Shown piece by piece: positions 1 to 64,000 of a DNA stretch of 64,000 nucleotides. Source of the stretch: Agromyces kandeliae (GTDB lineage: Bacteria > Actinomycetota > Actinomycetes > Actinomycetales > Microbacteriaceae); NCBI RefSeq assembly GCF_009674665.1, contig NZ_WKJD01000010.1:22258-86257 (forward strand), in the 5' to 3' direction. The first letter of the stretch is position 1. The number at the start of each line of letters is the position of its first letter. Under the pieces are notes generated by a model that saw nothing but the letters and a program-made list of their open reading frames with translations, ran no database searches and was not told the DNA's origin. Position numbers and translations under genes: made by a program.

Positions 1-1197
1 AACTTCTTCCTGCCGCTGCCCCTCGCGATCATCGCGCTCGTGCTCATCCAGCTCACGCTGCACCTGCCGCAGCTGCCGAAGCGCGCCGTGAAGATCGACT
101 ACGCCGGCGCGATCCTGATGGCCGTCGGGGTCTCGCTGCTGCTCGTCTGGGTCACGCTCGGCGGCAACCAGTTCGAGTGGGACTCGGTGGCGAGCCTCGT
201 CATGATCGGCATCGCCGCGGCATTCCTCATCGCCTTCGTCATCGTCGAGTTCTTCGTGGCCGAGCCGATCGTGCCCATGGCCCTGTTCAGGAACCGCACG
301 TTCACGCTCGCGGTCGTCGCGTCGATCGCCATCGGCGTCGCGATGTTCGCGACGAGCGTCTTCCTCGCCCAGTACTTCCAGCTCGCACGCGGCGCGACCC
401 CGACGGAGTCCGGGTTCATGACCATCCCGCTGATCGTGGGCCAGATGGGCGCCTCGATCCTCATCGGTGCCCTCATCAGCCGGTTCGGCAAGTGGAAGGG
501 ATTCATGGTCGTCGGCGCCGCGCTCATCGTCGCCGGCTCCTCGCTGATGACGACGCTCCGCTACGACACCGACTACGCGTGGGTGAGCGTCGCGATGGTC
601 GTGCTCGGCGCCGGACTCGGCATGGTGATGCAGAACCTCACGCTCGTCGTGCAGAACGACACCCCGGTCTCGCAGCTCGGCGCGGCGTCGTCGAACGTCA
701 ACTTCTTCCGGTCCATCGCGGGCACCATCGGCGTGACCATCATGGGCTCGCTCCTCGCGACGCAGGTGCGGGAGCACGTCTCGACCGGCTTCGCGGACTT
801 CGTGCCCTCGACGCCGGAGGAGGCGGAAGCGCTGCAGGGGCTCGCGGGCGGCGCCGTGCCCAACGTGCACGAGCTCCCGGACTCGATCCGCGTCGTCATC
901 GAGTCGGCCTACGGCCACGGCATCGCCGACGTGTTCTGGATCGCCGTGCCGCTCGCGGTGCTCTCGCTCCTGGCGATCGCGTTCCTGCCGAACCGGTCGC
1001 TCTCGACGAAGACCGCGGCGGAGTCGCTCGCGGACGAGGCCGAGGACGCGGTCATCGACCTCGCTGAGGCCGAGATCGGCGCTGCGGTCCCGTCGGCCGA
1101 GTCCTTCGAGGCGGGCGCGCGCCGCGAGCTCGTCTCGACAGCGACCGGCTCGGTCGCCGCGGCGGATGGCACGGATGCCTCTGGGTCGCGTCGCTAA
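1..1197 (+). CDS. MFS drug exporter, DHA2 (EmrB/QacA) family, 5' end outside window
   Basis: C-terminal part of a major facilitator exporter; the reading frame is open from base 1, so the start lies upstream of the window. About 398 residues are visible, with a series of hydrophobic helices and a final helix (IAVPLAVLSLLAIAFLP) followed by a roughly 70-residue polar, Ala/Glu-rich cytoplasmic tail. The length and helix pattern fit the 14-helix DHA2 drug/proton antiporters. The stop codon TAA is embedded in the putative -10 box of the MarR gene that follows within 11 bp, which suggests that the regulator controls this exporter. The substrate cannot be deduced. Confidence 0.85.
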   Translation, partial: NFFLPLPLAIIALVLIQLTLHLPQLPKRAVKIDYAGAILMAVGVSLLLVWVTLGGNQFEWDSVASLVMIGIAAAFLIAFVIVEFFVAEPIVPMALFRNRTFTLAVVASIAIGVAMFATSVFLAQYFQLARGATPTESGFMTIPLIVGQMGASILIGALISRFGKWKGFMVVGAALIVAGSSLMTTLRYDTDYAWVSVAMVVLGAGLGMVMQNLTLVVQNDTPVSQLGAASSNVNFFRSIAGTIGVTIMGSLLATQVREHVSTGFADFVPSTPEEAEALQGLAGGAVPNVHELPDSIRVVIESAYGHGIADVFWIAVPLAVLSLLAIAFLPNRSLSTKTAAESLADEAEDAVIDLAEAEIGAAVPSAESFEAGARRELVSTATGSVAAADGTDASGSRR

Positions 1198-1210
1198 CAT
1201 GGCCGTCATG
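1195..1210 (+). promoter_or_regulatory. -10 box for leaderless marR-type gene
   Basis: TAACAT at 1195-1200 lies 7 nt before the ATG at 1208. No Shine-Dalgarno sequence precedes that ATG, so transcription probably starts at or next to the start codon. Confidence 0.45.
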
Positions 1211-1648
1211 ACCGCCGACCCCGAGCTCGACGCCGCGATCGCGGCCGTCGAGGACCAGTTCGGCATCGTCTTCAACCGCGCCCGGATCGTGTGGGCGGAG
1301 TCGGCGAAGCTCGTGCACCCGGAGCTCCAGCCCGCGGGCTACAAGCTGCTCAGCAGCATCGTGCGCGCCGGTTCGACGAACGCCCACGCGCTCGCCGAGC
1401 TCTACGACATGGACAAGAGCGCCATCAGCCGCCAGATCCGGCAGCTCGAGGAGCTCGGTCTCGTCGAGAGCCGTGCCGACGAGCGGGACGGACGTGCCAG
1501 GGTGCTCGTGCCGACGTCGACCGCCCGGGACCGGATCGCGCGCGTGCGCGCCGCGAACCAGGCGCGACTCCGCAACGCGCTGGCGGGACGCTCGGTCGAG
1601 GAGCTGCGCTCGCTGGCCGACGTGCTGCGCATCGTCGCGGCCGGCTGA
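1208..1648 (+). CDS. MarR-family transcriptional regulator
   Basis: A 146-residue winged-helix regulator of the MarR type. The recognition-helix region (AELYDMDKSAISRQIRQLEELGLV) and the following wing (RADERDGRARVLV) are typical. It probably represses the exporter encoded directly upstream and responds to a small-molecule ligand; this role is inferred from position. I chose ATG 1208 because a TAACAT box sits 7 nt upstream and no ribosome-binding site is present, which fits a leaderless transcript; ATG 1199 is the alternative. The gene converges on the histidine kinase gene. Confidence 0.8.
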   Translation: MTADPELDAAIAAVEDQFGIVFNRARIVWAESAKLVHPELQPAGYKLLSSIVRAGSTNAHALAELYDMDKSAISRQIRQLEELGLVESRADERDGRARVLVPTSTARDRIARVRAANQARLRNALAGRSVEELRSLADVLRIVAAG

Positions 1649-1670
1649 CGCCCCTCCCCTCCGCCCGCCG

Positions 1671-1728
1671 GCGAGGTGACGCGAAGCGTCGGCCGGAAGC
1701 CGGGATCCGACCGTTCGCGTCATCTCGC
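1671..1728. terminator. Candidate bidirectional terminator hairpin
   Basis: Arms 1671-1685 (GCGAGGTGACGCGAA) and 1714-1728 (TTCGCGTCATCTCGC) pair over 15 bp with one G-T wobble. They lie in the gap between the convergent marR-type and histidine kinase genes. No T-tract follows. Confidence 0.5.
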
Positions 1729-1760
1729 TGCCGCGCGGGAAGGGCGGCAGGGGCCGTCCG

Positions 1761-3386
1761 TCAGGCGGGGAGCTCGACGGCGAACTCCGTGCGGCCGGGC
1801 TCGCTCGCGACCTCGACGGTTCCGCGATGCGCGGTGACGACGGCCTTCACGATGGCCAGGCCGAGGCCGGTGCTCCCGGCCCGGCGCGAACGCGAGGCGT
1901 CACCGCGCGCGAACCGCTCGAACAGGCTCGCCCGCACCGCGGGGTCGATGCCGGGTCCGTCGTCGGTGACCGTCACCCGCACGCGGGCCGGTGCGGGCGA
2001 CCCGGATGCCACGGGCACGCGGGCCACGCGGACGACGACCTCGGTGCCGTCGGGCGTGTGCACGCGCGCGTTCGCGAGGAGGTTCGCCACGACCTGGTGC
2101 AGGCGGCTGGCGTCGCCGGTCACGGTCACCTCGTCGTCGGGCACCTCGACGCGCCACTCGTGGTCGGGCGCCGCCACCTGGGCGTCGCCGACCGCGTCGA
2201 TCACGAGCCGGGTGAGGTCGACCGGCTCCCGCCTGAGCTCGCGCCCCTCGTCGAGCCGCGCGAGCAGGAGCAGGTCCTCGACGAGCTCCGTCATCCGCAG
2301 CGATTCGGACTCGATGCGGCCAAGCGCGTGCACCACGTCGGGTGGCAACTCGCCGCCGTGCATGCGCGTGAGCTCGGAGTAGCCGCGGATCGAGGCCAGC
2401 GGCGTGCGGAGTTCGTGGCTGGCGTCCGCGACGAACCGGCGCACCTTGCGCTCGGACTGCTCGCGAGCCGACAACGATGCGGCGACGTGCCCGAGCATGC
2501 GGTTGAAGGATGTCGCGAGCCGCCCGACCTCGGTCCGCTCGTCGTCGACGGGGACCTCCTCGGGCAGTTCCACGTCGCCGCGCGCGAGCGGCAACTCGGA
2601 GACGAGCGTCGCGGTCTCGGTGACGCGGTCGAGCGGCACGAGCGCGCGCCGGACGATCACCGCGCCGAGCACGAGGGCGGCGGCGAGGCCGGCGATCGCG
2701 ACCACGCCCACGGTGACCGCGAGCTGGGCCGTCGTCGCGTTCACCTCGGTGAGCGGGAAGGCGACGACGAACGAGAACCCGCCGTCGGTCGGCGCGGCGA
2801 TCGCGCGGTACTCCCCGAGCTCGTCGAGCTCGACCGTGACGGGTGTCCGGTCGGCGGGCACCGAGGCGAGCACCGGTGCGATCGTCTCGGGCGGATCGAC
2901 GAACTCGCCCTCCTCGTCGATCGCGCCGAACGTCACGACCGCACGATCGGTGACGAGCGCCGCGATCGCGCCGACGGGCTGGCCCGGGATGCGGAGCAGC
3001 GCCTCTGCGCCCTCGGGCGGGAGCGGCACGCGATCCTCGTGGTCCTCGCCCTCCTCGCGTTCCTCGCCCAGCGTCCGCGCCGCGCGGTCGGTCGCCTGGA
3101 CGAGCTGCGCGTCCATGCGCGCCATGAGCTGGTTGTGCAGCGACGCGACACTGACGAGGCCGACGATCGCGCTGACGAGCACGACGAGCGCGGCGATGAC
3201 GAAGAGCAGTCGGCGCCGGAGCGTCTGCGGCGCGCGTCGACGGCGCACGACGGCTCCGTCGCCGGCGCCGGCCGCCGACGAGTCGCCCCCGGCGACGGCG
3301 TCGCCCGCGGCATCCGTCGGCCGCGCCCGCTCGGACGCGGCACGCCGTGCGGCGGACGCGTACCCCGGAGCGCCCGGGTGCGTCAT
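1761..3386 (-). CDS. Two-component sensor histidine kinase (HAMP, HisKA, HATPase_c)
   Basis: A 541-residue membrane sensor kinase. A 50-residue basic/Ala-rich N-terminus is followed by TM1 (about 60-80), an extracytoplasmic sensor region (about 85-220), TM2 (about 222-245), a HAMP linker, the HisKA H-box FVADASHELRTPL with phospho-acceptor His324, and the ATPase domain with N (NLLANA), G1 (DDGPGI) and G2 (GSTGLGLAI) boxes. Its ATG overlaps the stop of the response regulator by 4 bp, so the two are translationally coupled. The pair lies divergent to a MacB-type exporter, an arrangement often seen for envelope-stress or antimicrobial-sensing systems. The signal is unknown; the acidic stretch in the sensor region (EEREEGEDHEDR) is notable. 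Confidence 0.92.
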   Translation of the reverse strand: MTHPGAPGYASAARRAASERARPTDAAGDAVAGGDSSAAGAGDGAVVRRRRAPQTLRRRLLFVIAALVVLVSAIVGLVSVASLHNQLMARMDAQLVQATDRAARTLGEEREEGEDHEDRVPLPPEGAEALLRIPGQPVGAIAALVTDRAVVTFGAIDEEGEFVDPPETIAPVLASVPADRTPVTVELDELGEYRAIAAPTDGGFSFVVAFPLTEVNATTAQLAVTVGVVAIAGLAAALVLGAVIVRRALVPLDRVTETATLVSELPLARGDVELPEEVPVDDERTEVGRLATSFNRMLGHVAASLSAREQSERKVRRFVADASHELRTPLASIRGYSELTRMHGGELPPDVVHALGRIESESLRMTELVEDLLLLARLDEGRELRREPVDLTRLVIDAVGDAQVAAPDHEWRVEVPDDEVTVTGDASRLHQVVANLLANARVHTPDGTEVVVRVARVPVASGSPAPARVRVTVTDDGPGIDPAVRASLFERFARGDASRSRRAGSTGLGLAIVKAVVTAHRGTVEVASEPGRTEFAVELPA

Positions 3387-4126
3387 CCCGCGGCCTTCAG
3401 CATGTAGCCCGCACCGCGGACCGTGTGGATCATGGGGTCGCGGCCCGCGTCGATCTTCTTCCGCAGGTAGGAGATGTACAGCTCGACGACGGACTCCTTG
3501 CCGCCGAAGTCGTAGTTCCAGACGCGGTCGAGGATCTGCGCCTTCGAGAGCACGCGCCGGGGGTTCCGCATGAGGAATCGGAGCAGTTCGAACTCGGTCG
3601 CCGTGAGCTCGACCGGCGTGCCGTCGCGCTCGACCTCGTACGAGTCCTCGTCGAGCGAGAGGTCGCCGACGCGGAGCACCGGGTCCTTGGCCTGCGCGAG
3701 CGTCAGCGTCGATCGCCGGATCAGGCCGCGCAGCCGCGCCACGACCTCCTCGAGGCTGAACGGCTTGGTGACGTAGTCGTCGCCGCCGGCGGTGAGCCCC
3801 GCGATGCGGTCGTCGAGCGAGTCCTTCGCGGTGAGGAAGAGCACCGGCGTCTCGGTGCCGTCCGCGCGCACGCGTTGCAGCACCTCGAGCCCGTCGATGT
3901 CCGGGAGCATGATGTCGAGCACGATCGCGTCGGGGCGGAACTCCCGCGCAGCCCGGACGGCGCCGAGGCCGTCGGACGCGGTGCGCACCTCCCACCCCTC
4001 GTAGCGGAGCGCCATCTTCAGGAGGTCGGTGAGGGAGTTCTCGTCGTCGACGACGAGGACGCGCACGGCGCTGCCGTCCGCCTTCGCGATCTGCGGACGG
4101 TGCGCGGTTCCGGTGCCGGTCTCCAT
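3383..4126 (-). CDS. OmpR/PhoB-family response regulator
   Basis: A 247-residue DNA-binding response regulator. The receiver domain has the acid pair Asp27/Asp28, phospho-acceptor Asp71 (VLDIMLPD), Thr99 and Lys121 (TKPFS). The C-terminal winged helix ends with YISYLRKKIDAGRDPMIHTVRGAGYML, typical of OmpR-type factors. ATG 4126 is preferred over ATG 4132 because GGAAGG lies 7 nt upstream of 4126 but only 1 nt from 4132. The stop overlaps the kinase start (ATGA). It probably regulates itself and the divergent exporter, since both promoters share the roughly 200 bp gap that holds two inverted repeats. Confidence 0.92.
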   Translation of the reverse strand: METGTGTAHRPQIAKADGSAVRVLVVDDENSLTDLLKMALRYEGWEVRTASDGLGAVRAAREFRPDAIVLDIMLPDIDGLEVLQRVRADGTETPVLFLTAKDSLDDRIAGLTAGGDDYVTKPFSLEEVVARLRGLIRRSTLTLAQAKDPVLRVGDLSLDEDSYEVERDGTPVELTATEFELLRFLMRNPRRVLSKAQILDRVWNYDFGGKESVVELYISYLRKKIDAGRDPMIHTVRGAGYMLKAAG

Positions 4127-4201
4127 GCTCATGCCTTCCGAGTATGCGGGAAATCCTGTGCGCTTCCTATGACCCCAGCGGACGCGGCCTGTGACCTCGC
4201 A

Positions 4202-4227
4202 ATGAACCATGGCCTCCGCCGGTTCAT
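4202..4227. promoter_or_regulatory. Inverted repeat, candidate response-regulator operator
   Basis: ATGAACC (4202-4208) and GGTTCAT (4221-4227) form perfect 7-bp arms around a 12-bp spacer, midway between the divergent response-regulator and exporter genes. OmpR-type factors usually bind direct repeats, so the assignment is tentative. Confidence 0.35.
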
Positions 4228-4286
4228 ACGCGATCCATAGGGGCGGCAACGGTACGGCACAGCCCACGTTCGTAGCGTCCGAGTCG

Positions 4287-4307
4287 GGCCCGCGATCGCC
4301 GCGGGCC
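4287..4307. promoter_or_regulatory. Inverted repeat upstream of ABC permease gene
   Basis: GGCCCGCG (4287-4294) and CGCGGGCC (4300-4307) form perfect 8-bp arms with a 5-nt loop, ending 23 bp before the permease ATG. It could be a leader-RNA hairpin or an operator. Confidence 0.3.
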
Positions 4308-4330
4308 GAACGACCAGATGAGGACCCCGA

Positions 4331-5809
4331 ATGTTCTTCACCTACCTCCGGCGCGAGCTCGCCGGGCGCCGCCGGCAGACCGCGATCATCGCGGTGGGGA
4401 TGGCGCTCGCCATCGCGCTGGTCATGATCGTCGACGCCGTCTCGACCGGCGTGCGCGACGCGCAGGCCGCCGTGCTCGAGTCCGTCTACGGCGTCGGCAC
4501 CGACCTCACGATCTCGCAGGCGGCCGGCCCGCCCGAGGAGGGCGAGGGCGGCGGACCCGGCGTGCGGTTCGAGTTCGGCACCGACGACGGCGAGACCACC
4601 GACGACGGCACCACGCTCAGCAACTCGCGCCTGACGGTCGATCGCGGCACCTCGACGTTCGACGCGTCCGTGCTCGACACGGTTCAGGGCGTGGACGGCG
4701 TGGCCGCGGCATCCGCCACCCTGAGCCTCACGAACGTCACCTTCGACGGCGACCTGCCCGAGCCGCCCACCGACCAGGCGGCGGGCGACCAGGCCGCAGC
4801 AGGCGATGGGACCATGCCCGCGCCCGGCGAGGGCGGAGGAGGGGGCTTCGGCGGCGGCGCGTTCGACGTGACGAGCGTGACCGTGACCGGCGTCGATCCC
4901 GCCGCCGACGCGATCGGGCCGCTCAGTGCCGTCGAGCTCGCCGACGGGCGCGGCCTCGACTCCGGCCACACGGGCGAGTACGTCGCCGTGCTGGACGCCG
5001 AGTACGCCACGACCGAGGGCGTCGCCGTCGGCGACACCATCGACCTCGGCGGCACCGGGTTCGAGGTCGTCGGCACCGTGGCTTCGACGTCGGCGGATGC
5101 CGCGACCGCGTCGAACGCCTACATCCCGCTCGACGTGGCCCAGTCGCTGTCCGGCATGGACGGCCTGGTCTCGGACATCTCGGTGCAGGCCGCGTCGGCG
5201 TCCGACATCCCGGCCGTGAAGGCCGACCTCGAGGAGGCCCTGCCCGACCAGACCGTGAGCACGCAGGAGGACCTCGCGGCCAGCGTCTCCGGGTCGCTCG
5301 GCAGTGCGTCGTCGCTCATCTCGAGCCTCGGCCTCTGGCTCTCGATCGCCGTGCTCGCGGCCGCGTTCCTCATCGCGATCCTGTTCACCATCCAGGGCGT
5401 CACGCGTCGTACCCGCGAGTTCGGCACCCTCAAGGCGATCGGCTGGTCGAACCGACGCATCGTCGGGCAGGTGGCCGGCGAGTCGCTGGTGCAGGGACTC
5501 ATCGGCGGCGCGGCGGGCCTCGCGCTCGGCTTCATCGGCATCGCCGTGATCAACGCGATCTCGCCGAGCCTCGCGACCACGTCCGCACCGATGGCCGCCG
5601 GCCCCGGCGGCGAGGGCGGGTTCGGCGGGGGCGGACCGTTCGCCGCGACCCAGCAGTCGACCGAGGTCGTGCTGAGCGCCCCCGTGACGCTCTCCGTGGT
5701 CGCGATGGCGGTCGGCCTCGCCGTGCTCGGCGGCCTCCTCGCCGGCGCGATCGGCGGATGGCGCGCGAGCAGGCTCCGCCCCGCCGAGGCGCTGCGCAGC
5801 GTGGCCTGA
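4331..5809 (+). CDS. MacB/FtsX-type ABC transporter permease
   Basis: A 492-residue permease with one N-terminal membrane helix (about 16-40), a large extracytoplasmic MacB-like core domain, and three C-terminal helices of the FtsX domain (including SIAVLAAAFLIAILFTIQGV followed by the conserved TREFGTLKAIG segment). It would act with the ATPase encoded 75 bp downstream to export or extract a substrate at the membrane. Two glycine-rich stretches lie in extracytoplasmic loops (near residues 168-178 and 425-436), which is unusual. GAGGA upstream of ATG 4331 is a good ribosome-binding site. The divergent two-component genes probably control it. Confidence 0.88.
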   Translation: MFFTYLRRELAGRRRQTAIIAVGMALAIALVMIVDAVSTGVRDAQAAVLESVYGVGTDLTISQAAGPPEEGEGGGPGVRFEFGTDDGETTDDGTTLSNSRLTVDRGTSTFDASVLDTVQGVDGVAAASATLSLTNVTFDGDLPEPPTDQAAGDQAAAGDGTMPAPGEGGGGGFGGGAFDVTSVTVTGVDPAADAIGPLSAVELADGRGLDSGHTGEYVAVLDAEYATTEGVAVGDTIDLGGTGFEVVGTVASTSADAATASNAYIPLDVAQSLSGMDGLVSDISVQAASASDIPAVKADLEEALPDQTVSTQEDLAASVSGSLGSASSLISSLGLWLSIAVLAAAFLIAILFTIQGVTRRTREFGTLKAIGWSNRRIVGQVAGESLVQGLIGGAAGLALGFIGIAVINAISPSLATTSAPMAAGPGGEGGFGGGGPFAATQQSTEVVLSAPVTLSVVAMAVGLAVLGGLLAGAIGGWRASRLRPAEALRSVA

Positions 5810-5884
5810 CGCGGCCGACGGGACCCACCGACCCCCGCGGCATCCGTCGCCGCACCACCGGACACCGGAGAGAAGGACCACCTC

Positions 5885-6556
5885 ATGTACACGCTCGAGA
5901 ACGTCTCGAAGACCTACCGCCAGAAGGAGCGCACGATCCACGCGCTGAAGGACGTGAGCCTGTCGATCCCGACCGGCCAGCTCGTCGCGATCCAGGGCCC
6001 GACGGGCGGCGGCAAGTCCACGCTGCTGCAGATGCTCGGCGCGCTCGACCGCCCGACGACGGGCCGGATCTCGCTCGGCGAGGCCGACCTGTCGGGCATG
6101 CCCGACGCGAAGCTCGGCCGCATGCGGGCGACCGAGATCGGCTTCGTCTTCCAGGGCTTCAACCTCATCCCCACCCTCACCGCCCAGGAGAACGTCGAGA
6201 CGGCGCTCGAGCCACTCGGCGTCCCGGCCGAGGAGCGCCGTCGCCGGGCGACCGCGGCCCTCGAGTCGGTCGGGCTCGCCGACCGCGCGCACCATGTCCC
6301 GAGCGAGCTGTCGGGCGGCCAGCAGCAGCGCGTCGCGATCGCCCGCGCGCTCGTGAAGGAGCCCGACGTGCTCCTGGCAGACGAGCCCACCGGCAACCTC
6401 GACGAGCAGACGCGCGACGAGATCATGGACCTCCTCGAGGGCCTCCACCGCGACCGCGGGCTCACGCTCGTGATCGTGACCCACGACTCGGCCGTCGCGA
6501 GGCGCGCCGAACGTCGGCTGCACCTCGCGCACGGAACGGTGACCGAGCGGGCGTAG
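5885..6556 (+). CDS. MacB/LolD-type ABC transporter ATP-binding protein
   Basis: A 223-residue ATPase partner of the upstream permease. Walker A is GPTGGGKST (38-46), the signature is LSGGQQQR, and Walker B is VLLADEPTGNLDE, the last being the hallmark of the MacB/LolD/FtsE-like subfamily. The Gly-rich Walker A (PTGGGK rather than PSGSGK) is a mild deviation. It follows the permease by 75 bp with GGAGAGAAGGA just upstream of its ATG. A strong hairpin terminator follows directly, closing the two-gene operon. Confidence 0.92.
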   Translation: MYTLENVSKTYRQKERTIHALKDVSLSIPTGQLVAIQGPTGGGKSTLLQMLGALDRPTTGRISLGEADLSGMPDAKLGRMRATEIGFVFQGFNLIPTLTAQENVETALEPLGVPAEERRRRATAALESVGLADRAHHVPSELSGGQQQRVAIARALVKEPDVLLADEPTGNLDEQTRDEIMDLLEGLHRDRGLTLVIVTHDSAVARRAERRLHLAHGTVTERA

Positions 6557-6562
6557 CCGACC

Positions 6563-6605
6563 GGGCGGATGCCGCGGCCCCGCCCTCCGGCCGCGGCATC
6601 CGCCC
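6563..6605. terminator. Strong hairpin terminator built from two copies of the GCGGATGCCGC motif
   Basis: Arms 6563-6579 and 6589-6605 are perfect 17-bp complements around a 9-nt loop, between convergent genes. Each arm contains one exact copy of the recurrent 11-mer (6565-6575 and 6593-6603, in opposite orientation). Confidence 0.75.
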
Positions 6606-6627
6606 ATTCCCGCGCGATGCGGCGAAC

Positions 6628-7701
6628 TCAGATGAGCCCGGCGCGCATGGCCCAGGCCGCCGCGGCGGCTCGCGAGGGCACCCCGAGGCGGGAGCGGATG
6701 TTGGCGACGTGCCGGTGGACCGTGTGGACCGACAGCACGAGGTGCGCGGCGATCTCGGCATCGGTCTCGCCGCGGGCGACGAGCCGCAGCACCTCGCGCT
6801 CGCGGTCGGTGAGGTGGGGCGCTCCGCTCGCCGGCGCACCCGAGTCGCCGGGGGCGGACGCCTCGGCATCCCCGGCCGGCTCGACCCGGTCGCCGAGGAA
6901 CCGACGCGTCTCGCGCACGATCGCGTCGGTGTCGCCCCGCCACGGGAAGTGGTCCTCGCCCTGGAGCGGCACGAACGCGGCGTGGGCGATCCGGTCCGCG
7001 ACGTCCCGCCCGAGCGCGAACGCGATCGCGCGGTCGTCGCGTCGGTGCAGCACGAGCGTCGGCGCCCGGACCTCGCCGAGGTGCGCCGTCGAGTCCATCG
7101 CGTAGACCTCCGCGAGCGAGGCGAGGGCGGCCTCCGGCGTCGCGGCCCGACGCTGGAACTCGACGAACTCGTCGCGCTCCGCGGCCGTCGCGTCGGGTTC
7201 GAACAGGTCGGAGAGCACCCGCGAGCCGATCCCCCAGTGCTGCCGCACGACGGCGAGCAGGGCGTCGCGTGCGGCAGGAGGGGCGAGGTCGGCACCCCTG
7301 GCGTAGGTGCCGTAGAGCACGAGGCGGTCGACGGCGTCGGGATGCCGCGCCGCGAAGCGCGAGGCGACGCCGCCGCCCGACGAGGCGCCGAAGAGCGACA
7401 CCCGCGCGACCCCGGCGGCGGCCAGCACCGACTCGAGCACGGCGAGCTCCTCGTCGAGGGTGCCCGGCGGCAACCGGCCCCGATCCGAGGCACCGGTTCC
7501 GGGCCGGTCGTACCTGATGATCGTGCGACCGCGAGCGAGACCGGACGCGAAGCGCCGGAACCGGGGCTGGCGCCAGTCGAGGTCGAGGTGGCTGCACCAC
7601 CATCCCCCGAGCACCAGCGGAGGACCGTCGCCGATCGCGGACCACGCGATGGACGCGCCGTCGTGCTCGGCGTACCGGATGACCTGGTCTTCGGCCTCCA
7701 C
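6628..7701 (-). CDS. Alpha/beta hydrolase fused to a LuxR-type DNA-binding domain
   Basis: A 357-residue fusion. Residues 1-265 form an alpha/beta-hydrolase fold with nucleophile elbow G-A-S107-S-G and a late His in GEDHFPW. A roughly 25-residue Pro/Ala-rich linker leads to a C-terminal LuxR-type helix-turn-helix (LTDREREVLRLVARGETDAEIA then TVHRHVANIRSRLGV). It is probably a regulator whose hydrolase-like domain senses or processes a ligand; whether it is enzymatically active is unknown. The GTG start has no Shine-Dalgarno sequence but has TAGACT exactly 6 nt upstream, fitting a leaderless transcript. Confidence 0.85.
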   Translation of the reverse strand: MEAEDQVIRYAEHDGASIAWSAIGDGPPLVLGGWWCSHLDLDWRQPRFRRFASGLARGRTIIRYDRPGTGASDRGRLPPGTLDEELAVLESVLAAAGVARVSLFGASSGGGVASRFAARHPDAVDRLVLYGTYARGADLAPPAARDALLAVVRQHWGIGSRVLSDLFEPDATAAERDEFVEFQRRAATPEAALASLAEVYAMDSTAHLGEVRAPTLVLHRRDDRAIAFALGRDVADRIAHAAFVPLQGEDHFPWRGDTDAIVRETRRFLGDRVEPAGDAEASAPGDSGAPASGAPHLTDREREVLRLVARGETDAEIAAHLVLSVHTVHRHVANIRSRLGVPSRAAAAAWAMRAGLI

Positions 7702-7713
7702 GGCCCCAGTCTA
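7699..7713 (-). promoter_or_regulatory. -10 box for leaderless hydrolase-LuxR gene
   Basis: Minus-strand TAGACT (7713-7708) lies 6 nt before the GTG start at 7701. No ribosome-binding site is visible. Confidence 0.45.
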
Positions 7714-7762
7714 GGAAGACGAGGGATGCTCGGGCCAGTGCGCGGGGACTCGGGCCGGCCGG

Positions 7763-8263
7763 TCAGCGGCCGACGGCGAACATCCGCGCCCACAGGCGGT
7801 CGATGCCGCGGGACACGTGGTCCGCGGGATCCTCCGTCGCCGTCCAGAGCGTTCGGAGCACCTCGGGCAGCTCGTCGGCGTGCTCCGCGAACAGGCGTCG
7901 CGGCGCAGCGAGCGCGGCCGGGCCGTGCCCGTCGAGCAGCACCGGCACGAACTCGCCGGGCAGGTACACCTCGGCGGTCGCGGCGACGGGGCGCAGGAGG
8001 CCGAGTTCGAGCTGCTCGGCCAGCCAGCGGCGCGATTCCCCGAGGGAGACGCCCGCGAGCGCCGCGAACGCGGGCGCATCGACGGGGCCCGCCTCGAACA
8101 GCACGCGGTAGTGGCCCCGCGCGGTGCCGTGCGCGATCGAGGCGTACGCGAGCGCGGTCGTCGCGTCCGCCGCGGGCGTGGGCGGAGCCACCGTGTCGGC
8201 CGCGACGAGCGGAGGTGCCGCGACGGCGGAGGCGACGGGTGCAGGTGCGAAGGCGGTGGACAT
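7763..8263 (-). CDS. Orphan winged-helix protein resembling a methyltransferase N-terminal domain
   Basis: A 166-residue protein. After an Ala/Pro-rich N-terminal 40 residues it shows a helical winged-helix-like region (AYASIAHGTARGHYRVLFEA, FAALAGVSLGESRRWLAEQLELGLL, then a short beta wing ending in YLPGEFVPVLL). This resembles the N-terminal winged-helix domain of SAM-dependent methyltransferases of the Rv2258c type, but no methyltransferase domain follows; the protein ends after a short helix. It could be a stand-alone regulator or the remnant of a larger enzyme. ATG 8263 is chosen for its AGGAG 6 nt upstream. Function unknown. Confidence 0.6.
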   Translation of the reverse strand: MSTAFAPAPVASAVAAPPLVAADTVAPPTPAADATTALAYASIAHGTARGHYRVLFEAGPVDAPAFAALAGVSLGESRRWLAEQLELGLLRPVAATAEVYLPGEFVPVLLDGHGPAALAAPRRLFAEHADELPEVLRTLWTATEDPADHVSRGIDRLWARMFAVGR

Positions 8264-8411
8264 GATGACTCCTGGTTCTCCGGCCCCGAGCGGGGCCGAT
8301 CGACGCTTCGAGTCCACTCCGTTCCGGCCCCGGGCGCATCGCGAGTCCGGGCCATCCGCACCTGGCCCTTCCGGGCCATCCGCACGGCGGCGGTCGCACT
8401 TCGCCCGCATA

Positions 8412-8448
8412 GCGGCGCCCGCCCACCGATGCAGTGGGCGGGCGCCGC
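8412..8448. terminator. Hairpin terminator after DUF1254/DUF1214 gene
   Basis: Arms 8412-8426 (GCGGCGCCCGCCCAC) and 8434-8448 are perfect 15-bp complements with a 7-nt loop, starting 12 bp beyond the stop of the minus-strand gene. No T-tract follows. Confidence 0.7.
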
Positions 8449-8459
8449 GGGCCGTCGCC

Positions 8460-9863
8460 TCAGCGCAGCTGGATCGCCGGCGGGAGGTACTTGTCCTTCG
8501 CGATGTCGCTCTTCGGCACGACGCCGTAGACGCGCAGCATCACGTTGAACGCGCCGTCGCGCACCGGGAGCCAGTTCGCCTGGGGCACGCCGTCGGGCTG
8601 CGTCACCGCCAGGTAGATCGAGATCGAGCCGTCGGGGTTCGTCTCCAGGCCCTCCGTGTAGCTCGCCACGAGGTACTTGTCGATGTCGTTCGGGATCGGC
8701 TGGATCGCGTTCGGCGTGTACGCGGTGACCGACCAGAAGCGCTCCGCGTCCGGGATCGCATCGGCCGGGAAGGTCAGCACGTAGCCGGCCGGGTTCGACC
8801 CGTCGAGCGGCGCGCCGTTGCCGTCGTAGAACGCGTGGTAGTACGCGGCCGTCTCGATGGTGTTGCAGTACTGGCAGAACTCGGTGATCGACGCCCGGTC
8901 GAGGACGTTCTTCTTCCACGCGCCGATGTTGGTGAAGTGGGTCCAGTTCGTCGCACCCCGATGGTCGAGGTAATTGGCGATGAGGGCGTCGTGCGCCGCG
9001 CGGGCGCCCTCCGCGAACTGCGCGCGTTCGGCATCCGTGAGGCTCGACCCGTCGCCGAAGAGCGCGTCGAAGTCGTCGGAGAGCTTCTGCTCCTGCCGGT
9101 TCAGCGGCGGGGTCCAGCCGTCGTCGGCCACCGCGACCTGCGTCTGGCGCAGGAACTCGATCGGGGCGAGGCGGACGAGGTCGTCGGCGATCGTCTTCAC
9201 CGGGACCCCGAACTCCTCGACGGGCTTGACGGCCGTCGGGACGCCGTTCGCGAGGATGCCCTTCCGGAACTCCTCCGCCTCGGTGGTCACGTCCTCCGTG
9301 CCGATGTGCTTGTCCACGCGGAAGATCATGATCATGTGGTCCAGCGGCAGCCGGACGACCTCGGCGCCCAGCAGGTCGTCCGAGGCGTCCGGTCCGATGA
9401 GGGCGTACTCGATGGTCTGGGTGCCCTCGCCCGCCTTCCGCGACGGGATGCCCGACGGGTAGACGTTGCCGTACGGGTCGACGAGCAGGACCGAGTAGGC
9501 GACCGGCGTGGCCGGCACGACGACGCCGACGGGGGCCCCGCTGACGTCGAGCGGCGTGCTCGCGTAGAGGGTGTCGTCGTTGATGGCGACGACCGCCTGG
9601 TACACCGGCGAGATCTTGGTCGGCCCGATGAAGTGGTTGACCGGCACCGGGAGCGCGGTGGTCTGGAAGTGCGTGAACCAGATCGGATAGAAGGTGGTGA
9701 CGTAGTTCTCCGTCGTCGAGGCGATGTCCTTGCCCCCGTTGTTGCCCGAGGGCGGGGCGGCTGCGGCGGGCGCGACCGAGGTCAGGGCCACCGCGACGGC
9801 GGCGGAGGCGGCGAGTGCGGCGAGTCGGGTCAGCCTGGTGCGTACCCGGGCATGACGATGCAT
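8460..9863 (-). CDS. Secreted DUF1254/DUF1214 protein
   Basis: A 467-residue exported protein. It has a basic N-region (MHRHARVRTRLTRL), a hydrophobic core and an Ala-rich cleavage region (APAAAA near residues 32-37). The mature part has the DUF1254 domain (about 60-200, with NDDTLYASTPLDVS and VDPYGN) and the C-terminal DUF1214 domain (about 350-460, with ERFWSVTAYTPNAIQPIPN and NWLPVRDGAFNVMLRVYG). These domains occur together in proteins of unknown biochemical role. The start is supported by AAGGGGG about 7 nt upstream of ATG 9863. A strong hairpin follows the stop, so it looks monocistronic. Confidence 0.85.
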   Translation of the reverse strand: MHRHARVRTRLTRLAALAASAAVAVALTSVAPAAAAPPSGNNGGKDIASTTENYVTTFYPIWFTHFQTTALPVPVNHFIGPTKISPVYQAVVAINDDTLYASTPLDVSGAPVGVVVPATPVAYSVLLVDPYGNVYPSGIPSRKAGEGTQTIEYALIGPDASDDLLGAEVVRLPLDHMIMIFRVDKHIGTEDVTTEAEEFRKGILANGVPTAVKPVEEFGVPVKTIADDLVRLAPIEFLRQTQVAVADDGWTPPLNRQEQKLSDDFDALFGDGSSLTDAERAQFAEGARAAHDALIANYLDHRGATNWTHFTNIGAWKKNVLDRASITEFCQYCNTIETAAYYHAFYDGNGAPLDGSNPAGYVLTFPADAIPDAERFWSVTAYTPNAIQPIPNDIDKYLVASYTEGLETNPDGSISIYLAVTQPDGVPQANWLPVRDGAFNVMLRVYGVVPKSDIAKDKYLPPAIQLR

Positions 9864-9976
9864 GGTGTTCCCCCTTGCCGGCGCCGGTTCGCCCGACCAC
9901 GTGCCGAGCGGATCCGACGGCCGATTCCGCGCGGACGCTACCACGGGGCGAACGAGTGCCGTTGGGACCTGAGACC

Positions 9977-10465
9977 CTAGCCGCCGAGTCGGTCCGTGAT
10001 GCCGCCGGAGACGAGGGCGGGCGAGCCGAGCAGCGCGACCACGCCGACGCCGAGCAGCACGTTGACGACGACGGTGGCCCAGAACGCCCGACGGAAGCTG
10101 CGCTTGCGCGTCTTGTGCCGGAAGAGCTGCTGGGCGACGAGCGCACCGGGCCATCCGCCCGCCGCATCGACGAGGTGCAGGGTCTGCTCGGCGACCCGCG
10201 GCGCCGCGCGCCGCGCCGCTGCCTTGTCGGCGCCGTACGCCGCGACGGCGACGAGGCTCGCCGCGCCGTACCAGGCGGCGAGCCACCACGGGACGACGTC
10301 GAGGATCAGGCCGAGGGCGAGCGCGGCCGCGAACGCCGAGAGCACGCCCCAGCTGAGCGCGGCGGGAAGCGGTCGCGAGAGATCGCGTCCCGGCTTCGCT
10401 CCTCGGCTCGATGGTCGGGTCGCGCCGCGCGGTGCGCGCCGCGAGGTCGTCGGTCCGGGTCGCAT
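9977..10465 (-). CDS. DUF1294 small membrane protein
   Basis: A 162-residue membrane protein. A 35-residue Arg/Pro-rich cytoplasmic N-terminus leads to two hydrophobic helices (about 37-75). The conserved DUF1294 block follows (YGADKAAARRAAPRVAEQ, then HLVDAAGGWPGALVAQQLF and RHKTRKRSFRRAFW), and a last helix (VVVNVLLGVGVVALLG). In other bacteria this domain can be fused to a cold-shock domain; here that domain is absent. The molecular role is unknown. TACGAT lies 7 nt upstream of the ATG and there is no ribosome-binding site, so the gene is probably leaderless. It is divergent from the cell-wall-binding protein gene. Confidence 0.82.
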   Translation of the reverse strand: MRPGPTTSRRAPRGATRPSSRGAKPGRDLSRPLPAALSWGVLSAFAAALALGLILDVVPWWLAAWYGAASLVAVAAYGADKAAARRAAPRVAEQTLHLVDAAGGWPGALVAQQLFRHKTRKRSFRRAFWATVVVNVLLGVGVVALLGSPALVSGGITDRLGG

Positions 10466-10478
10466 GAGCTCGATCGTA
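10463..10478 (-). promoter_or_regulatory. -10 box for leaderless DUF1294 gene
   Basis: Minus-strand TACGAT (10478-10473) lies 7 nt before ATG 10465. Confidence 0.4.
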
Positions 10479-10687
10479 CGTGCGCCCCGCGTGCCGGCGG
10501 ACGCCCGCGACGTCCGGTGTGGCCCGTCTTGGGGGCATCGCGACACCCCGTGCCGGCGTAGTTTCGACCCGAGGATCCAAACCGGCATCGGCGACCCGAG
10601 CCCGCCGATCGCGGCGGTGACCTGCACGGCGAGTGCGCTCGAACGCATCGACGCCGTGGCTCCGCCCGGGCGTGATCGGAGGCGGAC

Positions 10688-12763
10688 ATGCGAGGAGGGC
10701 TGATCGCCGCCGGCGGGGCGATCGCAGTGGCGCTCGCCATCGCCACCGTGGTGCCCGCGCCGCTCACCTCGGCCCACGTCGCCGAAGCCGCCCCGACGGA
10801 TCCGCCGGTTCCACCGCATGCGGCCGCACGGGAACCGCCCCCGAGGCCGGACGATCCCCCGTCGCACCCGGGCCCCCCGGACCTGCCCAGCACCGTGCTC
10901 GAGCAGATGGTCGCGACGACCTCGACCGACCGGTCCCTGGCAGCCGGAAGCCAGCAGGCACCGGCCGGCAATCGCGTCGTCGGCTCGGTCGTCGCCGCAG
11001 GCGGGGCGGACGTCCTCCCGGAACTCGCACTCTCGACGATCGCATCGGTGGCCGATCGCTCACCCGAACGATCCGCGGGACCGGACCGCTACCTCACGTC
11101 GGTCGCGCTCGCGCAGGACGTCCGACCGGGCGTGGGCGACGTCTGGGTCGCGACGGGCGAGGACTTCCCGGACGGCCTGGCGGCATCCGGCGTGGCCGGG
11201 GCCCGCGGCGGGCCCGTCCTGCTGACGCGGTCGACGAGACTGCCCGCGCCCGTCGCGGCGGAGTTGTCGCGCCTCGCTCCGGAGCGGGTGTGGGTCGTGG
11301 GCGGAACCCATGCCGTGTCGGAGGGCGTGCTCGACTCGATTCGCGGGGTCCTGCCGGATGCCGAGATCGCGCGTATCGCCGGTGCCGATCGCTTCGGCAC
11401 GGCGGCGGCGCTGGTCCGGCAGTTCTTCGGCGGCGCCCGCGCGGTGTTCGCCGCGACCGGGGCGAACTTCCCCGACGCCCTCGCCGCCGGACCCGCCGCC
11501 GCGGTGGAGGACGCTCCGACGTTGCTCGTGACGCGGACCACCGTGCCGTCCGCGAGCGAAGACCAGTTGCGTCGGCTCCACCCGGACGTGGTCCACATCG
11601 TCGGCGGGCCGGACGTGGTGGGCGACGAGGTCGCACTGCGCATCGCCGAGATCACCGGCGGACGTGTCGAGCGCGTTGCGGGAGACGATCGGTACGCCAC
11701 CGCGGCCGCGGTCGCCGAACGGTTCTTCACGGCGACCACGTCCAGCCTGCTGCTCGCGACGGGCGCGACCTTCCCGGACAGCATCGCCGCCGGCGCGCTG
11801 GCGGGCAGTCGGCGCAGCCCGCTGCTCCTGGTCACCCCGGGCGCCGCGCCGCGAGCGACCGTCGATGCGGCCCGACGCGTGTCGTGGTGGTTGCCCGACT
11901 CGGGACGGGTGCTCCGCTATACGCTGATCGCGCACCCGGACGACGAGTTCGCGGCGTGGTCGATCTCGGGCGTACGCGACCCCCGCAGGTACGACGTGCT
12001 GGTCGTGCTCACGACCGGCGAATCCACGCGGTTCTGCGACGGTGAGCCGGTCGACAATCCCTGGATGTCACTCCAGTACCTCCCGCAGCCGCAGCCGACC
12101 GGCGTGCCGTACTCGGACCGCTGCAAGCAGCACCGGATGGACAGTTGGCGCGAGTTCGTGCACGCCGCCGGGCTCGGACAGGTCGGCGAGGCGGAACGGC
12201 TCACGGCCGGCCCGATCACGTTCGACGGCCGCGAGGTGCCCGTCCCGCTCAGCCGCGACGAGGCCGGAACCGTGGTCGTGGCCGACGGGTTCGAGGTCGC
12301 CGTCGGATCGGACGCTGCCGTCGTGGCATTCGACATGGGCGCCCTCACGGTCGATGAGGTCCTGTGGGCCATGCAGGTCGCGCGGGGCCTCGCCGACCGG
12401 TTCCCCACCCGAGTGGAGGGCGACGTGATCGGTGCCGGCTTCTTCAACGACGGAGCGACCGGCTACGAGAACCTGCATGCGGACCATCGCGCAGTGCACG
12501 AACTGCTCGGCGGCACCGACCTCGGCATGCCCGGGAGCCAGTACGCCACGGTCGGGCATGCCCAGTCGGCCCGGACCTTCGGTTCGTCCGTCGCCGACTA
12601 CTGCGGGCACATGTGCCATCCGGCCGCCGAGCCTGCGTTCTCAACGGGAATGGGCGGGTTCCAGTTCGCCTACGGTTGGCTCGCCGACGGCTTCTGGCCG
12701 CCGGGTGACGTCGACTCCCCGTCCGGCTTCTCGCGCTACCAGTCGTTCGCGAAGTGGTACTGA
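10688..12763 (+). CDS. Secreted protein with three cell-wall-binding (CWB2) repeats and a PIG-L deacetylase domain
   Basis: A 691-residue exported fusion. A signal peptide (about 1-35) and a Pro-rich spacer precede three CWB2-type repeats, each beginning with a DRY/DRF motif (DRYLTSVALAQ, DRFGTAAALV, DRYATAAAVAE) and containing A-T-G-x-x-F-P-D-x-x-A-A. From about residue 412 a PIG-L/LmbE domain begins with the metal-binding motif HPDDE. PIG-L enzymes are zinc-dependent N-acetylglucosaminide deacetylases. The CWB2 repeats should tether it to the wall, so its substrate may be a wall glycan; that is inference. GGAGG 5 nt before ATG 10688 supports the start. Confidence 0.85.
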   Translation: MRGGLIAAGGAIAVALAIATVVPAPLTSAHVAEAAPTDPPVPPHAAAREPPPRPDDPPSHPGPPDLPSTVLEQMVATTSTDRSLAAGSQQAPAGNRVVGSVVAAGGADVLPELALSTIASVADRSPERSAGPDRYLTSVALAQDVRPGVGDVWVATGEDFPDGLAASGVAGARGGPVLLTRSTRLPAPVAAELSRLAPERVWVVGGTHAVSEGVLDSIRGVLPDAEIARIAGADRFGTAAALVRQFFGGARAVFAATGANFPDALAAGPAAAVEDAPTLLVTRTTVPSASEDQLRRLHPDVVHIVGGPDVVGDEVALRIAEITGGRVERVAGDDRYATAAAVAERFFTATTSSLLLATGATFPDSIAAGALAGSRRSPLLLVTPGAAPRATVDAARRVSWWLPDSGRVLRYTLIAHPDDEFAAWSISGVRDPRRYDVLVVLTTGESTRFCDGEPVDNPWMSLQYLPQPQPTGVPYSDRCKQHRMDSWREFVHAAGLGQVGEAERLTAGPITFDGREVPVPLSRDEAGTVVVADGFEVAVGSDAAVVAFDMGALTVDEVLWAMQVARGLADRFPTRVEGDVIGAGFFNDGATGYENLHADHRAVHELLGGTDLGMPGSQYATVGHAQSARTFGSSVADYCGHMCHPAAEPAFSTGMGGFQFAYGWLADGFWPPGDVDSPSGFSRYQSFAKWY

Positions 12764-12826
12764 CCGCTCGAGACGGTCGGACGGTCAGGACGAGCGGCGG
12801 TCCGCGCCGACGCGCGCCTCCGCCCG

Positions 12827-13846
12827 CTACTGGTTCGAGAAGGCGGCGTCGAACGACGCGGTCGGGCGCGGCCAGATGAGCGAGCGCACGTACTCGAGCG
12901 CCTGCGGGCCGCCGTGCAGGCGGTCCATGCCGGCGTCCTCCCACTCGACCGAGATCGGGCCCGTGTAGCCGATCGCGTCGAGCGCGCGGAACGCGTCCTC
13001 CCACGGCACGTCGCCATGCCCGGTCGAGACGAAGTCCCAGCCGCGCCGCGGGTCGCCCCAGGGCAGGTGCGAGCCGAGGATGCCGGAGCGGCTGTTCGCC
13101 GTCCGGATCCGGGTGTCCTTGCAGTCGACGTGGTAGATCCGGTCCTGGAAGTCCCAGATGAAGCCGACCGGGTCGACGCCCTGCCACATCATGTGGCTCG
13201 GGTCCCAGTTGAAGCCGAACGCCGGGCGGCGGTCGATCGCCTCGAGCGTGCGCACGCTCGTCCAGTGGTCGTACGCGATCTCGGAGGGGTGCACCTCGTG
13301 CGCGAAGCGCACGCCCTCGTCGTCGAACACGTCGAGGATCGGGTTCCACCGGTTCGCGAAGTCCTCGTAGCCCGCGTCGATCACGTCGGCGGGCACGGGC
13401 GGGAACATCGCCACGTACTGCCAGATCTTCGAGCCCGTGAAGCCGACGACCGTGTCGACGCCGAGCTTGCGCGCGACCCGCGCGGTGCGCTTGAGGTCCT
13501 CCGCGGCCCGCTGCCGCACCCCCTCGGGGTCGCCGTCGCCCCACGTGTAGGGGCGCACGATCGCCTGGTGGCGGAAGTCGATCGGGTCGTCGCACACCGC
13601 CTGGCCGGTCAGGTGGTTCGAGATCGCGTAGACCTCGAGGCCGTAGCGCTTGAGGAGCTCCTGCTTCTCCTTCAGGTAGCCGGGCTCCTCGTCGGCGAGC
13701 TTCGTGTCGAGGTGGTCGCCGCCGATGCCGATCTCGAGGCCGTCGTAGCCCCACTCGGAGGCCAGGCGAGCGACCTCCTCGAACGGCAGGTCGGCCCACT
13801 GCCCGGTGAACAGGGTGACGGGGTGGGTGGCGGGAGTGTCGGTCAT
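12827..13846 (-). CDS. Sugar phosphate isomerase/epimerase (TIM barrel, AP endonuclease 2 fold)
   Basis: A 339-residue enzyme of the xylose-isomerase-like TIM-barrel superfamily. Metal-ligand motifs are visible: E in HEVHPSEIAYD, D in FNWDPSHMMWQG, the HVDCKD segment, and E in ISVEWED near the end. Such proteins are usually encoded beside Gfo/Idh/MocA dehydrogenases in sugar or cyclitol catabolism. It is the last gene of the minus-strand operon, 28 bp after the EboF-like gene. Its natural dehydrogenase partner may be the one at 22116-23315, on the far side of the ebo genes. The start has AGAGGAT about 6 nt upstream. The exact substrate is unknown. Confidence 0.85.
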   Translation of the reverse strand: MTDTPATHPVTLFTGQWADLPFEEVARLASEWGYDGLEIGIGGDHLDTKLADEEPGYLKEKQELLKRYGLEVYAISNHLTGQAVCDDPIDFRHQAIVRPYTWGDGDPEGVRQRAAEDLKRTARVARKLGVDTVVGFTGSKIWQYVAMFPPVPADVIDAGYEDFANRWNPILDVFDDEGVRFAHEVHPSEIAYDHWTSVRTLEAIDRRPAFGFNWDPSHMMWQGVDPVGFIWDFQDRIYHVDCKDTRIRTANSRSGILGSHLPWGDPRRGWDFVSTGHGDVPWEDAFRALDAIGYTGPISVEWEDAGMDRLHGGPQALEYVRSLIWPRPTASFDAAFSNQ

Positions 13847-13874
13847 GCTCGGATCCTCTCTCGGGGTTCGGTGG

Positions 13875-15311
13875 TCATCTGGGCGCGACACGGTCGTGCC
13901 CGGCGGGCTGCGGCATCCGCTCGCCCAGTAGTCCCTGGTGGCGGAGCACGAGGTCGCGGACCGCGGTCGCGTGGACGCGGTCGCCGGCGCCGTCGAGGAA
14001 GGCCGGGTCGGAGCTCAGCAGCAGGGGGGTGTCGGCCGCCGAGTCGGGCAGCCGGCCGTGCGTGCCGAGCACGCACGACGGGTCGAGCGGCACCGTGCTC
14101 ATCGCGTAGCGCAGCCCGAGCGCCTTCCGCGCGAGGTTGCCCGCCGCCTTGGCCTTCGCGAGGCGGTCGGCGGGGTCGAAGAACAGCTCGGCCGGGTCGT
14201 AGCCGGGCTTGCGGTGGATGTCGACGCCGCGCGCGTACTCGGGCGCGGCGGCGTCGTCGAGCCAGAAGTAGTAGGTGAACCATGCGCCCGGCGCGGCGAC
14301 CGCGACGAGCTCGCCCGACCGGGCGTGGTCGAGTCCGTACCGGGCCTGCGCTGCGCGGTCGAGGACCTCGTCGACGCCGTCGAGGCCCTCGAGGATCGCG
14401 GCCACGCGCGGCACGTCGGCGGGGTCGGAGACGTAGACGTGCGCGACCTGGTGGTCGGCGACGGCGAACGCGCGGGAGGTCCACGGATCGAGCTGCTCGC
14501 GGCCGTCCTGTACGTACACCTCGAGCAGTCCCTCGCGGCGGAGTGCGCGGTTGACGTCGACCGGGCGATCGGCGGCGGCGATGCCGTACTCGGCGAGCGC
14601 GACGACGGTGACGCCCTGCGCGTCGGCCTGGTCGAGCAGCGGGGCCATCGCCCGGTCGAGGTCGGCGGCGGCTCGGGTCGCCTCGGGGGCGTGGGGGCCG
14701 TGTCGTTGCAGGTCGTAGTCGAGGTGCGGCAGGTACGCCATGGTCAGCTCGGGCGCATCGGGCCGATCGAGGACCCGTCGGGTGGCGTCCACGATCCACC
14801 GCGTCGAGCGGATGCTCGCGGTCGGTCCCCAGTACTGGAAGAGGGGGAACTCGCCGAGCGCGTCGCGCAGCTCGTCGTGCAGGGCGGGCGGGCGGGCGTA
14901 GAAGTCGGGCGACTTGCGGCCGTCGGCGTGGTAGATCGGGCGGGGCGTGACGGTGAGGTCGGTGCTCGCGCCCATGGCGTACCACCAGCCCAGGTTCGCG
15001 CTGGTGTACGCGCCCCCGGTCCGATGCCGGGCGGTCTCCCAGAGCTTCTCGCCGGCGACGAGACGGTTGTGCTGCCGCCACAGCAGCACGTCGCCGAGCT
15101 CGCGGAAGTACCATCCGTTGCCGACGACGCCGTGCCCGGACGGCATCCGCCCGGTCAGCACGGACGACTGCACCGAGCAGGTCACGGCGGGCAGCACCGT
15201 GCCGAGCTCGGCACGCGAACCGGCGGACGCCATCCGCGACAGGCGCGGCATGGACCGCAACGCGTCGGCGGTCAGCCCGACCACGTCGAGCAGCAGCACC
15301 TTCGCGGTCAT
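13875..15311 (-). CDS. Alkaline-phosphatase-superfamily hydrolase, EboF-like (nucleotide pyrophosphatase/phosphodiesterase)
   Basis: A 478-residue protein of the nucleotide pyrophosphatase/phosphodiesterase type. Metal ligand Asp9 (LLLDVVGL) and the nucleophile loop PAVTCSVQSSVLTGRMPSGHG with probable nucleophile Thr44 are present, as are the later metal-binding segments (YLPHLDYDLQRHG and the DHQ/H region). No signal peptide is seen, so it should act in the cytoplasm on a phosphate ester or diester. Its ATG overlaps the stop of the upstream eboE-like gene by 4 bp. Members of this family are the EboF component of known ebo clusters; here it follows eboE exactly as expected. Confidence 0.85.
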   Translation of the reverse strand: MTAKVLLLDVVGLTADALRSMPRLSRMASAGSRAELGTVLPAVTCSVQSSVLTGRMPSGHGVVGNGWYFRELGDVLLWRQHNRLVAGEKLWETARHRTGGAYTSANLGWWYAMGASTDLTVTPRPIYHADGRKSPDFYARPPALHDELRDALGEFPLFQYWGPTASIRSTRWIVDATRRVLDRPDAPELTMAYLPHLDYDLQRHGPHAPEATRAAADLDRAMAPLLDQADAQGVTVVALAEYGIAAADRPVDVNRALRREGLLEVYVQDGREQLDPWTSRAFAVADHQVAHVYVSDPADVPRVAAILEGLDGVDEVLDRAAQARYGLDHARSGELVAVAAPGAWFTYYFWLDDAAAPEYARGVDIHRKPGYDPAELFFDPADRLAKAKAAGNLARKALGLRYAMSTVPLDPSCVLGTHGRLPDSAADTPLLLSSDPAFLDGAGDRVHATAVRDLVLRHQGLLGERMPQPAGHDRVAPR

Positions 15312-16444
15312 GCCGGCTGCCCCTGCCGCTCGGCCAGGCGGGCCGACGCCCACCGCAGCTCGCCGGCGATGCCGTCCACCAGGTCGAGCGGATGCTCGGC
15401 ATCGACGCCCGGGAGCACCGACCACGTGTACGTCTCGACGTCGACGTGGAGCTGGTCCACCGGCTGCACTGCGACGACCGCGTCGAGAGCGGCCTCGAGC
15501 ACCTCGGTGGTCGCCCGCAGCGGCGGCTCCGGCTCGACGTGCAGCGGCACGTGGAAGTGCACCCGCCACGGCGCCGACGCGGGCAGCACCTCCAGCGCCT
15601 CGGGGAGGTCGTCGACGCGGATCGGACCGTTCGCCGCCCGCTCGCGCACCTGGTGAAGGTAGCGGTCCTCGGCGTACCCGGCGACCGCGGCGCGTGCGGC
15701 CGGGGCGCCCGGCCGATCCACGTGCAGCGCCGCGGACGCCTGCACCTTCACGACCCGGATGCCCGCCGACGCGATCCGCTCCACCTCGGTGCGCGGGTCG
15801 GCGAACGAGACCGCGAGGTGGCACGTGTCCAGGCAGATCCCGACGTGCTCGAGGTCGATCCGCTGGCGGTGCGCGTCCAGCCACGCGACCGTGTCGGCCA
15901 CGTCGTCGAGCACGCAGCCCGGCTCCGGCTCGATGGCGAGGCGGATGACGCGTCCGGTCTCCGCACGGATGGCGCGGAGCTCGGCGCCGAGCGACACCAG
16001 GGCGGCCGTGGCTGCGCGGTCGGCCGCGGCATCCCACCCCTCGCGCCACCCCAGCGGCAGCGTGGAGATGCTGCCCTCGCCGCCCGGGGGCAGCAGTTCG
16101 GCGAGCACTCGCGCCGCGTCGATCGTGTAGTCCAGGCGGGCCGGATCCGTCCAGTCGGGTGAGTAGACCCCGAGCTTCACGACGTCGGCGTGGAACGCCT
16201 CGTACGGGAAGGCGTTCAGGGTGCGCACCTCCAGCCCCTCCTCCTCGAGCGCGGCGCGCAGGCGGGCCAGCGCGGCGGTCTCGTTCGCGAGCCGCGCCGC
16301 GAGCGGGGCGGGCAGCCACAGGCCGACCCCGAGGAGGTCGAGGCCGGCGGCGCGGCGGATCGGACCCGCCGCGGCGTGCAGCTGCGCGATCACCCCGTCG
16401 AGGTCCTCGGCCGGGTGCACGTTGGTGCAGTAGGAGAGGTGCAT
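15308..16444 (-). CDS. eboE: EboE-like metabolite traffic protein (xylose-isomerase-like TIM barrel)
   Basis: A 378-residue protein starting MHLSYCTNVHPAEDLDGV, a characteristic EboE N-terminus. The TIM-barrel core has candidate metal ligands in LAIEPEPGCVLDD, VGICLDTCHLAV and HVDVETYTWSVLP near the C-terminus. EboE is found only in ebo clusters and is implicated in handling or export of a membrane-associated metabolite; the chemical reaction is not established. It lies 2 bp after the TatD-like gene and overlaps the EboF-like gene by 4 bp, so it is translated as part of the operon. Confidence 0.85.
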   Translation of the reverse strand: MHLSYCTNVHPAEDLDGVIAQLHAAAGPIRRAAGLDLLGVGLWLPAPLAARLANETAALARLRAALEEEGLEVRTLNAFPYEAFHADVVKLGVYSPDWTDPARLDYTIDAARVLAELLPPGGEGSISTLPLGWREGWDAAADRAATAALVSLGAELRAIRAETGRVIRLAIEPEPGCVLDDVADTVAWLDAHRQRIDLEHVGICLDTCHLAVSFADPRTEVERIASAGIRVVKVQASAALHVDRPGAPAARAAVAGYAEDRYLHQVRERAANGPIRVDDLPEALEVLPASAPWRVHFHVPLHVEPEPPLRATTEVLEAALDAVVAVQPVDQLHVDVETYTWSVLPGVDAEHPLDLVDGIAGELRWASARLAERQGQPA

Positions 16445-16446
16445 CC

Positions 16447-17340
16447 TCAGTCCGCCCCCGCCCCGGCGGGCACCGCGGCGGCACCGCGCAGGATCGAGTT
16501 GCCCTCGAAGAGCTCGGCCTCCCCGCCGAGCTCGAATCCGGGCAGGGGGGTCACGTCGAGCCGGCCGCTCTGCCCGTAGAACGCGACCGGATTGCCCCAG
16601 AGCACGGTGTCGACCTCGGCGTCGGTGAACCCCGCGTCGAGCATGGCCCGACCCGTCTTCGCCGTGAGCAACGGGTCGGAGCGACCCCAGTCCGCGGCGG
16701 AGTTCACGAGCATCCGCTCGGTTCCGAGCCGCTGGAGGATCGCGACCATGCGACCCGGGTCCATCTTGGTGTCGGGGTAGATCGAGAAGCCCATCCAGCA
16801 GCCGCGCTCGGCGACCAGGTCGACCGTGACCTCGTTCAGGTGGTCGAGCACGACGAGCTCGGGGGCGATGCCCGAGTTCGCGACCACGTCGAGGGTGCGC
16901 TGCGTGCCGTGCTTCTTGTCGCGGTGCGGCGTGTGCACGACGACGGGCAGGGCGTGGCGTATCGCGAGGTCGAGGTGCGCCTCGAGGACCTCGTCCTCCT
17001 CGGGCGTCATCGAGTCGTAGCCGGTCTCGCCGACCGCCACGACCGACTCGCGCCGGAGGTACCGGTCGAGTTCCGGCATGACCTCGCGGCAGCGCGGGTC
17101 GTTCGCCTCCTTCGGGTTCAGTGCGATGGCCGCGTGGTGGCGGATGCCGAACTGCGACGCGCGGAACCGCTCCCACCCCGTGATCGCATCGAAGTAGTCG
17201 AGGTAGCTCGAGACGCCCGTGCGCGGCTGGCCGAGCCAGAACGCCGGTTCGACGACCGCGCGCACGCCCGCGGCGTACATCGCCTCGTAGTCGTCGGTCG
17301 TCCTGGAGGTCATGTGGATGTGCGGGTCGAAGATGCGCAT
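16447..17340 (-). CDS. eboB: TatD-like metal-dependent hydrolase, EboB-like
   Basis: A 297-residue amidohydrolase-fold protein. The N-terminal metal motif is FDPHIHMTSR (HxH), followed by a Glu in VAVGETGYD, HTPHRDK, DHLN and the late Asp in NSAADWGRSDPL. TatD family members are metal-dependent hydrolases (some are DNases), but this branch belongs to ebo clusters (EboB), where the substrate is unknown. Position between EboA-like and EboE-like proteins is the main evidence for the name. AGGA sits 7 nt before the ATG at 17340, and the gene starts 1 bp after the upstream stop. Confidence 0.82.
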   Translation of the reverse strand: MRIFDPHIHMTSRTTDDYEAMYAAGVRAVVEPAFWLGQPRTGVSSYLDYFDAITGWERFRASQFGIRHHAAIALNPKEANDPRCREVMPELDRYLRRESVVAVGETGYDSMTPEEDEVLEAHLDLAIRHALPVVVHTPHRDKKHGTQRTLDVVANSGIAPELVVLDHLNEVTVDLVAERGCWMGFSIYPDTKMDPGRMVAILQRLGTERMLVNSAADWGRSDPLLTAKTGRAMLDAGFTDAEVDTVLWGNPVAFYGQSGRLDVTPLPGFELGGEAELFEGNSILRGAAAVPAGAGAD

Positions 17341-17341
17341 G

Positions 17342-17866
17342 TCAGCGTCCTGTCTCGAGGGATGCGTCGGCGGCCGCAGGGAGCAGCGCGCGGAGGTCGT
17401 CGGGGATGGCGCGACCGGCGGCCCCGCGTTCCTCCGCGAGGTCCGCGGCCATGCGGGCCAGCTCGTCGTCGGCCCGCTCGTCGAGCCGGGCGACGCCGGC
17501 GAGCGGCACCCCCATGAACACGAGCTTCACGACCCCGTGCCGCCAGTCGTGGTCGCCGAGGTGCCGACCGGCGAACGGGCCCATCGCGGCCGCGACGAGT
17601 CGCGGGTCGTTCGATCGGAGCGCGTCGCGCACCAGTTCGACGCCGACCGCGCGCACGAGGTCGGGTGCGGGCTGCTCCGCCACGATCCGGTCGAGCACGC
17701 CGAGCACGAGGATCCGCTCGTCGGTGTCGCCGCTCCGGTAGCGCGTCTCGAGCTCGTCGGCGACGACGATCGCCGGGGCGCCGGCCCGCGACAGCGTCGC
17801 CCCCGCACCCCCGCGCATCCCGGGCGCTCCGGCGCGGGGTCCCATCGATTCGTCCATGCGGTTCAC
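17342..17866 (-). CDS. eboA: EboA-domain protein
   Basis: A 174-residue Ala-rich, helical protein matching the short actinobacterial EboA-domain type by content and context: HEAT-like helices (RILVLGVLDRIVAEQ, RLVAAAMGPFAGRHLGDHDW, KLVFMGVPLAGVARLDERADDEL). Biochemical function is unknown. The start is GTG 17866: it makes a 4-bp GTGA overlap with the upstream isomerase stop and has GGAGGGG 5 nt upstream, whereas ATG 17857 would be 14 nt away. Its position in the middle of UbiA-isomerase-TatD-EboE genes is the decisive evidence. Confidence 0.75.
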   Translation of the reverse strand: MNRMDESMGPRAGAPGMRGGAGATLSRAGAPAIVVADELETRYRSGDTDERILVLGVLDRIVAEQPAPDLVRAVGVELVRDALRSNDPRLVAAAMGPFAGRHLGDHDWRHGVVKLVFMGVPLAGVARLDERADDELARMAADLAEERGAAGRAIPDDLRALLPAAADASLETGR

Positions 17867-18729
17867 CCGATCCCCTCCATGACCTCGATCAGCCGTGCCA
17901 TGCTCTCGCGCGCCAGGCGCGGCGCCGCGTGCGAGTGGCGCGGCAGCTCGACGGCGGCGACCCCGCCGTACCCGAGCTCGGCGAGCGTGCGGAACGCGAG
18001 CTCGAGGTCGAGCGCTCCCGTTCCGAGTTCGAGGTGCTCGTGCGCGTGCGGCAGCATGTCGTCGACCTGCACGTTCACGAGCAGGTCGCCCGCGGCGCGG
18101 AGCGCGGCTTCGACCCCGCCGGGCTCGACCACCACGCAGTGGCCGAGGTCGACCGTGATGCCGAACTCCGGCGGATCGCCGAGCTCGGCCCGCAGCCGCA
18201 GCGCGTCGGCGACGGTCTCGACGAGCATGCCCGGCTCGGGCTCGAAGCCGAGCCGCACGCCGTGGTCCCGGGCTGCGACGACGAGCCGGGACATCCGCTC
18301 GACGAGCCGACGCCAGGCGCCCGCCGGGCCGACGCCGTCGGGCAGCACGCCCGACCAGAGCGAGACGCAGTCGGCGCCGAGGACCTCGGCGATCTCGATC
18401 GCGCGCACGAGGAAGGCCACGCGCTGCTCGGCCTCGACGTCGTCGTCGAGCAGGTTCGGGCGGTGCTTGCGGAAGGGGTCGAGCACGTAGCGCCCGCCGG
18501 TCTCGACGACCACCCGGAGGCCGCGCTCCCGGAGGTCGTCGCGGAGGAGCCGCGCGTCGTCGCGCCATCCGGCCGCGAACGGGTCGAGATGCGGATGCCC
18601 CAGGGTCAGCGCGACCGCGCCGTACCCGGTGCGCTGCACCACGTCGAGCGCCGCGCCGAGCGGGTGGTCGGCGAGCCCGTTCGTTCCGTAGCCCAGCACG
18701 GGCCGGACGAGCGTCGTGGACCCGGTCAC
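17863..18729 (-). CDS. TIM-barrel sugar phosphate isomerase/epimerase of the ebo operon
   Basis: A 288-residue xylose-isomerase-like TIM barrel. Candidate metal ligands are in LGFEPEPGMLVE, FGITVDLGHCVVVEPGG, VNVQVDDMLPHAHEHLELGTGAL and AAVELPRHSH. It starts with GTG overlapping the stop of the UbiA gene by 4 bp (GTGA), and its own stop overlaps the eboA start. It is thus a third TIM-barrel protein in one operon, distinct from EboE and from the 12827-13846 protein. In cyclitol pathways, relatives act as dehydratases or isomerases on keto-cyclitols; the reaction here is unknown. Confidence 0.82.
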   Translation of the reverse strand: MTGSTTLVRPVLGYGTNGLADHPLGAALDVVQRTGYGAVALTLGHPHLDPFAAGWRDDARLLRDDLRERGLRVVVETGGRYVLDPFRKHRPNLLDDDVEAEQRVAFLVRAIEIAEVLGADCVSLWSGVLPDGVGPAGAWRRLVERMSRLVVAARDHGVRLGFEPEPGMLVETVADALRLRAELGDPPEFGITVDLGHCVVVEPGGVEAALRAAGDLLVNVQVDDMLPHAHEHLELGTGALDLELAFRTLAELGYGGVAAVELPRHSHAAPRLARESMARLIEVMEGIG

Positions 18730-19592
18730 GTGATCTCACGCCCCTTCGCGCCGCGCCGCGCGAGCAGGATGCCGAGCGCGTCGACCGCCAGGAGCACGAC
18801 CGCGTCGATCGGGCGACCGGCGCGGGCCGTGAGCGCCGCCTGCAGCGGCACCATCGCGAGGATCCCCCGGCGCGTGGCGTCGCGGACGACGGGACCGGTC
18901 GGCGTGCCCACGGCGCCGGCCTGTACACGGAGGGTCGGGAGCGCGAACCGGGCGGCCGCGACCCACGACACGACGCCCGCGGCATCCGCCCTCGGCCGGA
19001 CGGCGGCGGCGGCGGACCCGGCGGTGACGACCGCGGCGGCCGCCGCCACCGCGGCACTCGTGCCGTGCACCTCGCCGCGCGCGAGCGCCGTGACGCTCGC
19101 GGTGTGCCCGGCCATCACGAGCGCGGGGCGCGCGGCGACGCGAGCGCCGTCGGAGCCCGCGCCGAGCAGCACGTCGAGCCCGCGGCAGGCGCCCATGACG
19201 AACGGGCCGAGCACGTTCCGCTTGGCCGAGACATCGTACGCCCAGATGGAGCCGGCGAGCGGGAGGGCGACGGCGAGCGAGGACCGGCCGCCGGTGAGAC
19301 CGGCGACGGCGATCCCCGCCGCGGTCAGCGCGCCGGCCGTGGCGAGGGCCGCGCGCCGCGTCACCCGGCCGGAGGGGATGGGCCGCTCGGGGCGCTCGAC
19401 GCGGTCGAGTTCCGCGTCGGCCGCGTCGTTCAGCGCCATCCCGCCCCAGTAGAGCAGCACCGAGGCGACGGGCAGTCCGAGACGGGGAAGGATGCCGCGA
19501 CGCCCGGTCGCGGCCATGCCCGCGGTCGCGTCGCCGAGCACCGTCAGGCCGGCGGGCGCGCGGACCAGCTGCAGGAACGCGGGTGCGTCCAC
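18726..19592 (-). CDS. eboC: UbiA-family prenyltransferase, EboC-like
   Basis: A 288-residue integral membrane prenyltransferase. The first catalytic motif N55-D-x-x-D59-x-x-x-D63 is followed by the RPERPIPSGRV loop, both diagnostic of UbiA enzymes. The second motif region is Y119-D-V-S-A-K124 in place of the classical DxxxD. Seven to nine hydrophobic helices are visible. Such enzymes transfer a polyprenyl chain to an acceptor at the cytoplasmic membrane face. A prenyl diphosphate synthase and a cyclitol-phosphate-forming enzyme are encoded beside it, so the acceptor may be a cyclitol. Start is GTG 19592, 1 bp after the upstream stop. Confidence 0.88.
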   Translation of the reverse strand: MDAPAFLQLVRAPAGLTVLGDATAGMAATGRRGILPRLGLPVASVLLYWGGMALNDAADAELDRVERPERPIPSGRVTRRAALATAGALTAAGIAVAGLTGGRSSLAVALPLAGSIWAYDVSAKRNVLGPFVMGACRGLDVLLGAGSDGARVAARPALVMAGHTASVTALARGEVHGTSAAVAAAAAVVTAGSAAAAVRPRADAAGVVSWVAAARFALPTLRVQAGAVGTPTGPVVRDATRRGILAMVPLQAALTARAGRPIDAVVLLAVDALGILLARRGAKGREIT

Positions 19593-19593
19593 G

Positions 19594-20775
19594 TCACGCC
19601 ACCTGCGCCGCGGACCTCCGGACCGCCGTCCGGAGCGCCCACGAGACCAGCTCGTCGGCCTGACGGGCGAACGCGTGCTCGTCGCTCCCCCACGGGTCCT
19701 TGAAGAAGTAGCCGAGCTCGGCGACCGGGCCGGTGACGCCGGCGCCGTCGGCGAGCGAGAGCAGTCGCGCGAGGTCGATCACGAGCGGCGCGGCGAGCGT
19801 CGAGTCGTAGGCGCTCCAGGTGGTCTGCAGCGTGATCCGGGTGTCGAGGAAGCCCTCGGCGTGCACGTGGTCCCACGCCGTCTTCAGGTCGCCGAGGTCG
19901 GGGACGTTGTCGATGTGCAGCGGGGTCACGACGTCGTCGCCGAGCAGGTCGTTCAGTCCGCGGTTCTTCGAGACGAGCTTCGACTGCACCGCGGCGGGGT
20001 CGGCGAGCGTCGCGCCGTCGCCGCCGCCGAGGAGGTTGGCACCGGCCCAGGAGAGCACGCGCATGCCGCGCGACGCGAACATGGGCGCGAGCACCGTGCG
20101 GAGCAGCGTCTCACCGGTCTTGCCGTCCTGGCCGGCGATCGGCACGCCGGAGTCCGCCGCGAGGTCGCGGAGCGCCGGGATGCCGAGCGAGAGGGACGGC
20201 GTGAAGCACGCGTAGGGCGCGCCGGCGCCGGCGACGGCGGCGATCGCCGAGAGCGTGCTCGAGGGTAGCGACTCGGAGGCAGGGTCGTCGAGCGCCGCGT
20301 CGAGCGCGGCGCGGTCGTGGAACTCGGGTCGGTCGGCGGGGAGCGGTTCGGTCGAGGCGACGTCGATGACCACGACCCGGGCGAGGCCGTGGCGTTCCCG
20401 GAAGTCGCGGATGTCGGCGGCGCGGAGCTCGATCTCCTCGCGCTGGGTGCCGCGCGGGGTGCGGGCGAGCAGGCGGATGTCGGCATCGATGGCGTCGAGC
20501 CGGGCGCCGACGGCGTCGACGATCCGCGCGGGCAGCATTCCGCCCGCGGCGAGCGAGCGTGCGCGCTCGACGAGCGGGGTGTCGTCGACGTCGTGGCCTC
20601 CGACCACCAGGTCGCCGAACGCCGTGAGCGCGACGCCGTCGAACTCGGGCCCCGCGGTCGTCAGCCCCACCGGTGCCACGATCCCGTCTGCGAGGGCGGC
20701 GAGGCCCACGGTCGCGGTGGTCGCCACGCTCCCTCGAGCGCCCACGAACCAGATCCCGGTCCGTCCTTCGTTCAT
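19594..20775 (-). CDS. Inositol-3-phosphate synthase-like sugar-phosphate cyclase
   Basis: A 393-residue enzyme with an N-terminal NAD-binding loop (WFVGARGSVATTA, residues 9-21). It has the conserved synthase segment with PIAGQDGKTGETLLRTVLAP, then SWAGANLLGGGDGATL and SKLVSKNRGLNDLL, and the C-terminal GYFFKDPWGSDEHAF. Family enzymes convert glucose-6-phosphate to 1L-myo-inositol-1-phosphate. The N-terminus differs from the housekeeping mycobacterial Ino1 type, so this is probably a second, pathway-specific copy. It is the first gene of the ebo-like operon, where other ebo clusters carry EboD, a different sugar-phosphate cyclase. A promoter with a 17-bp spacer lies upstream. Confidence 0.85.
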   Translation of the reverse strand: MNEGRTGIWFVGARGSVATTATVGLAALADGIVAPVGLTTAGPEFDGVALTAFGDLVVGGHDVDDTPLVERARSLAAGGMLPARIVDAVGARLDAIDADIRLLARTPRGTQREEIELRAADIRDFRERHGLARVVVIDVASTEPLPADRPEFHDRAALDAALDDPASESLPSSTLSAIAAVAGAGAPYACFTPSLSLGIPALRDLAADSGVPIAGQDGKTGETLLRTVLAPMFASRGMRVLSWAGANLLGGGDGATLADPAAVQSKLVSKNRGLNDLLGDDVVTPLHIDNVPDLGDLKTAWDHVHAEGFLDTRITLQTTWSAYDSTLAAPLVIDLARLLSLADGAGVTGPVAELGYFFKDPWGSDEHAFARQADELVSWALRTAVRRSAAQVA

Positions 20776-20829
20776 CGTCGAACTCCATTCCTGTGCACCG
20801 TTGCGCGTGGGCGCCGTGGCCCGATCTCG

Positions 20830-20858
20830 AAGCTAGCCGAGCTTGAATCCTCGGTCAA
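20830..20858 (-). promoter_or_regulatory. Promoter of the ebo-like operon
   Basis: On the minus strand TTGACC (20858-20853) and TAGCTT (20835-20830) are separated by 17 bp inside a locally AT-rich stretch, about 55 bp before the first gene of the operon. Confidence 0.55.
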
Positions 20859-20907
20859 TCAGAAGTTGCATTGCTTTGGCGATAACTCGCTCGTGTTCAG
20901 TTGAAAG

Positions 20908-22068
20908 TCAGGCCGAGCGGCCGGGCACGCTCCGGGCGAGCACCCCGAGGTACGCCTCGAGCTCCCCGGGAAGCCCGGCGCCGTCGAGCGCCGCCACCGC
21001 ATCGGCCGCCCGACGGACGATGCAGGCGCGATGCCGTTCGAGCGCGCCGCTGTCGCGCATGACGGTGCGGACCCGCTCGACGCCCGCGTCGGACAGGTCC
21101 GCCCGACCGACGTCGCGGTCGAGGCTCGCCCGCTGCTGCTCCGACGAGCCGGCGTACGCGAGCTGGAGCAGGAACGTGCGCTTGCCCGACCGGATGTCGG
21201 AACTCGTCGACTTGCCGGTCCGCTCCGGGTCGCCGAACACCGCGAGCTCGTCGTCCATGAACTGGTACGCGACCCCGAGGTGCCGACCGAACTCCTCGAG
21301 CGCGGCGAGCGCCGAGGCATCCGCTCGCCCGGACGCCAGGGCGCCGAGACGGAGCGGCAGGGCGACGCTGTAGCCGGAGGTCTTGAGCTCCGCCGTGCGG
21401 GCGGGACGAGCCGCTTCGGGCGAGAGCCCCTCCCCGCGGACGTCCATGAGCTCGCCCGAGACCGCCCGCCCGAGGGCGGTCACGACCTCGAGCACGAGCG
21501 AGACCCGGATCCCGTCCTGCACCGGAACGCGGGCGAGGACTCCGATGCACTCCCCGATCGCGAGGTCGCCGGCGAGGACGGCGGCCGACGCCGCCCGGTG
21601 CTCGGCCGTCGATGCCGCGCCGATCGATCGCAGCGTCTCGCGCGTGACGCCGAACAGGTTCGGGCGACCGTGACGGCGGTCGTCGCCATCGATCAGGTCG
21701 TCGTGGACGCAGAGCCCGAGGTGCAGCAGCTGGACTGCCGCGGACAGCCCGTCGCAGGCCTTCGCGTCCGCGCCGCCCATGCCGAGGTAGGCCGCAGCGG
21801 CCAGCCTCGAACGGACGTACTTCCCCCCGCGCTGCGCGGCGAGCCCGTCGATGAGTTCCAGCAGCTCCGGCTGGTCGTCGGCGGATGCGGCGAGGGCGGC
21901 CCAGACGGTCGCCGTCGCGGCCGGCGCACGCGCGACGGCCGTCTCGACGCGACCGGCGAGCCCGGCCGCACCGTGCTCGGCCTCGTGCGCTCCACCGATC
22001 GCCCCATCGACCCCCTCGGCTCGCCGACCGGCCCGTTCGCCGAGCCGCACGGATCCGGTGGACGACAT
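20908..22068 (-). CDS. Polyprenyl diphosphate synthase (trans-isoprenyl synthase)
   Basis: A 386-residue prenyl chain-elongating enzyme that condenses isopentenyl diphosphate onto an allylic primer. The first Asp-rich motif is D123-D-L-I-D127-G-D-D and the second region is D272-D-E-L-A-V-F-G-D280, the DDxxx form common in actinobacterial GGPP synthases. The GGKYVRSRL segment (81-89) binds diphosphate. The first 60 residues are Ala/Glu-rich and atypical. It probably supplies the donor for the UbiA enzyme encoded 1.3 kb downstream. It lies 47 bp after the dehydrogenase gene and 132 bp before the operon's own promoter. Product chain length cannot be read from the sequence. Confidence 0.87.
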   Translation of the reverse strand: MSSTGSVRLGERAGRRAEGVDGAIGGAHEAEHGAAGLAGRVETAVARAPAATATVWAALAASADDQPELLELIDGLAAQRGGKYVRSRLAAAAYLGMGGADAKACDGLSAAVQLLHLGLCVHDDLIDGDDRRHGRPNLFGVTRETLRSIGAASTAEHRAASAAVLAGDLAIGECIGVLARVPVQDGIRVSLVLEVVTALGRAVSGELMDVRGEGLSPEAARPARTAELKTSGYSVALPLRLGALASGRADASALAALEEFGRHLGVAYQFMDDELAVFGDPERTGKSTSSDIRSGKRTFLLQLAYAGSSEQQRASLDRDVGRADLSDAGVERVRTVMRDSGALERHRACIVRRAADAVAALDGAGLPGELEAYLGVLARSVPGRSA

Positions 22069-22115
22069 CCCGCACCTTCCCCTCGTTCGCGGACCCGGAG
22101 CCGATCGTGCCCGCG

Positions 22116-23315
22116 TCAGCCGGCCACCGGGGCCGGCTCGGCGACCCCCACCCACGCGCCCGTGGATGCGGCGCTCTCCTCGACCGCGTCGAGCACCCGC
22201 TGCACGTGGAGGCCGTCCGCGAAGGACGGACTCGGGTCGGCGCCCGTGGCGATCGCCTCGACGAAGTCCCTCGCCTGGTTCGCGAAGCCGTGCTCGTAGC
22301 CGAGGAGGTGGCCTGCCGGCCACCATGCCGAGACCCACGGGTGCTCGGGCTCGGTGACGATGATCGACGTGAATCCCTGCTCGCTCGCAGGCGACGTCGC
22401 GTCGTAGTACTCGATGCGGTTGAGGTGCTCGAGGTCGAATGCGATCGCGCCACGCGATCCCGACACCTCCACGCGCAGGGCGTTCTTGCGGCCGGTCGCC
22501 ATGCGCGATGCCTCGAACGAACCCAGCGCGCCCGACGCGAAGCGCCCGTGGAAGAACGCGACGTCGTCGACGGTGACCTCCCCGACGCCGGTGGCGGAGG
22601 CGGTCGAGCCGCCCGAGATGCCTCCGGACGAGGAGCCGGCGATCGGCCGCTGTCGGACGAAGGTCTCGAGCAGCCCCGACACCTCGGCGACCCGGACCCC
22701 GGTGAGGTACTCGGCCATGTCGACCGCGTGCGCACCGATGTCACCGAGCGCACCCGATCCGGCCCGGTCCTTCTGCAACCGCCAGGTCATGGGCGACGCA
22801 GGATCGACGAGCCAGTCCTGCAGGTACGAGGCGCGCACGTGACGGATCTCGCCGATGCGCCCCTCGGCGATGAGGTGCCGCGCGAAGGCGGTCGCCGGGA
22901 GGCGCCGGTAGGTGAACCCCACCATCGAACGGATGCCGCGCGCCGCAGCGGCCTCGGCCGCCCGGGTCATCGCCTCGGCCTCGGCCGACGAATTCGCGAG
23001 CGGCTTCTCGCAGAGCACGTGCTTGCCCGCCTCGAGGGCGGCGATGGCGATCTCCGCGTGGCTGTCTCCCGGGGTGACGATGTCGACGACGTCGACGTCA
23101 TCCCGCGTGACGACGTCGCGCCAGTCCGATGCGGACTCGCGCCAGCCCCACTTCTCGGCGGAGGCGGCGGCCCGATCCGGATCTCGGCCGACGAGGACGT
23201 CCATCGTCGGCTCGACCGTGAGGTCGAAGAACCTCGGGGCGACGCGCCATCCCTGCGAGTGGGCGGCCCCCATGAAACCGTTGCCCACCATCGCGACGCG
23301 GAGTCGTTCACGCAT
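22116..23315 (-). CDS. Gfo/Idh/MocA-family NAD(P)-dependent oxidoreductase
   Basis: A 399-residue dehydrogenase with an N-terminal Rossmann fold (VAMVGNGFMGAAHSQG, residues 7-22), the conserved CEKPLA motif with its catalytic Lys, and GDIGAHAVDMAEYL carrying the conserved His/Asp. Members oxidise sugars or cyclitols such as myo-inositol. A Ser/Gly-rich insertion (SSSGGISGGSTASATG) interrupts the C-terminal domain. It is encoded 72 bp after the ABC binding protein, across a strong terminator, so it probably belongs to the same catabolic locus. The TIM-barrel protein at 12827-13846 is the kind of partner usually encoded with it. Confidence 0.88.
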   Translation of the reverse strand: MRERLRVAMVGNGFMGAAHSQGWRVAPRFFDLTVEPTMDVLVGRDPDRAAASAEKWGWRESASDWRDVVTRDDVDVVDIVTPGDSHAEIAIAALEAGKHVLCEKPLANSSAEAEAMTRAAEAAAARGIRSMVGFTYRRLPATAFARHLIAEGRIGEIRHVRASYLQDWLVDPASPMTWRLQKDRAGSGALGDIGAHAVDMAEYLTGVRVAEVSGLLETFVRQRPIAGSSSGGISGGSTASATGVGEVTVDDVAFFHGRFASGALGSFEASRMATGRKNALRVEVSGSRGAIAFDLEHLNRIEYYDATSPASEQGFTSIIVTEPEHPWVSAWWPAGHLLGYEHGFANQARDFVEAIATGADPSPSFADGLHVQRVLDAVEESAASTGAWVGVAEPAPVAG

Positions 23316-23343
23316 GCAGATCGAGCTGCCTTTCTGGGTAGGG

Positions 23344-23375
23344 GAGGCTGGGCGCCCCGAGGGGCGCCCAGCCTC
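23344..23375. terminator. Perfect hairpin terminator after sugar-binding protein gene
   Basis: Arms 23344-23358 and 23361-23375 are perfect 15-bp complements (GAGGCTGGGCGCCCC) with only 2 nt between them, 13 bp beyond the minus-strand stop. It may attenuate rather than block read-through into the dehydrogenase gene. Confidence 0.75.
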
Positions 23376-23387
23376 GTGGTGTTCGGA

Positions 23388-24434
23388 TCAGGACTCGAAC
23401 GCGAACTGGATGTAGTCGTCCACGTTGTCCGAGGTCACGACCGGTGCGTCGAGCACGATCCGGTTGGCGACGCTCGGCGTGTACAGGTCGCTCATCGTCT
23501 TGCCCTGCGCGATCAGGCGGGCCAGCGCGATGCCGTCGGCCGCCTGCGTCGACGGGTAGATGACCGTCGCCTCGAGCACCGAGTCGCCCGACTGGATGGC
23601 GCGCATCGCGTTCGCGCTGCCCGCACCGCCGACCATGAAGAACTCGTCGCGCCCGGCGGCGTCGATGGCCGCGAGGACGCCGACGCCCTGGTCGTCGTCG
23701 TGGTTCCAGATCGCGTCGATCTCCGGCGCGGCCGAGAGCAGCTGCGAGGTCACGGCCTCGCCGCCCTGGATGGTGAAGTCCGCGGCGACGCGGTTGGTCA
23801 CCTCGAGACCGCAGTCGGACAGGGCGTCGGCGAAGCCCGCCGAGCGGTCCTGGGTCAGCGGCAGCGAGTCGATGCCGGCGATCTCGGCGATGACCGCGTC
23901 GTCCTGCCCTTCGAGCCGTTCGCAGATGTACGTGCCGGCGCTGACGCCCATGCCGTAGTTGTCGCCCAGGATCGTCGCACGTGCGGCGAAGGGGCTCGAG
24001 AACTCGCGGTCGACGTTGATGACCGGGATGCCGGCCTCCATCGCCGCGGTCGCCGCCTCGGTGAGCGCGGCGCCGTCGGTGGGCAGCAGCACGATCGCGT
24101 CGACGCCGTCGTTGACGAACGTCTCGACCTGGCTGATCTGGAGGTTGGCGTCGTTCGTCCCCTCCGCGACGCGGAGCTCGACGTCGGGGTAGCTGTCGGC
24201 GGCGGCGATGGCCGCCGAGTTGATCGCTCCGAGCCAGCCGTGGTCGGCCGCGGGGCCCGAGAAGCCGATGACGACCGTGTCGCCGGCCTCGGCGTTCTCC
24301 TCGGCGGAGTTCTGGTTCTCCGTGATGTTCGACTCGGATCCGCCCGCCGTGCAGCCGGCCAGCAGGCCGGCGACCGCGAGGGATGCGCCCGCCATGACCA
24401 GCATGCGGGCTCGTGAAGTGCGGGTGACACTCAT
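23388..24434 (-). CDS. Sugar ABC transporter substrate-binding lipoprotein (RbsB type)
   Basis: A 348-residue periplasmic-binding-fold lipoprotein. The lipobox LAGC places the lipidated Cys at residue 28, followed by an acidic spacer. The domain resembles ribose/galactose-type binding proteins (VVIGFSGPAADHGWLGAINSAA, DAIVLLPTDGAAL, VINVDREF, WNHDDDQGVGVLAAI). It delivers a monosaccharide or cyclitol to the importer encoded divergently by the ATPase and permease genes. GGAGAGGA upstream of ATG 24434 is a good ribosome-binding site. A terminator follows its stop. The sugar is not identifiable from sequence alone. Confidence 0.9.
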   Translation of the reverse strand: MSVTRTSRARMLVMAGASLAVAGLLAGCTAGGSESNITENQNSAEENAEAGDTVVIGFSGPAADHGWLGAINSAAIAAADSYPDVELRVAEGTNDANLQISQVETFVNDGVDAIVLLPTDGAALTEAATAAMEAGIPVINVDREFSSPFAARATILGDNYGMGVSAGTYICERLEGQDDAVIAEIAGIDSLPLTQDRSAGFADALSDCGLEVTNRVAADFTIQGGEAVTSQLLSAAPEIDAIWNHDDDQGVGVLAAIDAAGRDEFFMVGGAGSANAMRAIQSGDSVLEATVIYPSTQAADGIALARLIAQGKTMSDLYTPSVANRIVLDAPVVTSDNVDDYIQFAFES

Positions 24435-24565
24435 TCGTGTAGTCCTCTCCTTGGATGTGACGCAGCACCGCCAGATGGACCTCGTATCCATCCGGGTGCC
24501 ACCACACCCAACGGAGTCCACGCTGACGTTTCGTGAGCGTAGCAGAAGGTAGCCGTATCTGCGCA

Positions 24566-24591
24566 ACTTATGTTTGTGTCGCGTTATAAGT
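24566..24591. promoter_or_regulatory. Candidate ROK-repressor operator between divergent transporter genes
   Basis: ACTTAT (24566-24571) and ATAAGT (24586-24591) form an inverted repeat around a 14-bp spacer, in an AT-rich island of the 260-bp divergent gap. The nearby ROK gene is the obvious regulator. Confidence 0.4.
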
Positions 24592-24660
24592 GGCCAGCCA
24601 CTCATCCCGACGCCCGGCCGCGCGCGTCGGAGGATTCTCGACCGGATTCGGCGAAACCAC

Positions 24661-24697
24661 TTGCGACATCGCGAGTTCCGGTTATGATTTTCGAGTG
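24661..24697 (+). promoter_or_regulatory. Promoter of leaderless ATPase gene
   Basis: TTGCGA (24661-24666), a 16-bp spacer and TATGAT (24683-24688) put the transcription start near GTG 24695, 6 nt past the -10 box. No ribosome-binding site is present. Confidence 0.55.
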
Positions 24698-26215
24698 ATC
24701 AAAGACGACCATCTTCCGGCATTACTCCGCATGAGCGGCATCTCGAAGAACTTCTCCGGCGTGCAGGCGCTGAAGAACGTCGACCTCGAGATCGTCGCGG
24801 GCGAGGTCCACTGCATCCTCGGGCAGAACGGCGCAGGCAAGTCGACGCTGATCAAGACGCTCGCCGGGGCGCACGTCCCCGACTCGGGGACGATCGAGTG
24901 GAACGGCGAGCAGGTCTCGCTGCACTCCCCCCAGGACGCGATCGAGCTCGGCATCGCCACGATGTACCAGGAGCTCGACGTCGTCGACGGGCTGACCATC
25001 TCCGAGAACATCTTCCTCGGGCACGAACTCTCCATGGGCGGCTTCCTCCGCGCGGGCGAGGCGAACGAGCGCACGAGGCGGCTGCTCGAACGACTGGGAC
25101 ACGGCGACCTTCCGCCGTCGCGCGAGGTCGGGACGCTGAGCGCGGCGAACAAGCAGATCGTCAGCATGGCCCGGGCGCTCTCGCACGACACGCGGCTCAT
25201 CATCATGGACGAGCCGTCCGCCGTGCTCGACGGCGAGGAGGTGAAGAACCTCTTCCGGGTCGTCCGCGAGCTCACGAACGCGGGCATCGCGGTCGTGTAC
25301 ATCACGCATCGACTGGAGGAGATCCGGGAGATCGGAGACCGCATCACGGTCCTGAAGGACGGTCGCAGCACCGCGAACGGCCTGGACGTCTCCGAGACGC
25401 CGACCTCCGAGCTCATCCGGCGCATGACGGGCCGCGAGGTCGAGAACGTCTTCCCGCCGGCCACGCCGATCCCCGACGACGCGCCGCAGGCGCTCGAGGT
25501 CGATGGCCTCTCGCTCGAGGGCGTCTTCCATGACGTGGGCTTCACGGTCCGGGCCGGCGAGATCGTCGGACTCGCGGGCCTCGTCGGCTCCGGCCGATCG
25601 GAGATCCTCGAGACGATCTACGGCGCGCGGCGCGCGACCTCCGGCACCGTCCGGGCCAACGGCCGCGAGCTGCGCCGCGGCTCGGTCCGCGACGCGGTGC
25701 GAGCGGGGATCGGGCTCTCGCCGGAGGAGCGCAAGAGCCAGGGCCTCCTCCTCGACGAGCCCATCTTCCGGAACGTCACGCTGTCCTCGTTCGCGAGGTT
25801 CGCCCGCGGCGGGTTCGTCGACGAACGCCGCGAGCGCCGCATCGCCGCCGAGCAGATCGACGCGCTGGAGCTCCGCCCGGCCGATCCCGACCGTCCGGCT
25901 CGCACGCTCTCGGGCGGCAACCAGCAGAAGATCCTGCTGGCGCGCTGGCTCGTGAACCGCACGTCCGTGCTCCTCCTGGACGAGCCGACGCGCGGCGTGG
26001 ACGTCGGCGCCCGCGCCGAGATCTACGCCCTCATCCGCGAGCTCGCGGCGAACGGCGACGCCGTCGTCGTCGTGTCGAGCGAGATCGAGGAAGTGCTCGG
26101 ACTCGCCGACACCGTCCTCGTCGTCGGGGACGGCCGCATCCTGACGACAGTGAAGTCAGACCAGATCGACGAGCACCAGGTGCTCGACCTCGTCATGAAA
26201 GGAACCTCCGCGTGA
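24695..26215 (+). CDS. Sugar ABC transporter ATP-binding protein (RbsA/MglA type, two ATPase domains)
   Basis: A 506-residue tandem ATPase. The first domain has Walker A GQNGAGKS (43-50), a degenerate signature (TLSAANKQI) and Walker B LIIMDEPSAVLD. The second has a degenerate Walker A (GLVGSGRSE), the signature LSGGNQQK and VLLLDEPTRGVDVGA. This asymmetry is normal for the family. I start it at GTG 24695, which is 6 nt after a good -10 box and lacks a Shine-Dalgarno sequence; ATG 24731 would cut the N-terminus short. Its stop overlaps the permease GTG by 4 bp. Confidence 0.92.
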   Translation: MIKDDHLPALLRMSGISKNFSGVQALKNVDLEIVAGEVHCILGQNGAGKSTLIKTLAGAHVPDSGTIEWNGEQVSLHSPQDAIELGIATMYQELDVVDGLTISENIFLGHELSMGGFLRAGEANERTRRLLERLGHGDLPPSREVGTLSAANKQIVSMARALSHDTRLIIMDEPSAVLDGEEVKNLFRVVRELTNAGIAVVYITHRLEEIREIGDRITVLKDGRSTANGLDVSETPTSELIRRMTGREVENVFPPATPIPDDAPQALEVDGLSLEGVFHDVGFTVRAGEIVGLAGLVGSGRSEILETIYGARRATSGTVRANGRELRRGSVRDAVRAGIGLSPEERKSQGLLLDEPIFRNVTLSSFARFARGGFVDERRERRIAAEQIDALELRPADPDRPARTLSGGNQQKILLARWLVNRTSVLLLDEPTRGVDVGARAEIYALIRELAANGDAVVVVSSEIEEVLGLADTVLVVGDGRILTTVKSDQIDEHQVLDLVMKGTSA

Positions 26216-27264
26216 GCGAGTCCCAGTCCCCGACCATCGCCCGGGCCGAATCCGGCCCCGTATCGCCGGAGCCGCAGCAGCGGCGCCGGTTCACCGCGCG
26301 GAGCCTGCTGAGCGGCTCCGTCGGCCGCAACCTCGGCCTGATCCTCGCCCTCGCCGCGCTCTTCGTCGTCGGCGCGATCACCGCGGGCGACCGCTTCACG
26401 AACATCGACAACATCCTCGTGATCGTCCGCCTCGCCTCGATCATCGGCGTCATCTCGGTCGGCATGACGTTCGTCATCATCGGCGGCGGCATCGACCTGT
26501 CGGTGGGCTCGGTGATGGGCCTCGCGTCGGTCGTCGCGACGCTGTCCGCGGTCCAGGCGCTCGCCGACAACTCGACCTGGCTCGTGATGGTCTTCACCGC
26601 CCTCGCGGTCGGCCTCGCAGCCGGCTTCCTCAACGGCTTCGTCATCGCCTACGGCAAGGTCGTCGCCTTCATGGCGACGCTGGCGATGCTCGTGGCCGCG
26701 CGCGGCCTCGCCGAGATCCTGGCGAACCGGACGACCCAGGTCGTGCGGATCCCCGAGTTCATCGAGTTCATGAACATGGACCTGCTCGGCATCGACATGC
26801 TGATCTGGATCTTCGTGCTCGTCGCGGTCGCCGGCTGGATCCTCCTCAACCGCACGACGTTCGGCCGCCGGACGGTCGCGATCGGAGGCAACCGCGAGGC
26901 GGCTCGCCTCGCGGGCCTCGCGGTCCGCCGCCACACGATGTACCTGTACGCGCTGGCCGGACTGACGGCGGGCATCGCCGCGGTCATGATCCTCGGCCGC
27001 ACGACGGCGGGGACCTCGACGCACGGTCAGCTCTACGAGCTCGACGCGATCGCCGCGGTCGTGGTCGGCGGCACCCTCCTCGTCGGCGGACGCGGCACGA
27101 TCACGGGCACGGTGTTCGGCGTGCTGATCTTCGCGACGCTGACGAACGTGTTCACGCAGAACAACCTCTCGACCTCCGTGCAGGCGGTCGCGAAGGGCGT
27201 GATCATCGTGGTGGCGGTGCTCCTGCAGCAGCGGTTCGCGGGGCAGGGCTCGAAGTCCCATTAG
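26212..27264 (+). CDS. Sugar ABC transporter permease (RbsC type)
   Basis: A 350-residue inner-membrane permease with a polar 45-residue N-terminus and about eight to ten hydrophobic helices. The segment GGGIDLSVGSVMGLASV is diagnostic for the RbsC/MglC family, and the cytoplasmic loop TTFGRRTVAIGGNREAARLAGL docks the ATPase. It starts with GTG overlapping the ATPase stop (GTGA). Only one permease gene is present, which fits a homodimeric channel. The ROK gene begins 81 bp downstream in the same direction. Confidence 0.92.
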   Translation: MSESQSPTIARAESGPVSPEPQQRRRFTARSLLSGSVGRNLGLILALAALFVVGAITAGDRFTNIDNILVIVRLASIIGVISVGMTFVIIGGGIDLSVGSVMGLASVVATLSAVQALADNSTWLVMVFTALAVGLAAGFLNGFVIAYGKVVAFMATLAMLVAARGLAEILANRTTQVVRIPEFIEFMNMDLLGIDMLIWIFVLVAVAGWILLNRTTFGRRTVAIGGNREAARLAGLAVRRHTMYLYALAGLTAGIAAVMILGRTTAGTSTHGQLYELDAIAAVVVGGTLLVGGRGTITGTVFGVLIFATLTNVFTQNNLSTSVQAVAKGVIIVVAVLLQQRFAGQGSKSH

Positions 27265-27300
27265 CCGCGCCCACGCGGCGCCGGGCGTATTCCGGTGGAT

Positions 27301-27312
27301 GCATGTGCATGC
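27301..27312. promoter_or_regulatory. Palindrome upstream of ROK gene
   Basis: GCATG-TG-CATGC is a 12-bp palindrome 34 bp before the ROK start codon and could be an autoregulatory operator. Confidence 0.35.
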
Positions 27313-27345
27313 GAGTTATGTCGAAGAGTATGGGAGAATCGACGG

Positions 27346-28584
27346 ATGGTTGACGTAAGTGCGAACGCCGACGCGCGACCCCACGTGAACGCGCTGGGCT
27401 CGACCGCGATGAGCGATCTCTTCCAGATCCTGCGCGACGGTCAACCGCGCACTCGGAGCGAACTCGCCTCGATCACGGGCCTCGCCCGCACCACCGTGGC
27501 GATGCGCATCGACGCCCTCACCGACCTGGGCCTCGTGGGCCCCGTCGGCGAGGCCGCCTCGACCGGCGGGCGGCCGTCCTCGCTCTTCGCGATCACGGCG
27601 AGCGAGCGGTTCGTCGTCGGCGTCGACATCGGCGCCTCGCACATCCGGGTCGCACTGGCCGACATCACCGGCCGCATCATCGAGGAGGCCAACTCGGTCA
27701 TCGCCGTGTCGGAGGGCCCGCGCGTCGTGCTCGACGCCGTCATCGCGGTCACGCGCGAGCTCATCGAGCACTCGGGCCGGCGCACGGGCGACCTCCTCGC
27801 GATCGGCGTCGGCGTCCCCGGGCCGGTCGAGTTCAGCACCGGTCGCCCGATCAACCCGCCGATCATGCCCGGGTGGGACCGCTTCGACATCGCCGGGTGG
27901 ATCCGCCAGGAGATCGACGTTCCCGTGCTCGTCGACAACGACGTGAACATCATGGCGCTCGGCGAGCGCGAGAAGGCGTGGCCCGACACCGACCACCTGC
28001 TCTTCGTGAAGATCGCGACCGGCATCGGCGCGGGCGTCATCTCGGGCGGGTTCCTCCAGCGCGGCGCCCAGGGCACCGCGGGCGACATCGGCCACGTCTA
28101 CGTCTCGCGCGGCGCCGAGATCGCCTGCAACTGCGGCAACTTCGGATGCCTCGAGGCGCTCGCCTCGGGAAGCGCGATCGCGAGGGCGCTCACGGCTGCC
28201 GGGATCCCCGCGACGAACTCGCGCGACGTCGTCGACCTGGTGAAGAACGGCAACGTGAACGCCATCCAGGCCGTCCGGCAGGCCGGCCGCGACATCGGCG
28301 AGGTGCTCACCACCTGCCTCAGCCTGATGAACCCGTCCGTCATCGTCCTCGGCGGGTCGATGGCAGAGGCGGGCGAGCACCTCATCGCCGGCGTGCGCGA
28401 GGTCGTCTACCGTCGCTCGATGCCGCTCGCGACCGAGTCGCTGCACATCACGCTGTCGCAGACGGGCGCGGATGCCGCGGTCCTGGGCGCGAGCATGCTC
28501 GCCATCCACCACTCGCTGTCCCCCGCGAACATCGAGGCGATGATCGCCCAGTCCGCGGGCGGTGCGCTCCGCGCGGTGAAGTAG
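27346..28584 (+). CDS. ROK-family transcriptional repressor
   Basis: A 412-residue regulator with an N-terminal winged helix (TRSELASITGLARTTVAMRIDALTDLGLV) and a sugar-kinase-like ROK domain. The ROK domain shows the phosphate-binding loop GVDIGASHIRVALAD, the ExGH-like segment GDIGHVYVS and the zinc motif CNCGNFGCLEALASG. Fusion to a helix-turn-helix marks it as a NagC/XylR-type repressor rather than a kinase. It probably senses the sugar imported by the adjacent ABC system and controls it. ATG 27346 has GGGAG 9 nt upstream; an upstream in-frame start at 27295 has no ribosome-binding site. Confidence 0.9.
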   Translation: MVDVSANADARPHVNALGSTAMSDLFQILRDGQPRTRSELASITGLARTTVAMRIDALTDLGLVGPVGEAASTGGRPSSLFAITASERFVVGVDIGASHIRVALADITGRIIEEANSVIAVSEGPRVVLDAVIAVTRELIEHSGRRTGDLLAIGVGVPGPVEFSTGRPINPPIMPGWDRFDIAGWIRQEIDVPVLVDNDVNIMALGEREKAWPDTDHLLFVKIATGIGAGVISGGFLQRGAQGTAGDIGHVYVSRGAEIACNCGNFGCLEALASGSAIARALTAAGIPATNSRDVVDLVKNGNVNAIQAVRQAGRDIGEVLTTCLSLMNPSVIVLGGSMAEAGEHLIAGVREVVYRRSMPLATESLHITLSQTGADAAVLGASMLAIHHSLSPANIEAMIAQSAGGALRAVK

Positions 28585-28627
28585 CGCCGCGCGTCCGCCG
28601 CGCGCGTCGCCAGGGGGCGGCCGGGGG

Positions 28628-28642
28628 TACCGTGGTCGGGTG
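28628..28642 (+). promoter_or_regulatory. -10 box for leaderless YqaJ-type nuclease gene
   Basis: TACCGT (28628-28633) lies 6 nt before GTG 28640. Confidence 0.4.
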
Positions 28643-29365
28643 ACCGACACCCCCTTCGCGCTGTTCGACCTCGAGTCGGTCGCACCCCGCGTCGCGTCGG
28701 CGCTGCGCCAGCCGCCGCTGCCGCACGAGACCCGCGTCGTCGCCGATTCGGGCGACCGGGTGGCGTGGCTCCGAGCGCGCGCACAGGGCGTGACGGCGAC
28801 GGATGCCGCGAAGCTCGCGTCCGAGTCGTCCGTCCGCGCGGCGGCGAACGAGAAGCTCTACGACGGGCGCAGTCGCGGATTCGGCGGCAGTCGGTACACC
28901 GACCACGGCAGGGAACGCGAGCCGGTCATCGCCCGATGGGCCCGCGCCGAGCACGGCATCGCCCCGTCGAGCCTGCTCTTCCACGCCGAGTCCGACCGTC
29001 GGCACCTCGCCACGCCCGACGGGCTCAAGGTGCTCGGCGACGGCACGCTCGAGCTCTGCGAGATCAAGACCACGTCGAAGCCGTGGCGCGGCATCCCCCG
29101 CGGCTACCTCAGGCAGGTGTGGTGGCAGCAGTACGTGCTCGGCGCCGAGCGCACCCTCGTCGTGTGGGAGCAGCACGACGGCTTCGTGCCGGTCGGCGAT
29201 CCGCAGTGCCGATGGGTCGACCGCGACGAGGACCAGATCGCGCAGCTCGTGCGCCTCGCGGGCATGCTGCTCGACGCGATGCGGCCGCAGGCCGGGCGCG
29301 CCGCGGCGGCCGGCGTCGGCACGGCGCCCGACCGCTCCTTCTACCGGCCGGGTCCGCTCGCCTGA
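28640..29365 (+). CDS. YqaJ-type (lambda exonuclease-like) nuclease
   Basis: A 241-residue PD-(D/E)XK nuclease-fold protein. The family's motifs appear in order: GVTATDAAKLAS (about 50-61), YTDHGREREPVIARWA with the helix-1 Glu, ATPDGL with the catalytic Asp, ELCEIKTTSK with the E-x-K pair, and the glutamine-rich QVWWQQYVLG. Such enzymes are mostly encoded by phages with recombinases, yet no phage gene is nearby, so this looks like a chromosomal stand-alone member. Its substrate and role in repair are unknown. The GTG start has no ribosome-binding site but has TACCGT 6 nt upstream. Confidence 0.85.
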   Translation: MTDTPFALFDLESVAPRVASALRQPPLPHETRVVADSGDRVAWLRARAQGVTATDAAKLASESSVRAAANEKLYDGRSRGFGGSRYTDHGREREPVIARWARAEHGIAPSSLLFHAESDRRHLATPDGLKVLGDGTLELCEIKTTSKPWRGIPRGYLRQVWWQQYVLGAERTLVVWEQHDGFVPVGDPQCRWVDRDEDQIAQLVRLAGMLLDAMRPQAGRAAAAGVGTAPDRSFYRPGPLA

Positions 29366-29514
29366 ACCGCAACCCGGGCCGCCGCCGCGGTCGCATCCTC
29401 GGCAGTGGCGGGCACCCCGACGGTGGGCGCATCCGTTCCGCTCGAGTCCGCGGTCCCAGGCTGCCCGTTGTGCCGCAGAATGGTCGGACGGGAGGCGAGC
29501 GGACGGGGGAATCG

Positions 29515-30477
29515 ATGCGGGCTCTGGTGGTCGACGAGACGGGCGAGGGCGCGGTGTTCCGCATGGCGGACGTCCCGCAGCCGCTCCGCGTGCAGGACGA
29601 GGTGCTCGTGCGGGTGGTCGCCGCAGGCGTGAACCCCATCGATCGCAAGACCAAGCTCGGCCGCGGCGTCTCCGCCGCGATCCCGTCGTACCCGGCGATC
29701 CTCGGCCTCGACTTCGCGGGCGTCGTCGAGGAGGTCCCCTACGCCGCGCATCCCCTGAAGGTCGGCGATCGCGTCTACGGCATGGGCCGCGTCCCGCGGA
29801 TGACGGGCACCTACGCCGAGGTCGTGAGCATCCCGTCGATGTCGGTCGCGCCGATGCCGATCGGGACGGGCTTCGTCGAGGCGGCCGGGATCCCCTGCGC
29901 CGCGCTGACGGCGTGGGGTGCGGTCGTCGACGTCGCGCGCGCCCACGACGGACAGCGCATGCTGATCCACGCGGGCGCCGGCGGGGTCGGCCACTTCGCG
30001 GTCCAGCTCGCGTCGTACTTCGGTGCGCAGGTGACGGCGACGGGGTCGCCGCGCAACGCCGACTTCCTCCGCTCGCTCGGCGCGCACCGGGTCATCGACC
30101 ACACCTCGGAGCGCTTCGAGGAGGTCGCCGGCGAACAGGACGTCGTGATCGACCTCATCGGCAACGTCATCGACGACACCGGGACGCGCTCGCTCGACGT
30201 GGTCCGCCGCGGCGGACTCATCGTCAACGTGCCCACCAAGTCGTGGCCGACCATGGCAGAGGAGGCGGCTGCGCGCGGCGTCCGCGCGACCGGCTTCGTC
30301 GTCTCGCCCGACGCGCGCACGCTGTCGGTGATCTCGCGTCTGGTCGACGACGGCGCGATCCGCGTGCACGTCGACGAGGTCTTCCGGCTCGAGCAGGGCG
30401 AGACCGCCCACGCGCGCCTCGGCGGGGGCCACGTGCGCGGCAAGCTCGTGCTGCGCGTGGCCGACGATCCGACGTGA
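29515..30477 (+). CDS. Zinc-independent quinone oxidoreductase-like dehydrogenase (MDR family)
   Basis: A 320-residue medium-chain reductase with a GroES-like N-terminal half (GVNPIDRKTKLG, PAILGLDFAGVVEEV, KVGDRVYGMG) and a nucleotide-binding half (MLIHAGAGGVGHFAVQLAS). The Cys/His zinc ligands of alcohol dehydrogenases are absent, so it should be a quinone or enone reductase using NADPH. GGGGGA just upstream of ATG 29515 supports the start. It converges on the ArsR-type repressor; the two stops are 31 bp apart within an inverted repeat. Confidence 0.88.
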   Translation: MRALVVDETGEGAVFRMADVPQPLRVQDEVLVRVVAAGVNPIDRKTKLGRGVSAAIPSYPAILGLDFAGVVEEVPYAAHPLKVGDRVYGMGRVPRMTGTYAEVVSIPSMSVAPMPIGTGFVEAAGIPCAALTAWGAVVDVARAHDGQRMLIHAGAGGVGHFAVQLASYFGAQVTATGSPRNADFLRSLGAHRVIDHTSERFEEVAGEQDVVIDLIGNVIDDTGTRSLDVVRRGGLIVNVPTKSWPTMAEEAAARGVRATGFVVSPDARTLSVISRLVDDGAIRVHVDEVFRLEQGETAHARLGGGHVRGKLVLRVADDPT

Positions 30478-30512
30478 CCGGCCCCGGACGATCGGTCCAC
30501 GTGCCCGGTCAC
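30474..30512. terminator. Candidate bidirectional hairpin over two stop codons
   Basis: GTGACCGG (30474-30481) and CCGGTCAC (30505-30512) pair perfectly, covering the stop codons of both convergent genes, with a smaller inner repeat (GGAC/GTCC). The long loop lowers confidence. Confidence 0.3.
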
Positions 30513-31474
30513 GACGCGGGCACCGCACCCTCGAGCAGCGCCGAGCCCAGTGCGCTGCGCAGGTAGAGGACGCTCCGGCCGTGACGCGTGCTCACGAGCA
30601 GGCCTGCGTCCCGGAGCGCGCGCAGGTGCTGGTTCACGGCACTCGGCGTGACGCCGAAGCGGACGCCGAGTTCGGTCGACGACGCCGGGTCGCCGAGCGC
30701 CGCGAGGAGCGAGGCCCTGGTGTCGCCGAGGATGCCGGCCAGCGCAGCCGGATTCGCGACGCGCTCCGCCTCCCACAGGGCCCCCTGCCCGCGTGCCGGG
30801 TACATGAGCATGGGCGGCCCGTCGCCGACGGGCGCCGAGGCCCGTCGGGTGAACATGGTCGGCACGAGCGTGAGGCCGGTGCCCACGATCGCCTGGGTGC
30901 GGTCGCGCGGGTCGCGAAGCCGCACCCGGAGCACGTCGCCGTCGAAGTCGACCGTCGCGGTGAGCCCGTTCAGCATCGCGCCGAGCCCCTGCTGCGCGAT
31001 CTGCCGCCCGCGGTGCACGACGTCGGCCTCGAGCACCGCGCGCATGCGCGACCAGTACGGCGCGAAGCTCGCCGCCCAGAGTTCCTCGAGCGCCGCGACC
31101 ATGCGGCCGATCGCCGCCCCCGGCGGACCCGCGAGCGCGTCGGGCACGCGGCCGTGCACCGCCACGAGGTCGGCGTGGAACCGCTCGGACGGCAGGTCGC
31201 GCAGTGCGGCGAACTCGTCGTCGAGCCGGGTGAGCGGGGACGACGGTCGTGGGTTGAGGAAGTCGGGTGTCCACATGCGGTCGTCGATGAGCGCGTCGAG
31301 CGCTTCGTGGTCGAGGTCGGCGCGCGCGGCCTCGGTGCGCCGGACCCACGGCAACTGCAACGGGAACCACTCGGGCGCGTGCACGGCGCGGAGCGACAGG
31401 CCGAGCTCGCACAGCGGGGAGATGCCGAAGCGGACGGCGGCGACGTCCTGCTCGTCGAGCACGTAGCGCAACAT
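30509..31474 (-). CDS. ArsR-type winged-helix repressor with long N-terminal domain
   Basis: A 321-residue regulator. The C-terminal 70 residues form an ArsR-like helix-turn-helix (TRASLLAALGDPASSTELGVRFGVTPSAVNQHLRAL, shown here as one continuous helix-turn-helix region near residues 250-290). The N-terminal 240 residues are a helical domain seen in some actinobacterial ArsR-type proteins, of unknown ligand. A perfect palindrome (ATGTAGC/GCTACAT) overlaps its start codon, so it probably represses itself and the divergent MFS gene. TAGCGT lies 8 nt upstream of the ATG, fitting a leaderless transcript. Confidence 0.82.
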   Translation of the reverse strand: MLRYVLDEQDVAAVRFGISPLCELGLSLRAVHAPEWFPLQLPWVRRTEAARADLDHEALDALIDDRMWTPDFLNPRPSSPLTRLDDEFAALRDLPSERFHADLVAVHGRVPDALAGPPGAAIGRMVAALEELWAASFAPYWSRMRAVLEADVVHRGRQIAQQGLGAMLNGLTATVDFDGDVLRVRLRDPRDRTQAIVGTGLTLVPTMFTRRASAPVGDGPPMLMYPARGQGALWEAERVANPAALAGILGDTRASLLAALGDPASSTELGVRFGVTPSAVNQHLRALRDAGLLVSTRHGRSVLYLRSALGSALLEGAVPAS

Positions 31475-31491
31475 GTAGCACAACGCTACAT
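31473..31491. promoter_or_regulatory. Operator overlapping the ArsR-type gene's start codon
   Basis: ATGTAGC (31473-31479), ACAAC, GCTACAT (31485-31491): perfect 7-bp arms. The minus-strand -10 box TAGCGT (31488-31483) lies inside it, so a bound repressor would block transcription of its own gene. Confidence 0.6.
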
Positions 31492-31526
31492 CGATTCCTC
31501 GGCCGCGGCCCGCCTGCGACAACTGA

Positions 31527-32888
31527 GTGGTGACCACCGCTCCCGCACGACCGTCATCCGCCACCCGCCTGATGTCCTCGCTCACCGACCCGGTGCTGCG
31601 CGCTCTCGTCGTCGCGACCATGATCGGCCGCGTCGGACGCGGGATCTTCCTCACCGTCACCGTCCTGTACTTCACGTTCGTCGTCGGGCTTCCCGCGCAC
31701 GAGGTCGCGCTGGTGCTGACGCTCGCCAGCGCGGCCGGGGTGCTCTCGTCGTTCGCCGGCGGATGGCTCGCCGACCGCGTGCGGGCCCGACGACTGCTCA
31801 TCGGGCTCTCGATCGCCGACGGCGTCGGGCTCATCGCCTACGTCTTCGCCGGCGACGTCGCGACCGCCCTCGTCATCGCGGTGAGCGTCGGAGCGGTCGA
31901 GCAGGCCGCGAACTCGACACGCAGCGCCATCATCGCCCGGGCGTTCACCGGGGAGGCGCGCGTCGGCGCCCGCGCGGTGCTGCGCGCCGTCACCAACGTC
32001 TCGATCGCCGTGGGATCCGGCATCGGCGCCCTCGCCCTCGCGCTCGGCACCCCGGAGGCCTACCGCGCCACGATCGTGCTCGCCGGCGCCGCATCGCTCC
32101 TCGGCGTGACGCGACTCGTCAGGCTGCCACGCTCGGTCGACGCGCCGGCGCCGCGTGCGGCCGAGCCCGTGACCACGGCGACCGGGTCGACGGACGCCAC
32201 GGCCTCCGTCCGCGCGGAGCGCATCGCGCTGCGCGCCCACTCCCCATGGCGCGACCCCCGCTACCTGCTGCTGACGCTGCTCAGCGCGGTGTTCGGCATG
32301 CAGTTCGCCGTCACGAACGTCGGAGTGCCGCTCTGGGTGGCGCATTCCACCGAGGCGCCCACGGTCGTCGTGTCCGCCGTGCTGATCCTCAACACCACGA
32401 TCGTCGTGCTGTTCCAGGTGCCGCTCTCGCGGGGCACCCACGACCTGCGCGTCGCGGGTCGCGTCTCGGCGATCGCCGCCTGGCTGATGGCCGGCGCCTG
32501 CGTCGTCTACGCGCTCTCGGCGGGGCTGCCCGCCTGGGGCGCCGTGGCGGTCGTGCTCCTCGCGGCGCTCACCCACGCGTTCGCCGAGGTGCTCTCGCAG
32601 GCCGGCGGCTGGGGGCTCGGCTTCGAGCTCGCCGACCCCGTCCGCGCGGGCACCTACCAGGGCGTGTTCGGCATGGGCTACTCGATCGGCGCGATGTGCG
32701 CCCCGCTCGTCGTCACCGCGACCGCGCTCGAGCACGGGCTCGCCGGCTGGGCGGTGTTGGGCGCGATCTTCCTCGCCTCGGGTCTCGGCACCTGGGCCAT
32801 CGCCCGGTCCGCGGCGCGTGGCGTGGACCGGATGCCCAGTCAACCCCCAGCGACGTCGAGGGAGGCCTCGGCTAGCGTCGGACCATGA
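31527..32888 (+). CDS. MFS transporter
   Basis: A 453-residue transporter with about 12 hydrophobic helices and the motif-A-like loop GGWLADRVRARRLLIG after helix 2. The central loop (about 210-235) is Thr/Ala-rich and polar. It probably exports a compound sensed by the divergent ArsR-type repressor, whose operator lies 36 bp upstream; this link is inferred. Two adjacent GTG codons (31527, 31530) are possible starts and no ribosome-binding site is evident. The stop TGA overlaps the photolyase ATG by 4 bp (ATGA). Confidence 0.85.
   Translation: MVTTAPARPSSATRLMSSLTDPVLRALVVATMIGRVGRGIFLTVTVLYFTFVVGLPAHEVALVLTLASAAGVLSSFAGGWLADRVRARRLLIGLSIADGVGLIAYVFAGDVATALVIAVSVGAVEQAANSTRSAIIARAFTGEARVGARAVLRAVTNVSIAVGSGIGALALALGTPEAYRATIVLAGAASLLGVTRLVRLPRSVDAPAPRAAEPVTTATGSTDATASVRAERIALRAHSPWRDPRYLLLTLLSAVFGMQFAVTNVGVPLWVAHSTEAPTVVVSAVLILNTTIVVLFQVPLSRGTHDLRVAGRVSAIAAWLMAGACVVYALSAGLPAWGAVAVVLLAALTHAFAEVLSQAGGWGLGFELADPVRAGTYQGVFGMGYSIGAMCAPLVVTATALEHGLAGWAVLGAIFLASGLGTWAIARSAARGVDRMPSQPPATSREASASVGP
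32873..32887 (+). promoter_or_regulatory. -10 box inside MFS gene for photolyase
   Basis: TAGCGT (32873-32878) lies 6 nt before ATG 32885, within the end of the MFS gene. The photolyase can thus be transcribed alone as a leaderless mRNA. Confidence 0.45.
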
Positions 32889-34264
32889 CCGCCGCGCCGT
32901 CGATCGTCTGGTTCCGCGACGACCTCCGCGTGGGCGACCATCCCGCGTTGCACGCGGCGGTCGAACGCGGTGAGCCGATCGTCGCGGTCTACGTGCTCGA
33001 CGAGGAGTCGCGCGGCATCCGCCCCCTCGGCGGCGCCGCCAGATGGTGGCTGCACCACTCGCTCGCCTCGCTCGCGGACGATCTGCACGAGCGGGGCGTG
33101 CGGCTCGTGCTCCGACGCGGGGCGGCGGCGGCCGCCATCCGCACGCTCGTCGACGAGGTCGGCGCCGGCGCCGTCTTCTGGAACCGCCGCTACGGGGGCG
33201 CGGAGCGCGAGATCGACGCCCACCTGAAGTCCGGCCTCTCCGACGCCGGGCTCGAGGTGCGGAGCTTCGGCGCGTCGCTGCTGTTCGAGCCGTGGACGAT
33301 CCGAACCGGATCGGGCACGCCGTTCTCGGTCTTCACCCCGTTCTGGAAGGCGTGCCTCGCGGCCGAGGAGCCGCGGCATCCGCTGCCCGCCCCGAGCGAG
33401 CTCGACGGCTACGGCGGACCGGACGGACGGGGCGGCCCGGCCGGCGACGACCTCGACGACTGGGACCTCCTGCCCACCCGCCCCGACTGGGCGGGCGGAC
33501 TCCGCGAGACGTGGGAGCCCGGCGAACGTGCCGCGCACCGGCGCCTGCGCGCCTTCCTCGCCGACGACCTGGGCGACTACGCCACGGCGCGCGACCGACT
33601 CGACCGGGAGGCGACGAGCCGGCTCTCACCGCGCCTTCGCTGGGGCGAGCTCAGCCCGCACCAGGTCTGGCACGCGACCCGCGATCGCGCCGCGGGCACC
33701 GAGGGCGCGCGCAAGTTCCTCGCCGAGGTCGGCTGGCGCGAGTTCGCGTGGCACGTGCTCTTCCACTTCCCCGACCTCGCGACACGCAACTGGCGCGAGG
33801 AGTTCGACGCGTTCCCGTGGCCGCGACTGCACCCGACAGCGCTCACGGCGTGGGAACGCGGCCGGACGGGCGTGCCCGTCGTCGACGCCGCGATGCGCGA
33901 GCTCTGGCACACCGGGAGCATGCACAACCGCGCGCGCATGATCAGCGCGTCCTTCCTCACGAAGAACCTGCTCATCGACTGGCGGCGCGGCGAGCAGTGG
34001 TTCTGGGACACGCTGGTCGACGCCGACCACGCCTCGAACCCGTTCGGCTGGCAGTGGGTCGCGGGCTCGGGGGCGGATGCCGCGCCGTACTTCCGCGTGT
34101 TCAACCCCGAGCTGCAGCGCGCGAAGTTCGACCCCGACGACCGGTACGTCGGGCGCTGGCTGCCCGAGCTCGACTCCGACGGGTATCCCGAGCCGATCGT
34201 CGACCTGAAGGAGACGCGGGCGGCCGCACTCGCGGCGTACGAGCAAGTGAAGGCCGCGAAGTAG
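32885..34264 (+). CDS. phr: Deoxyribodipyrimidine photolyase
   Basis: A 459-residue class I CPD photolyase/cryptochrome-family protein that repairs UV pyrimidine dimers using blue light. The N-terminal antenna domain starts IVWFRDDLRVGDHPAL. The FAD-binding C-terminal half shows the conserved LSPRLRWGELSPHQVW, FLAEVGWREFAWHVLFHFP, AMRELWHTGSMHNRARMISASFLTKNLL (helix near residues 340-365), the W-D-T-L-V-D-A-D segment and PFGWQWVAGSGADAAPYFR. It overlaps the MFS stop by 4 bp but has its own -10 box 6 nt upstream of the ATG. The stop is only 3 bp from the convergent GNAT stop. Confidence 0.93.
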   Translation: MTAAPSIVWFRDDLRVGDHPALHAAVERGEPIVAVYVLDEESRGIRPLGGAARWWLHHSLASLADDLHERGVRLVLRRGAAAAAIRTLVDEVGAGAVFWNRRYGGAEREIDAHLKSGLSDAGLEVRSFGASLLFEPWTIRTGSGTPFSVFTPFWKACLAAEEPRHPLPAPSELDGYGGPDGRGGPAGDDLDDWDLLPTRPDWAGGLRETWEPGERAAHRRLRAFLADDLGDYATARDRLDREATSRLSPRLRWGELSPHQVWHATRDRAAGTEGARKFLAEVGWREFAWHVLFHFPDLATRNWREEFDAFPWPRLHPTALTAWERGRTGVPVVDAAMRELWHTGSMHNRARMISASFLTKNLLIDWRRGEQWFWDTLVDADHASNPFGWQWVAGSGADAAPYFRVFNPELQRAKFDPDDRYVGRWLPELDSDGYPEPIVDLKETRAAALAAYEQVKAAK

Positions 34265-34267
34265 CGG

Positions 34268-34864
34268 CTACCGCAGGGCGCGTTCGAGCACGTGGTCGTG
34301 CTCGATCCGGCCACCGAGGCGGAACCCCTTCGTCCCCACCACCTCGAAGCCCTGCTTCTCGTAGAAGCGGATGGCGCGGCCGTTCTCCTGGTTCACTCCG
34401 AGCCACACGACGGCGGCACCCGTCGCCGCAGCGACCGCGAGGGTCTCTGCCATGAGCGAGCCGGCGATGCCGGCCCCGTGGGCGACCGGGTGCACGTACA
34501 TCTTGCTGAGCTCGATCGCCGGACGCGTCGTGACGCTGGCCGCGGCATCCTCATCGCCCGGCACGCCGTCCTCGGCGGATACCAGCATCGACCAGCCGAC
34601 CAGTCCGCCCGTGGCGGCGACCTCCTCGGCCTCGGCGAGCGCGATGCCCGCCCCGCTCGCGCGATCGGGTTCGGCGACGAGGATCGTCCGCTCGGGGTCG
34701 GCGAGGTATTCGGCGAAGCGCACCTCGCTGAGCTCCTCGGCGATGAACCAGGCGATCGAGTCGGCCGTCGTCGACGGCGGGCACGCGAGCGGGAAGGTGA
34801 CGGCGGCCAGGCGCGCGAGGGCCTCGGCATCGCCCGCCGTCGCGGGCCGGATCGTGACGGTCAC
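34268..34864 (-). CDS. GNAT-family N-acetyltransferase
   Basis: A 198-residue acetyltransferase. The acetyl-CoA binding region reads LSKMYVHPVAHGAGIAGSLMAE, followed by WLGVNQENGRAIRFYEKQGFEVVG, the canonical motif B pattern. The substrate is unknown; such proteins acetylate amino groups of small molecules or proteins. The GTG start at 34864 lacks a ribosome-binding site and has TAGCGT 7 nt upstream, so it is probably leaderless. It converges with the photolyase with no room for a terminator between the stops. Confidence 0.87.
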   Translation of the reverse strand: MTVTIRPATAGDAEALARLAAVTFPLACPPSTTADSIAWFIAEELSEVRFAEYLADPERTILVAEPDRASGAGIALAEAEEVAATGGLVGWSMLVSAEDGVPGDEDAAASVTTRPAIELSKMYVHPVAHGAGIAGSLMAETLAVAAATGAAVVWLGVNQENGRAIRFYEKQGFEVVGTKGFRLGGRIEHDHVLERALR

Positions 34865-34877
34865 AGGCCTGACGCTA
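34862..34877 (-). promoter_or_regulatory. -10 box for leaderless GNAT gene
   Basis: Minus-strand TAGCGT (34877-34872) lies 7 nt before GTG 34864. Confidence 0.45.
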
Positions 34878-34966
34878 CCCGGGCGCTCGCGATCCGGCCA
34901 TCGATTCCGGGAGCGTCGCGTGTCGCGCCCCTGCCCGACGCGCCGACGGGGTGGCAGGATCGGCCC

Positions 34967-36340
<1,374 letters not shown>

Positions 36341-36348
36341 CATGGCGA

Positions 36349-36386
36349 AGCGGATGCCGCGGGCTTCCCATCCCGCGGCATCCGCT
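36349..36386. terminator. Hairpin terminator built from two copies of the GCGGATGCCGC motif
   Basis: Arms 36349-36363 (AGCGGATGCCGCGGG) and 36372-36386 are perfect 15-bp complements with an 8-nt loop, between the convergent ATPase and malate synthase genes. Exact 11-mer copies are at 36350-36360 and 36375-36385. Confidence 0.75.
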
Positions 36387-36412
36387 CGTCGTGCGCTGAC
36401 GCGCGACCCGGC

Positions 36413-38104
36413 CTAGAGGAACCGGGCGTACGCCCCGACGGTGAGGAACGTCGGGAACTCGGGCTCGAGCGCGACCGACCGGAACACCGAGATGGCGTCG
36501 TCGAAGCGGTCGCCCTCGAAGCGGGGCAGGTCGGCCACTGCGGCCGCCATGATCCGCACGATCGACGTCTGGTCGATGCGCGTGCCCTCGGCGGTGACCG
36601 TGTTGTCGTGCAGCCACTGCCACACCTGCGAGCGCGAGATCTCCGCGGTCGCGGCGTCCTCCATCAGGTTGTCGATCGCCGCGGCGCCGGTCCCTCGGAG
36701 CCACGACTCGATGTACCGGATGCAGATCGAGATGTTGTCGTACACGCCGGCCTCGGTGACCTCGCCGCCGATCGACGGGATGTCGAGCAGCTCCGCCGCC
36801 GTGACCTGCACGTCCTCGCGGAGGCGGTCGACCTGGTTGGGCCGGTCGCCCAGCACCGCGTCGAACTCGGCGCGGGCGGTCGGGATGAGGTCGGGGTGCG
36901 CGACCCACGTGCCGTCGAAGCCGTCGCCCGCCTCGCGCCGCTTGTCGGCCGTGACCGCGGCGAGCGCGCGCTCGGTCACCTCGGGGTCGCGACGGTTCGG
37001 GATGAACGCGCTCATGCCGCCGATGGCGTGGGCGCCGCGCTGGTGGCAGGTCGACACGAGCAGCTCGGTGTAGGCCCGCATGAACGGCACGGTCATGGTG
37101 ATCGACTTGCGGTCGGGCATGACCCAGCGGCGTCCGCGCGAGCGGAACGTCTTCACGATCGAGAAGATGTAGTCCCAGCGGCCGGCGTTGAGGCCGGCGC
37201 AGTGGACGCGGAGCTCGTAGAGGATCTCGTCCATCTGGAACGCGGCCTGGATCGTCTCGATCAGCACGGTCGCCCGGATCGTGCCGTGCGGGATGCCGAC
37301 CTCCTCCTCGGCGAAGGTGAAGATGTCGTTCCAGAGCTTGGCCTCGCGGTGCGACTCGAGCTTCGGCAGGTAGAAGTACGGGCCGCGGCCGCCCTCGATG
37401 AGGGCCTTGGCGTTGTGGAAGAAGTAGAGCCCGAAGTCGACCAGGGAGCCGGAGGCGTGCATCGCGCGCCCCGAGCGGTCGTGGAACTTCAGGTGCTTCT
37501 CGACCAGGTGCCAGCCGCGCGGCCGGAACACGATGGTCGGCGTCTCGGTGGCCGTGACGCGGTACTCCTTGCCCTCGGGGCTCGTGTACTCCAGTTCGCC
37601 GCGCAGGAAGTCGAACAGCGAGAGCTGTCCTTCGACGACGTTCGCCCACGTGGGGCTCGTCGCGTCCTCGTGGTCGGCGAGCCACACCTTCGCACCGGAG
37701 TTCAGCGCGTTGATCGCCATCTTCCGGTCGGTCGGACCGGTGATCTCGACGCGGCGGTCCTCGAGGCCGGGACCGGCGCCCGCGACGCGCCAGGTGCGGT
37801 CGTTCCGGATCCACTCGGTCTCGGGGAGGAACTTCGGGTCGCGGCCGTTCGCGGCGTCGACCCGAGTCTGCAGGCGGACGGCGAGCAGCTCGTGCCGAGT
37901 GTGCGCGAAGCGGTCGTGCAGCTTCGCGAGGAACGCGAGCGCGTCGGGCGTGAGGATCTCGTCGTAGCGCTCGCCGAGCGGTGCGGTGACCTCGAGGTGC
38001 GGCTGCACGGTCTGGAAGCTCCCCGTCGCCGGCTTCGGCTCGGGCGTGGACGTCTGCGTGCGCGCGGACGCCATGGCGTCCGGTCGCTCGATGGTGATGG
38101 TCAT
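36413..38104 (-). CDS. aceB: Malate synthase A
   Basis: A 563-residue malate synthase that condenses glyoxylate with acetyl-CoA to malate, the second step of the glyoxylate shunt. Recognisable blocks are LADHEDATSPTWANVVEGQ, PRGWHLVEKH, HGTIRATVLIETIQAAFQMDEI (near residues 260-285), AGLNAGRWDYIFS and GGMSAFIPNRRDP. The length fits the A isoform (about 530-560) rather than the 720-residue G form of mycobacteria. AAGGAG precedes ATG 38104. It lies 34 bp after isocitrate lyase, so both form one operon. Confidence 0.95.
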   Translation of the reverse strand: MTITIERPDAMASARTQTSTPEPKPATGSFQTVQPHLEVTAPLGERYDEILTPDALAFLAKLHDRFAHTRHELLAVRLQTRVDAANGRDPKFLPETEWIRNDRTWRVAGAGPGLEDRRVEITGPTDRKMAINALNSGAKVWLADHEDATSPTWANVVEGQLSLFDFLRGELEYTSPEGKEYRVTATETPTIVFRPRGWHLVEKHLKFHDRSGRAMHASGSLVDFGLYFFHNAKALIEGGRGPYFYLPKLESHREAKLWNDIFTFAEEEVGIPHGTIRATVLIETIQAAFQMDEILYELRVHCAGLNAGRWDYIFSIVKTFRSRGRRWVMPDRKSITMTVPFMRAYTELLVSTCHQRGAHAIGGMSAFIPNRRDPEVTERALAAVTADKRREAGDGFDGTWVAHPDLIPTARAEFDAVLGDRPNQVDRLREDVQVTAAELLDIPSIGGEVTEAGVYDNISICIRYIESWLRGTGAAAIDNLMEDAATAEISRSQVWQWLHDNTVTAEGTRIDQTSIVRIMAAAVADLPRFEGDRFDDAISVFRSVALEPEFPTFLTVGAYARFL

Positions 38105-38138
38105 GATCTCGTCTCCTTCGCGGGCGTGCGCCCGTCGA

Positions 38139-39464
38139 TCAGTGCTGGAACTGCTCTTCCTCGGTCGATCCGACGAGGGCGAGGGTCGCGCTGTTCGGGT
38201 TCAGCGCCGTGGCGATCTGGTCGAAGTAGCCGGTGCCGACCTCGCGCTGGTGGCGCGTGGCGGTGTAGCCGTCGGCCTCGGAGGCGAACTCGGCCTCCTG
38301 CAGCTCGACGTACGCGGACATGTGGCGCTCGTTGTAGTCCTTGGCGAGCGTGAACATGCCGTGGTTCAGGGAGTGGAAGCCCGCCAGGGTGATGAACTGG
38401 AACGCGTAGCCCATCGACGCGAGCTCACGCTGGAACTTCGCGATCTGGTCGTCGTCGAGGTGGCGCTTCCAGTTGAAGCTCGGCGAGCAGTTGTACGAGA
38501 GGCGCTTGCCCGGGAACTTCGCGTGCACGGCCTCGGCGAAGCGTCGGGCGAGCTCCAGGTCGGGCTCGGCCGACTCGACCCACAGCAGGTCGGCGTACTC
38601 GGCGTAGGCGAGGCCGCGGGCGATGACGGGCTCGATGCCGTTCTGCACGTTGTAGAAGCCCTCGGCGGTGCGCTCGCCCGTGACGAACGGCTGGTCGCGC
38701 TCGTCGTGATCGCTCGTGAGCAGGGTCGCGGCGAGTGCATCGGTGCGGGCGATGATGATGGACGGCACGCCGGCGACGTCCGCCGCCATGCGCGCCGCGT
38801 TGATGGTGCGGATGTGCTGGCCGGTGGGGACCAGCACCTTGCCGCCCATGTGGCCGCACTTCTTCTCGCTGGCGAGCTGGTCCTCCCAGTGCACGCCGGC
38901 CGCGCCGGCCTCGATCATCTGGTGCATGAGCTCGTAGGCGTTGAGGGGCCCGCCGAAGCCGGCCTCGGCGTCGGCGACGATCGGCGCCATCCAGTCGCGG
39001 TCGTCCGTTCCCTGCTCGACCTGGCCCGCGCGCAGCAGCGCGTTGTTGATGCGGCGGACGACGGCCGGGACCGAGTTGGCCGGGTAGAGCGACTGGTCGG
39101 GGTAGGTCTGGCCGGAGAGGTTGGCGTCGGCCGCGACCTGCCAGCCGGAGAGGTAGATGGCCTTGAGCCCGGCGCGCACCTGCTGCACGGCCTGGTTGCC
39201 GGTGAGGGCGCCGAGCGCGGCCGACCACTCCGGGTCCTCCATCGGCTCGAAGGCGGTGCCGGTGTTCTTCCGGATGTTCTCCCACAGCTTCTCGGCGCCG
39301 CGGCGGGCGAGCGTGCGCTCCTCGCGGACCGGGCCGCGGAGGGCGATGACGTCCTCGGCGGTGTAGTCGCGCTTGACGCCCTCCCAGCGGGGGTCGGCGT
39401 CCCACTCGAGCTGGAGCTCGGCGGCGGTCTGCGTCTGGTCGCCGGGGCGGTTCTGGGTGCTCAT
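38139..39464 (-). CDS. aceA: Isocitrate lyase
   Basis: A 441-residue isocitrate lyase that splits isocitrate into glyoxylate and succinate, allowing growth on acetate and fatty acids. The catalytic signature KKCGHMGGK carries Cys203. Other conserved blocks are [14 protein letters not shown] ([16 protein letters not shown]), [16 protein letters not shown] and [19 protein letters not shown] lies 8 nt before ATG 39464. The upstream 210 bp hold a near-perfect palindrome that shares a 10-mer with the promoter of the RamB-like regulator gene at 48.7 kb, suggesting control by that protein. Confidence 0.96.
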
Positions 39465-39593
39465 CGTGGTGCTCCTTCGGTGCAGCGGTGCGGATGTCTC
39501 GTGGTCCGTCCGGCTCCTCCTGCGGTGCCGTCCGGGGGTCTGTGGAACCATGCTGCGCGCCGCGCAACGGGGTCGGACGACGAATCGGGGGGT

Positions 39594-39628
39594 GAACTTT
39601 CCCGGTTCTTCCGCGTCGCGGAACAACC
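39594..39628. promoter_or_regulatory. Candidate regulator-binding palindrome upstream of aceA
   Basis: GGTTCTTCCGCG (39604-39615), one central base, CGCGGAACAACC (39617-39628): 11 of 12 positions pair. A further GAAC/GTTC pair (39594-39597, 39605-39608) overlaps it. GGTTCTTCCG recurs at 48636-48645. Confidence 0.5.
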
Positions 39629-39662
39629 GCGGGGCGGGCGGATGCCTCGGCGCCGCCGGGGG

Positions 39663-39677
39663 CAGAATGAGGGCGTG
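39663..39677 (+). promoter_or_regulatory. -10 box for leaderless small membrane protein gene
   Basis: CAGAAT (39663-39668) lies 6 nt before GTG 39675. Confidence 0.35.
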
Positions 39678-40070
39678 ACGCACGACGGCGGCACCACCGA
39701 CGACGAGCGGCGCCTCGAGCGGCGACGGTCGCGGCTGGGCGTGCTCGGCATCGCGCTCTTCGTCGGCGGACCGGTGCTCGGCGCGGGGCTCGCGGTCGTC
39801 GGCGTGGTCGTCGGGCTCCGCGAGGATCCGCGCTGGGCGCTGCTGGCCGTCCTGGGCCTGGGCGTCGGCTTCGCGTCCACGTTCGCCGGCCTGCGCATGC
39901 TGACGCGCCTCGAACAGGCCCGGTCGGTCGGCACGTCGCCGACCGGCGACGCACCGTTCGGCGAGCCGTCGGAGCCGACTGATCCGATGGCCGGCGACGT
40001 CCCGCGGCCGGGCGCCGGCCCCGACCAGCCCGACTCGGCCTCGCCCGGCCGGACGGGTCCCGAGCCGTAG
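39675..40070 (+). CDS. Small two-helix membrane protein, unknown function
   Basis: A 131-residue protein I do not recognise. A charged N-terminus ([14 protein letters not shown]) precedes two hydrophobic helices ([25 protein letters not shown] and [23 protein letters not shown], each about 23-25 residues), then a 55-residue Pro/Asp/Gly-rich disordered tail. Codon-position GC bias is like that of its neighbours, which supports real coding. It starts with GTG 39675, 6 nt after CAGAAT. It is divergent from isocitrate lyase and shares its promoter region. Confidence 0.65.
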
Positions 40071-40144
40071 GCCGCGACGAGCGCCCGGACGGGCGGTCGC
40101 GGTCCCCCTCCCTCGGTGTCCGACGACACGTGACCCGCGCCGCG

Positions 40145-40191
40145 TTTCGCCCGCATGACGGTTCAGCTCGCCCTGTTTCGCCCGCGTGACG
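40145..40191. repeat. Pair of 16-bp direct repeats upstream of potA
   Basis: TTTCGCCCGCATGACG (40145-40160) and TTTCGCCCGCGTGACG (40176-40191) differ at one base and are spaced by 31 bp, close to three helical turns, so a regulator could bind both on one DNA face. Confidence 0.5.
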
Positions 40192-40258
40192 ATCACCCGG
40201 ACGATCTGTCTGGTGCCGGCGTCCCGGGCGGAGTTTCGTCCGGTTATCCACGTGTCCA

Positions 40259-40274
40259 TTGCACACGCGTGCAA
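40259..40274. promoter_or_regulatory. Palindromic candidate operator upstream of potA
   Basis: TTGCAC-ACGC-GTGCAA, with perfect 6-bp arms, lies 57 bp before the potA start, where it could overlap a promoter. Confidence 0.45.
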
Positions 40275-40330
40275 CAGGGGTTTGAATGGCCGGACGCGAC
40301 GCGGCGTCAGTGAACCGGAGGTGCCAACAG

Positions 40331-41515
40331 GTGACGACAGCGACCGAGGCGAGGACCGTCTCAGACCCTGACCAGCGCGATGCCGCAGCGGGCTCCGTCG
40401 AACTCCAGCAGGTCACCAAGCGCTACGGCGACGCGGTCGCCGTCGACGGCCTGTCGCTGTCGATCCAGCCGGGCGAGTTCATCTCGCTGCTCGGTCCGTC
40501 CGGCTGCGGCAAGACCACGACGCTGCGGATGATCGCCGGCTTCGAGCAGCCCGACGAGGGTGACATCCTCATATCCGGACGATCCGTCCTGGGTGCGCCG
40601 CCCTACCGCCGCGACGTGAACACCGTCTTCCAGGCGTACGCGCTCTTCCCGCACATGACGGTCGCCGAGAACGTCGCATACGGCCTCCAGCAGCGCCGCA
40701 CGCCCAAGGCCGAGGTGCGCGAGCGGGTCGCCGAGGCCCTCGACCTCGTGCAGATGCGCCGCTTCGCCGACCGCAAGCCGACCCAGCTCTCCGGCGGGCA
40801 GCAGCAGCGCGTGGCGCTCGCCCGCGCACTCGTCAACCGCCCGTCGGTGCTCCTCCTCGACGAGCCGCTCGGCGCACTCGACCGCCAGCTCCGCGAGGAG
40901 ATGCAGCTCGAGCTCAAGCTGCTGCAGTCCCGACTCGGCATCACGTTCGTGTTCGTCACGCACGACCAGGGCGAGGCGCTCTCGATGAGCGACCGCATCG
41001 CGATCATGCGCGACGGCCGCATCGAGCAGCTCGCCGACGCCGACACGATCTACGCCCGGCCGACGTCGGCATACGTCGCCGCGTTCGTCGGCCAGCAGAA
41101 CTTCTTCCGCGGGACCGCGGCCGAGGGCGGCTCGGCGGTCGAGTCCGAGCACGGCCTCGTGCGCGGCATCCGCTCGGCCCGCCTCGCCCCGCTCGCCGAC
41201 GGCACGCCGGTGCAGGCGGCGGTGCGCCCCGAGTTCGTTCGCATCGAGGCGGATGCCGCGGGCGGCGCCCCCACGACCGGGGCGAACCGCGTGCAGGGCA
41301 CCCTGCTCGGCGTCTCCCACCTCGGCGAGACGATGCAGTACCTCGTCCGGCTCGGCGACGACCAGAGCCTCATCGCGCGTCGCCCCACGCCGGAGGCCCC
41401 CGACCTCGCGGTCGGGGCGGCGGTCTCGTGCACGTGGAGCGACACGAGCGTGCAGGTCTTCCCGTCCGACGACGCGGCCGCGGCCGGCGGCTACGTCGCT
41501 CCGCCCACGCACTGA
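40331..41515 (+). CDS. potA: Spermidine/putrescine-type ABC transporter ATP-binding protein
   Basis: A 394-residue ATPase with Walker A GPSGCGKT (55-62), signature LSGGQQQR, Walker [13 protein letters not shown] and a C-terminal TOBE-type domain (about 290-390) as in PotA. It energises the importer encoded by the three genes downstream. I start at GTG 40331, which has GGAGG 9 nt upstream. The 260-bp upstream gap contains direct repeats and a palindrome, suggesting tight control. The substrate class is a polyamine by family; the precise polyamine is unknown. Confidence 0.92.
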
Positions 41516-41583
41516 CACCGCGCCGACCGAACCGCACCACGCACCACCGAACCCAGCAATCCGCCCGACCCCCAAGGAGCGAC

Positions 41584-42771
41584 ATGGCCGAGAAGTCCAC
41601 CCCGATCCGGATCCTCGCGAGCACCGAGCAGGTGCCGATCCTCCAGCGCGCGATCGACCGCCGCCGGTTCCTGAGCTTCGCCGCCGCCATGGGCGGCACG
41701 GCATTCCTCGCGGCCTGCTCGTCGCCCGGCGGCGGCACCTCGTCGGCGCCGGTCGCCACGGGCGGCGAGCTCGAGGGCTCGCTCAACATCTACACGTGGG
41801 GCGACTACGACTCGCCCGACGTCGTCGCGTCGTTCACGTCCGACTTCGGCCCGAAGGTCACGTTCGACTCCTACGGCTCGAACGAGGAGCTGATCTCGAA
41901 GCTCGTCGCCGCGAAGGGCACGTCGGGCTACGACATCATCGTCCCGACCGGCGCGTTCATCCCCCAGATGATCGAGAACGGCATCATCCAGCCGCTGAAC
42001 AAGGACCTGCTGCCGAACATCGAGCACATGGACCCCGCGTTCCTCGGCCGGAGCTGGGACCCCGAGAACGAGTACACGGTCTGCAAGGCGTGGGGCACCA
42101 CCGGCTTCGTCTACGACAGGACGGTCATCACGCGCGAGCTCAAGGACTGGAACGACTTCCTCGACGCCGCGCAGAACGAGGCCAGCGGCAGGACCAGCGT
42201 GCTCGACGACCCGGCCGAGGTCACCGGCCTCTACTACTGGGCGAACGGCATCGACTGGAACACCACCGACGAGGCCGACCTCGCCGCGTGCGAGGACTTC
42301 ATCGTCAACACGCTCGCCCCGCACATCTCGGCGTTCGACTCCTACCCCGGCGGCCAGGCGATCCCGCAGGCCACCCAGGTGCTCATGCAGGCCTGGAACG
42401 GCGACGCCCGCATCGGCATCCAGGAGAGCCCCGACCCCGAGCGCTGGCAGTGGGTGCTCGGCTCGCCCGCGACCGAGCTCTGGATGGACAACTGGGCGAT
42501 CCCCGTCGGCGCTCCCCACCCGGAGGCGGCGCACGCGTTCATCGACTGGACGATGGTCCCCGAGAACCAGCTCCTCCAGGTCGACTACATCGGCTACCAC
42601 ACCGGCGCCGCGGGCATCGAGGAGGCCGCGAACGAGGCCGGCCTCGAGATGCTCGACCTCGTGTTCTTCTCCGAGGAGCAGATCGCCACCATGCACGACG
42701 GCGAGGTCAACGAGGCCCAGCAGGTCAACGTCGACATCTGGAACAAGGCGAAGGCCGCCGCCGGTGCGTAG
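41584..42771 (+). CDS. potD: Polyamine ABC transporter substrate-binding lipoprotein (PotD type, Tat-exported)
   Basis: A 395-residue extracellular binding protein. The N-terminus combines a twin-arginine motif (DRRRFLSFAA, Arg26-Arg28) with a lipobox FLAAC placing the lipidated Cys at 45, so it should be Tat-exported and lipid-anchored. The mature part opens GSLNIYTWGDYDSPDVV, typical of PotD/PotF, and ends INKA-like with IWNKAKAAAG. AAGGAG precedes ATG 41584. The next gene starts 8 bp before its stop. Confidence 0.92.
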   Translation: MAEKSTPIRILASTEQVPILQRAIDRRRFLSFAAAMGGTAFLAACSSPGGGTSSAPVATGGELEGSLNIYTWGDYDSPDVVASFTSDFGPKVTFDSYGSNEELISKLVAAKGTSGYDIIVPTGAFIPQMIENGIIQPLNKDLLPNIEHMDPAFLGRSWDPENEYTVCKAWGTTGFVYDRTVITRELKDWNDFLDAAQNEASGRTSVLDDPAEVTGLYYWANGIDWNTTDEADLAACEDFIVNTLAPHISAFDSYPGGQAIPQATQVLMQAWNGDARIGIQESPDPERWQWVLGSPATELWMDNWAIPVGAPHPEAAHAFIDWTMVPENQLLQVDYIGYHTGAAGIEEAANEAGLEMLDLVFFSEEQIATMHDGEVNEAQQVNVDIWNKAKAAAGA

Positions 42772-43657
42772 TCTCCGCCTGCCGAGCTTCGCCCTCGCGA
42801 TTCCCGCGTGGACGTGGCTCGTCACCTTCTTCGTCGTACCGGTCGGCGCGGTGCTGTACTTCAGCTTCGGCTACAAGCCGGGCATCTTCGGCACCCACGC
42901 GACCGACGTGCTGTCGTTCGACCGGTACGCCGAGGCCCTCTCGCCGACCTTCTTCGAGGTGTTCATGAACACCCTGTGGGTCGGCATCGCGGGCACCCTG
43001 CTCTGCCTCGCCATCGGACTCCCGGTGGCCTACTGGATGGCCGTCAAGGCGCCCGCGCACCGCCGCGGTCTGCTCATCGCCCTCGTGATGGTGCCGTACT
43101 GGACGAACTTCCTCGTGCGCACGATCGGCTGGCAGATCATCCTCGCCCCCGAGGGGTGGATGTCGCAGCTGCTCCAGACCGTCGGCATCACCGACGGCCC
43201 GCTCGCGATCCTGTACACGCGCACCGCCGTGCTGATCGGCGTCGTCTACAACTACCTGCCGCTCATGATCCTGCCGCTGTTCGTCGCGTTCGACCGCGTG
43301 GGGCCCGCGCTCCGCGAGGCGTCGAAGGACCTCGGCGCGAATCGGGTGGGCACGTTCATCCGCGTGACCTTCCCGCTCGCCCGCCCGGGGATCATCGTCG
43401 GCCTGCTGCTCGTCTACATCCCGCTCATGGGCGACTACATCACGGCGACGGTGCTCGGCGGCGCGCAGGGGAACATGGTCGGCCAACTCGTGGCGAGCCA
43501 GTTCCAGGCCGCGCAGAACTGGGCGCTCGGCTCGGCGATGGCGGTGCTGCTCATCCTCGTGATCATGGTCTCGGCGGCCGCGATCGGGTTCCTGCTCTGG
43601 CTCGTGTCGCTGCCGTTCCGCGTCCGCAACCGCGTCGTCCTGGAGGCCACGGCATGA
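42764..43657 (+). CDS. potB: Polyamine ABC transporter permease (PotB type)
   Basis: A 297-residue permease with six hydrophobic helices and the EAA loop EASKDLGANRVGTFIRVTFPLARPG that docks PotA. It starts with GTG 42764, overlapping the potD stop by 8 bp, and its stop overlaps potC by 4 bp. The conserved YWTNFLVRTIGWQIIL segment after helix 2 is typical of PotB. Confidence 0.93.
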   Translation: MRSLRLPSFALAIPAWTWLVTFFVVPVGAVLYFSFGYKPGIFGTHATDVLSFDRYAEALSPTFFEVFMNTLWVGIAGTLLCLAIGLPVAYWMAVKAPAHRRGLLIALVMVPYWTNFLVRTIGWQIILAPEGWMSQLLQTVGITDGPLAILYTRTAVLIGVVYNYLPLMILPLFVAFDRVGPALREASKDLGANRVGTFIRVTFPLARPGIIVGLLLVYIPLMGDYITATVLGGAQGNMVGQLVASQFQAAQNWALGSAMAVLLILVIMVSAAAIGFLLWLVSLPFRVRNRVVLEATA

Positions 43658-44592
43658 CCACCACCGCACCCGAGGCGACGCTCACGGATGCCGCGCCCGG
43701 CGTCGCCGAGGCGACGGCGCCCCGCACGCCCCCCGCACCGGTCGCGCGCCGCGCGCGTCGTTCCCCGGTCGACATCGGCCTGACGGTGTGGAGCGTGCTC
43801 GTCTTCCTGTTCCTGTTCGCGCCGATCATCGTGATCCTCGTGTACTCGTTCAACAACGGGCGACTGCTCATCGCGTGGAACGAGTTCGGATTCGAGCCCT
43901 ATCGTGCGCTCTGGGAGAAGCCCGCGGTGCGCGACGCCGTCGCGGTGTCGCTGCGGACCGGCGCGATCGCCGCCGTGCTCGCGACGCTGCTCGGCACGCT
44001 CGCCGGCATCGCCCTCGCCCGCAAGCCCGGCAAGTGGGCGCTCTGGTTCATCGGGCTGCTGCTGCTCGTGTCGGTCACGCCCGAGATCGTCGACGCCGTC
44101 GCGCTCCTGCCATGGCTCGTGTTCCTCGGCCAGGACGCCGGACTGTCGATCTTCAACGACGGCACCGTGCGCCTCGTCGTCGGCCACTCGCTGTTCTCGA
44201 CCGCGGTCGTGACGTACATCGTGCGGGCCCGGCTCGTCGGCCTCGACGCGCAGCTCGAGGAGGCCTCGGCCGACCTGTACGCGCGGCCCCTCACGACGTT
44301 CCGGCGCGTGACGCTGCCGCTCGCGATGCCCGCGGTGCTCGCCGGCCTGCTGCTGTCGTTCACGCTGAGCCTCGACAACACCGTCGTGGCGGCCTTCGTG
44401 CAGGTCTCCGGTTCGACGCCGTGGCCCGTGTACGTGCTGAGCGCCCTGCGCGGCGGCCTCCGGCCCGAGATCGCCGCCGTGTCGACCGTGATGCTGCTGC
44501 TCACGCTCGCGGCACTCGCCCTCGTCGCGGTCGTGCTGAAGCGCGCCGGCGACTCGGCGACGCAGATCGCCCGAACCATGTCGGGCGGCTGA
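43654..44592 (+). CDS. potC: Polyamine ABC transporter permease (PotC type)
   Basis: A 312-residue permease. A 45-residue Ala/Thr/Pro-rich cytoplasmic N-terminus precedes six helices; FAPIIVILVYSFNNGR after helix 1 and the EAA loop EEASADLYARPLTTFRRVTLPLAMPA are typical of PotC. ATG 43654 overlaps the potB stop (ATGA). A strong GC hairpin follows the stop, ending the pot operon. Confidence 0.93.
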   Translation: MTTTAPEATLTDAAPGVAEATAPRTPPAPVARRARRSPVDIGLTVWSVLVFLFLFAPIIVILVYSFNNGRLLIAWNEFGFEPYRALWEKPAVRDAVAVSLRTGAIAAVLATLLGTLAGIALARKPGKWALWFIGLLLLVSVTPEIVDAVALLPWLVFLGQDAGLSIFNDGTVRLVVGHSLFSTAVVTYIVRARLVGLDAQLEEASADLYARPLTTFRRVTLPLAMPAVLAGLLLSFTLSLDNTVVAAFVQVSGSTPWPVYVLSALRGGLRPEIAAVSTVMLLLTLAALALVAVVLKRAGDSATQIARTMSGG

Positions 44593-44595
44593 GCT

Positions 44596-44636
44596 CCGCG
44601 CGGCCGCGGTCCGACCCGAACGCCGCGGCCGCGCGG
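44596..44636. terminator. Hairpin terminator of the pot operon
   Basis: CCGCGCGGCCGCGG (44596-44609) and CCGCGGCCGCGCGG (44623-44636) are perfect 14-bp complements with a 13-nt loop, 3 bp after the potC stop. Confidence 0.7.
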
Positions 44637-44653
44637 CATCCCGCCCGTGCCTC

Positions 44654-44673
44654 CCCGTCCCGTCCCGTCCCGT
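44654..44673 (+). repeat. Short tandem repeat (CCCGT)4
   Basis: Four exact CCCGT units occupy the leader of the amidohydrolase gene, ending 10 bp before its ribosome-binding site. Slippage could change the spacing between promoter and ribosome-binding site. Confidence 0.6.
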
Positions 44674-44698
44674 CCGCGATCCGAAGGAGCCCATCGCC

Positions 44699-46375
44699 AT
44701 GACCCACGCCGACCTCGTCTTCACGGGCGGACCCGTCTTCACGGCGGACACGGTCCGCTCCCGAGCGACGGCGGTCGCCGTCCGCGCCGGCCGCATCGTC
44801 GCCGTCGGGACGGACGACGAGGTCCGCGACCTGGTCGGCGCCTCGACCGAGGTCGTCGACCTGCGCGGGCGGCTGCTCGTGCCCGGATTCCAGGACGCCC
44901 ACGTCCACCCGGTGTGGGGCGGGCTCGACCTGATGCGCTGCGACCTCGCCGAGCTCTCGACGCAGGACGAGTACCTCTCCCGCATCGCGGAGTACTCGGC
45001 CGCGCACCCCGACGACGAGTGGGTGCTCGGCGGCGGATGGTCCATGTCCGCGTTCCCCGGCGGAACCCCGACCGCTGCGGCCCTCGACCGGGTCGTGCCC
45101 GACCGTCCGGCATTCCTGCCCAACCGCGACGGGCACGGCGCGTGGGTGAACTCGGCCGCGCTGCGGCTCGCGGGGATCGACCGCGACACGCCCGACCCGG
45201 CCGACGGGCGCATCGAGCGCGACGCCGACGGCCACCCCAGCGGCACGCTGCACGAGGGCGCGATGTCGCTCGTGAACCGCCTCCTCCCCGAGACGAGCCT
45301 CGAGACGCTCACCGAGGCCGTGCTCCTCGGCCAGCAGTACCTGCACTCCTACGGCGTCACCGCGTGGCAGGACGCGATCGTCGGCACGTACGGCGACGCC
45401 GGCGACCCCGGCCCCGCCTACGTCGCCGCCGCGAACGCGGGGAAGCTCACCGGCCGCGTCGTCGGCGCGATCTGGTGGGACCGCACGCGCGGCATCGAGC
45501 AGATCCCCGACCTCGTCGCCAAGCGCGACGCGTATCGCGCGGGCCGGTTCGCCGCCACGAGCATCAAGATCATGCAGGACGGCGTCGCCGAGAACTTCAC
45601 CGCTTCGATGCTCGAGCCGTACTGCGACGGCCACGGCCACTTCACCGACAACTCCGGCATCTCCTTCGTCGACCCCGCCGTGCTGAAGCCCGCCGCGGCA
45701 GAGCTCGACCGCCTCGGCTTCCAGCTCCACTTCCACGCCATCGGCGACCGGGCGGTCCGGGAGTGCCTCGACGCCGTCGAGCACACGATCGCCGCGAACG
45801 GCCGAAGCGACCACCGTCACCACATCGCGCACATCCAGGTCGTGCACCCCGAGGACATCCCGCGCTTCCGCGAACTCGGCGTCGCGGCGAACATGCAGTC
45901 GCTGTGGGCCGCCCTCGAGCCGCAGATGGTCGACCTCACGCTGCCGTTCCTCGGCGACCCGCGCAGCGCCTGGCAGTACCCGTTCGGCGACCTGCTGCGC
46001 TCCGGCGCCGTGCTGGCGGCGGGCAGCGACTGGTCGGTGTCGACGCCCGACCCGCTCGCCGCCATCCACACGGCGGTGAACCGGAAGTCGGCGCCCGCGT
46101 ACGCCGAGGGCGACTACGAGGCGTTCCTGCCCGAGCAGGCGATCGACCTCGCGACCTCGCTCACCGCGTACACCGCCGGCTCGGCGTGGGTGAACCACCT
46201 CGACGACGTGACCGGCACGATCCAGGTCGGCAAGTACGCCGACCTCGTCGTGCTCGATCGCGACCCCTTCGCCGGGGCGGCCGACGAGATCGGTGCGACG
46301 CGCATCGAGCAGACGTTCGTCGACGGCGAGCGCGTGTACGCGGCCGATGACGCGGGGGCGCTGCGCGCGGCCTGA
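44699..46375 (+). CDS. Amidohydrolase 3 family (YtcJ-like) hydrolase
   Basis: A 558-residue metal-dependent amidohydrolase. The N-terminal metal motif is FQDAHVHPVWGG, followed by a carbamylatable or metal-bridging region, HFHAIGDRAVRECLDA, HHIAHIQVVHPEDIPRF and the late Asp in AAGSDWSVSTPDPLAA. Family members hydrolyse C-N bonds in amides or formamides; the substrate here is unknown. It follows the pot operon after a terminator, so it has its own promoter, but a link to amine or amide metabolism is plausible. AAGGAGC lies about 9 nt before ATG 44699. Confidence 0.88.
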   Translation: MTHADLVFTGGPVFTADTVRSRATAVAVRAGRIVAVGTDDEVRDLVGASTEVVDLRGRLLVPGFQDAHVHPVWGGLDLMRCDLAELSTQDEYLSRIAEYSAAHPDDEWVLGGGWSMSAFPGGTPTAAALDRVVPDRPAFLPNRDGHGAWVNSAALRLAGIDRDTPDPADGRIERDADGHPSGTLHEGAMSLVNRLLPETSLETLTEAVLLGQQYLHSYGVTAWQDAIVGTYGDAGDPGPAYVAAANAGKLTGRVVGAIWWDRTRGIEQIPDLVAKRDAYRAGRFAATSIKIMQDGVAENFTASMLEPYCDGHGHFTDNSGISFVDPAVLKPAAAELDRLGFQLHFHAIGDRAVRECLDAVEHTIAANGRSDHRHHIAHIQVVHPEDIPRFRELGVAANMQSLWAALEPQMVDLTLPFLGDPRSAWQYPFGDLLRSGAVLAAGSDWSVSTPDPLAAIHTAVNRKSAPAYAEGDYEAFLPEQAIDLATSLTAYTAGSAWVNHLDDVTGTIQVGKYADLVVLDRDPFAGAADEIGATRIEQTFVDGERVYAADDAGALRAA

Positions 46376-46397
46376 GACGGGCCGGCGGCCGGCGTCG

Positions 46398-47045
46398 TCA
46401 GGCGCCGAGCTGCGCTCGGACCACGGCGTCCGACCCCTCGACCTCGAGCGTCCACTCGGGACGCACGAAGGCCTCGCGCTCGAGCCGCAGGAGCACCTCG
46501 CGCTCGACGAGTTCGTTGCGCGTGACGACCCGCCTGACACCGTTCTCGACGTAGCCCAGGTGGCGCGAGACGCCGAGCGAGGCGTCGTTCCAGTCGAGCG
46601 CCCCCGATTCGGCGACCTCGGCACCGAGGTGGTCGAAGCAGAACGCGAGCACCGCCGCGCGCATCTCGATCCCCAGGCCGAGACCCTGGCGCGACGCCGT
46701 CAGCCAGGACCCGGTCGATATCGTCCGGAGCTTCGCGAACTCCAGCCCACGCACGTCCTGGATGCCGATCGGCACGCCGCCCTCCAGCACCGCGAACAGC
46801 AGGGTCCAGGCGTCCGGGGTCGTGCCGGCGCGCTCGCGCCAGACGTACCGCGCGAGCTCGCGCCGGAGGACCTCGGGCGGCTCGTCGCTCCACGGGTGCG
46901 CGAACGGCATGACGGCCGGGTCGTGGATGCCGCGGATCGCCGCCTCGGCGAGTCCGGCGAGGTCATCGTCGCGCACGGGTCGCAGTTCCAGCCGAGGGGT
47001 GCGGAGGGTGAGCCCGAAGAGGGGCCAGACGTCCACGAGGTCCAT
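46398..47045 (-). CDS. RimJ/RimL-type GNAT N-acetyltransferase
   Basis: A 215-residue acetyltransferase opening LRTPRLELRPVRDDDLAGL, as in RimJ/RimL-type enzymes. The CoA-binding region is SRQGLGLGIEMRAAVLAFCFDHL, followed by NDASLGVSRHLGYVENG. These enzymes acetylate protein N-termini or small amines; the target is unknown. ATG 47045 has TACAGT 6 nt upstream and no ribosome-binding site, so it is probably leaderless. It converges on the amidohydrolase with a 22-bp gap. Confidence 0.87.
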   Translation of the reverse strand: MDLVDVWPLFGLTLRTPRLELRPVRDDDLAGLAEAAIRGIHDPAVMPFAHPWSDEPPEVLRRELARYVWRERAGTTPDAWTLLFAVLEGGVPIGIQDVRGLEFAKLRTISTGSWLTASRQGLGLGIEMRAAVLAFCFDHLGAEVAESGALDWNDASLGVSRHLGYVENGVRRVVTRNELVEREVLLRLEREAFVRPEWTLEVEGSDAVVRAQLGA

Positions 47046-47057
47046 CGCACGACTGTA
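47043..47057 (-). promoter_or_regulatory. -10 box for leaderless GNAT gene
   Basis: Minus-strand TACAGT (47057-47052) lies 6 nt before ATG 47045. Confidence 0.45.
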
Positions 47058-47128
47058 GCGGGATGGGTGGGCCTCGCATCGTCGCGACCCGGCGACGCGT
47101 GGTGTGCCGCCGGGCCGCGTCGGGCGCA

Positions 47129-47992
47129 TCACGCAGCGGGTCGATCGCGAACGAGGTCGTCGAGCACCCGTTCGACCTCCGGCTGCCAGCCGATGGCTCG
47201 CGCACGCGCGCCGGATGCCACCTGGTCGAGCATGAGCGCGTCGGCGAACGCGGATCCGAGGCGCTCGCGTGTGACGTCCGGCGGTTCCGGCACGACGCGG
47301 CCGGGCCCGGCGATCGCCTCCGCGATCGCGCGGACGGTCGTGGGTGCGCCGTCGGAGGCGATCACGCGCCGCGGCGGTCGCTCGTGCTCGAGGACCATGA
47401 GGTAGAGCCGCGCGAGGTCGTCGACGTGCACGAGGCTCCAGTGCTGTCCGCCGTCCCCGATGAGCCGCATCGCCCCTCCCGGGGTGCGCGGACCGTCGGC
47501 GATCAGGCGGACGAGCCCTCGCCCGCGCCCGTAGACGACCCCTGGCTCGATGACGGCGGCGTCGACCCCCGAGTCCAGCAGGCGCTCCTCGATGGGCACG
47601 CGCCACGCGACGAGGTCAGGGGCCCGGTCGAGCGTGCCGTCCTCGTCGAGGTCGCGCCCCGATCCGCGGATCCACACCCCGCTGGTGAACACGAGCCGCG
47701 CCCGGCCGTCGCCGAACGCGCGGATCGCGGCGTCGACGACGGTCGCGTTCAGTTCGTCGGCGCCGTCCGCGGGCGCCGCCGCGTGCACCGCGCCGTCCAT
47801 CGAGGCGAGTGCCGCCGACACCGCGTCGACGTCGCGCAGGTCGACCCACGCCGGCACGGCGCCCGCTGTCGCCACCCGGTGCGCGGCGCGCTCGCTGCGC
47901 ACGACCGCATGCACGTCGTGTCCTGCCGCGACCAGCGCCTCGAGCACGGCCGAGCCGATGTATCCCGTTCCTCCGGTGAGCAATGTCTTCAT
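47129..47992 (-). CDS. NAD-dependent epimerase/dehydratase family protein (atypical SDR)
   Basis: A 287-residue extended/atypical SDR. The nucleotide-binding motif is LLTGGTGYIGSAVLEAL (4-20), with DLRDVD, and VYGRGRGLVRLI carrying the Tyr of the active-site region but not a clear YxxxK. Such proteins often act as NAD(P)-binding reductases or as redox sensors. It is divergent from an HxlR-type regulator, the usual arrangement for a regulator and its target. TACCTT lies 7 nt before ATG 47992, so it is probably leaderless. Confidence 0.85.
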   Translation of the reverse strand: MKTLLTGGTGYIGSAVLEALVAAGHDVHAVVRSERAAHRVATAGAVPAWVDLRDVDAVSAALASMDGAVHAAAPADGADELNATVVDAAIRAFGDGRARLVFTSGVWIRGSGRDLDEDGTLDRAPDLVAWRVPIEERLLDSGVDAAVIEPGVVYGRGRGLVRLIADGPRTPGGAMRLIGDGGQHWSLVHVDDLARLYLMVLEHERPPRRVIASDGAPTTVRAIAEAIAGPGRVVPEPPDVTRERLGSAFADALMLDQVASGARARAIGWQPEVERVLDDLVRDRPAA

Positions 47993-48005
47993 GCTCGCGA
48001 AGGTA
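47990..48005 (-). promoter_or_regulatory. -10 box for leaderless SDR gene
   Basis: Minus-strand TACCTT (48005-48000) lies 7 nt before ATG 47992. Confidence 0.4.
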
Positions 48006-48103
48006 GGGGAATGCCCCCAGGTCACTTCAACGTTACTTCCGGCGAGGTCGACGTGGCCGTCGCGGTCGACCGACGAGACCACGCCCGACCGAAGCGAGCC
48101 AGC

Positions 48104-48544
48104 ATGCCGACCGCACCGCGCGAATCGCACCGGACCCCGCAGCTCCCGTCCGACGTGCTCGATCCGGCATGCCCCAGCAGGGTCGCCTTCGGCCGGATCG
48201 GCGAACGGTGGTCGATGTTCGTGATCCTCGCCCTCGCAGACGGCGCGCTCCGGTTCAACGCGGTCCGCAGGCGCGTCGGCGCGGTCTCGACGAAGGTCCT
48301 CACCGAGACCCTCAGGGCGCTCGAGCACGACGGACTCGTCGAGCGGCGCGAGTCCCCCGGAGCGCCGCGCCGTGTCGAGTACTCGCTCACCGACCTGGGC
48401 GGTTCGCTGCTCGCGCCGATCGACGCCATGCGCACCTGGGCCGAGCAGCATGTCCCCGATATGCTCGCGTCGCGCGAACGGCACCTGATCGCCGAGGAGG
48501 ACGCCCTGCTCGGCCCCGGTCGTGCGGCCGGGCGCACGGGGTGA
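48104..48544 (+). CDS. HxlR-family transcriptional regulator
   Basis: A 146-residue winged-helix regulator. The hallmark CPSRVAFGRIGERWSMFVILALADG leads into RFNAVRRRVGAVSTKVLTETLRALEHDGLVERRE and the SLTDLGGSLLAPI wing. HxlR proteins often sense reactive aldehydes or oxidants. Divergent placement suggests it controls the SDR gene. ATG 48104 gives a family-typical length; ATG 48011 in the same frame would add 31 residues. Neither has a convincing ribosome-binding site. Confidence 0.82.
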   Translation: MPTAPRESHRTPQLPSDVLDPACPSRVAFGRIGERWSMFVILALADGALRFNAVRRRVGAVSTKVLTETLRALEHDGLVERRESPGAPRRVEYSLTDLGGSLLAPIDAMRTWAEQHVPDMLASRERHLIAEEDALLGPGRAAGRTG

Positions 48545-48635
48545 TGGAACGGAAACATCGCCATCCTTCATGGGCACGGACGCGATGGAGCAACGCGATC
48601 GAGGACGAACTGCACGGTTCGGCGTGAACATCGCA

Positions 48636-48645
48636 GGTTCTTCCG
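48636..48645 (+). promoter_or_regulatory. GGTTCTTCCG element shared with aceA promoter
   Basis: The 10-mer GGTTCTTCCG lies 36 bp before the RamB-like start and recurs at 39604-39613 upstream of aceA. It is followed by TTTGCA, which resembles part of the known Corynebacterium RamB site. Confidence 0.45.
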
Positions 48646-48680
48646 TTTGCACCATCCGGCCGCTCATGTGAGCATGAGGC

Positions 48681-50219
48681 ATGGTCACCGTCGATCCCTC
48701 CCGCATCTCGGTCCCGCACTCCGCATACGCGGCCGTGCCCGTCCGAGGCGCCGGCGTGGTCGGCGCACCGACCGAACCGTCGCCCGACGAGGTCGACGCG
48801 CTGACGCTCGGCCGTCGCATCCGCGAACGCCGCCTGGCCGCCGGCATGACCCTCGGCCGACTCGCCGAGGCGATCGACCGGGCGCCCAGCCAGGTCTCCG
48901 CGATCGAGAACGGCAAGCGCGAACCCCGCCTGTCGATGCTCCGCACGATCGCGCTCGCGCTCGGCACCACGGCCGACGAGCTGCTGCGGCCGGATGCCCC
49001 GTCCGAACGCGCCGCACTCGAGATCGCCGTCGAACGCGCGCAACGCGGGCCGGTCTTCGCCGCGCTCGGCCTCGACCCGTTCCGCGTGGCGAAGACCATG
49101 AACGACCAGACGCTGCAGACCATCCTCGCGCTGCACAACGAGATCGACCGGCTGCACCGCGAGCGCGCGGCGACGCCCGAGGAGGCGCGCCGGGCGAACG
49201 CGCAGCTGCGCGCCGAGATGCGCGCCCGCGACAACTTCTACCCGGAGCTCGAGGCGAAGGCGGCCGAGCTCCTCGAGGCCGTCGGCCACGCCGGCGGCCC
49301 GGTCTCCCACCAGTTGGTCGCCGACATGGCGAGCCACCTCGGCTACTCGCTCCACTACGTCGGCGACCTGCCCCACTCGACGCGGTCGGTGACCGACAAG
49401 CGCAACGGGCGCATCTACCTGCCCACGCAGCAGTCGCCGTCGCGCGACTCGCGCTCGCCGATCCTGCAGGCGCTCGCCTCGCACCTGCTCGGCCACGAGG
49501 AGCCCGGCAACTACGGCGACTTCCTGCGCCAGCGCATCGAGACGAACTACCTCACGGCGGCGATCCTGCTCCCCGAGCAGGCGGCGGTCCGCTACCTGAC
49601 CGAGGCGAAGAACCTGCGCCGCATCTCGATGGAGGAGCTCCGCGACCACTTCGCGGTGTCGTACGAGACGGCCGCGCACCGGTTCACGAACCTCGCGACC
49701 GCGCGCCTCGACATCCCGGTGCACTTCATGAAGGTGCACGAGTCGGGCACGATCATCAAGGCGTACGAGAACGACTCGGTGCGCTTCCCGTCCGACGCGC
49801 TCGGCGCGGTCGAGGGCACGACGGTGTGCCGGAACTGGACGGCTCGAACGGTGTTCGACGTCGAGGACCGCTTCAGCCCGTGGTACCAGTACACCGACAC
49901 GTCGTCGGGCACGTTCTGGTGCACGTCGCGCATCGAGAAGGCCAAGGAGGGCGAGTACTCGGTCTCGGTCGGGGTGCCGTTCGAGCACGTGAAGTGGTTC
50001 CGCGGGCGGGAGACACCGCACCGTGCGGTGTCGCGTTGTCCCGACGAGTCGTGCTGCCGCCGCGCGCCCGACGAGCTCGCGGGCAAGTGGGCGGATGCCT
50101 CGTGGCCGGCCGCCCGCACGCCGACCTCGCTCCTCGCCGCGCTGCCGACGGGCACGTTCCCGGGCGTGGACCAGACCGAGGTGTACCAGTTCCTCGAGGC
50201 CCACGCGCCCCGCACCTGA
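48681..50219 (+). CDS. RamB-like regulator (HTH plus IrrE-like plus DUF2083 domains)
   Basis: A 512-residue regulator. After a 40-residue leader an XRE-type helix-turn-helix spans about 43-97 (GRRIRERRLAAGMTLGRLAEAI then SQVSAIENGKREP). An IrrE/ImmA-like domain follows (about 190-340), whose zinc-protease motif is degenerate (ASHLLGHEE), so it is a sensor rather than a protease. The C-terminal short-chain fatty-acyl regulator domain carries Cys residues in CRNWTART, FWCTSRIE and SRCPDESCC, possibly metal-binding. RamB of Corynebacterium controls acetate metabolism, including aceA and aceB; both genes occur 9 kb away with a shared promoter 10-mer. Confidence 0.88.
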   Translation: MVTVDPSRISVPHSAYAAVPVRGAGVVGAPTEPSPDEVDALTLGRRIRERRLAAGMTLGRLAEAIDRAPSQVSAIENGKREPRLSMLRTIALALGTTADELLRPDAPSERAALEIAVERAQRGPVFAALGLDPFRVAKTMNDQTLQTILALHNEIDRLHRERAATPEEARRANAQLRAEMRARDNFYPELEAKAAELLEAVGHAGGPVSHQLVADMASHLGYSLHYVGDLPHSTRSVTDKRNGRIYLPTQQSPSRDSRSPILQALASHLLGHEEPGNYGDFLRQRIETNYLTAAILLPEQAAVRYLTEAKNLRRISMEELRDHFAVSYETAAHRFTNLATARLDIPVHFMKVHESGTIIKAYENDSVRFPSDALGAVEGTTVCRNWTARTVFDVEDRFSPWYQYTDTSSGTFWCTSRIEKAKEGEYSVSVGVPFEHVKWFRGRETPHRAVSRCPDESCCRRAPDELAGKWADASWPAARTPTSLLAALPTGTFPGVDQTEVYQFLEAHAPRT

Positions 50220-50256
50220 CCGCCGCGCGCGCGGGCTGGCCCGCCGCCTGCGTCAG
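50215..50256. terminator. Candidate hairpin between convergent regulator genes
   Basis: CCTGAC (50215-50220) and GTCAGG (50251-50256) cover both stop codons; an inner GCGGGC-TG-GCCCGC stem (50231-50244) could extend it. Confidence 0.3.
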
Positions 50257-50798
50257 GCGCCGGGCCCGCGTTCGGCGAGGTCTCGGAACCACGCGACGCC
50301 GGCGCGGTGCGCCGTGAGCCCGTAGTCGAGCGTCGCGCGCTGGTAGCGGAACACCTCGCGGTACTCATCGGGAACCGCGTCGGACTGCTCGTCCAGGGTC
50401 GCGGCGAACTCCTCGAGTCGCGCGAGCTCGCGCTCGACCTCCGCGACGATGTGGTCGAGGATGTCACGGCGCTCGCCGGCGTCGTCGACGAGCCCGAGCA
50501 GGAAGAGCCGGCTCAGCGCCGCCACCTCGAGGTCGCCGCCGGCGAGCGGCGATCGTATCCAGGCGTGGAACGCGGCCACGCCCTCGTCGGTGATCGTGTG
50601 GATCTTCTTGCTACGGCCGCCCTCGACGACCCCCTCGACGGTCACGTACCCCGACGCCACGAGGCCCCGCAACGCGCTCTGCAGGCTTCCGAAGCTCGCC
50701 CGGTAGAAGAGCGACGGTCCGCGCTGGAACTGCGCGTTCAGCGAGTACAGGGTCTGCGGCCCGAGCAGCATGAGCAATCCGAGGACCACGTTGCCCAT
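50253..50798 (-). CDS. PadR-family transcriptional regulator
   Basis: A 181-residue PadR regulator. The N-terminal winged helix reads VVLGLLMLLGPQTLYSLNAQFQ then FGSLQSALRGLVASGYVTVEG and a wing with GGRSKKIHTITDEG; the C-terminal helices (ELARLEEFAATLDEQ) form the dimer domain. GGAGGGAG about 6 nt before ATG 50798 supports the start. A CGTGATATCACG palindrome and a half copy lie in the gap to the divergent serine hydrolase gene, so it probably represses both. Confidence 0.88.
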   Translation of the reverse strand: MGNVVLGLLMLLGPQTLYSLNAQFQRGPSLFYRASFGSLQSALRGLVASGYVTVEGVVEGGRSKKIHTITDEGVAAFHAWIRSPLAGGDLEVAALSRLFLLGLVDDAGERRDILDHIVAEVERELARLEEFAATLDEQSDAVPDEYREVFRYQRATLDYGLTAHRAGVAWFRDLAERGPGA

Positions 50799-50875
50799 CC
50801 GACGCTCCCTCCGCGACCACCGCCGATCACGTACCGCCTCTTGTCGGCGGCCGATCGGCGACGTATATTCCTCAT

Positions 50876-50902
50876 CGTGATATCCCTACTCGTGATATCA
50901 CG
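50876..50902. promoter_or_regulatory. Candidate PadR operator pair
   Basis: CGTGATATCACG (50891-50902) is a perfect 12-bp palindrome; CGTGATATC (50876-50884) repeats three quarters of it 15 bp upstream. Both lie between the divergent padR-type and hydrolase genes. Confidence 0.65.
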
Positions 50903-50927
50903 AACCGAGACGAGAGGATTCTCGCAG

Positions 50928-52091
50928 ATGCGCCCCGCCGAGTCGTTCGCCACGCGCCTGGATCGACACCTCGCCCGCGCGACGCGGCGACGTGGCGAGC
51001 TCGGGCCGCCCCAGGTCGCGGTCAGGGCACCGGCGCTCGGCATCGACTACCGATTCGGGGACGCCGACGCCCGGTTCCACGTCGCGAGCGTCGGCAAGCT
51101 CGCCACGGCGACGCTCGTCGCGCAACTCGTCGAGCAGCGGGCGTTCGCGTTCGACACGCCCGCGGCGGACCTGCTTCCAGGGGACGAGGTCGCCGGTCTC
51201 TTCGAGACGACCTCGATGACGGATGCCGCGGGCGGCGCCACGGTCGACCACCTGCTGTCGCACACCGCCGGCGTGGCCGACTACTTCGACGGCCCGGTGA
51301 CGAGCGGGCCGCGGATGCGCGACCTCGTCGTCTCGGAGCCCGACCGGCTGTGGACACCCGCGGACCTCCTCGCCGTGAGCCGGGACCGGCAACGGCCGGT
51401 GGGCCGCCCCGGCGAGCGCTTCCAGTACTCGGACACCGGATTCGTCCTCCTCGGCCGCATCGTGGAGGAGACGACCGGACGCGCGTTCCACGAGGTGCTT
51501 CACGAGCGCATCTTCGCCCCCGCCGGCATGCGCGACAGCGCACTGCTCTTCCACTCGGCTCCCGACCGCGACCGCGCGGCGGTCATCTCGGACGGCGGCA
51601 CGCCGATCGGCGCCGGCGCCGGTGCCGGTGCCGGCGCCGAGATCCCACCGTCAGCGACCAGGCCGGAGATCGCGCCGTTGCGGATCGGCAGCGTCGAGGC
51701 GAGCGGGTTCACGAGCCTCAGCTGCGACTGGGCGGGCGGCGGGATCGTGAGCACGCCCGGCGACCTGCTCGCGTTCAGTCGTGCGCTGCACGGCGGCGAG
51801 CTCCTCGCCCCCGAGACGCTCGCGCACCTCGCCGCTCCGCGGAATCGCTTCCGGCCCGGCATCCGCTACGGCGCCGGGATGATGCAGGTCCGCTTCGGGG
51901 GCTTCTCGCCGTTCCTCGCGGGCCTGCCTCGCCCGACCGGCCACATCGGCGTGCTCGCCACGCACGTCTTCCACGATCCGGTGGACGACGCCGACATCGT
52001 GCTGAACTTCGCATCGACGCGCGAGATGCGCCGCAGCTTCATGACGCTCATCGAGATCGAGCGCGCACTGCAGCAGGCCGCGCGCCGGTGA
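50928..52091 (+). CDS. Serine hydrolase of the beta-lactamase/class C family
   Basis: A 387-residue serine hydrolase. The S-x-x-K motif is in HVASVGKLATA, the second-motif Tyr in FQYSDTGFVLLG (Y-S-D instead of Y-x-N), and the third motif region is TGHIGVLATH (HxG). No signal peptide is evident, so it is probably a cytoplasmic esterase or peptidase rather than a secreted beta-lactamase. A Gly-Ala repeat (GAGAGAGAGA, near residues 226-235) interrupts the core. GAGAGGA lies about 9 nt before ATG 50928. The divergent PadR-type protein probably controls it. Confidence 0.82.
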   Translation: MRPAESFATRLDRHLARATRRRGELGPPQVAVRAPALGIDYRFGDADARFHVASVGKLATATLVAQLVEQRAFAFDTPAADLLPGDEVAGLFETTSMTDAAGGATVDHLLSHTAGVADYFDGPVTSGPRMRDLVVSEPDRLWTPADLLAVSRDRQRPVGRPGERFQYSDTGFVLLGRIVEETTGRAFHEVLHERIFAPAGMRDSALLFHSAPDRDRAAVISDGGTPIGAGAGAGAGAEIPPSATRPEIAPLRIGSVEASGFTSLSCDWAGGGIVSTPGDLLAFSRALHGGELLAPETLAHLAAPRNRFRPGIRYGAGMMQVRFGGFSPFLAGLPRPTGHIGVLATHVFHDPVDDADIVLNFASTREMRRSFMTLIEIERALQQAARR

Positions 52092-52114
52092 GCCGCCGGT
52101 CGGGCGCGGCTCAC
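52088..52114. terminator. Hairpin covering two convergent stop codons
   Basis: GTGAGCCGC (52088-52096) and GCGGCTCAC (52106-52114) are perfect 9-bp complements with a 9-nt loop, overlapping the stops of both convergent genes. Confidence 0.5.
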
Positions 52115-52917
52115 TCGGCCCGATACCCCCGCACGGCGTGCACGGCGAACGACTCCGGGTAGTCCGCTGTCGCGGGCGCCTCGGGCGGGAACGCGTAGAC
52201 GTTGAGCATGAGCTGCATCGGGTACTGCGGCGACTGCGCGACCCGCTTCCGCACGAGGCCGTCGATCGAGAAGACGACCTCGTCGGGGCGCCAGTCGACG
52301 GCGTAGCGATGCGGCTCGCGCACGTCGTCATGAAGGCGCACCTGCTCGAAGTCGTCGGTGATGGCGGGGTCGTTGAACGGGTGCACGCCCATGCCGACGA
52401 GCGCGCTGCCGTCGTCGGCGATGTCGCGCCCGAAGACCTCGAACACGCAGATCTCGGCGGACTGCCCGGGTTCCTCCTCGATTCCGATCATCCAGAGCGC
52501 GGCCAGGGCGTGCTCGTCGATGCCGTCGATGGCGGCCACGATCTCGACGCGGCCGAAGTGCGGCGTGAACAGCCGGCGATCGCCCTGGGCCTCGCGGACC
52601 ACGAGCCCCTCGCGGAACGGATGCTGCCCCACGGTCGAGCCGACCGGCCCCGACCGCACGGCGGTCTGCAGGTTGGACACCTGGGTCGACCCGTCGTACT
52701 CGACCGACCATGCCGGCTGATCGGCATCGACCCGCAGTCGCAGCACGCCGTCGACCACGTCGTACCGTGCGCGCGTGCGCTCACGGCTCGACCACTGGGG
52801 CAGGTAGTGCGGGATCCACTGCTCGAGGTCGAGTTCGGGACCGGTCAGGTCGGCGTCGAACTCCAGCAGGTCGGGGGCGGGCGGCGGCACGGGAGGAGCG
52901 GGCGGCACTGCGGGCAT
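52111..52917 (-). CDS. Glycoside hydrolase family 16-like protein, catalytic motif altered
   Basis: A 268-residue concanavalin-like protein. A Pro-rich N-terminus precedes beta-strand blocks seen in GH16 enzymes: RYDVVDGVLRLRVD, FGRVEIVAAIDG, LWMIGIEE, and HRYAVDWRPDEVVFSIDGLVRKR near the C-terminus. The catalytic motif of GH16 is ExDxxE; here the equivalent segment reads E-I-C-V-F-E, with Cys for the middle Asp, so activity is doubtful and it may be a carbohydrate-binding relative. No signal peptide is seen. ATG 52917 has CAGGAT 7 nt upstream and no ribosome-binding site; a GTG at 52947 is the alternative. Confidence 0.68.
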   Translation of the reverse strand: MPAVPPAPPVPPPAPDLLEFDADLTGPELDLEQWIPHYLPQWSSRERTRARYDVVDGVLRLRVDADQPAWSVEYDGSTQVSNLQTAVRSGPVGSTVGQHPFREGLVVREAQGDRRLFTPHFGRVEIVAAIDGIDEHALAALWMIGIEEEPGQSAEICVFEVFGRDIADDGSALVGMGVHPFNDPAITDDFEQVRLHDDVREPHRYAVDWRPDEVVFSIDGLVRKRVAQSPQYPMQLMLNVYAFPPEAPATADYPESFAVHAVRGYRAE

Positions 52918-53090
52918 GCGCTCGATCCTGCCCCACGCCGCCGACACGAGGGTCCTTCATCCACAGTCGCCCGGAACGTCGATGCAGGCTGTCCGATACC
53001 CGCGGGGCATCCCGACGCCCTGTCTATTGTCCATCTGTGCAATATGCGGCAGGATGGAAGCCACCAGACCGACTTGGAGTGATCCCACCC

Positions 53091-54539
53091 ATGGGAACGA
53101 CCGTCTTCGAACGCCGCCGCCCCGCGGCATCCGTCATCGACCGCAGCCTCGCCGACACCAGGGCGAGCGTGTTCTGGCTCGACGACCTCCCCGCCGACGC
53201 GAAGCGCGCACGGCCGCGCCTCGAGGGCACCATCGTCGCCGACCTCGCCGTCGTCGGCGGCGGGTACACGGGCCTCTGGACCGCGGTGCTCGCCAAGCGC
53301 GCGAACCCCGGCCTGCACGTCGTGCTCCTCGAGGCGAAGCGCATCGGCTGGGCCGCCTCGGGCCGCAACGGCGGCTTCTGCGAGGCGAGCCTCACGCACG
53401 GCCGCGAGAACGGCGTCAACCGCTGGCCCGATGAGATCGACGAGCTCGACCGGCTCGGCCTGGCCAACCTCGACGCGATCGAGGCCGCCGAGGCCGAGTT
53501 CGGCATGGACTTCGAGTTCGAGCGGAACGGCGCCCTCGACGTCGCGATCGAGCCGCACCAGGTCGAGTGGCTGCACGAGGCGGCCGCGGAAGCCGCGTCC
53601 CGCGGCGACGACGGCGTGAAGCTGCTCGACGAGCACCAGGTTCGCGAGGAGGTCGACTCGCCGACGTACCTCGGCGCGATCTGGAACACGCGGACGAGCG
53701 CCATCCTGCACCCGGCGAAGCTCGCCGCCGAGCTCGCACGCGTCGCCGAGGAGGCCGGCGTCGAGATCTTCGAGGGCTCGCCCGTGACAGGCCTCGACAC
53801 CCCGGGCTCGACCGGCGCGGTGCAGCTCGTGACCGACCACGGCCGAGTCGACGCGACGCGCGCGGTGCTCGCGACCAACGTGTTCCCGTCGCTGCTCAAG
53901 CGCAACCGCCTCATGACCGTTCCGGTCTACGACTACGTGCTCATGACCGAACCGCTCTCCGACGAGCAGCGCGCCGCGATCGGCTGGGCGAACCGCCAGG
54001 GCATCGGCGACATGGCCAACCAGTTCCACTACTCGCGCATGACGCGCGACGGCCGGATCCTGTACGGCGGCTACGACGCGATCTACCACTTCGGCGGCCG
54101 CGTCCGCGACGCCTACGAGGACCGACCCGAGAGCTTCGAGAAGCTCGCGAGCCACTTCTTCACGACCTACCCGCAGCTCGAGGGCCTGCGCTTCAGCCAC
54201 AAGTGGGCCGGCGCGATCGACACGTCGACGCAGTTCACCGCGTTCACCGGGCTCGCACGCGACGGTCGCGTCGCCTACGCCTCGGGCTTCACCGGCCTGG
54301 GCGTCGCCTCGACGCGCTTCATGGCCGAGACCATGCTCGACCTGCTCGCCGGTCGCGACACCGAGCGCACGCGCCTGAAGATGGTGCAGACGAGGCCGCT
54401 GCCGTTCCCGCCCGAGCCCGCGGCATCCCTCGGCATCAACGCGACGCGCTGGTCGCTCGACCGCGCCGACCACGACGGAGGACGACGCAACATGCTGTTG
54501 AAGACCCTGGACGCCCTCGGCCTCGGGTTCGACTCGTGA
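53091..54539 (+). CDS. FAD-dependent amine oxidoreductase (DAO family, PuuB-like)
   Basis: A 482-residue flavoprotein. The FAD-binding motif is LAVVGGGYTGLWTAVLAKR (about 59-77), with the conserved ASGRNGGFCEASLTHG loop characteristic of gamma-glutamylputrescine oxidase and related amine oxidases, and GFTGLGVASTRFMAETM near the C-terminus. It should oxidise a secondary or primary amine, giving aldehyde, ammonia and hydrogen peroxide. Polyamine transport genes 9-13 kb upstream and the downstream cupin support an amine-degrading role. GGAG lies about 12 nt before ATG 53091. It overlaps the cupin gene by 4 bp. Confidence 0.87.
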   Translation: MGTTVFERRRPAASVIDRSLADTRASVFWLDDLPADAKRARPRLEGTIVADLAVVGGGYTGLWTAVLAKRANPGLHVVLLEAKRIGWAASGRNGGFCEASLTHGRENGVNRWPDEIDELDRLGLANLDAIEAAEAEFGMDFEFERNGALDVAIEPHQVEWLHEAAAEAASRGDDGVKLLDEHQVREEVDSPTYLGAIWNTRTSAILHPAKLAAELARVAEEAGVEIFEGSPVTGLDTPGSTGAVQLVTDHGRVDATRAVLATNVFPSLLKRNRLMTVPVYDYVLMTEPLSDEQRAAIGWANRQGIGDMANQFHYSRMTRDGRILYGGYDAIYHFGGRVRDAYEDRPESFEKLASHFFTTYPQLEGLRFSHKWAGAIDTSTQFTAFTGLARDGRVAYASGFTGLGVASTRFMAETMLDLLAGRDTERTRLKMVQTRPLPFPPEPAASLGINATRWSLDRADHDGGRRNMLLKTLDALGLGFDS

Positions 54540-54919
54540 GCGCGCCCGAGCAGGCGTTCGCCCGCCTCGCCGCGGGTGCGATGACGGATGCCGCGACCCT
54601 GCCGCTCGCGCACGAGCCCGTGCCCGCCGAGCAGGTCGTCGCCGGCGCGCCCGAGACCGGCTACGTCCCGCTCGACGAACCCGCCGACGGCGACCGCGCC
54701 GGGGAGCTCGGCGTCTGGGAGATGACGCCGGGCGCGATGCGCGACGTCGAGGTCGACGAGGTGTTCCTCGTGATCGCGGGCCGGGCGACGGTCGAGTTCG
54801 TCGAGCCGGCGCTGCCTGCACTCGAGCTCCGACCCGGGTCGGTCGTGCGGCTCGACGCCGGCATGTCGACCGTCTGGACCGTGACCGAGACGCTGCGCAA
54901 GCTGTTCATCGCGCGCTGA
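54536..54919 (+). CDS. DUF861-type cupin protein
   Basis: A 127-residue single-domain cupin (beta-barrel region 55-125: LGVWEMTPGAMRDVEVDEVFLVIAGRATVEF split by short turns, then LRPGSVVRLDAGMSTVWTV). DUF861 cupins relate to EutQ and ureidoglycine aminohydrolase and are often found beside FAD amine oxidases. The usual His metal ligands are largely missing, so it may be structural or act in substrate handling. It starts with GTG 54536 overlapping the oxidase stop (GTGA), so it is co-translated. Confidence 0.85.
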   Translation: MSAPEQAFARLAAGAMTDAATLPLAHEPVPAEQVVAGAPETGYVPLDEPADGDRAGELGVWEMTPGAMRDVEVDEVFLVIAGRATVEFVEPALPALELRPGSVVRLDAGMSTVWTVTETLRKLFIAR

Positions 54920-54953
54920 GGCGACCGCGCCGCGCGGTACGCCGCGAAACCGA

Positions 54954-55547
54954 TCAGAGCTCGCAGTCGAGCGCGATCGCCGCGTAGTCGAGCACCGCTC
55001 TCCGGCACACGGCGCGGTCGAGTCCGAGTCCGAGCAGCGGGTACATGTCGTACGAGTCCTCGAGTGCGACGAGGTTCCGCGCGATCGCGGCGACCGGCAT
55101 GCGCGGCCGGAACGCGCCGAGCCCGGCTCCGACCTCGAGGGTCGCGCGGTACAGCATCACCTGGCGCTCGACGATCGATCGATGGAGGGGCCGGAGCTGC
55201 GGACGCTCGGGCAGCAGCGCGATGCTCTCGTACACGATCCGCAGGTCGTCGCTGATCTCGTCGGGAATGCCCGCCTCGATCATCGCCCGGAGCCGTTCGC
55301 GCGGGTCGGCGACCTCCTCGGCGATCCGGCGGCGGCGCTCGTAGAACTCCTCGAGCACGCCCTCGACGGCGGCCGCCACGAGGTCGTCGAACGTCGGGAA
55401 GTAGTAGAGCACGCTGCCCGCGCTGACCTCGGCCTCCGCGGCCACGGTTCGCACGTTCGCCTGGAGGATGCCGCGCTCCCCGGCGACGCGGCGCAGCGCC
55501 GCGACGAGTGCGTCGCGGCGCTGCGCCTGCTTGGTGGACTGCTTCAC
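54954..55547 (-). CDS. TetR-family transcriptional regulator
   Basis: A 197-residue TetR/BetI-like repressor. The N-terminal helix-turn-helix reads RDALVAALRRVAGERG then VRTVAAEAEVSAGSVLYYFPTFDDLV; the helical C-terminal domain (about 65-195) would bind ligand. It starts with GTG 55547, 1 bp after the APC permease stop, so it is the second gene of that operon. Palindromes upstream of the permease are likely operators, giving autoregulation. It converges on the cupin gene. Confidence 0.88.
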   Translation of the reverse strand: MKQSTKQAQRRDALVAALRRVAGERGILQANVRTVAAEAEVSAGSVLYYFPTFDDLVAAAVEGVLEEFYERRRRIAEEVADPRERLRAMIEAGIPDEISDDLRIVYESIALLPERPQLRPLHRSIVERQVMLYRATLEVGAGLGAFRPRMPVAAIARNLVALEDSYDMYPLLGLGLDRAVCRRAVLDYAAIALDCEL

Positions 55548-55548
55548 G

Positions 55549-57045
55549 TCACCGTTCCGGGGTCGTTTCGGCCTTGGACTCCGCCAGCGCGGCGTACTGC
55601 GCCGGGTTGCGGCGGCGGATGACCAGTCCCCACACGATACCGGCCGCGAACAGCACCGGGGTGGGCAGGATGAGCAGCGCGTTCGCCGCGGCGTCGAGCC
55701 CGGTCACGTACTCGAAGTTGAGGACGATGAGCAGGAACCCGCCGATGAGGCCCGCCGCGCCGATCACCGGAGCGACGACCACGCGGAACCGGCCGTAGCC
55801 GCGCCGATCGCGGGCGAAGAACCCGATGACCGAGACGGCCGCGACCGCCTGCGCGAACACGAGGCCCGCCACGCCGGCGCCGTACGACCAGATGCCGAGC
55901 TGCAGGATCGGGTCGGCTCCCGTCGCCCAGCCGATGAGGATCGCGAGCACGGCGATCACGGCGATCGTCGTGCTCGCCACGTGCGGGGCCCTGCTGGTCG
56001 GGTGCGTCCGGGCGAGCGGCTTCGGGAGCAGTCCCTCCCGGCTGAGCGAGTAGGCGTACCGGCTCGACGCGTTGTGGAAGGCGAGCAGGCAGGCGAGGAA
56101 GCTCGTGACGATGAGCACCTGCAGGACGGTGCCGGCCCAGGCGCCGAGGTACTGGTCGCCCGCGATGAACACGGTCGACTCGAAGTCGTCGCTCGAGACG
56201 AGCCCGATGACGCCCTCGATGCCGAACGCGACCGTGATCATCCAGAACGTGAAGGCGTAGAAGACGGCGAGGAAGCCGATGGCGATGTAGGTGGCGATCG
56301 GCACGGTGCGCGACGGGTTCTTCGCCTCCTCCGCGTAGATCGCGGTGCCCTCGAAGCCCATGTACGCGCCGAAGCCCATGACGAACAGGGCGGCGACGCC
56401 GGGGGCGAGGAAGACCGCCTCGGGCGAGAACGGCGCCGCGCTCCAGGGCTCGGGGCCGCCGTTCGCGAGCACCGCGATCGAGAGCACGAGCAGGATGCCG
56501 ACCTCTGCCGTGAGCAGGACGGCGAGCACCTTGGCGCCGACGTCGACCTTGCGGTAGCCGAGGAACGCGACGCACGCAGCGGCGACGAGGGACCAGACCG
56601 GCCACGGCAGGTCGAGCCCGAACAGGTCTGCCATCGTCAGTTGGGCGAAGAATCCGAGGAAGCCGTAGAAGCTCACCGACAGCACGATGTAGGCGAACAG
56701 CGCCGCGAGCGCGGTGCCGATGCCGGCGGGCTTGCCGAGGCCGCGCGCGGCGTAGGCGTAGAAGGCGCCGGTGTTGCGGACGTGGCGGGACATGGCGGTG
56801 AAGCCGATCGCGAAGAAGATCAGGATCACGCCGCACACCAGCAGTGCGCCGGCCGCGCCGACGCCGCCGAGCCGCATGGCGGTGGGCGCGGCGCTCGCGA
56901 CCACGGTCAGGGGGGCGGCCGCGGACACCACGAAGAACACGATGTCCCACACCCGCAGGCGGCCGCCGGCGAGCCGGCCCGGGGCGTCCCGCTCGGGCAC
57001 CGGCGGCGAACCGGTGTCGATCGTCTCGGGGATCTGTTGCGTCAT
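55549..57045 (-). CDS. APC-family amino acid/amine permease
   Basis: A 498-residue transporter with 12 predicted hydrophobic helices. The first helices carry the APC motif (VVSAAAPLTVVASAAP) and the GxG-rich segment FYAYAARGLGKPAGIGTALAAL near helix 3; GFGAYMGFEGTAIYAEEAKNP is the conserved helix 6 region. It should import an amino acid or amine by secondary transport. GAGGAGA 6 nt before ATG 57045 supports the start. It heads an operon with the TetR gene and is divergent from a P1-type peptidase. Confidence 0.9.
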   Translation of the reverse strand: MTQQIPETIDTGSPPVPERDAPGRLAGGRLRVWDIVFFVVSAAAPLTVVASAAPTAMRLGGVGAAGALLVCGVILIFFAIGFTAMSRHVRNTGAFYAYAARGLGKPAGIGTALAALFAYIVLSVSFYGFLGFFAQLTMADLFGLDLPWPVWSLVAAACVAFLGYRKVDVGAKVLAVLLTAEVGILLVLSIAVLANGGPEPWSAAPFSPEAVFLAPGVAALFVMGFGAYMGFEGTAIYAEEAKNPSRTVPIATYIAIGFLAVFYAFTFWMITVAFGIEGVIGLVSSDDFESTVFIAGDQYLGAWAGTVLQVLIVTSFLACLLAFHNASSRYAYSLSREGLLPKPLARTHPTSRAPHVASTTIAVIAVLAILIGWATGADPILQLGIWSYGAGVAGLVFAQAVAAVSVIGFFARDRRGYGRFRVVVAPVIGAAGLIGGFLLIVLNFEYVTGLDAAANALLILPTPVLFAAGIVWGLVIRRRNPAQYAALAESKAETTPER

Positions 57046-57084
57046 TGCAGGTCTCCTCACGCGCCACGGCGCTGGTCGGGGATC

Positions 57085-57110
57085 AGAACTTGAACACGCA
57101 TTCAACTTCT
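57085..57110. promoter_or_regulatory. Candidate TetR operator
   Basis: AGAACTTGAA (57085-57094) and TTCAACTTCT (57101-57110) pair at 9 of 10 positions around a 6-bp spacer, in the divergent permease/peptidase gap. Confidence 0.6.
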
Positions 57111-57158
57111 GCTCGACGCATCCTGTCAAGCCTGTTATCGTCGGAAGACGAAAGAACT

Positions 57159-57170
57159 GAACGATTGTTC
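57159..57170. promoter_or_regulatory. Second short palindrome in permease/peptidase gap
   Basis: GAAC-GATT-GTTC lies 19 bp before the peptidase ATG at 57189 and may be a second operator half. Confidence 0.3.
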
Positions 57171-57188
57171 GAGTCCATGGAGTCGATG

Positions 57189-58355
57189 ATGACCACCACG
57201 CCGCAGCATCCCACCCGCGCCCGCGATCTCGGCGTGCCGTTCGACGGCACGCCCGGTCGATGGAACGCGATCACGGACGTCCCCGGCGTCGAGGTCGGCT
57301 ATTCGACGATCATCGAGGGCGCCCCCGGCGACGAGGTCGTCGCGCGCACCGGGGTGACGGCGATCCTGCCGCGCGGCCGCGAGGGAGCGGGCAGCCCGTG
57401 CGCCGCCGGCATCCACTCGCTGAACGGCAACGGCGAGCTGACCGGCCGCAGCTGGATCGAGGAGTCCGGCTCGCTCACGCTGCCGATCGGCATCACCAAC
57501 AGCCACGCCGTCGGTGCGGTCCACTCCGGCATCGACCAGTGGACGCACCGCGAGCACCCCGAACTGGCCGCCGAGTGGATGCTCCCCGTCGTCGGCGAGA
57601 CCTGGGACGGCTACCTCAACCAGATCAACGCCGGCCACGTGCGACCGGAGCACGCCATCCTCGCGATCGACTCCGCAGCGAGCGGCCCGGTCGCCGAGGG
57701 CAACGTCGGCGGCGGCACGGGCATGAACTGCTACGGGTTCAAGGGCGGATCGGGCACGGCGTCGCGCGTCGTGCGTCACGGCGACGAGACGCACACGGTC
57801 GGCGTCTTCCTCCAGGCCAACTTCGGCAGCCGCCACGAACTGCGGCTCGCGGGCGTGCCGCTCGGCCGGGAGACGTCCGCGCCGAACCCGTACGAGGACC
57901 TCGAGTGGTTCATCCGCGACGGTCGGCGGGCGCGCGTGCGCGCCGGCTCGGGGAGCGTCATCGGCATCGTGATCACCGATGCGCCGCTCCTGCCCGGCCA
58001 GTGCGAGGCGCTCGCCCGCCGCGTCCCGCTCGGCCTGGCGCGTACCGGCACGAGCGGCAGCCACTTCTCGGGCGACATCTTCCTCGCCTGCTCGACCGCC
58101 AACGCCGGGTCGTTCACGTCGAGCATCCCGACCTCCGAGGTCGGCGACGAACCGTACGAGACCGCTCGCTTCGTGCCGTGGGGCCGCATCGACCCCTACT
58201 TCGAGGCCGTCGTCCAGGCGACCGAGGAGGCCGTCGCGAACGCGCTCGTCGCCGCGCGCGACATGGTCGGCCGCGACGGGCACGCGAACGTCGCGCTGCC
58301 GCACGACGAGGTGCGCGCCGCGTTCCGGGGCCTGGTGGAGCACCCGGCGGCCTGA
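57189..58355 (+). CDS. P1-family (DmpA-like) aminopeptidase
   Basis: A 388-residue S58-family hydrolase. Conserved blocks are NAITDVPGVEVGYSTI, GITNSHAVGAVHSGI, PVAEGNVGGGTGMNCYGFKGGSGTAS (within residues 155-185) and SGDIFLACSTAN near residue 295. Family members self-cleave and act as N-terminal-nucleophile aminopeptidases on D- or beta-amino-acid amides and peptides. Three in-frame ATGs (57177, 57186, 57189) are close together; 57189 gives the family-typical N-terminus. Divergence from an APC permease suggests the pair imports and degrades a related amino compound. Confidence 0.87.
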   Translation: MTTTPQHPTRARDLGVPFDGTPGRWNAITDVPGVEVGYSTIIEGAPGDEVVARTGVTAILPRGREGAGSPCAAGIHSLNGNGELTGRSWIEESGSLTLPIGITNSHAVGAVHSGIDQWTHREHPELAAEWMLPVVGETWDGYLNQINAGHVRPEHAILAIDSAASGPVAEGNVGGGTGMNCYGFKGGSGTASRVVRHGDETHTVGVFLQANFGSRHELRLAGVPLGRETSAPNPYEDLEWFIRDGRRARVRAGSGSVIGIVITDAPLLPGQCEALARRVPLGLARTGTSGSHFSGDIFLACSTANAGSFTSSIPTSEVGDEPYETARFVPWGRIDPYFEAVVQATEEAVANALVAARDMVGRDGHANVALPHDEVRAAFRGLVEHPAA

Positions 58356-58373
58356 GCCGGCCGCGCGTCGCCG

Positions 58374-60053
<1,680 letters not shown>

Positions 60054-60217
60054 CACCTCGTTCTACCCCGCCTCCCTCCCCCGCGTCACGGGGTTGCGGC
60101 CCGAGCGCGAACGCAACAGGCGCCGGACGCCGCGGCGAGCGCACCGAGCGCCGCCGGTCAACCCCTCCCGGCCGCCGGAGGGTGCTGGGAGGATCGGCGA
60201 CACCGAGGGGAGCCCGG

Positions 60218-60577
60218 ATGCCGCAGTACGCCGTCCTCATCTACGCCGACGAATCGCTCCACGCGCAGCATGCGTCGGAAGCCGAGCTCGACGAGAACGA
60301 CCGCCACGCGCGAGCGCTCGAGGCCTCCGGCTCGATGAGCCTCGCATACGCCCTGACGCCGCGCGCCGACGCGGTCTCCGTGCGCCGCGACGGGGAGCGA
60401 CCCGGCCCGTTCGTCGCGGCCGACCAGTTCGTCGCGGGCTTCTACGTGCTCGATGCGCCCGACGTCGACGCGGCGATCGCGATCGCCCGCGAGAATCCCG
60501 CCGTGCGGACGGCGACGGGCGGGGTCGAGGTGCGCCCCGTGCACAGCGGCGGGATCACGGCGACCGGGCGGGACTGA
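60218..60577 (+). CDS. YCII-related (DGPF-domain) protein
   Basis: A 119-residue ferredoxin-like-fold protein opening PQYAVLIYADESLHAQ, with the central D-G-E-R-P-G-P-F-V-A segment and VDAAIAIARENPAVRTATGGVEVRPV typical of YCII domains found beside ECF sigma factors. The conserved His/Asp pair of YciI enzymes is only partly kept, so function is unknown. No sigma factor gene is adjacent. GAGGGGAG lies about 6 nt before ATG 60218. Confidence 0.85.
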   Translation: MPQYAVLIYADESLHAQHASEAELDENDRHARALEASGSMSLAYALTPRADAVSVRRDGERPGPFVAADQFVAGFYVLDAPDVDAAIAIARENPAVRTATGGVEVRPVHSGGITATGRD

Positions 60578-60615
60578 GCCGACCCCCAGCCGGATCGGCG
60601 GGATCGACGAGCGGG

Positions 60616-61338
60616 TCAGGCGGCGGATGCCCCGAGCCCGCCGGCCGCGTCATCCGGCGGATCGGCGGGCTCGATGTGGAAGGTGCGCGCGAAGCGCGCC
60701 ACCCCGTCGTCGTCGCCGGCGAGCACCGGGACGGTCGCGGCATCCGCTCGGCCTGCGATGAGGTCGCGGAGCTGCGAGGGCTCGAGCGCGAACTCGACGC
60801 TCGCGCCTGCGGCACCCGCCGGCTCGGAGGGCCTGGGCTGCGGCACCGCATCGGGTCCGATGGGCACGACGTCGAGGGTCGGTCCGTCCACGACGGCCGC
60901 GACCGAGGCGGGCCCCACGTGCAGCACGTACTCGGTCGCGGGCTCGCTCGCGGCGGCCTCGGGCCGGAACGCCGACCTCAGGGCGACGGCGAGCGCCTCG
61001 TGGCTCACGCGCTCCTCCTCGCCGGGGTCGCCGAGCACCGACCAGCCCCACCGTTCGAGCGCCAGGACGACGGGTTCGAGCTCGCGCCCGAGCGGCGTGA
61101 GCTCGTAGCCGCCGCGGACCGTCGGCACGCGTCGGACGACACCCGACTCCTGCAGCTCGCGCAGCCGGTCGGCGAGGATGTTCGTCGGGATCCGCGGCAG
61201 GCTCGCCTTCAGGTCGCCGTACCGGCGCGGGCCGACGAGCAGGTCGCGGACGATGAGCAGCGCCCACCGCTCCCCGACCCGCTCGATCGCGCGGGCCACG
61301 CCGCTGTACTGGCCGAACCCGCGGGCGCGTGCCGCCAC
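60616..61338 (-). CDS. HxlR-family regulator with C-terminal sterol-carrier-like domain
   Basis: A 240-residue regulator. The N-terminal winged helix is FGQYSGVARAIERVGERWALLIVRDLL with RYGDLKASLPRIPTNILADRLREL and a GGYELTPLGREL wing; the first HxlR Cys is replaced by Ser/Val, so thiol sensing is unlikely. Residues 125-235 look like an SCP2-type domain (VDGPTLDVVPIG, EFALEPSQLRDLIAG). It starts with GTG 61338, 10 bp after the VOC protein stop, so both form one operon. It probably regulates the operon through the palindromes upstream. Confidence 0.82.
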   Translation of the reverse strand: MAARARGFGQYSGVARAIERVGERWALLIVRDLLVGPRRYGDLKASLPRIPTNILADRLRELQESGVVRRVPTVRGGYELTPLGRELEPVVLALERWGWSVLGDPGEEERVSHEALAVALRSAFRPEAAASEPATEYVLHVGPASVAAVVDGPTLDVVPIGPDAVPQPRPSEPAGAAGASVEFALEPSQLRDLIAGRADAATVPVLAGDDDGVARFARTFHIEPADPPDDAAGGLGASAA

Positions 61339-61348
61339 GACGGAACCG

Positions 61349-61807
61349 TCAGGCGCCGGTCGCCGCGGCGCCGGCCCCCTGCTCGCTGAGGAACGCGTCG
61401 GGACCCTTCTCGACGGCGGCGGGCTCCATGAAGAAGAACTCGAGGATGTTGCCGTCGGGGTCCTCGATGTCGCGCGTGTACATGAACCCCAGGTCGGTGG
61501 CCGGTCGCGGCTCGCTTCCGCCGGCGTCCAGCCCCTTTGCGAGGATCGCGTCGACCTCCTCACGCGAGTCGCACGTGAGCGCGATGAGGGCCTGCGCGTG
61601 GGTCTTCGGCTCGGTCACCTGCTTGGCGGTGAACGTCTGGAAGAACTCCCTGGTCAGCACCATGAAGTAGACGTTCTCGTCGAGCACGACGCAGGCCGCG
61701 TTGTCGTCGGAGAACATCGGGTTGATGCTGTAGCCGAGGCCCTGGTAGAACGCCTTCGAGCGGTCGAGGTCGGACGTCGGGATGTTGACGAAGATGCTGG
61801 TGGCCAT
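61349..61807 (-). CDS. VOC-superfamily (glyoxalase/bleomycin resistance-like) protein
   Basis: A 152-residue VOC protein opening SIFVNIPTSDLDRSKAFYQGLGY. The repeated beta-alpha-beta-beta-beta units include ACVVLDENVYFMVLT and YTRDIEDPDGNILEFFF, with the late Glu metal ligand. This subfamily's substrates are mostly unknown. ATG 61807 is chosen over 61819 because GGGGGAG lies just upstream. It is first in an operon with the HxlR-type gene, behind a promoter with a perfect -35 box and embedded inverted repeats. Confidence 0.86.
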   Translation of the reverse strand: MATSIFVNIPTSDLDRSKAFYQGLGYSINPMFSDDNAACVVLDENVYFMVLTREFFQTFTAKQVTEPKTHAQALIALTCDSREEVDAILAKGLDAGGSEPRPATDLGFMYTRDIEDPDGNILEFFFMEPAAVEKGPDAFLSEQGAGAAATGA

Positions 61808-61861
61808 GGTCTCCCCCATGTTGGCTGGTCGTCTGGTCCGGCCGGTCGGCCGACATCCGTC

Positions 61862-61897
61862 AGCTTGCTCTTTGCAAGTGAACTTGTCAAGAGCAAG
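61862..61897 (-). promoter_or_regulatory. Promoter and operator of the VOC/HxlR operon
   Basis: Minus-strand TTGACA (61890-61885), a 17-bp spacer and CAAGCT (61867-61862) form a promoter. CTTGCTCTT (61864-61872) and AAGAGCAAG (61889-61897) are perfect 9-bp arms overlapping both boxes, so a repressor bound there would block RNA polymerase. Confidence 0.65.
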
Positions 61898-61920
61898 TAA
61901 CGGATGATGCGAGCCGGCGC

Positions 61921-63612
61921 TCAGCGCACCCCGCTCCGCCGCACGAGCAATGCCAGGTGCAGCGCGGTGAGCGTCTCCCCGTCATCGAGGTCGGCCCCGA
62001 GCAGGTCCCCGATGAGCGCCAGCCGCTGGTAGAACACCGAGCGCGAGAGGTGGCTCGCCTGCGCCGCCGCCGTCCGGTTGCCCGGGTGGGCGAGCATCGC
62101 CGCGAGCACGTCGAGCAGGTCGCCGCCGCGCGCGAGGTCGTGCTCGATGAGCGGCGCCAGCATGCGCTCGCCCAGCTCCTGGAGCCGGTGGTCGTCGCGA
62201 AGCGCGGTCACCAGCCTGACGAGGGGCCGGTCCTGCGACCGACGCACGACCGGGCCACGCGTCCCACGCGGAACGGGCGTGCGCGAGAGGTCGAGCGCCT
62301 CCTGCACCGACACGAGCAGCCCGTCGAGGTCGCCGGCACTCGCGCCGATCGAGAGCACGACCCCCGAGGCATCCGTCGGCGCCCCCTCGGCGCGCGTCGC
62401 GAGCCGCCCCGCGAATCCCCGCGCCGCGTCGTCGTCGAACCGCGTACCGCCGGGGAGCGAGACGAGCAGCACCCGCGCCGATGCCGTTGCGCCCGCGCCG
62501 ACCGGCCGCCCGTCGAGTGCGCGACCGCCGAGCCCCCGCGCCGCGGCATCTGCGTCGCCGTCGGCGCCGCGCCCCGTCAGGACCACGCCGTACAGGTCGG
62601 CGCCGCGAACCGGCAGGCCGGCCGCCTCGAGGCGCGCGACCGCGCCACCGGGCGCCGCGAACCGACCGCCCAGCAGGTGCTCGACGAGCCGCTGCCGCCC
62701 GATGCGGCCCCAGGCGTCGTCGTCCCCGTCGGCGAGGCGTCCGAGCGCGAGCGCGATCGCGCCCTGCTCGAGCACGCTCGTCCGCCCCGCCGGATGCGCC
62801 GGCCCGGGCAGCGCGATGAGGTGACCCCAGCGGATGCCGCGCGCCTCGACCGGCACGATGAGCCAGTCGTCGGAGCCGCGCGCACCGGCGGCGCCACGCG
62901 CCGAGCGACGGTGCGCGTCGCGCGAACGCAACTGCCAGCCGGCGAGCACCTCCTCCTCGGCCTCGGGCGGAAGGTCGGCGGCGACGACCTCGTGCGCGAG
63001 GTTCTCGAGCAAGACGGGCGCCGAGAGCGTCTGGGCGAGCTGCTGCACGATGTAGTCCGGCGGAGCGCCGCGAAGGGCGAGCGCCGTGAAGCGCTCCCGC
63101 ACCTCGTCGCGCGCGTGCAGCGCCGCGTTCTGCTCCGAGATGATCCGCCGGTGCACGGCCTGCGTCAGGCCGACGAACTTCACCTCGCGGTGGAGGGCCG
63201 CGAGCGCCAGCCCGTGCTCGGCCGCGGCACGATGCACGACCGCCGGCACGTACCGGTAGTGGGCGCCGAGTTCGAGCACGAGACCGGAGACGCCGACCTC
63301 GACGAGCCCCGCGATGAACGAGCGCAGCTCGTCGGGCTCGGTCGGCCAGCCCGAACCGGTCGAGAGCAGCAGCTCGCCGCCGTCCAGCAGGCGCGCCACG
63401 CCCGCGCTGTCCGAGACGTGCACCCAGCGCACGCGTGCGTCGAGTGCCGCGTCGCCGACCAGCACCTCGGGTACGCCGGCCGCAACCGCGTCGAGCGCGA
63501 GGATCTCGCGGACCGTCGGCAGCGCGTCATCCGTGCCGTGGCCGTTCGGTGCGCCCGTCGCGCCACCCGGACGATCCGTTCGATCTGCTTCGTCTTCGCG
63601 ACGCTCTGGCAT
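61921..63612 (-). CDS. PucR-family transcriptional regulator
   Basis: A 563-residue regulator. The N-terminal PucR domain spans about 38-160 (LPTVREILALDAVAAGVPEVL, WVHVSDSAGVARLLDGGELLLST), a central GGDEF-like sensor region follows, and the C-terminal helix-turn-helix is LLDVLAAMLAHPGNRTAAAQASHLSRSVFYQRL (near residues 505-540). PucR-type proteins regulate purine, amino acid or amine degradation. It is divergent from a methylmalonate-semialdehyde dehydrogenase gene, its likely target. AGAGAGG lies about 8 nt before ATG 63612. Confidence 0.87.
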   Translation of the reverse strand: MPERREDEADRTDRPGGATGAPNGHGTDDALPTVREILALDAVAAGVPEVLVGDAALDARVRWVHVSDSAGVARLLDGGELLLSTGSGWPTEPDELRSFIAGLVEVGVSGLVLELGAHYRYVPAVVHRAAAEHGLALAALHREVKFVGLTQAVHRRIISEQNAALHARDEVRERFTALALRGAPPDYIVQQLAQTLSAPVLLENLAHEVVAADLPPEAEEEVLAGWQLRSRDAHRRSARGAAGARGSDDWLIVPVEARGIRWGHLIALPGPAHPAGRTSVLEQGAIALALGRLADGDDDAWGRIGRQRLVEHLLGGRFAAPGGAVARLEAAGLPVRGADLYGVVLTGRGADGDADAAARGLGGRALDGRPVGAGATASARVLLVSLPGGTRFDDDAARGFAGRLATRAEGAPTDASGVVLSIGASAGDLDGLLVSVQEALDLSRTPVPRGTRGPVVRRSQDRPLVRLVTALRDDHRLQELGERMLAPLIEHDLARGGDLLDVLAAMLAHPGNRTAAAQASHLSRSVFYQRLALIGDLLGADLDDGETLTALHLALLVRRSGVR

Positions 63613-63760
63613 CGGTTCGGCCTCTCTGCCTCTGTAAGACTGGGGAAACGCCAGCATAGACGACGCCGGTCGATCTGTCCGATCCCGGCGTCCGAGCACA
63701 CATGCCACCGCGTGACGCGATGCCGAGGCATCCGTCGCCACGACCCACCGAAGGACCACA

Positions 63761-64000
63761 ATGAGCCTCACCGAGACCGCCTCGTCGCCCGCCGCGACGA
63801 CCGAACTGCCCCAGATCGGCCACTGGATCGACGGCGCTCCGAGCGTGTCCACGTCGGGTCGCACCGCGCCGGTGTTCAACCCCGCGACCGGTGCCGTCCG
63901 GGCCGAGGTCGCGTTGGCCGACCAGGCCGAGATCGATGCGGCGATCGCGTCGGCGCAGCGTGGGTTCGAGGTGTGGAGCGGGTACTCGATCGCGAAGCGG
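63761..64000 (+). CDS. Methylmalonate-semialdehyde dehydrogenase-like aldehyde dehydrogenase, 3' end outside window
   Basis: The first 80 residues of an aldehyde dehydrogenase cut by the window edge. The N-terminus IGHWIDGAPSVSTSGRTAPVFNPATG and the following helix (AEIDAAIASAQRGFEVW) match the CoA-acylating methylmalonate-semialdehyde dehydrogenase (MmsA/IolA) group, which acts in valine, beta-alanine and inositol degradation. Catalytic residues lie beyond the window, so the subfamily is not certain. AAGGA lies about 6 nt before ATG 63761. The divergent PucR-type gene probably regulates it. Confidence 0.8.
   Translation, partial: MSLTETASSPAATTELPQIGHWIDGAPSVSTSGRTAPVFNPATGAVRAEVALADQAEIDAAIASAQRGFEVWSGYSIAKR

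What the first reader, a model, noticed from the sequence alone, without database searches (positions are those of the whole stretch)
12827..22068. Variant ebo operon with a built-in cyclitol synthase and prenyl donor synthase
Nine consecutive minus-strand genes encode polyprenyl diphosphate synthase, inositol-phosphate-synthase-like enzyme, UbiA prenyltransferase, TIM-barrel isomerase, EboA-like protein, TatD-like EboB, EboE, EboF-like phosphodiesterase and another TIM barrel. From the cyclase gene to the EboF gene, neighbours overlap by 4 bp or are 1-2 bp apart. ebo clusters are known from cyanobacteria, algal plastids and other bacteria, and are linked to export or handling of secondary metabolites, but their product is unknown. 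The gene set predicts a prenylated cyclitol or sugar-like lipid made at the membrane.
Basis: partly seen in the sequence, partly recalled or inferred. Interest (0 to 1): 0.85.

Follow-up and report, generated by a model that had tools for sequence, protein, structure and literature searches.

The report
Ebo operon with swapped ring-forming enzyme
This Agromyces-like bacterium carries an actinobacterial form of the widespread but unexplained ebo operon, in which the usual ring-forming enzyme EboD is missing and an unrelated inositol-phosphate-synthase-type enzyme is present instead, so the unknown ebo product is likely a sugar-derived ring that is predicted to carry a prenyl lipid tail.

Summary
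The gene row is real, with the stated coordinates and spacings. Seven genes form a fixed block: MIPS-like cyclase, EboC, TIM barrel, EboA, EboB, EboE, EboF. Seeded by EboE alone, the whole block occurs at 17 of 20 loci in 396 Actinomycetota genomes; one other locus carries EboD instead. The cyclase keeps the MIPS active-site residues, lies apart from Ino1 and is this genome's only MIPS-family gene. No EboD relative was found in the fetched stretches of MIPS-type loci. My paper searches showed no statement that MIPS stands in for EboD.

Corrections: the ninth gene (TIM barrel, 12827-13846) is not an ebo gene. With the upstream dehydrogenase it belongs to a sugar operon found with or without ebo. 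The prenyl synthase is an optional extra. EboF has changed metal-ligand positions, so 'phosphodiesterase' is doubtful. Genes for keto-sugar chemistry lie near 30 of 50 block loci.

Best reading: the enzymes likely build a prenylated cyclitol at the membrane. Product, substrate and export role are untested.

The parts
19594..20775 (-). MIPS-like cyclase (393 aa), first gene of the constant block
   Evidence: PF07994 151.1 and PF01658 103.9 bits; best solved relative A. fulgidus MIPS 215.8 bits; active-site residues kept; only PF01658 gene of the genome
18726..19592 (-). EboC-type UbiA prenyltransferase
   Evidence: NF045897 300.5 bits (cut-off 260), NF035940 EboC 157.4 (cut-off 250); first Asp motif N55 D56 D59 D63 in 53 of 53 rows
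17863..18729 (-). TIM1, xylose-isomerase-like TIM barrel; on one frame with EboA in 18 of 48 loci that have both
   Evidence: PF01261 139.8 bits; fusion count
17342..17866 (-). EboA, helical-repeat protein
   Evidence: NF035938 131.6 bits, cut-off 50; model pLDDT 90.0, all helical
16447..17340 (-). EboB, TatD-like metal hydrolase
   Evidence: PF01026 52.5 bits, cut-off 27; H7, H9, E105, H136, H167, D217 in 50 of 50 rows
15308..16444 (-). EboE, ketose-epimerase-like TIM barrel
13875..15311 (-). EboF, alkaline-phosphatase-superfamily protein with changed metal-ligand positions
   Evidence: PF01663 202.9 bits; T44, Q202, E241, Y242 in 50 of 50 rows
20908..22068 (-). Polyprenyl diphosphate synthase (PPS), accessory
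   Evidence: PF00348 121.8 bits; near 17 of 50 block loci
12827..13846 (-). TIM2: not an ebo gene; tail of the sugar operon
   Evidence: 521.9 bits to 2zds, 121.3 to 2-hydroxy-3-keto-glucal hydratase 8ro4; in 126 of 199 family genomes
22116..23315 (-). Gfo/Idh/MocA dehydrogenase of the sugar operon
   Evidence: PF01408, PF22725; NF052479 levoglucosan dehydrogenase 373.4 bits, below its cut-off of 650
23388..24605 (-). Sugar-binding protein of the sugar operon; ABC ATPase, permease and ROK regulator genes follow on the plus strand to 28584
   Evidence: PF13407 133.9; PF00005 179.6; PF02653 121.2; PF00480 199.9 bits

Best explanation
This is the actinobacterial form of the ebo operon, in which EboD is missing and a MIPS-type cyclase gene is present instead, and its enzymes likely build a prenylated cyclitol lipid at the cytoplasmic membrane. 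Shown: the block, its order, the family memberships, the kept active-site residues and the absence of an EboD relative from the fetched stretches. Inferred steps: (1) the MIPS-like enzyme would close a hexose 6-phosphate into a cyclitol phosphate with NAD; (2) TIM1, which EboA (to which it is fused in other genomes) would hold, and EboE, with its ketose-epimerase fold, would epimerise or dehydrate that ring; (3) EboC, whose best solved relative puts a prenyl chain on a glycerol hydroxyl, would prenylate it in the membrane with a chain that the synthase next door may supply; (4) EboB and perhaps EboF would trim the product. EboD (a sugar phosphate cyclase) and MIPS are unrelated families that both make rings from sugar phosphates, so finding one for the other in otherwise like operons supports a cyclitol as the common ebo intermediate. 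The use of the product, perhaps membrane traffic of small metabolites as in Nostoc, is carried over from published work.
For: EboE-seeded sample: complete MIPS-type block at 17 of 20 loci, EboD at one. Active-site residues D225, N255, K274, K278, K306, D332, K367 (A. fulgidus numbering) kept in every row that covers them, 52 of 53 rows for the last five. The ebo cyclases form their own group, split from Ino1 at 100/100; G326, G348 and G402 also hold a separate Ino1. No EboD relative in the fetched stretches. EboC's best solved relative is digeranylgeranylglyceryl phosphate synthase (33.3 bits). TIM1-EboA fusion in 18 of 48. PPS near 17 of 50. The isoprenoid-cyclitol idea was already put forward for EboD-type operons (PMC5133447).
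Against: No chemistry was tested. Ubi-297, an EboC, farnesylates 8-hydroxyquinoline-2-carboxylic acid and other aromatics; cyclitols were not among the substrates named in the parts I read, and its R145A variant stays active (PMC9235831). EboF's metal ligands are changed. G193 (L142) keeps EboC, A, B and F without MIPS, TIM1 or EboE, and L167 and L184 lack MIPS nearby. No lipid-linked scytonemin intermediate was seen in Nostoc (PMC6282210). The recurrent keto-sugar neighbours are not explained by this model.
Confidence: 0.5

Rival explanations
1. The ring made by the MIPS-like enzyme would be dehydrated by the TIM barrels to an aromatic polyol that EboC would prenylate on carbon, giving a quinol-like lipid and not a prenyl ether of a cyclitol.
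For: Ubi-297 accepts quinoline acids and 1,3-dihydroxynaphthalene (PMC9235831). TIM1 and TIM2 are weakly like inosose dehydratase (TIGR04379, 20.8 and 39.3 bits, far below the cut-off of 290).
Against: EboC's best solved relative prenylates an alcohol. Phenols and catechols gave no product with Ubi-297. No oxidoreductase lies within the constant block.
Confidence: 0.15
2. The ebo block works with keto-sugar or glycoside breakdown: its TIM barrels and EboB would process oxidised sugars, and EboC would make a membrane cofactor for secreted sugar dehydrogenases.
For: A sugar-oxidation module or a secreted GSDH-PKD-CBM6 protein lies near 30 of 50 block loci, in Streptomyces-type loci with ThuA and 3-keto-disaccharide hydrolase domains. 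In L178 all are collinear. EboE-family proteins also occur alone in L138-L141.
Against: 20 of 50 loci show neither module in the stretch held (some are short). Of the six family genomes with the whole block, all have TIM2 but only G000 and G194 have it beside the block. MIPS and UbiA enzymes are biosynthetic by family.
Confidence: 0.12
3. The MIPS-like gene would simply supply inositol for the whole cell and shares the operon by accident.
For: It is the only PF01658 gene of this genome.
Against: Its place before EboC is constant across Actinomycetota; other genomes hold a separate Ino1 as well; S. coelicolor has a separate inoA (SCO3899; passage of PMC7581861); 151 of 199 family genomes have no PF01658 gene; it scores 40.3 bits against a cut-off of 638 in the mycothiol Ino1 model.
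Confidence: 0.08

Closest known systems
Canonical ebo operon eboABCDEF (PMC5133447; PMC6282210)
   Same: EboA, EboB, EboC-type UbiA, EboE and EboF encoded together; UbiA plus a sugar-phosphate ring-forming enzyme
   Different: EboD missing, MIPS-like cyclase instead; extra TIM barrel (TIM1) joined or next to EboA; different gene order; EboC is of the SCO3242 subfamily
SCO3242/SCO3243 pair listed in the CDA gene cluster of Streptomyces coelicolor (PMC3610822, passages only)
   Same: A transferase after which NCBIfam NF045897 is named, and a myo-inositol phosphate synthase, side by side in number
   Different: I did not fetch or compare the S. coelicolor sequences; no function for the pair is given in the passages seen
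Ubi-297, EboC of marine Flavobacteria (PMC9235831)
   Same: EboC-type UbiA enzyme in an ebo cluster, active with farnesyl diphosphate
   Different: The panel described was aromatic acceptors, and the product in the cell was not identified
Archaeoglobus MIPS (1u1i) and digeranylgeranylglyceryl phosphate synthase (6m31)
   Same: Best solved relatives of the cyclase (215.8 bits) and of EboC (33.3 bits)
   Different: In archaea they belong to separate pathways (recalled); the EboC match is weak

Membership tests
ebo operon (six-gene form ABCDEF) | EboE present | tested here: met
   NF035939 426.4 bits, cut-off 250
ebo operon (six-gene form ABCDEF) | EboA present | tested here: met
   NF035938 EboA domain 131.6 bits, cut-off 50; the full-length EboA family model NF035937 is not reached (46, cut-off 320)
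ebo operon (six-gene form ABCDEF) | EboC present | tested here: inconclusive
   UbiA family met (PF01040 63.6, cut-off 34.2); NF035940 EboC 157.4 below its cut-off of 250; NF045897 SCO3242 300.5 above its cut-off of 260
ebo operon (six-gene form ABCDEF) | EboB (TatD-like) and EboF (PF01663) present | tested here: met
   PF01026 52.5 (cut-off 27), PF01663 202.9 (cut-off 23); no EboB- or EboF-specific model appeared
ebo operon (six-gene form ABCDEF) | EboD (sugar phosphate cyclase) present | tested here: not met
   Not among the genes; the EboD of L170 used as query has no relative at E 1e-5 in the fetched stretches of MIPS-type loci. EboD elsewhere in these genomes was not tested. Hence a variant, not the six-gene form
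SCO3242 family prenyltransferases (NF045897) | Score over curated cut-off | tested here: met
   300.5 bits, cut-off 260
MIPS family | Both MIPS domains | tested here: met
   PF07994 151.1 (cut-off 25), PF01658 103.9 (cut-off 27)
MIPS family | Active-site residues of the archaeal enzyme | tested here: met
   D225, N255, K274, K278, K306, D310, D332, K367 all kept in the window's protein
MIPS family | Makes inositol 1-phosphate from glucose 6-phosphate | not testable with these tools
   Needs an enzyme assay
Mycothiol-type Ino1 (TIGR03450) | Score over curated cut-off | tested here: not met
   40.3 bits, cut-off 638
Two-metal phosphodiesterases of the alkaline phosphatase superfamily (for EboF) | Metal ligands as in phosphonoacetate hydrolase | tested here: not met
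   H, D and H of the aligned hydrolase are Q202, E241 and Y242 in 50 of 50 rows; T44 and D198 kept. The alignment is weak (best stretch 23.9 bits) and was read by eye; ligand roles are recalled
HEAT/armadillo repeat proteins (for EboA) | Fold match clearly above other helical folds | tested here: inconclusive

The most novel reading that the evidence does not exclude
EboD and the MIPS-like cyclase are interchangeable entrances to one pathway, so that ebo operons in bacteria and algal plastids alike make an isoprenyl ether of an inositol-type cyclitol, starting from glucose 6-phosphate rather than sedoheptulose 7-phosphate: a new class of bacterial membrane lipid with an archaeal-style linkage that serves as a shuttle for secondary metabolites.
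Probability: 0.2. Interest if true: 0.87.

Novelty: new variant of a known kind. Interest (0 to 1): 0.62.

Why it matters
The ebo product was unknown when the operon was named in 2016, although it occurs in several bacterial phyla and in algal plastids (PMC5133447) and its genes are needed for scytonemin export in Nostoc (PMC6282210). Two unrelated ring-forming enzyme families occurring one for the other in otherwise like operons is indirect evidence that a cyclitol lies at the heart of the pathway. Because MIPS chemistry is known, it narrows the substrate list and makes the question testable in easy laboratory actinobacteria by stable-isotope lipidomics. It also gives a rule for annotation: in Actinomycetota the ebo cluster should be sought through MIPS plus SCO3242-type UbiA, not through EboD.

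Tried and rejected
Nine-gene operon as one unit: rejected, because TIM2 and the dehydrogenase form a separate sugar operon that is split by the block here and in L007 and L011, and by a longer insert in L178.

MIPS as the cell's ordinary inositol supply: disfavoured.

Four further Microbacteriaceae genomes with EboE looked at first like EboD-type ebo clusters; in the stretches fetched they hold only a stand-alone EboE relative, in L138 beside 2-oxoacid dehydrogenase genes (L138-L141).

Planctomycetes as a second ebo lineage with MIPS: 47 of the 80 loci are planctomycete for the most part; my profiles found a UbiA gene near MIPS in three of the 47 (L055, L084, L086), confirmed by Pfam. Of seven planctomycete genomes checked, one has EboE over cut-off, about 870 kb from its MIPS gene and without other recognised ebo genes beside it. 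No full second lineage was shown.

EboA fold search gave only generic helical-repeat matches; no function is read from it. EboE has no solved relative by sequence at E 0.1; by fold it is a ketose-epimerase-like barrel.

Paper searches for a MIPS-ebo link showed none in the listings or in the passages I opened; most listed papers were not opened, and subscription papers and bioRxiv preprints are not held, so this is no proof of absence. (aristeromycin cyclase; keto-glucal hydratase) were used for background.

Rows dropped before counts: one search left out ten Ino1-type rows with matches under 250 residues; the tree left out L143, L145, L146, L147 (duplicates) and L047 (cut by its contig end) and thinned 47 planctomycete rows to 20; the conservation counts left out those five, L008 and L184, and for EboE also L138-L141. 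The GSDH profile was built from seven of the 14 loci it then counted, and my line for counting (800 bits) was set after seeing the scores; L177 (59 bits) and L179 (246 bits) fall below it.


Full report
What is there. The window lies in a 3.78-Mb, 22-contig genome, 99.92% complete. Its nearest relatives are Agromyces: the cyclase is 93% identical to those of A. bracchium and A. luteolus. On the minus strand, 22068 to 13875, eight genes follow each other: polyprenyl synthase (PPS), MIPS-like cyclase, EboC-type UbiA enzyme, TIM barrel 1 (TIM1), EboA, EboB, EboE and EboF. A ninth, TIM barrel 2 (TIM2), follows 28 bp later.

How constant is it? I searched for the EboE model, not for the cyclase, in 396 Actinomycetota genomes drawn evenly: 19 have a match, 18 over the cut-off. 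These give 20 loci, since one genome has two. The order MIPS-EboC-TIM1-EboA-EboB-EboE-EboF on one strand is complete at 17 of the 20 (window and L144 included). The three others: L170 has an EboD (PF01761 116.7 and PF24621 104.5 bits) with EboB, E, C and F and no MIPS beside it. L167 is a copy without MIPS next door in a genome (G326) whose other copy, L169, has it. L184 is decayed: the EboE matches skip residues 97-292, EboC is split over frames, and MIPS and TIM1 are not found nearby; its genome has two PF01658 genes elsewhere, one Ino1-type and one on a long, unsure branch (L190). In 199 genomes of the window's own family, EboE occurs in 10: six have the MIPS-type block and four only a stand-alone EboE relative in the stretch fetched. 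The SCO3242-type EboC is over cut-off in seven: the six and G193, whose locus L142 keeps EboC, A, B and F but has no EboE, TIM1 or MIPS; G193 has no PF01658 gene anywhere. A separate search seeded by the cyclase gave 80 loci (the best 80 of 160), of which 31 carry the block beyond the cyclase (L007-L036, L053); 30 of the 31 are complete and L008 is cut by its contig end. That second set is biased towards MIPS by design.

The cyclase. Its best solved relative is the MIPS of Archaeoglobus fulgidus, 215.8 bits; the mycobacterial Ino1 scores 49.2 and the five-membered-cyclitol-phosphate synthase 33.3. The residues aligned with D225 and N255 of the archaeal enzyme are kept in 53 of 53 actinobacterial ebo rows, and those aligned with K274, K278, K306, D332 and K367 in 52 of 53, the other row having a gap there (presumably L047, whose contig ends inside the gene); four rows are duplicates. 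In planctomycete-type rows all seven are kept in 47 of 47. Roles of K278, K367 and N255 come from passages of PMC11348189. A tree of 86 rows puts all 48 ebo cyclases, plus one stray Streptomyces copy (L039), in one group (support 93/94), apart from Ino1-type proteins at 100/100. The program warned of long branches, so the relation to the planctomycete and archaeal rows is not firm. Genomes G326, G348 and G402 carry one gene of each type, the window's genome only this one, and 151 of 199 family genomes none. This reads as a dedicated enzyme, not general inositol supply.

What is not part of it. TIM2 and the Gfo/Idh/MocA dehydrogenase lie 3 to 58 bp apart in 13 of the 16 loci listed; in L007 and L011 they are 8.3 kb apart with the block in between, as in the window, and in L178 14.5 kb apart. 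TIM2 orthologues (E at most 1e-80) occur in 126 of 199 family genomes and EboE in 10. All six family genomes with the whole block have TIM2, but only two of them (G000, G194) beside the block. TIM2 is 521.9 bits from 2zds and 121.3 from 2-hydroxy-3-keto-glucal hydratase. So the block sits inside a sugar-uptake and sugar-oxidation operon and may be co-transcribed with it. PPS is found near 17 of 50 block loci, window included, and on the opposite strand in L183.

A recurrent neighbourhood. Among 50 distinct block loci, the dehydrogenase and/or TIM2 gene of the sugar module is near 18 (L008 shows only the dehydrogenase), a secreted GSDH-PKD-CBM6 protein near 14, and either near 30. In Streptomyces-type loci that protein carries or is followed by ThuA and 3-keto-disaccharide hydrolase domains. 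I then checked 13 genomes, 12 of them chosen because the protein lies by their block, plus the window's own: they hold 2 to 8 GSDH matches each, so the gene is not so abundant that one near the block is expected by chance; in the window's own genome neither of the two is near the block. Related genomes are not independent, so I give no p-value. I do not know what this means. It is the main evidence for a link to keto-sugar chemistry and counts against a pure lipid reading.

Literature. The ebo operon, its six genes and the isoprenoid-cyclitol proposal are from PMC5133447 (abstract and sections 3.2, 3.4 and 3.7 read). Export of the scytonemin monomer fails in ebo mutants of Nostoc (PMC6282210, passages and one section). 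Ubi-297, an EboC, farnesylates quinoline acids in vitro (PMC9235831, parts 1-2 of 4). SCO3242 and SCO3243 (myo-inositol phosphate synthase) are listed among CDA cluster genes of S. coelicolor (PMC3610822, passages); I did not compare their sequences. The word 'inositol' does not occur in the main text of PMC5133447, PMC6282210 or PMC9235831.

Verdict. The new point is the constant MIPS-for-EboD difference in Actinomycetota, which I did not find stated in the papers searched.

Noticed in passing
L178:1918-19501 (unnamed Actinomycetota genome G402): Sugar-binding protein, dehydrogenase, whole ebo block, PPS, secreted GSDH-PKD-CBM6 protein, ThuA protein and TIM2 all lie on one strand in one row.
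   Followed up: partly
L142:9214-13191 (unnamed Microbacteriaceae genome G193): A reduced cluster of EboC, EboA, EboB and EboF without MIPS, TIM1 or EboE, beside the sugar module and a GSDH gene; the genome has no PF01658 gene. Its acceptor might be imported.
   Followed up: partly
L169, L171-L176, L009, L012, L028: A further xylose-isomerase-like TIM barrel lies near the block; in L169 and L172 it follows EboF and its N-terminus looks like a twin-arginine signal by eye.
   Followed up: no
L138, L139, L140, L141: Stand-alone EboE-family genes over the EboE cut-off in four Microbacteriaceae genomes, in L138 beside 2-oxoacid dehydrogenase and ketopantoate-reductase-like genes.
   Followed up: no
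L055, L084, L086: Planctomycete rows of MIPS, TIM barrel and UbiA enzyme without other recognised ebo genes.
   Followed up: partly
window 10688-12763 (+): Convergent gene ending 63 bp from TIM2: cell-wall-binding CWB2 repeats followed by a stretch with AHPDDE, which recalls LmbE/PIG-L deacetylases (recalled, no family match).
   Followed up: no
window 20908-22068 (-): The polyprenyl synthase has an N-terminal extension of about 75 residues before its Pfam match and its best NCBIfam match, below cut-off, is the family 2 encapsulin cargo polyprenyl transferase (147.2 bits, cut-off 450). No bulky residue stands 4 or 5 places before the first Asp motif, which suggests C20 or longer (recalled rule).
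   Followed up: no
Streptomyces-type loci L169, L171-L173, L175: Genes that look by eye like formyl-CoA transferase and an acyl-CoA synthetase lie a few kb beyond EboF on the other strand; no family search was run on them.
   Followed up: no
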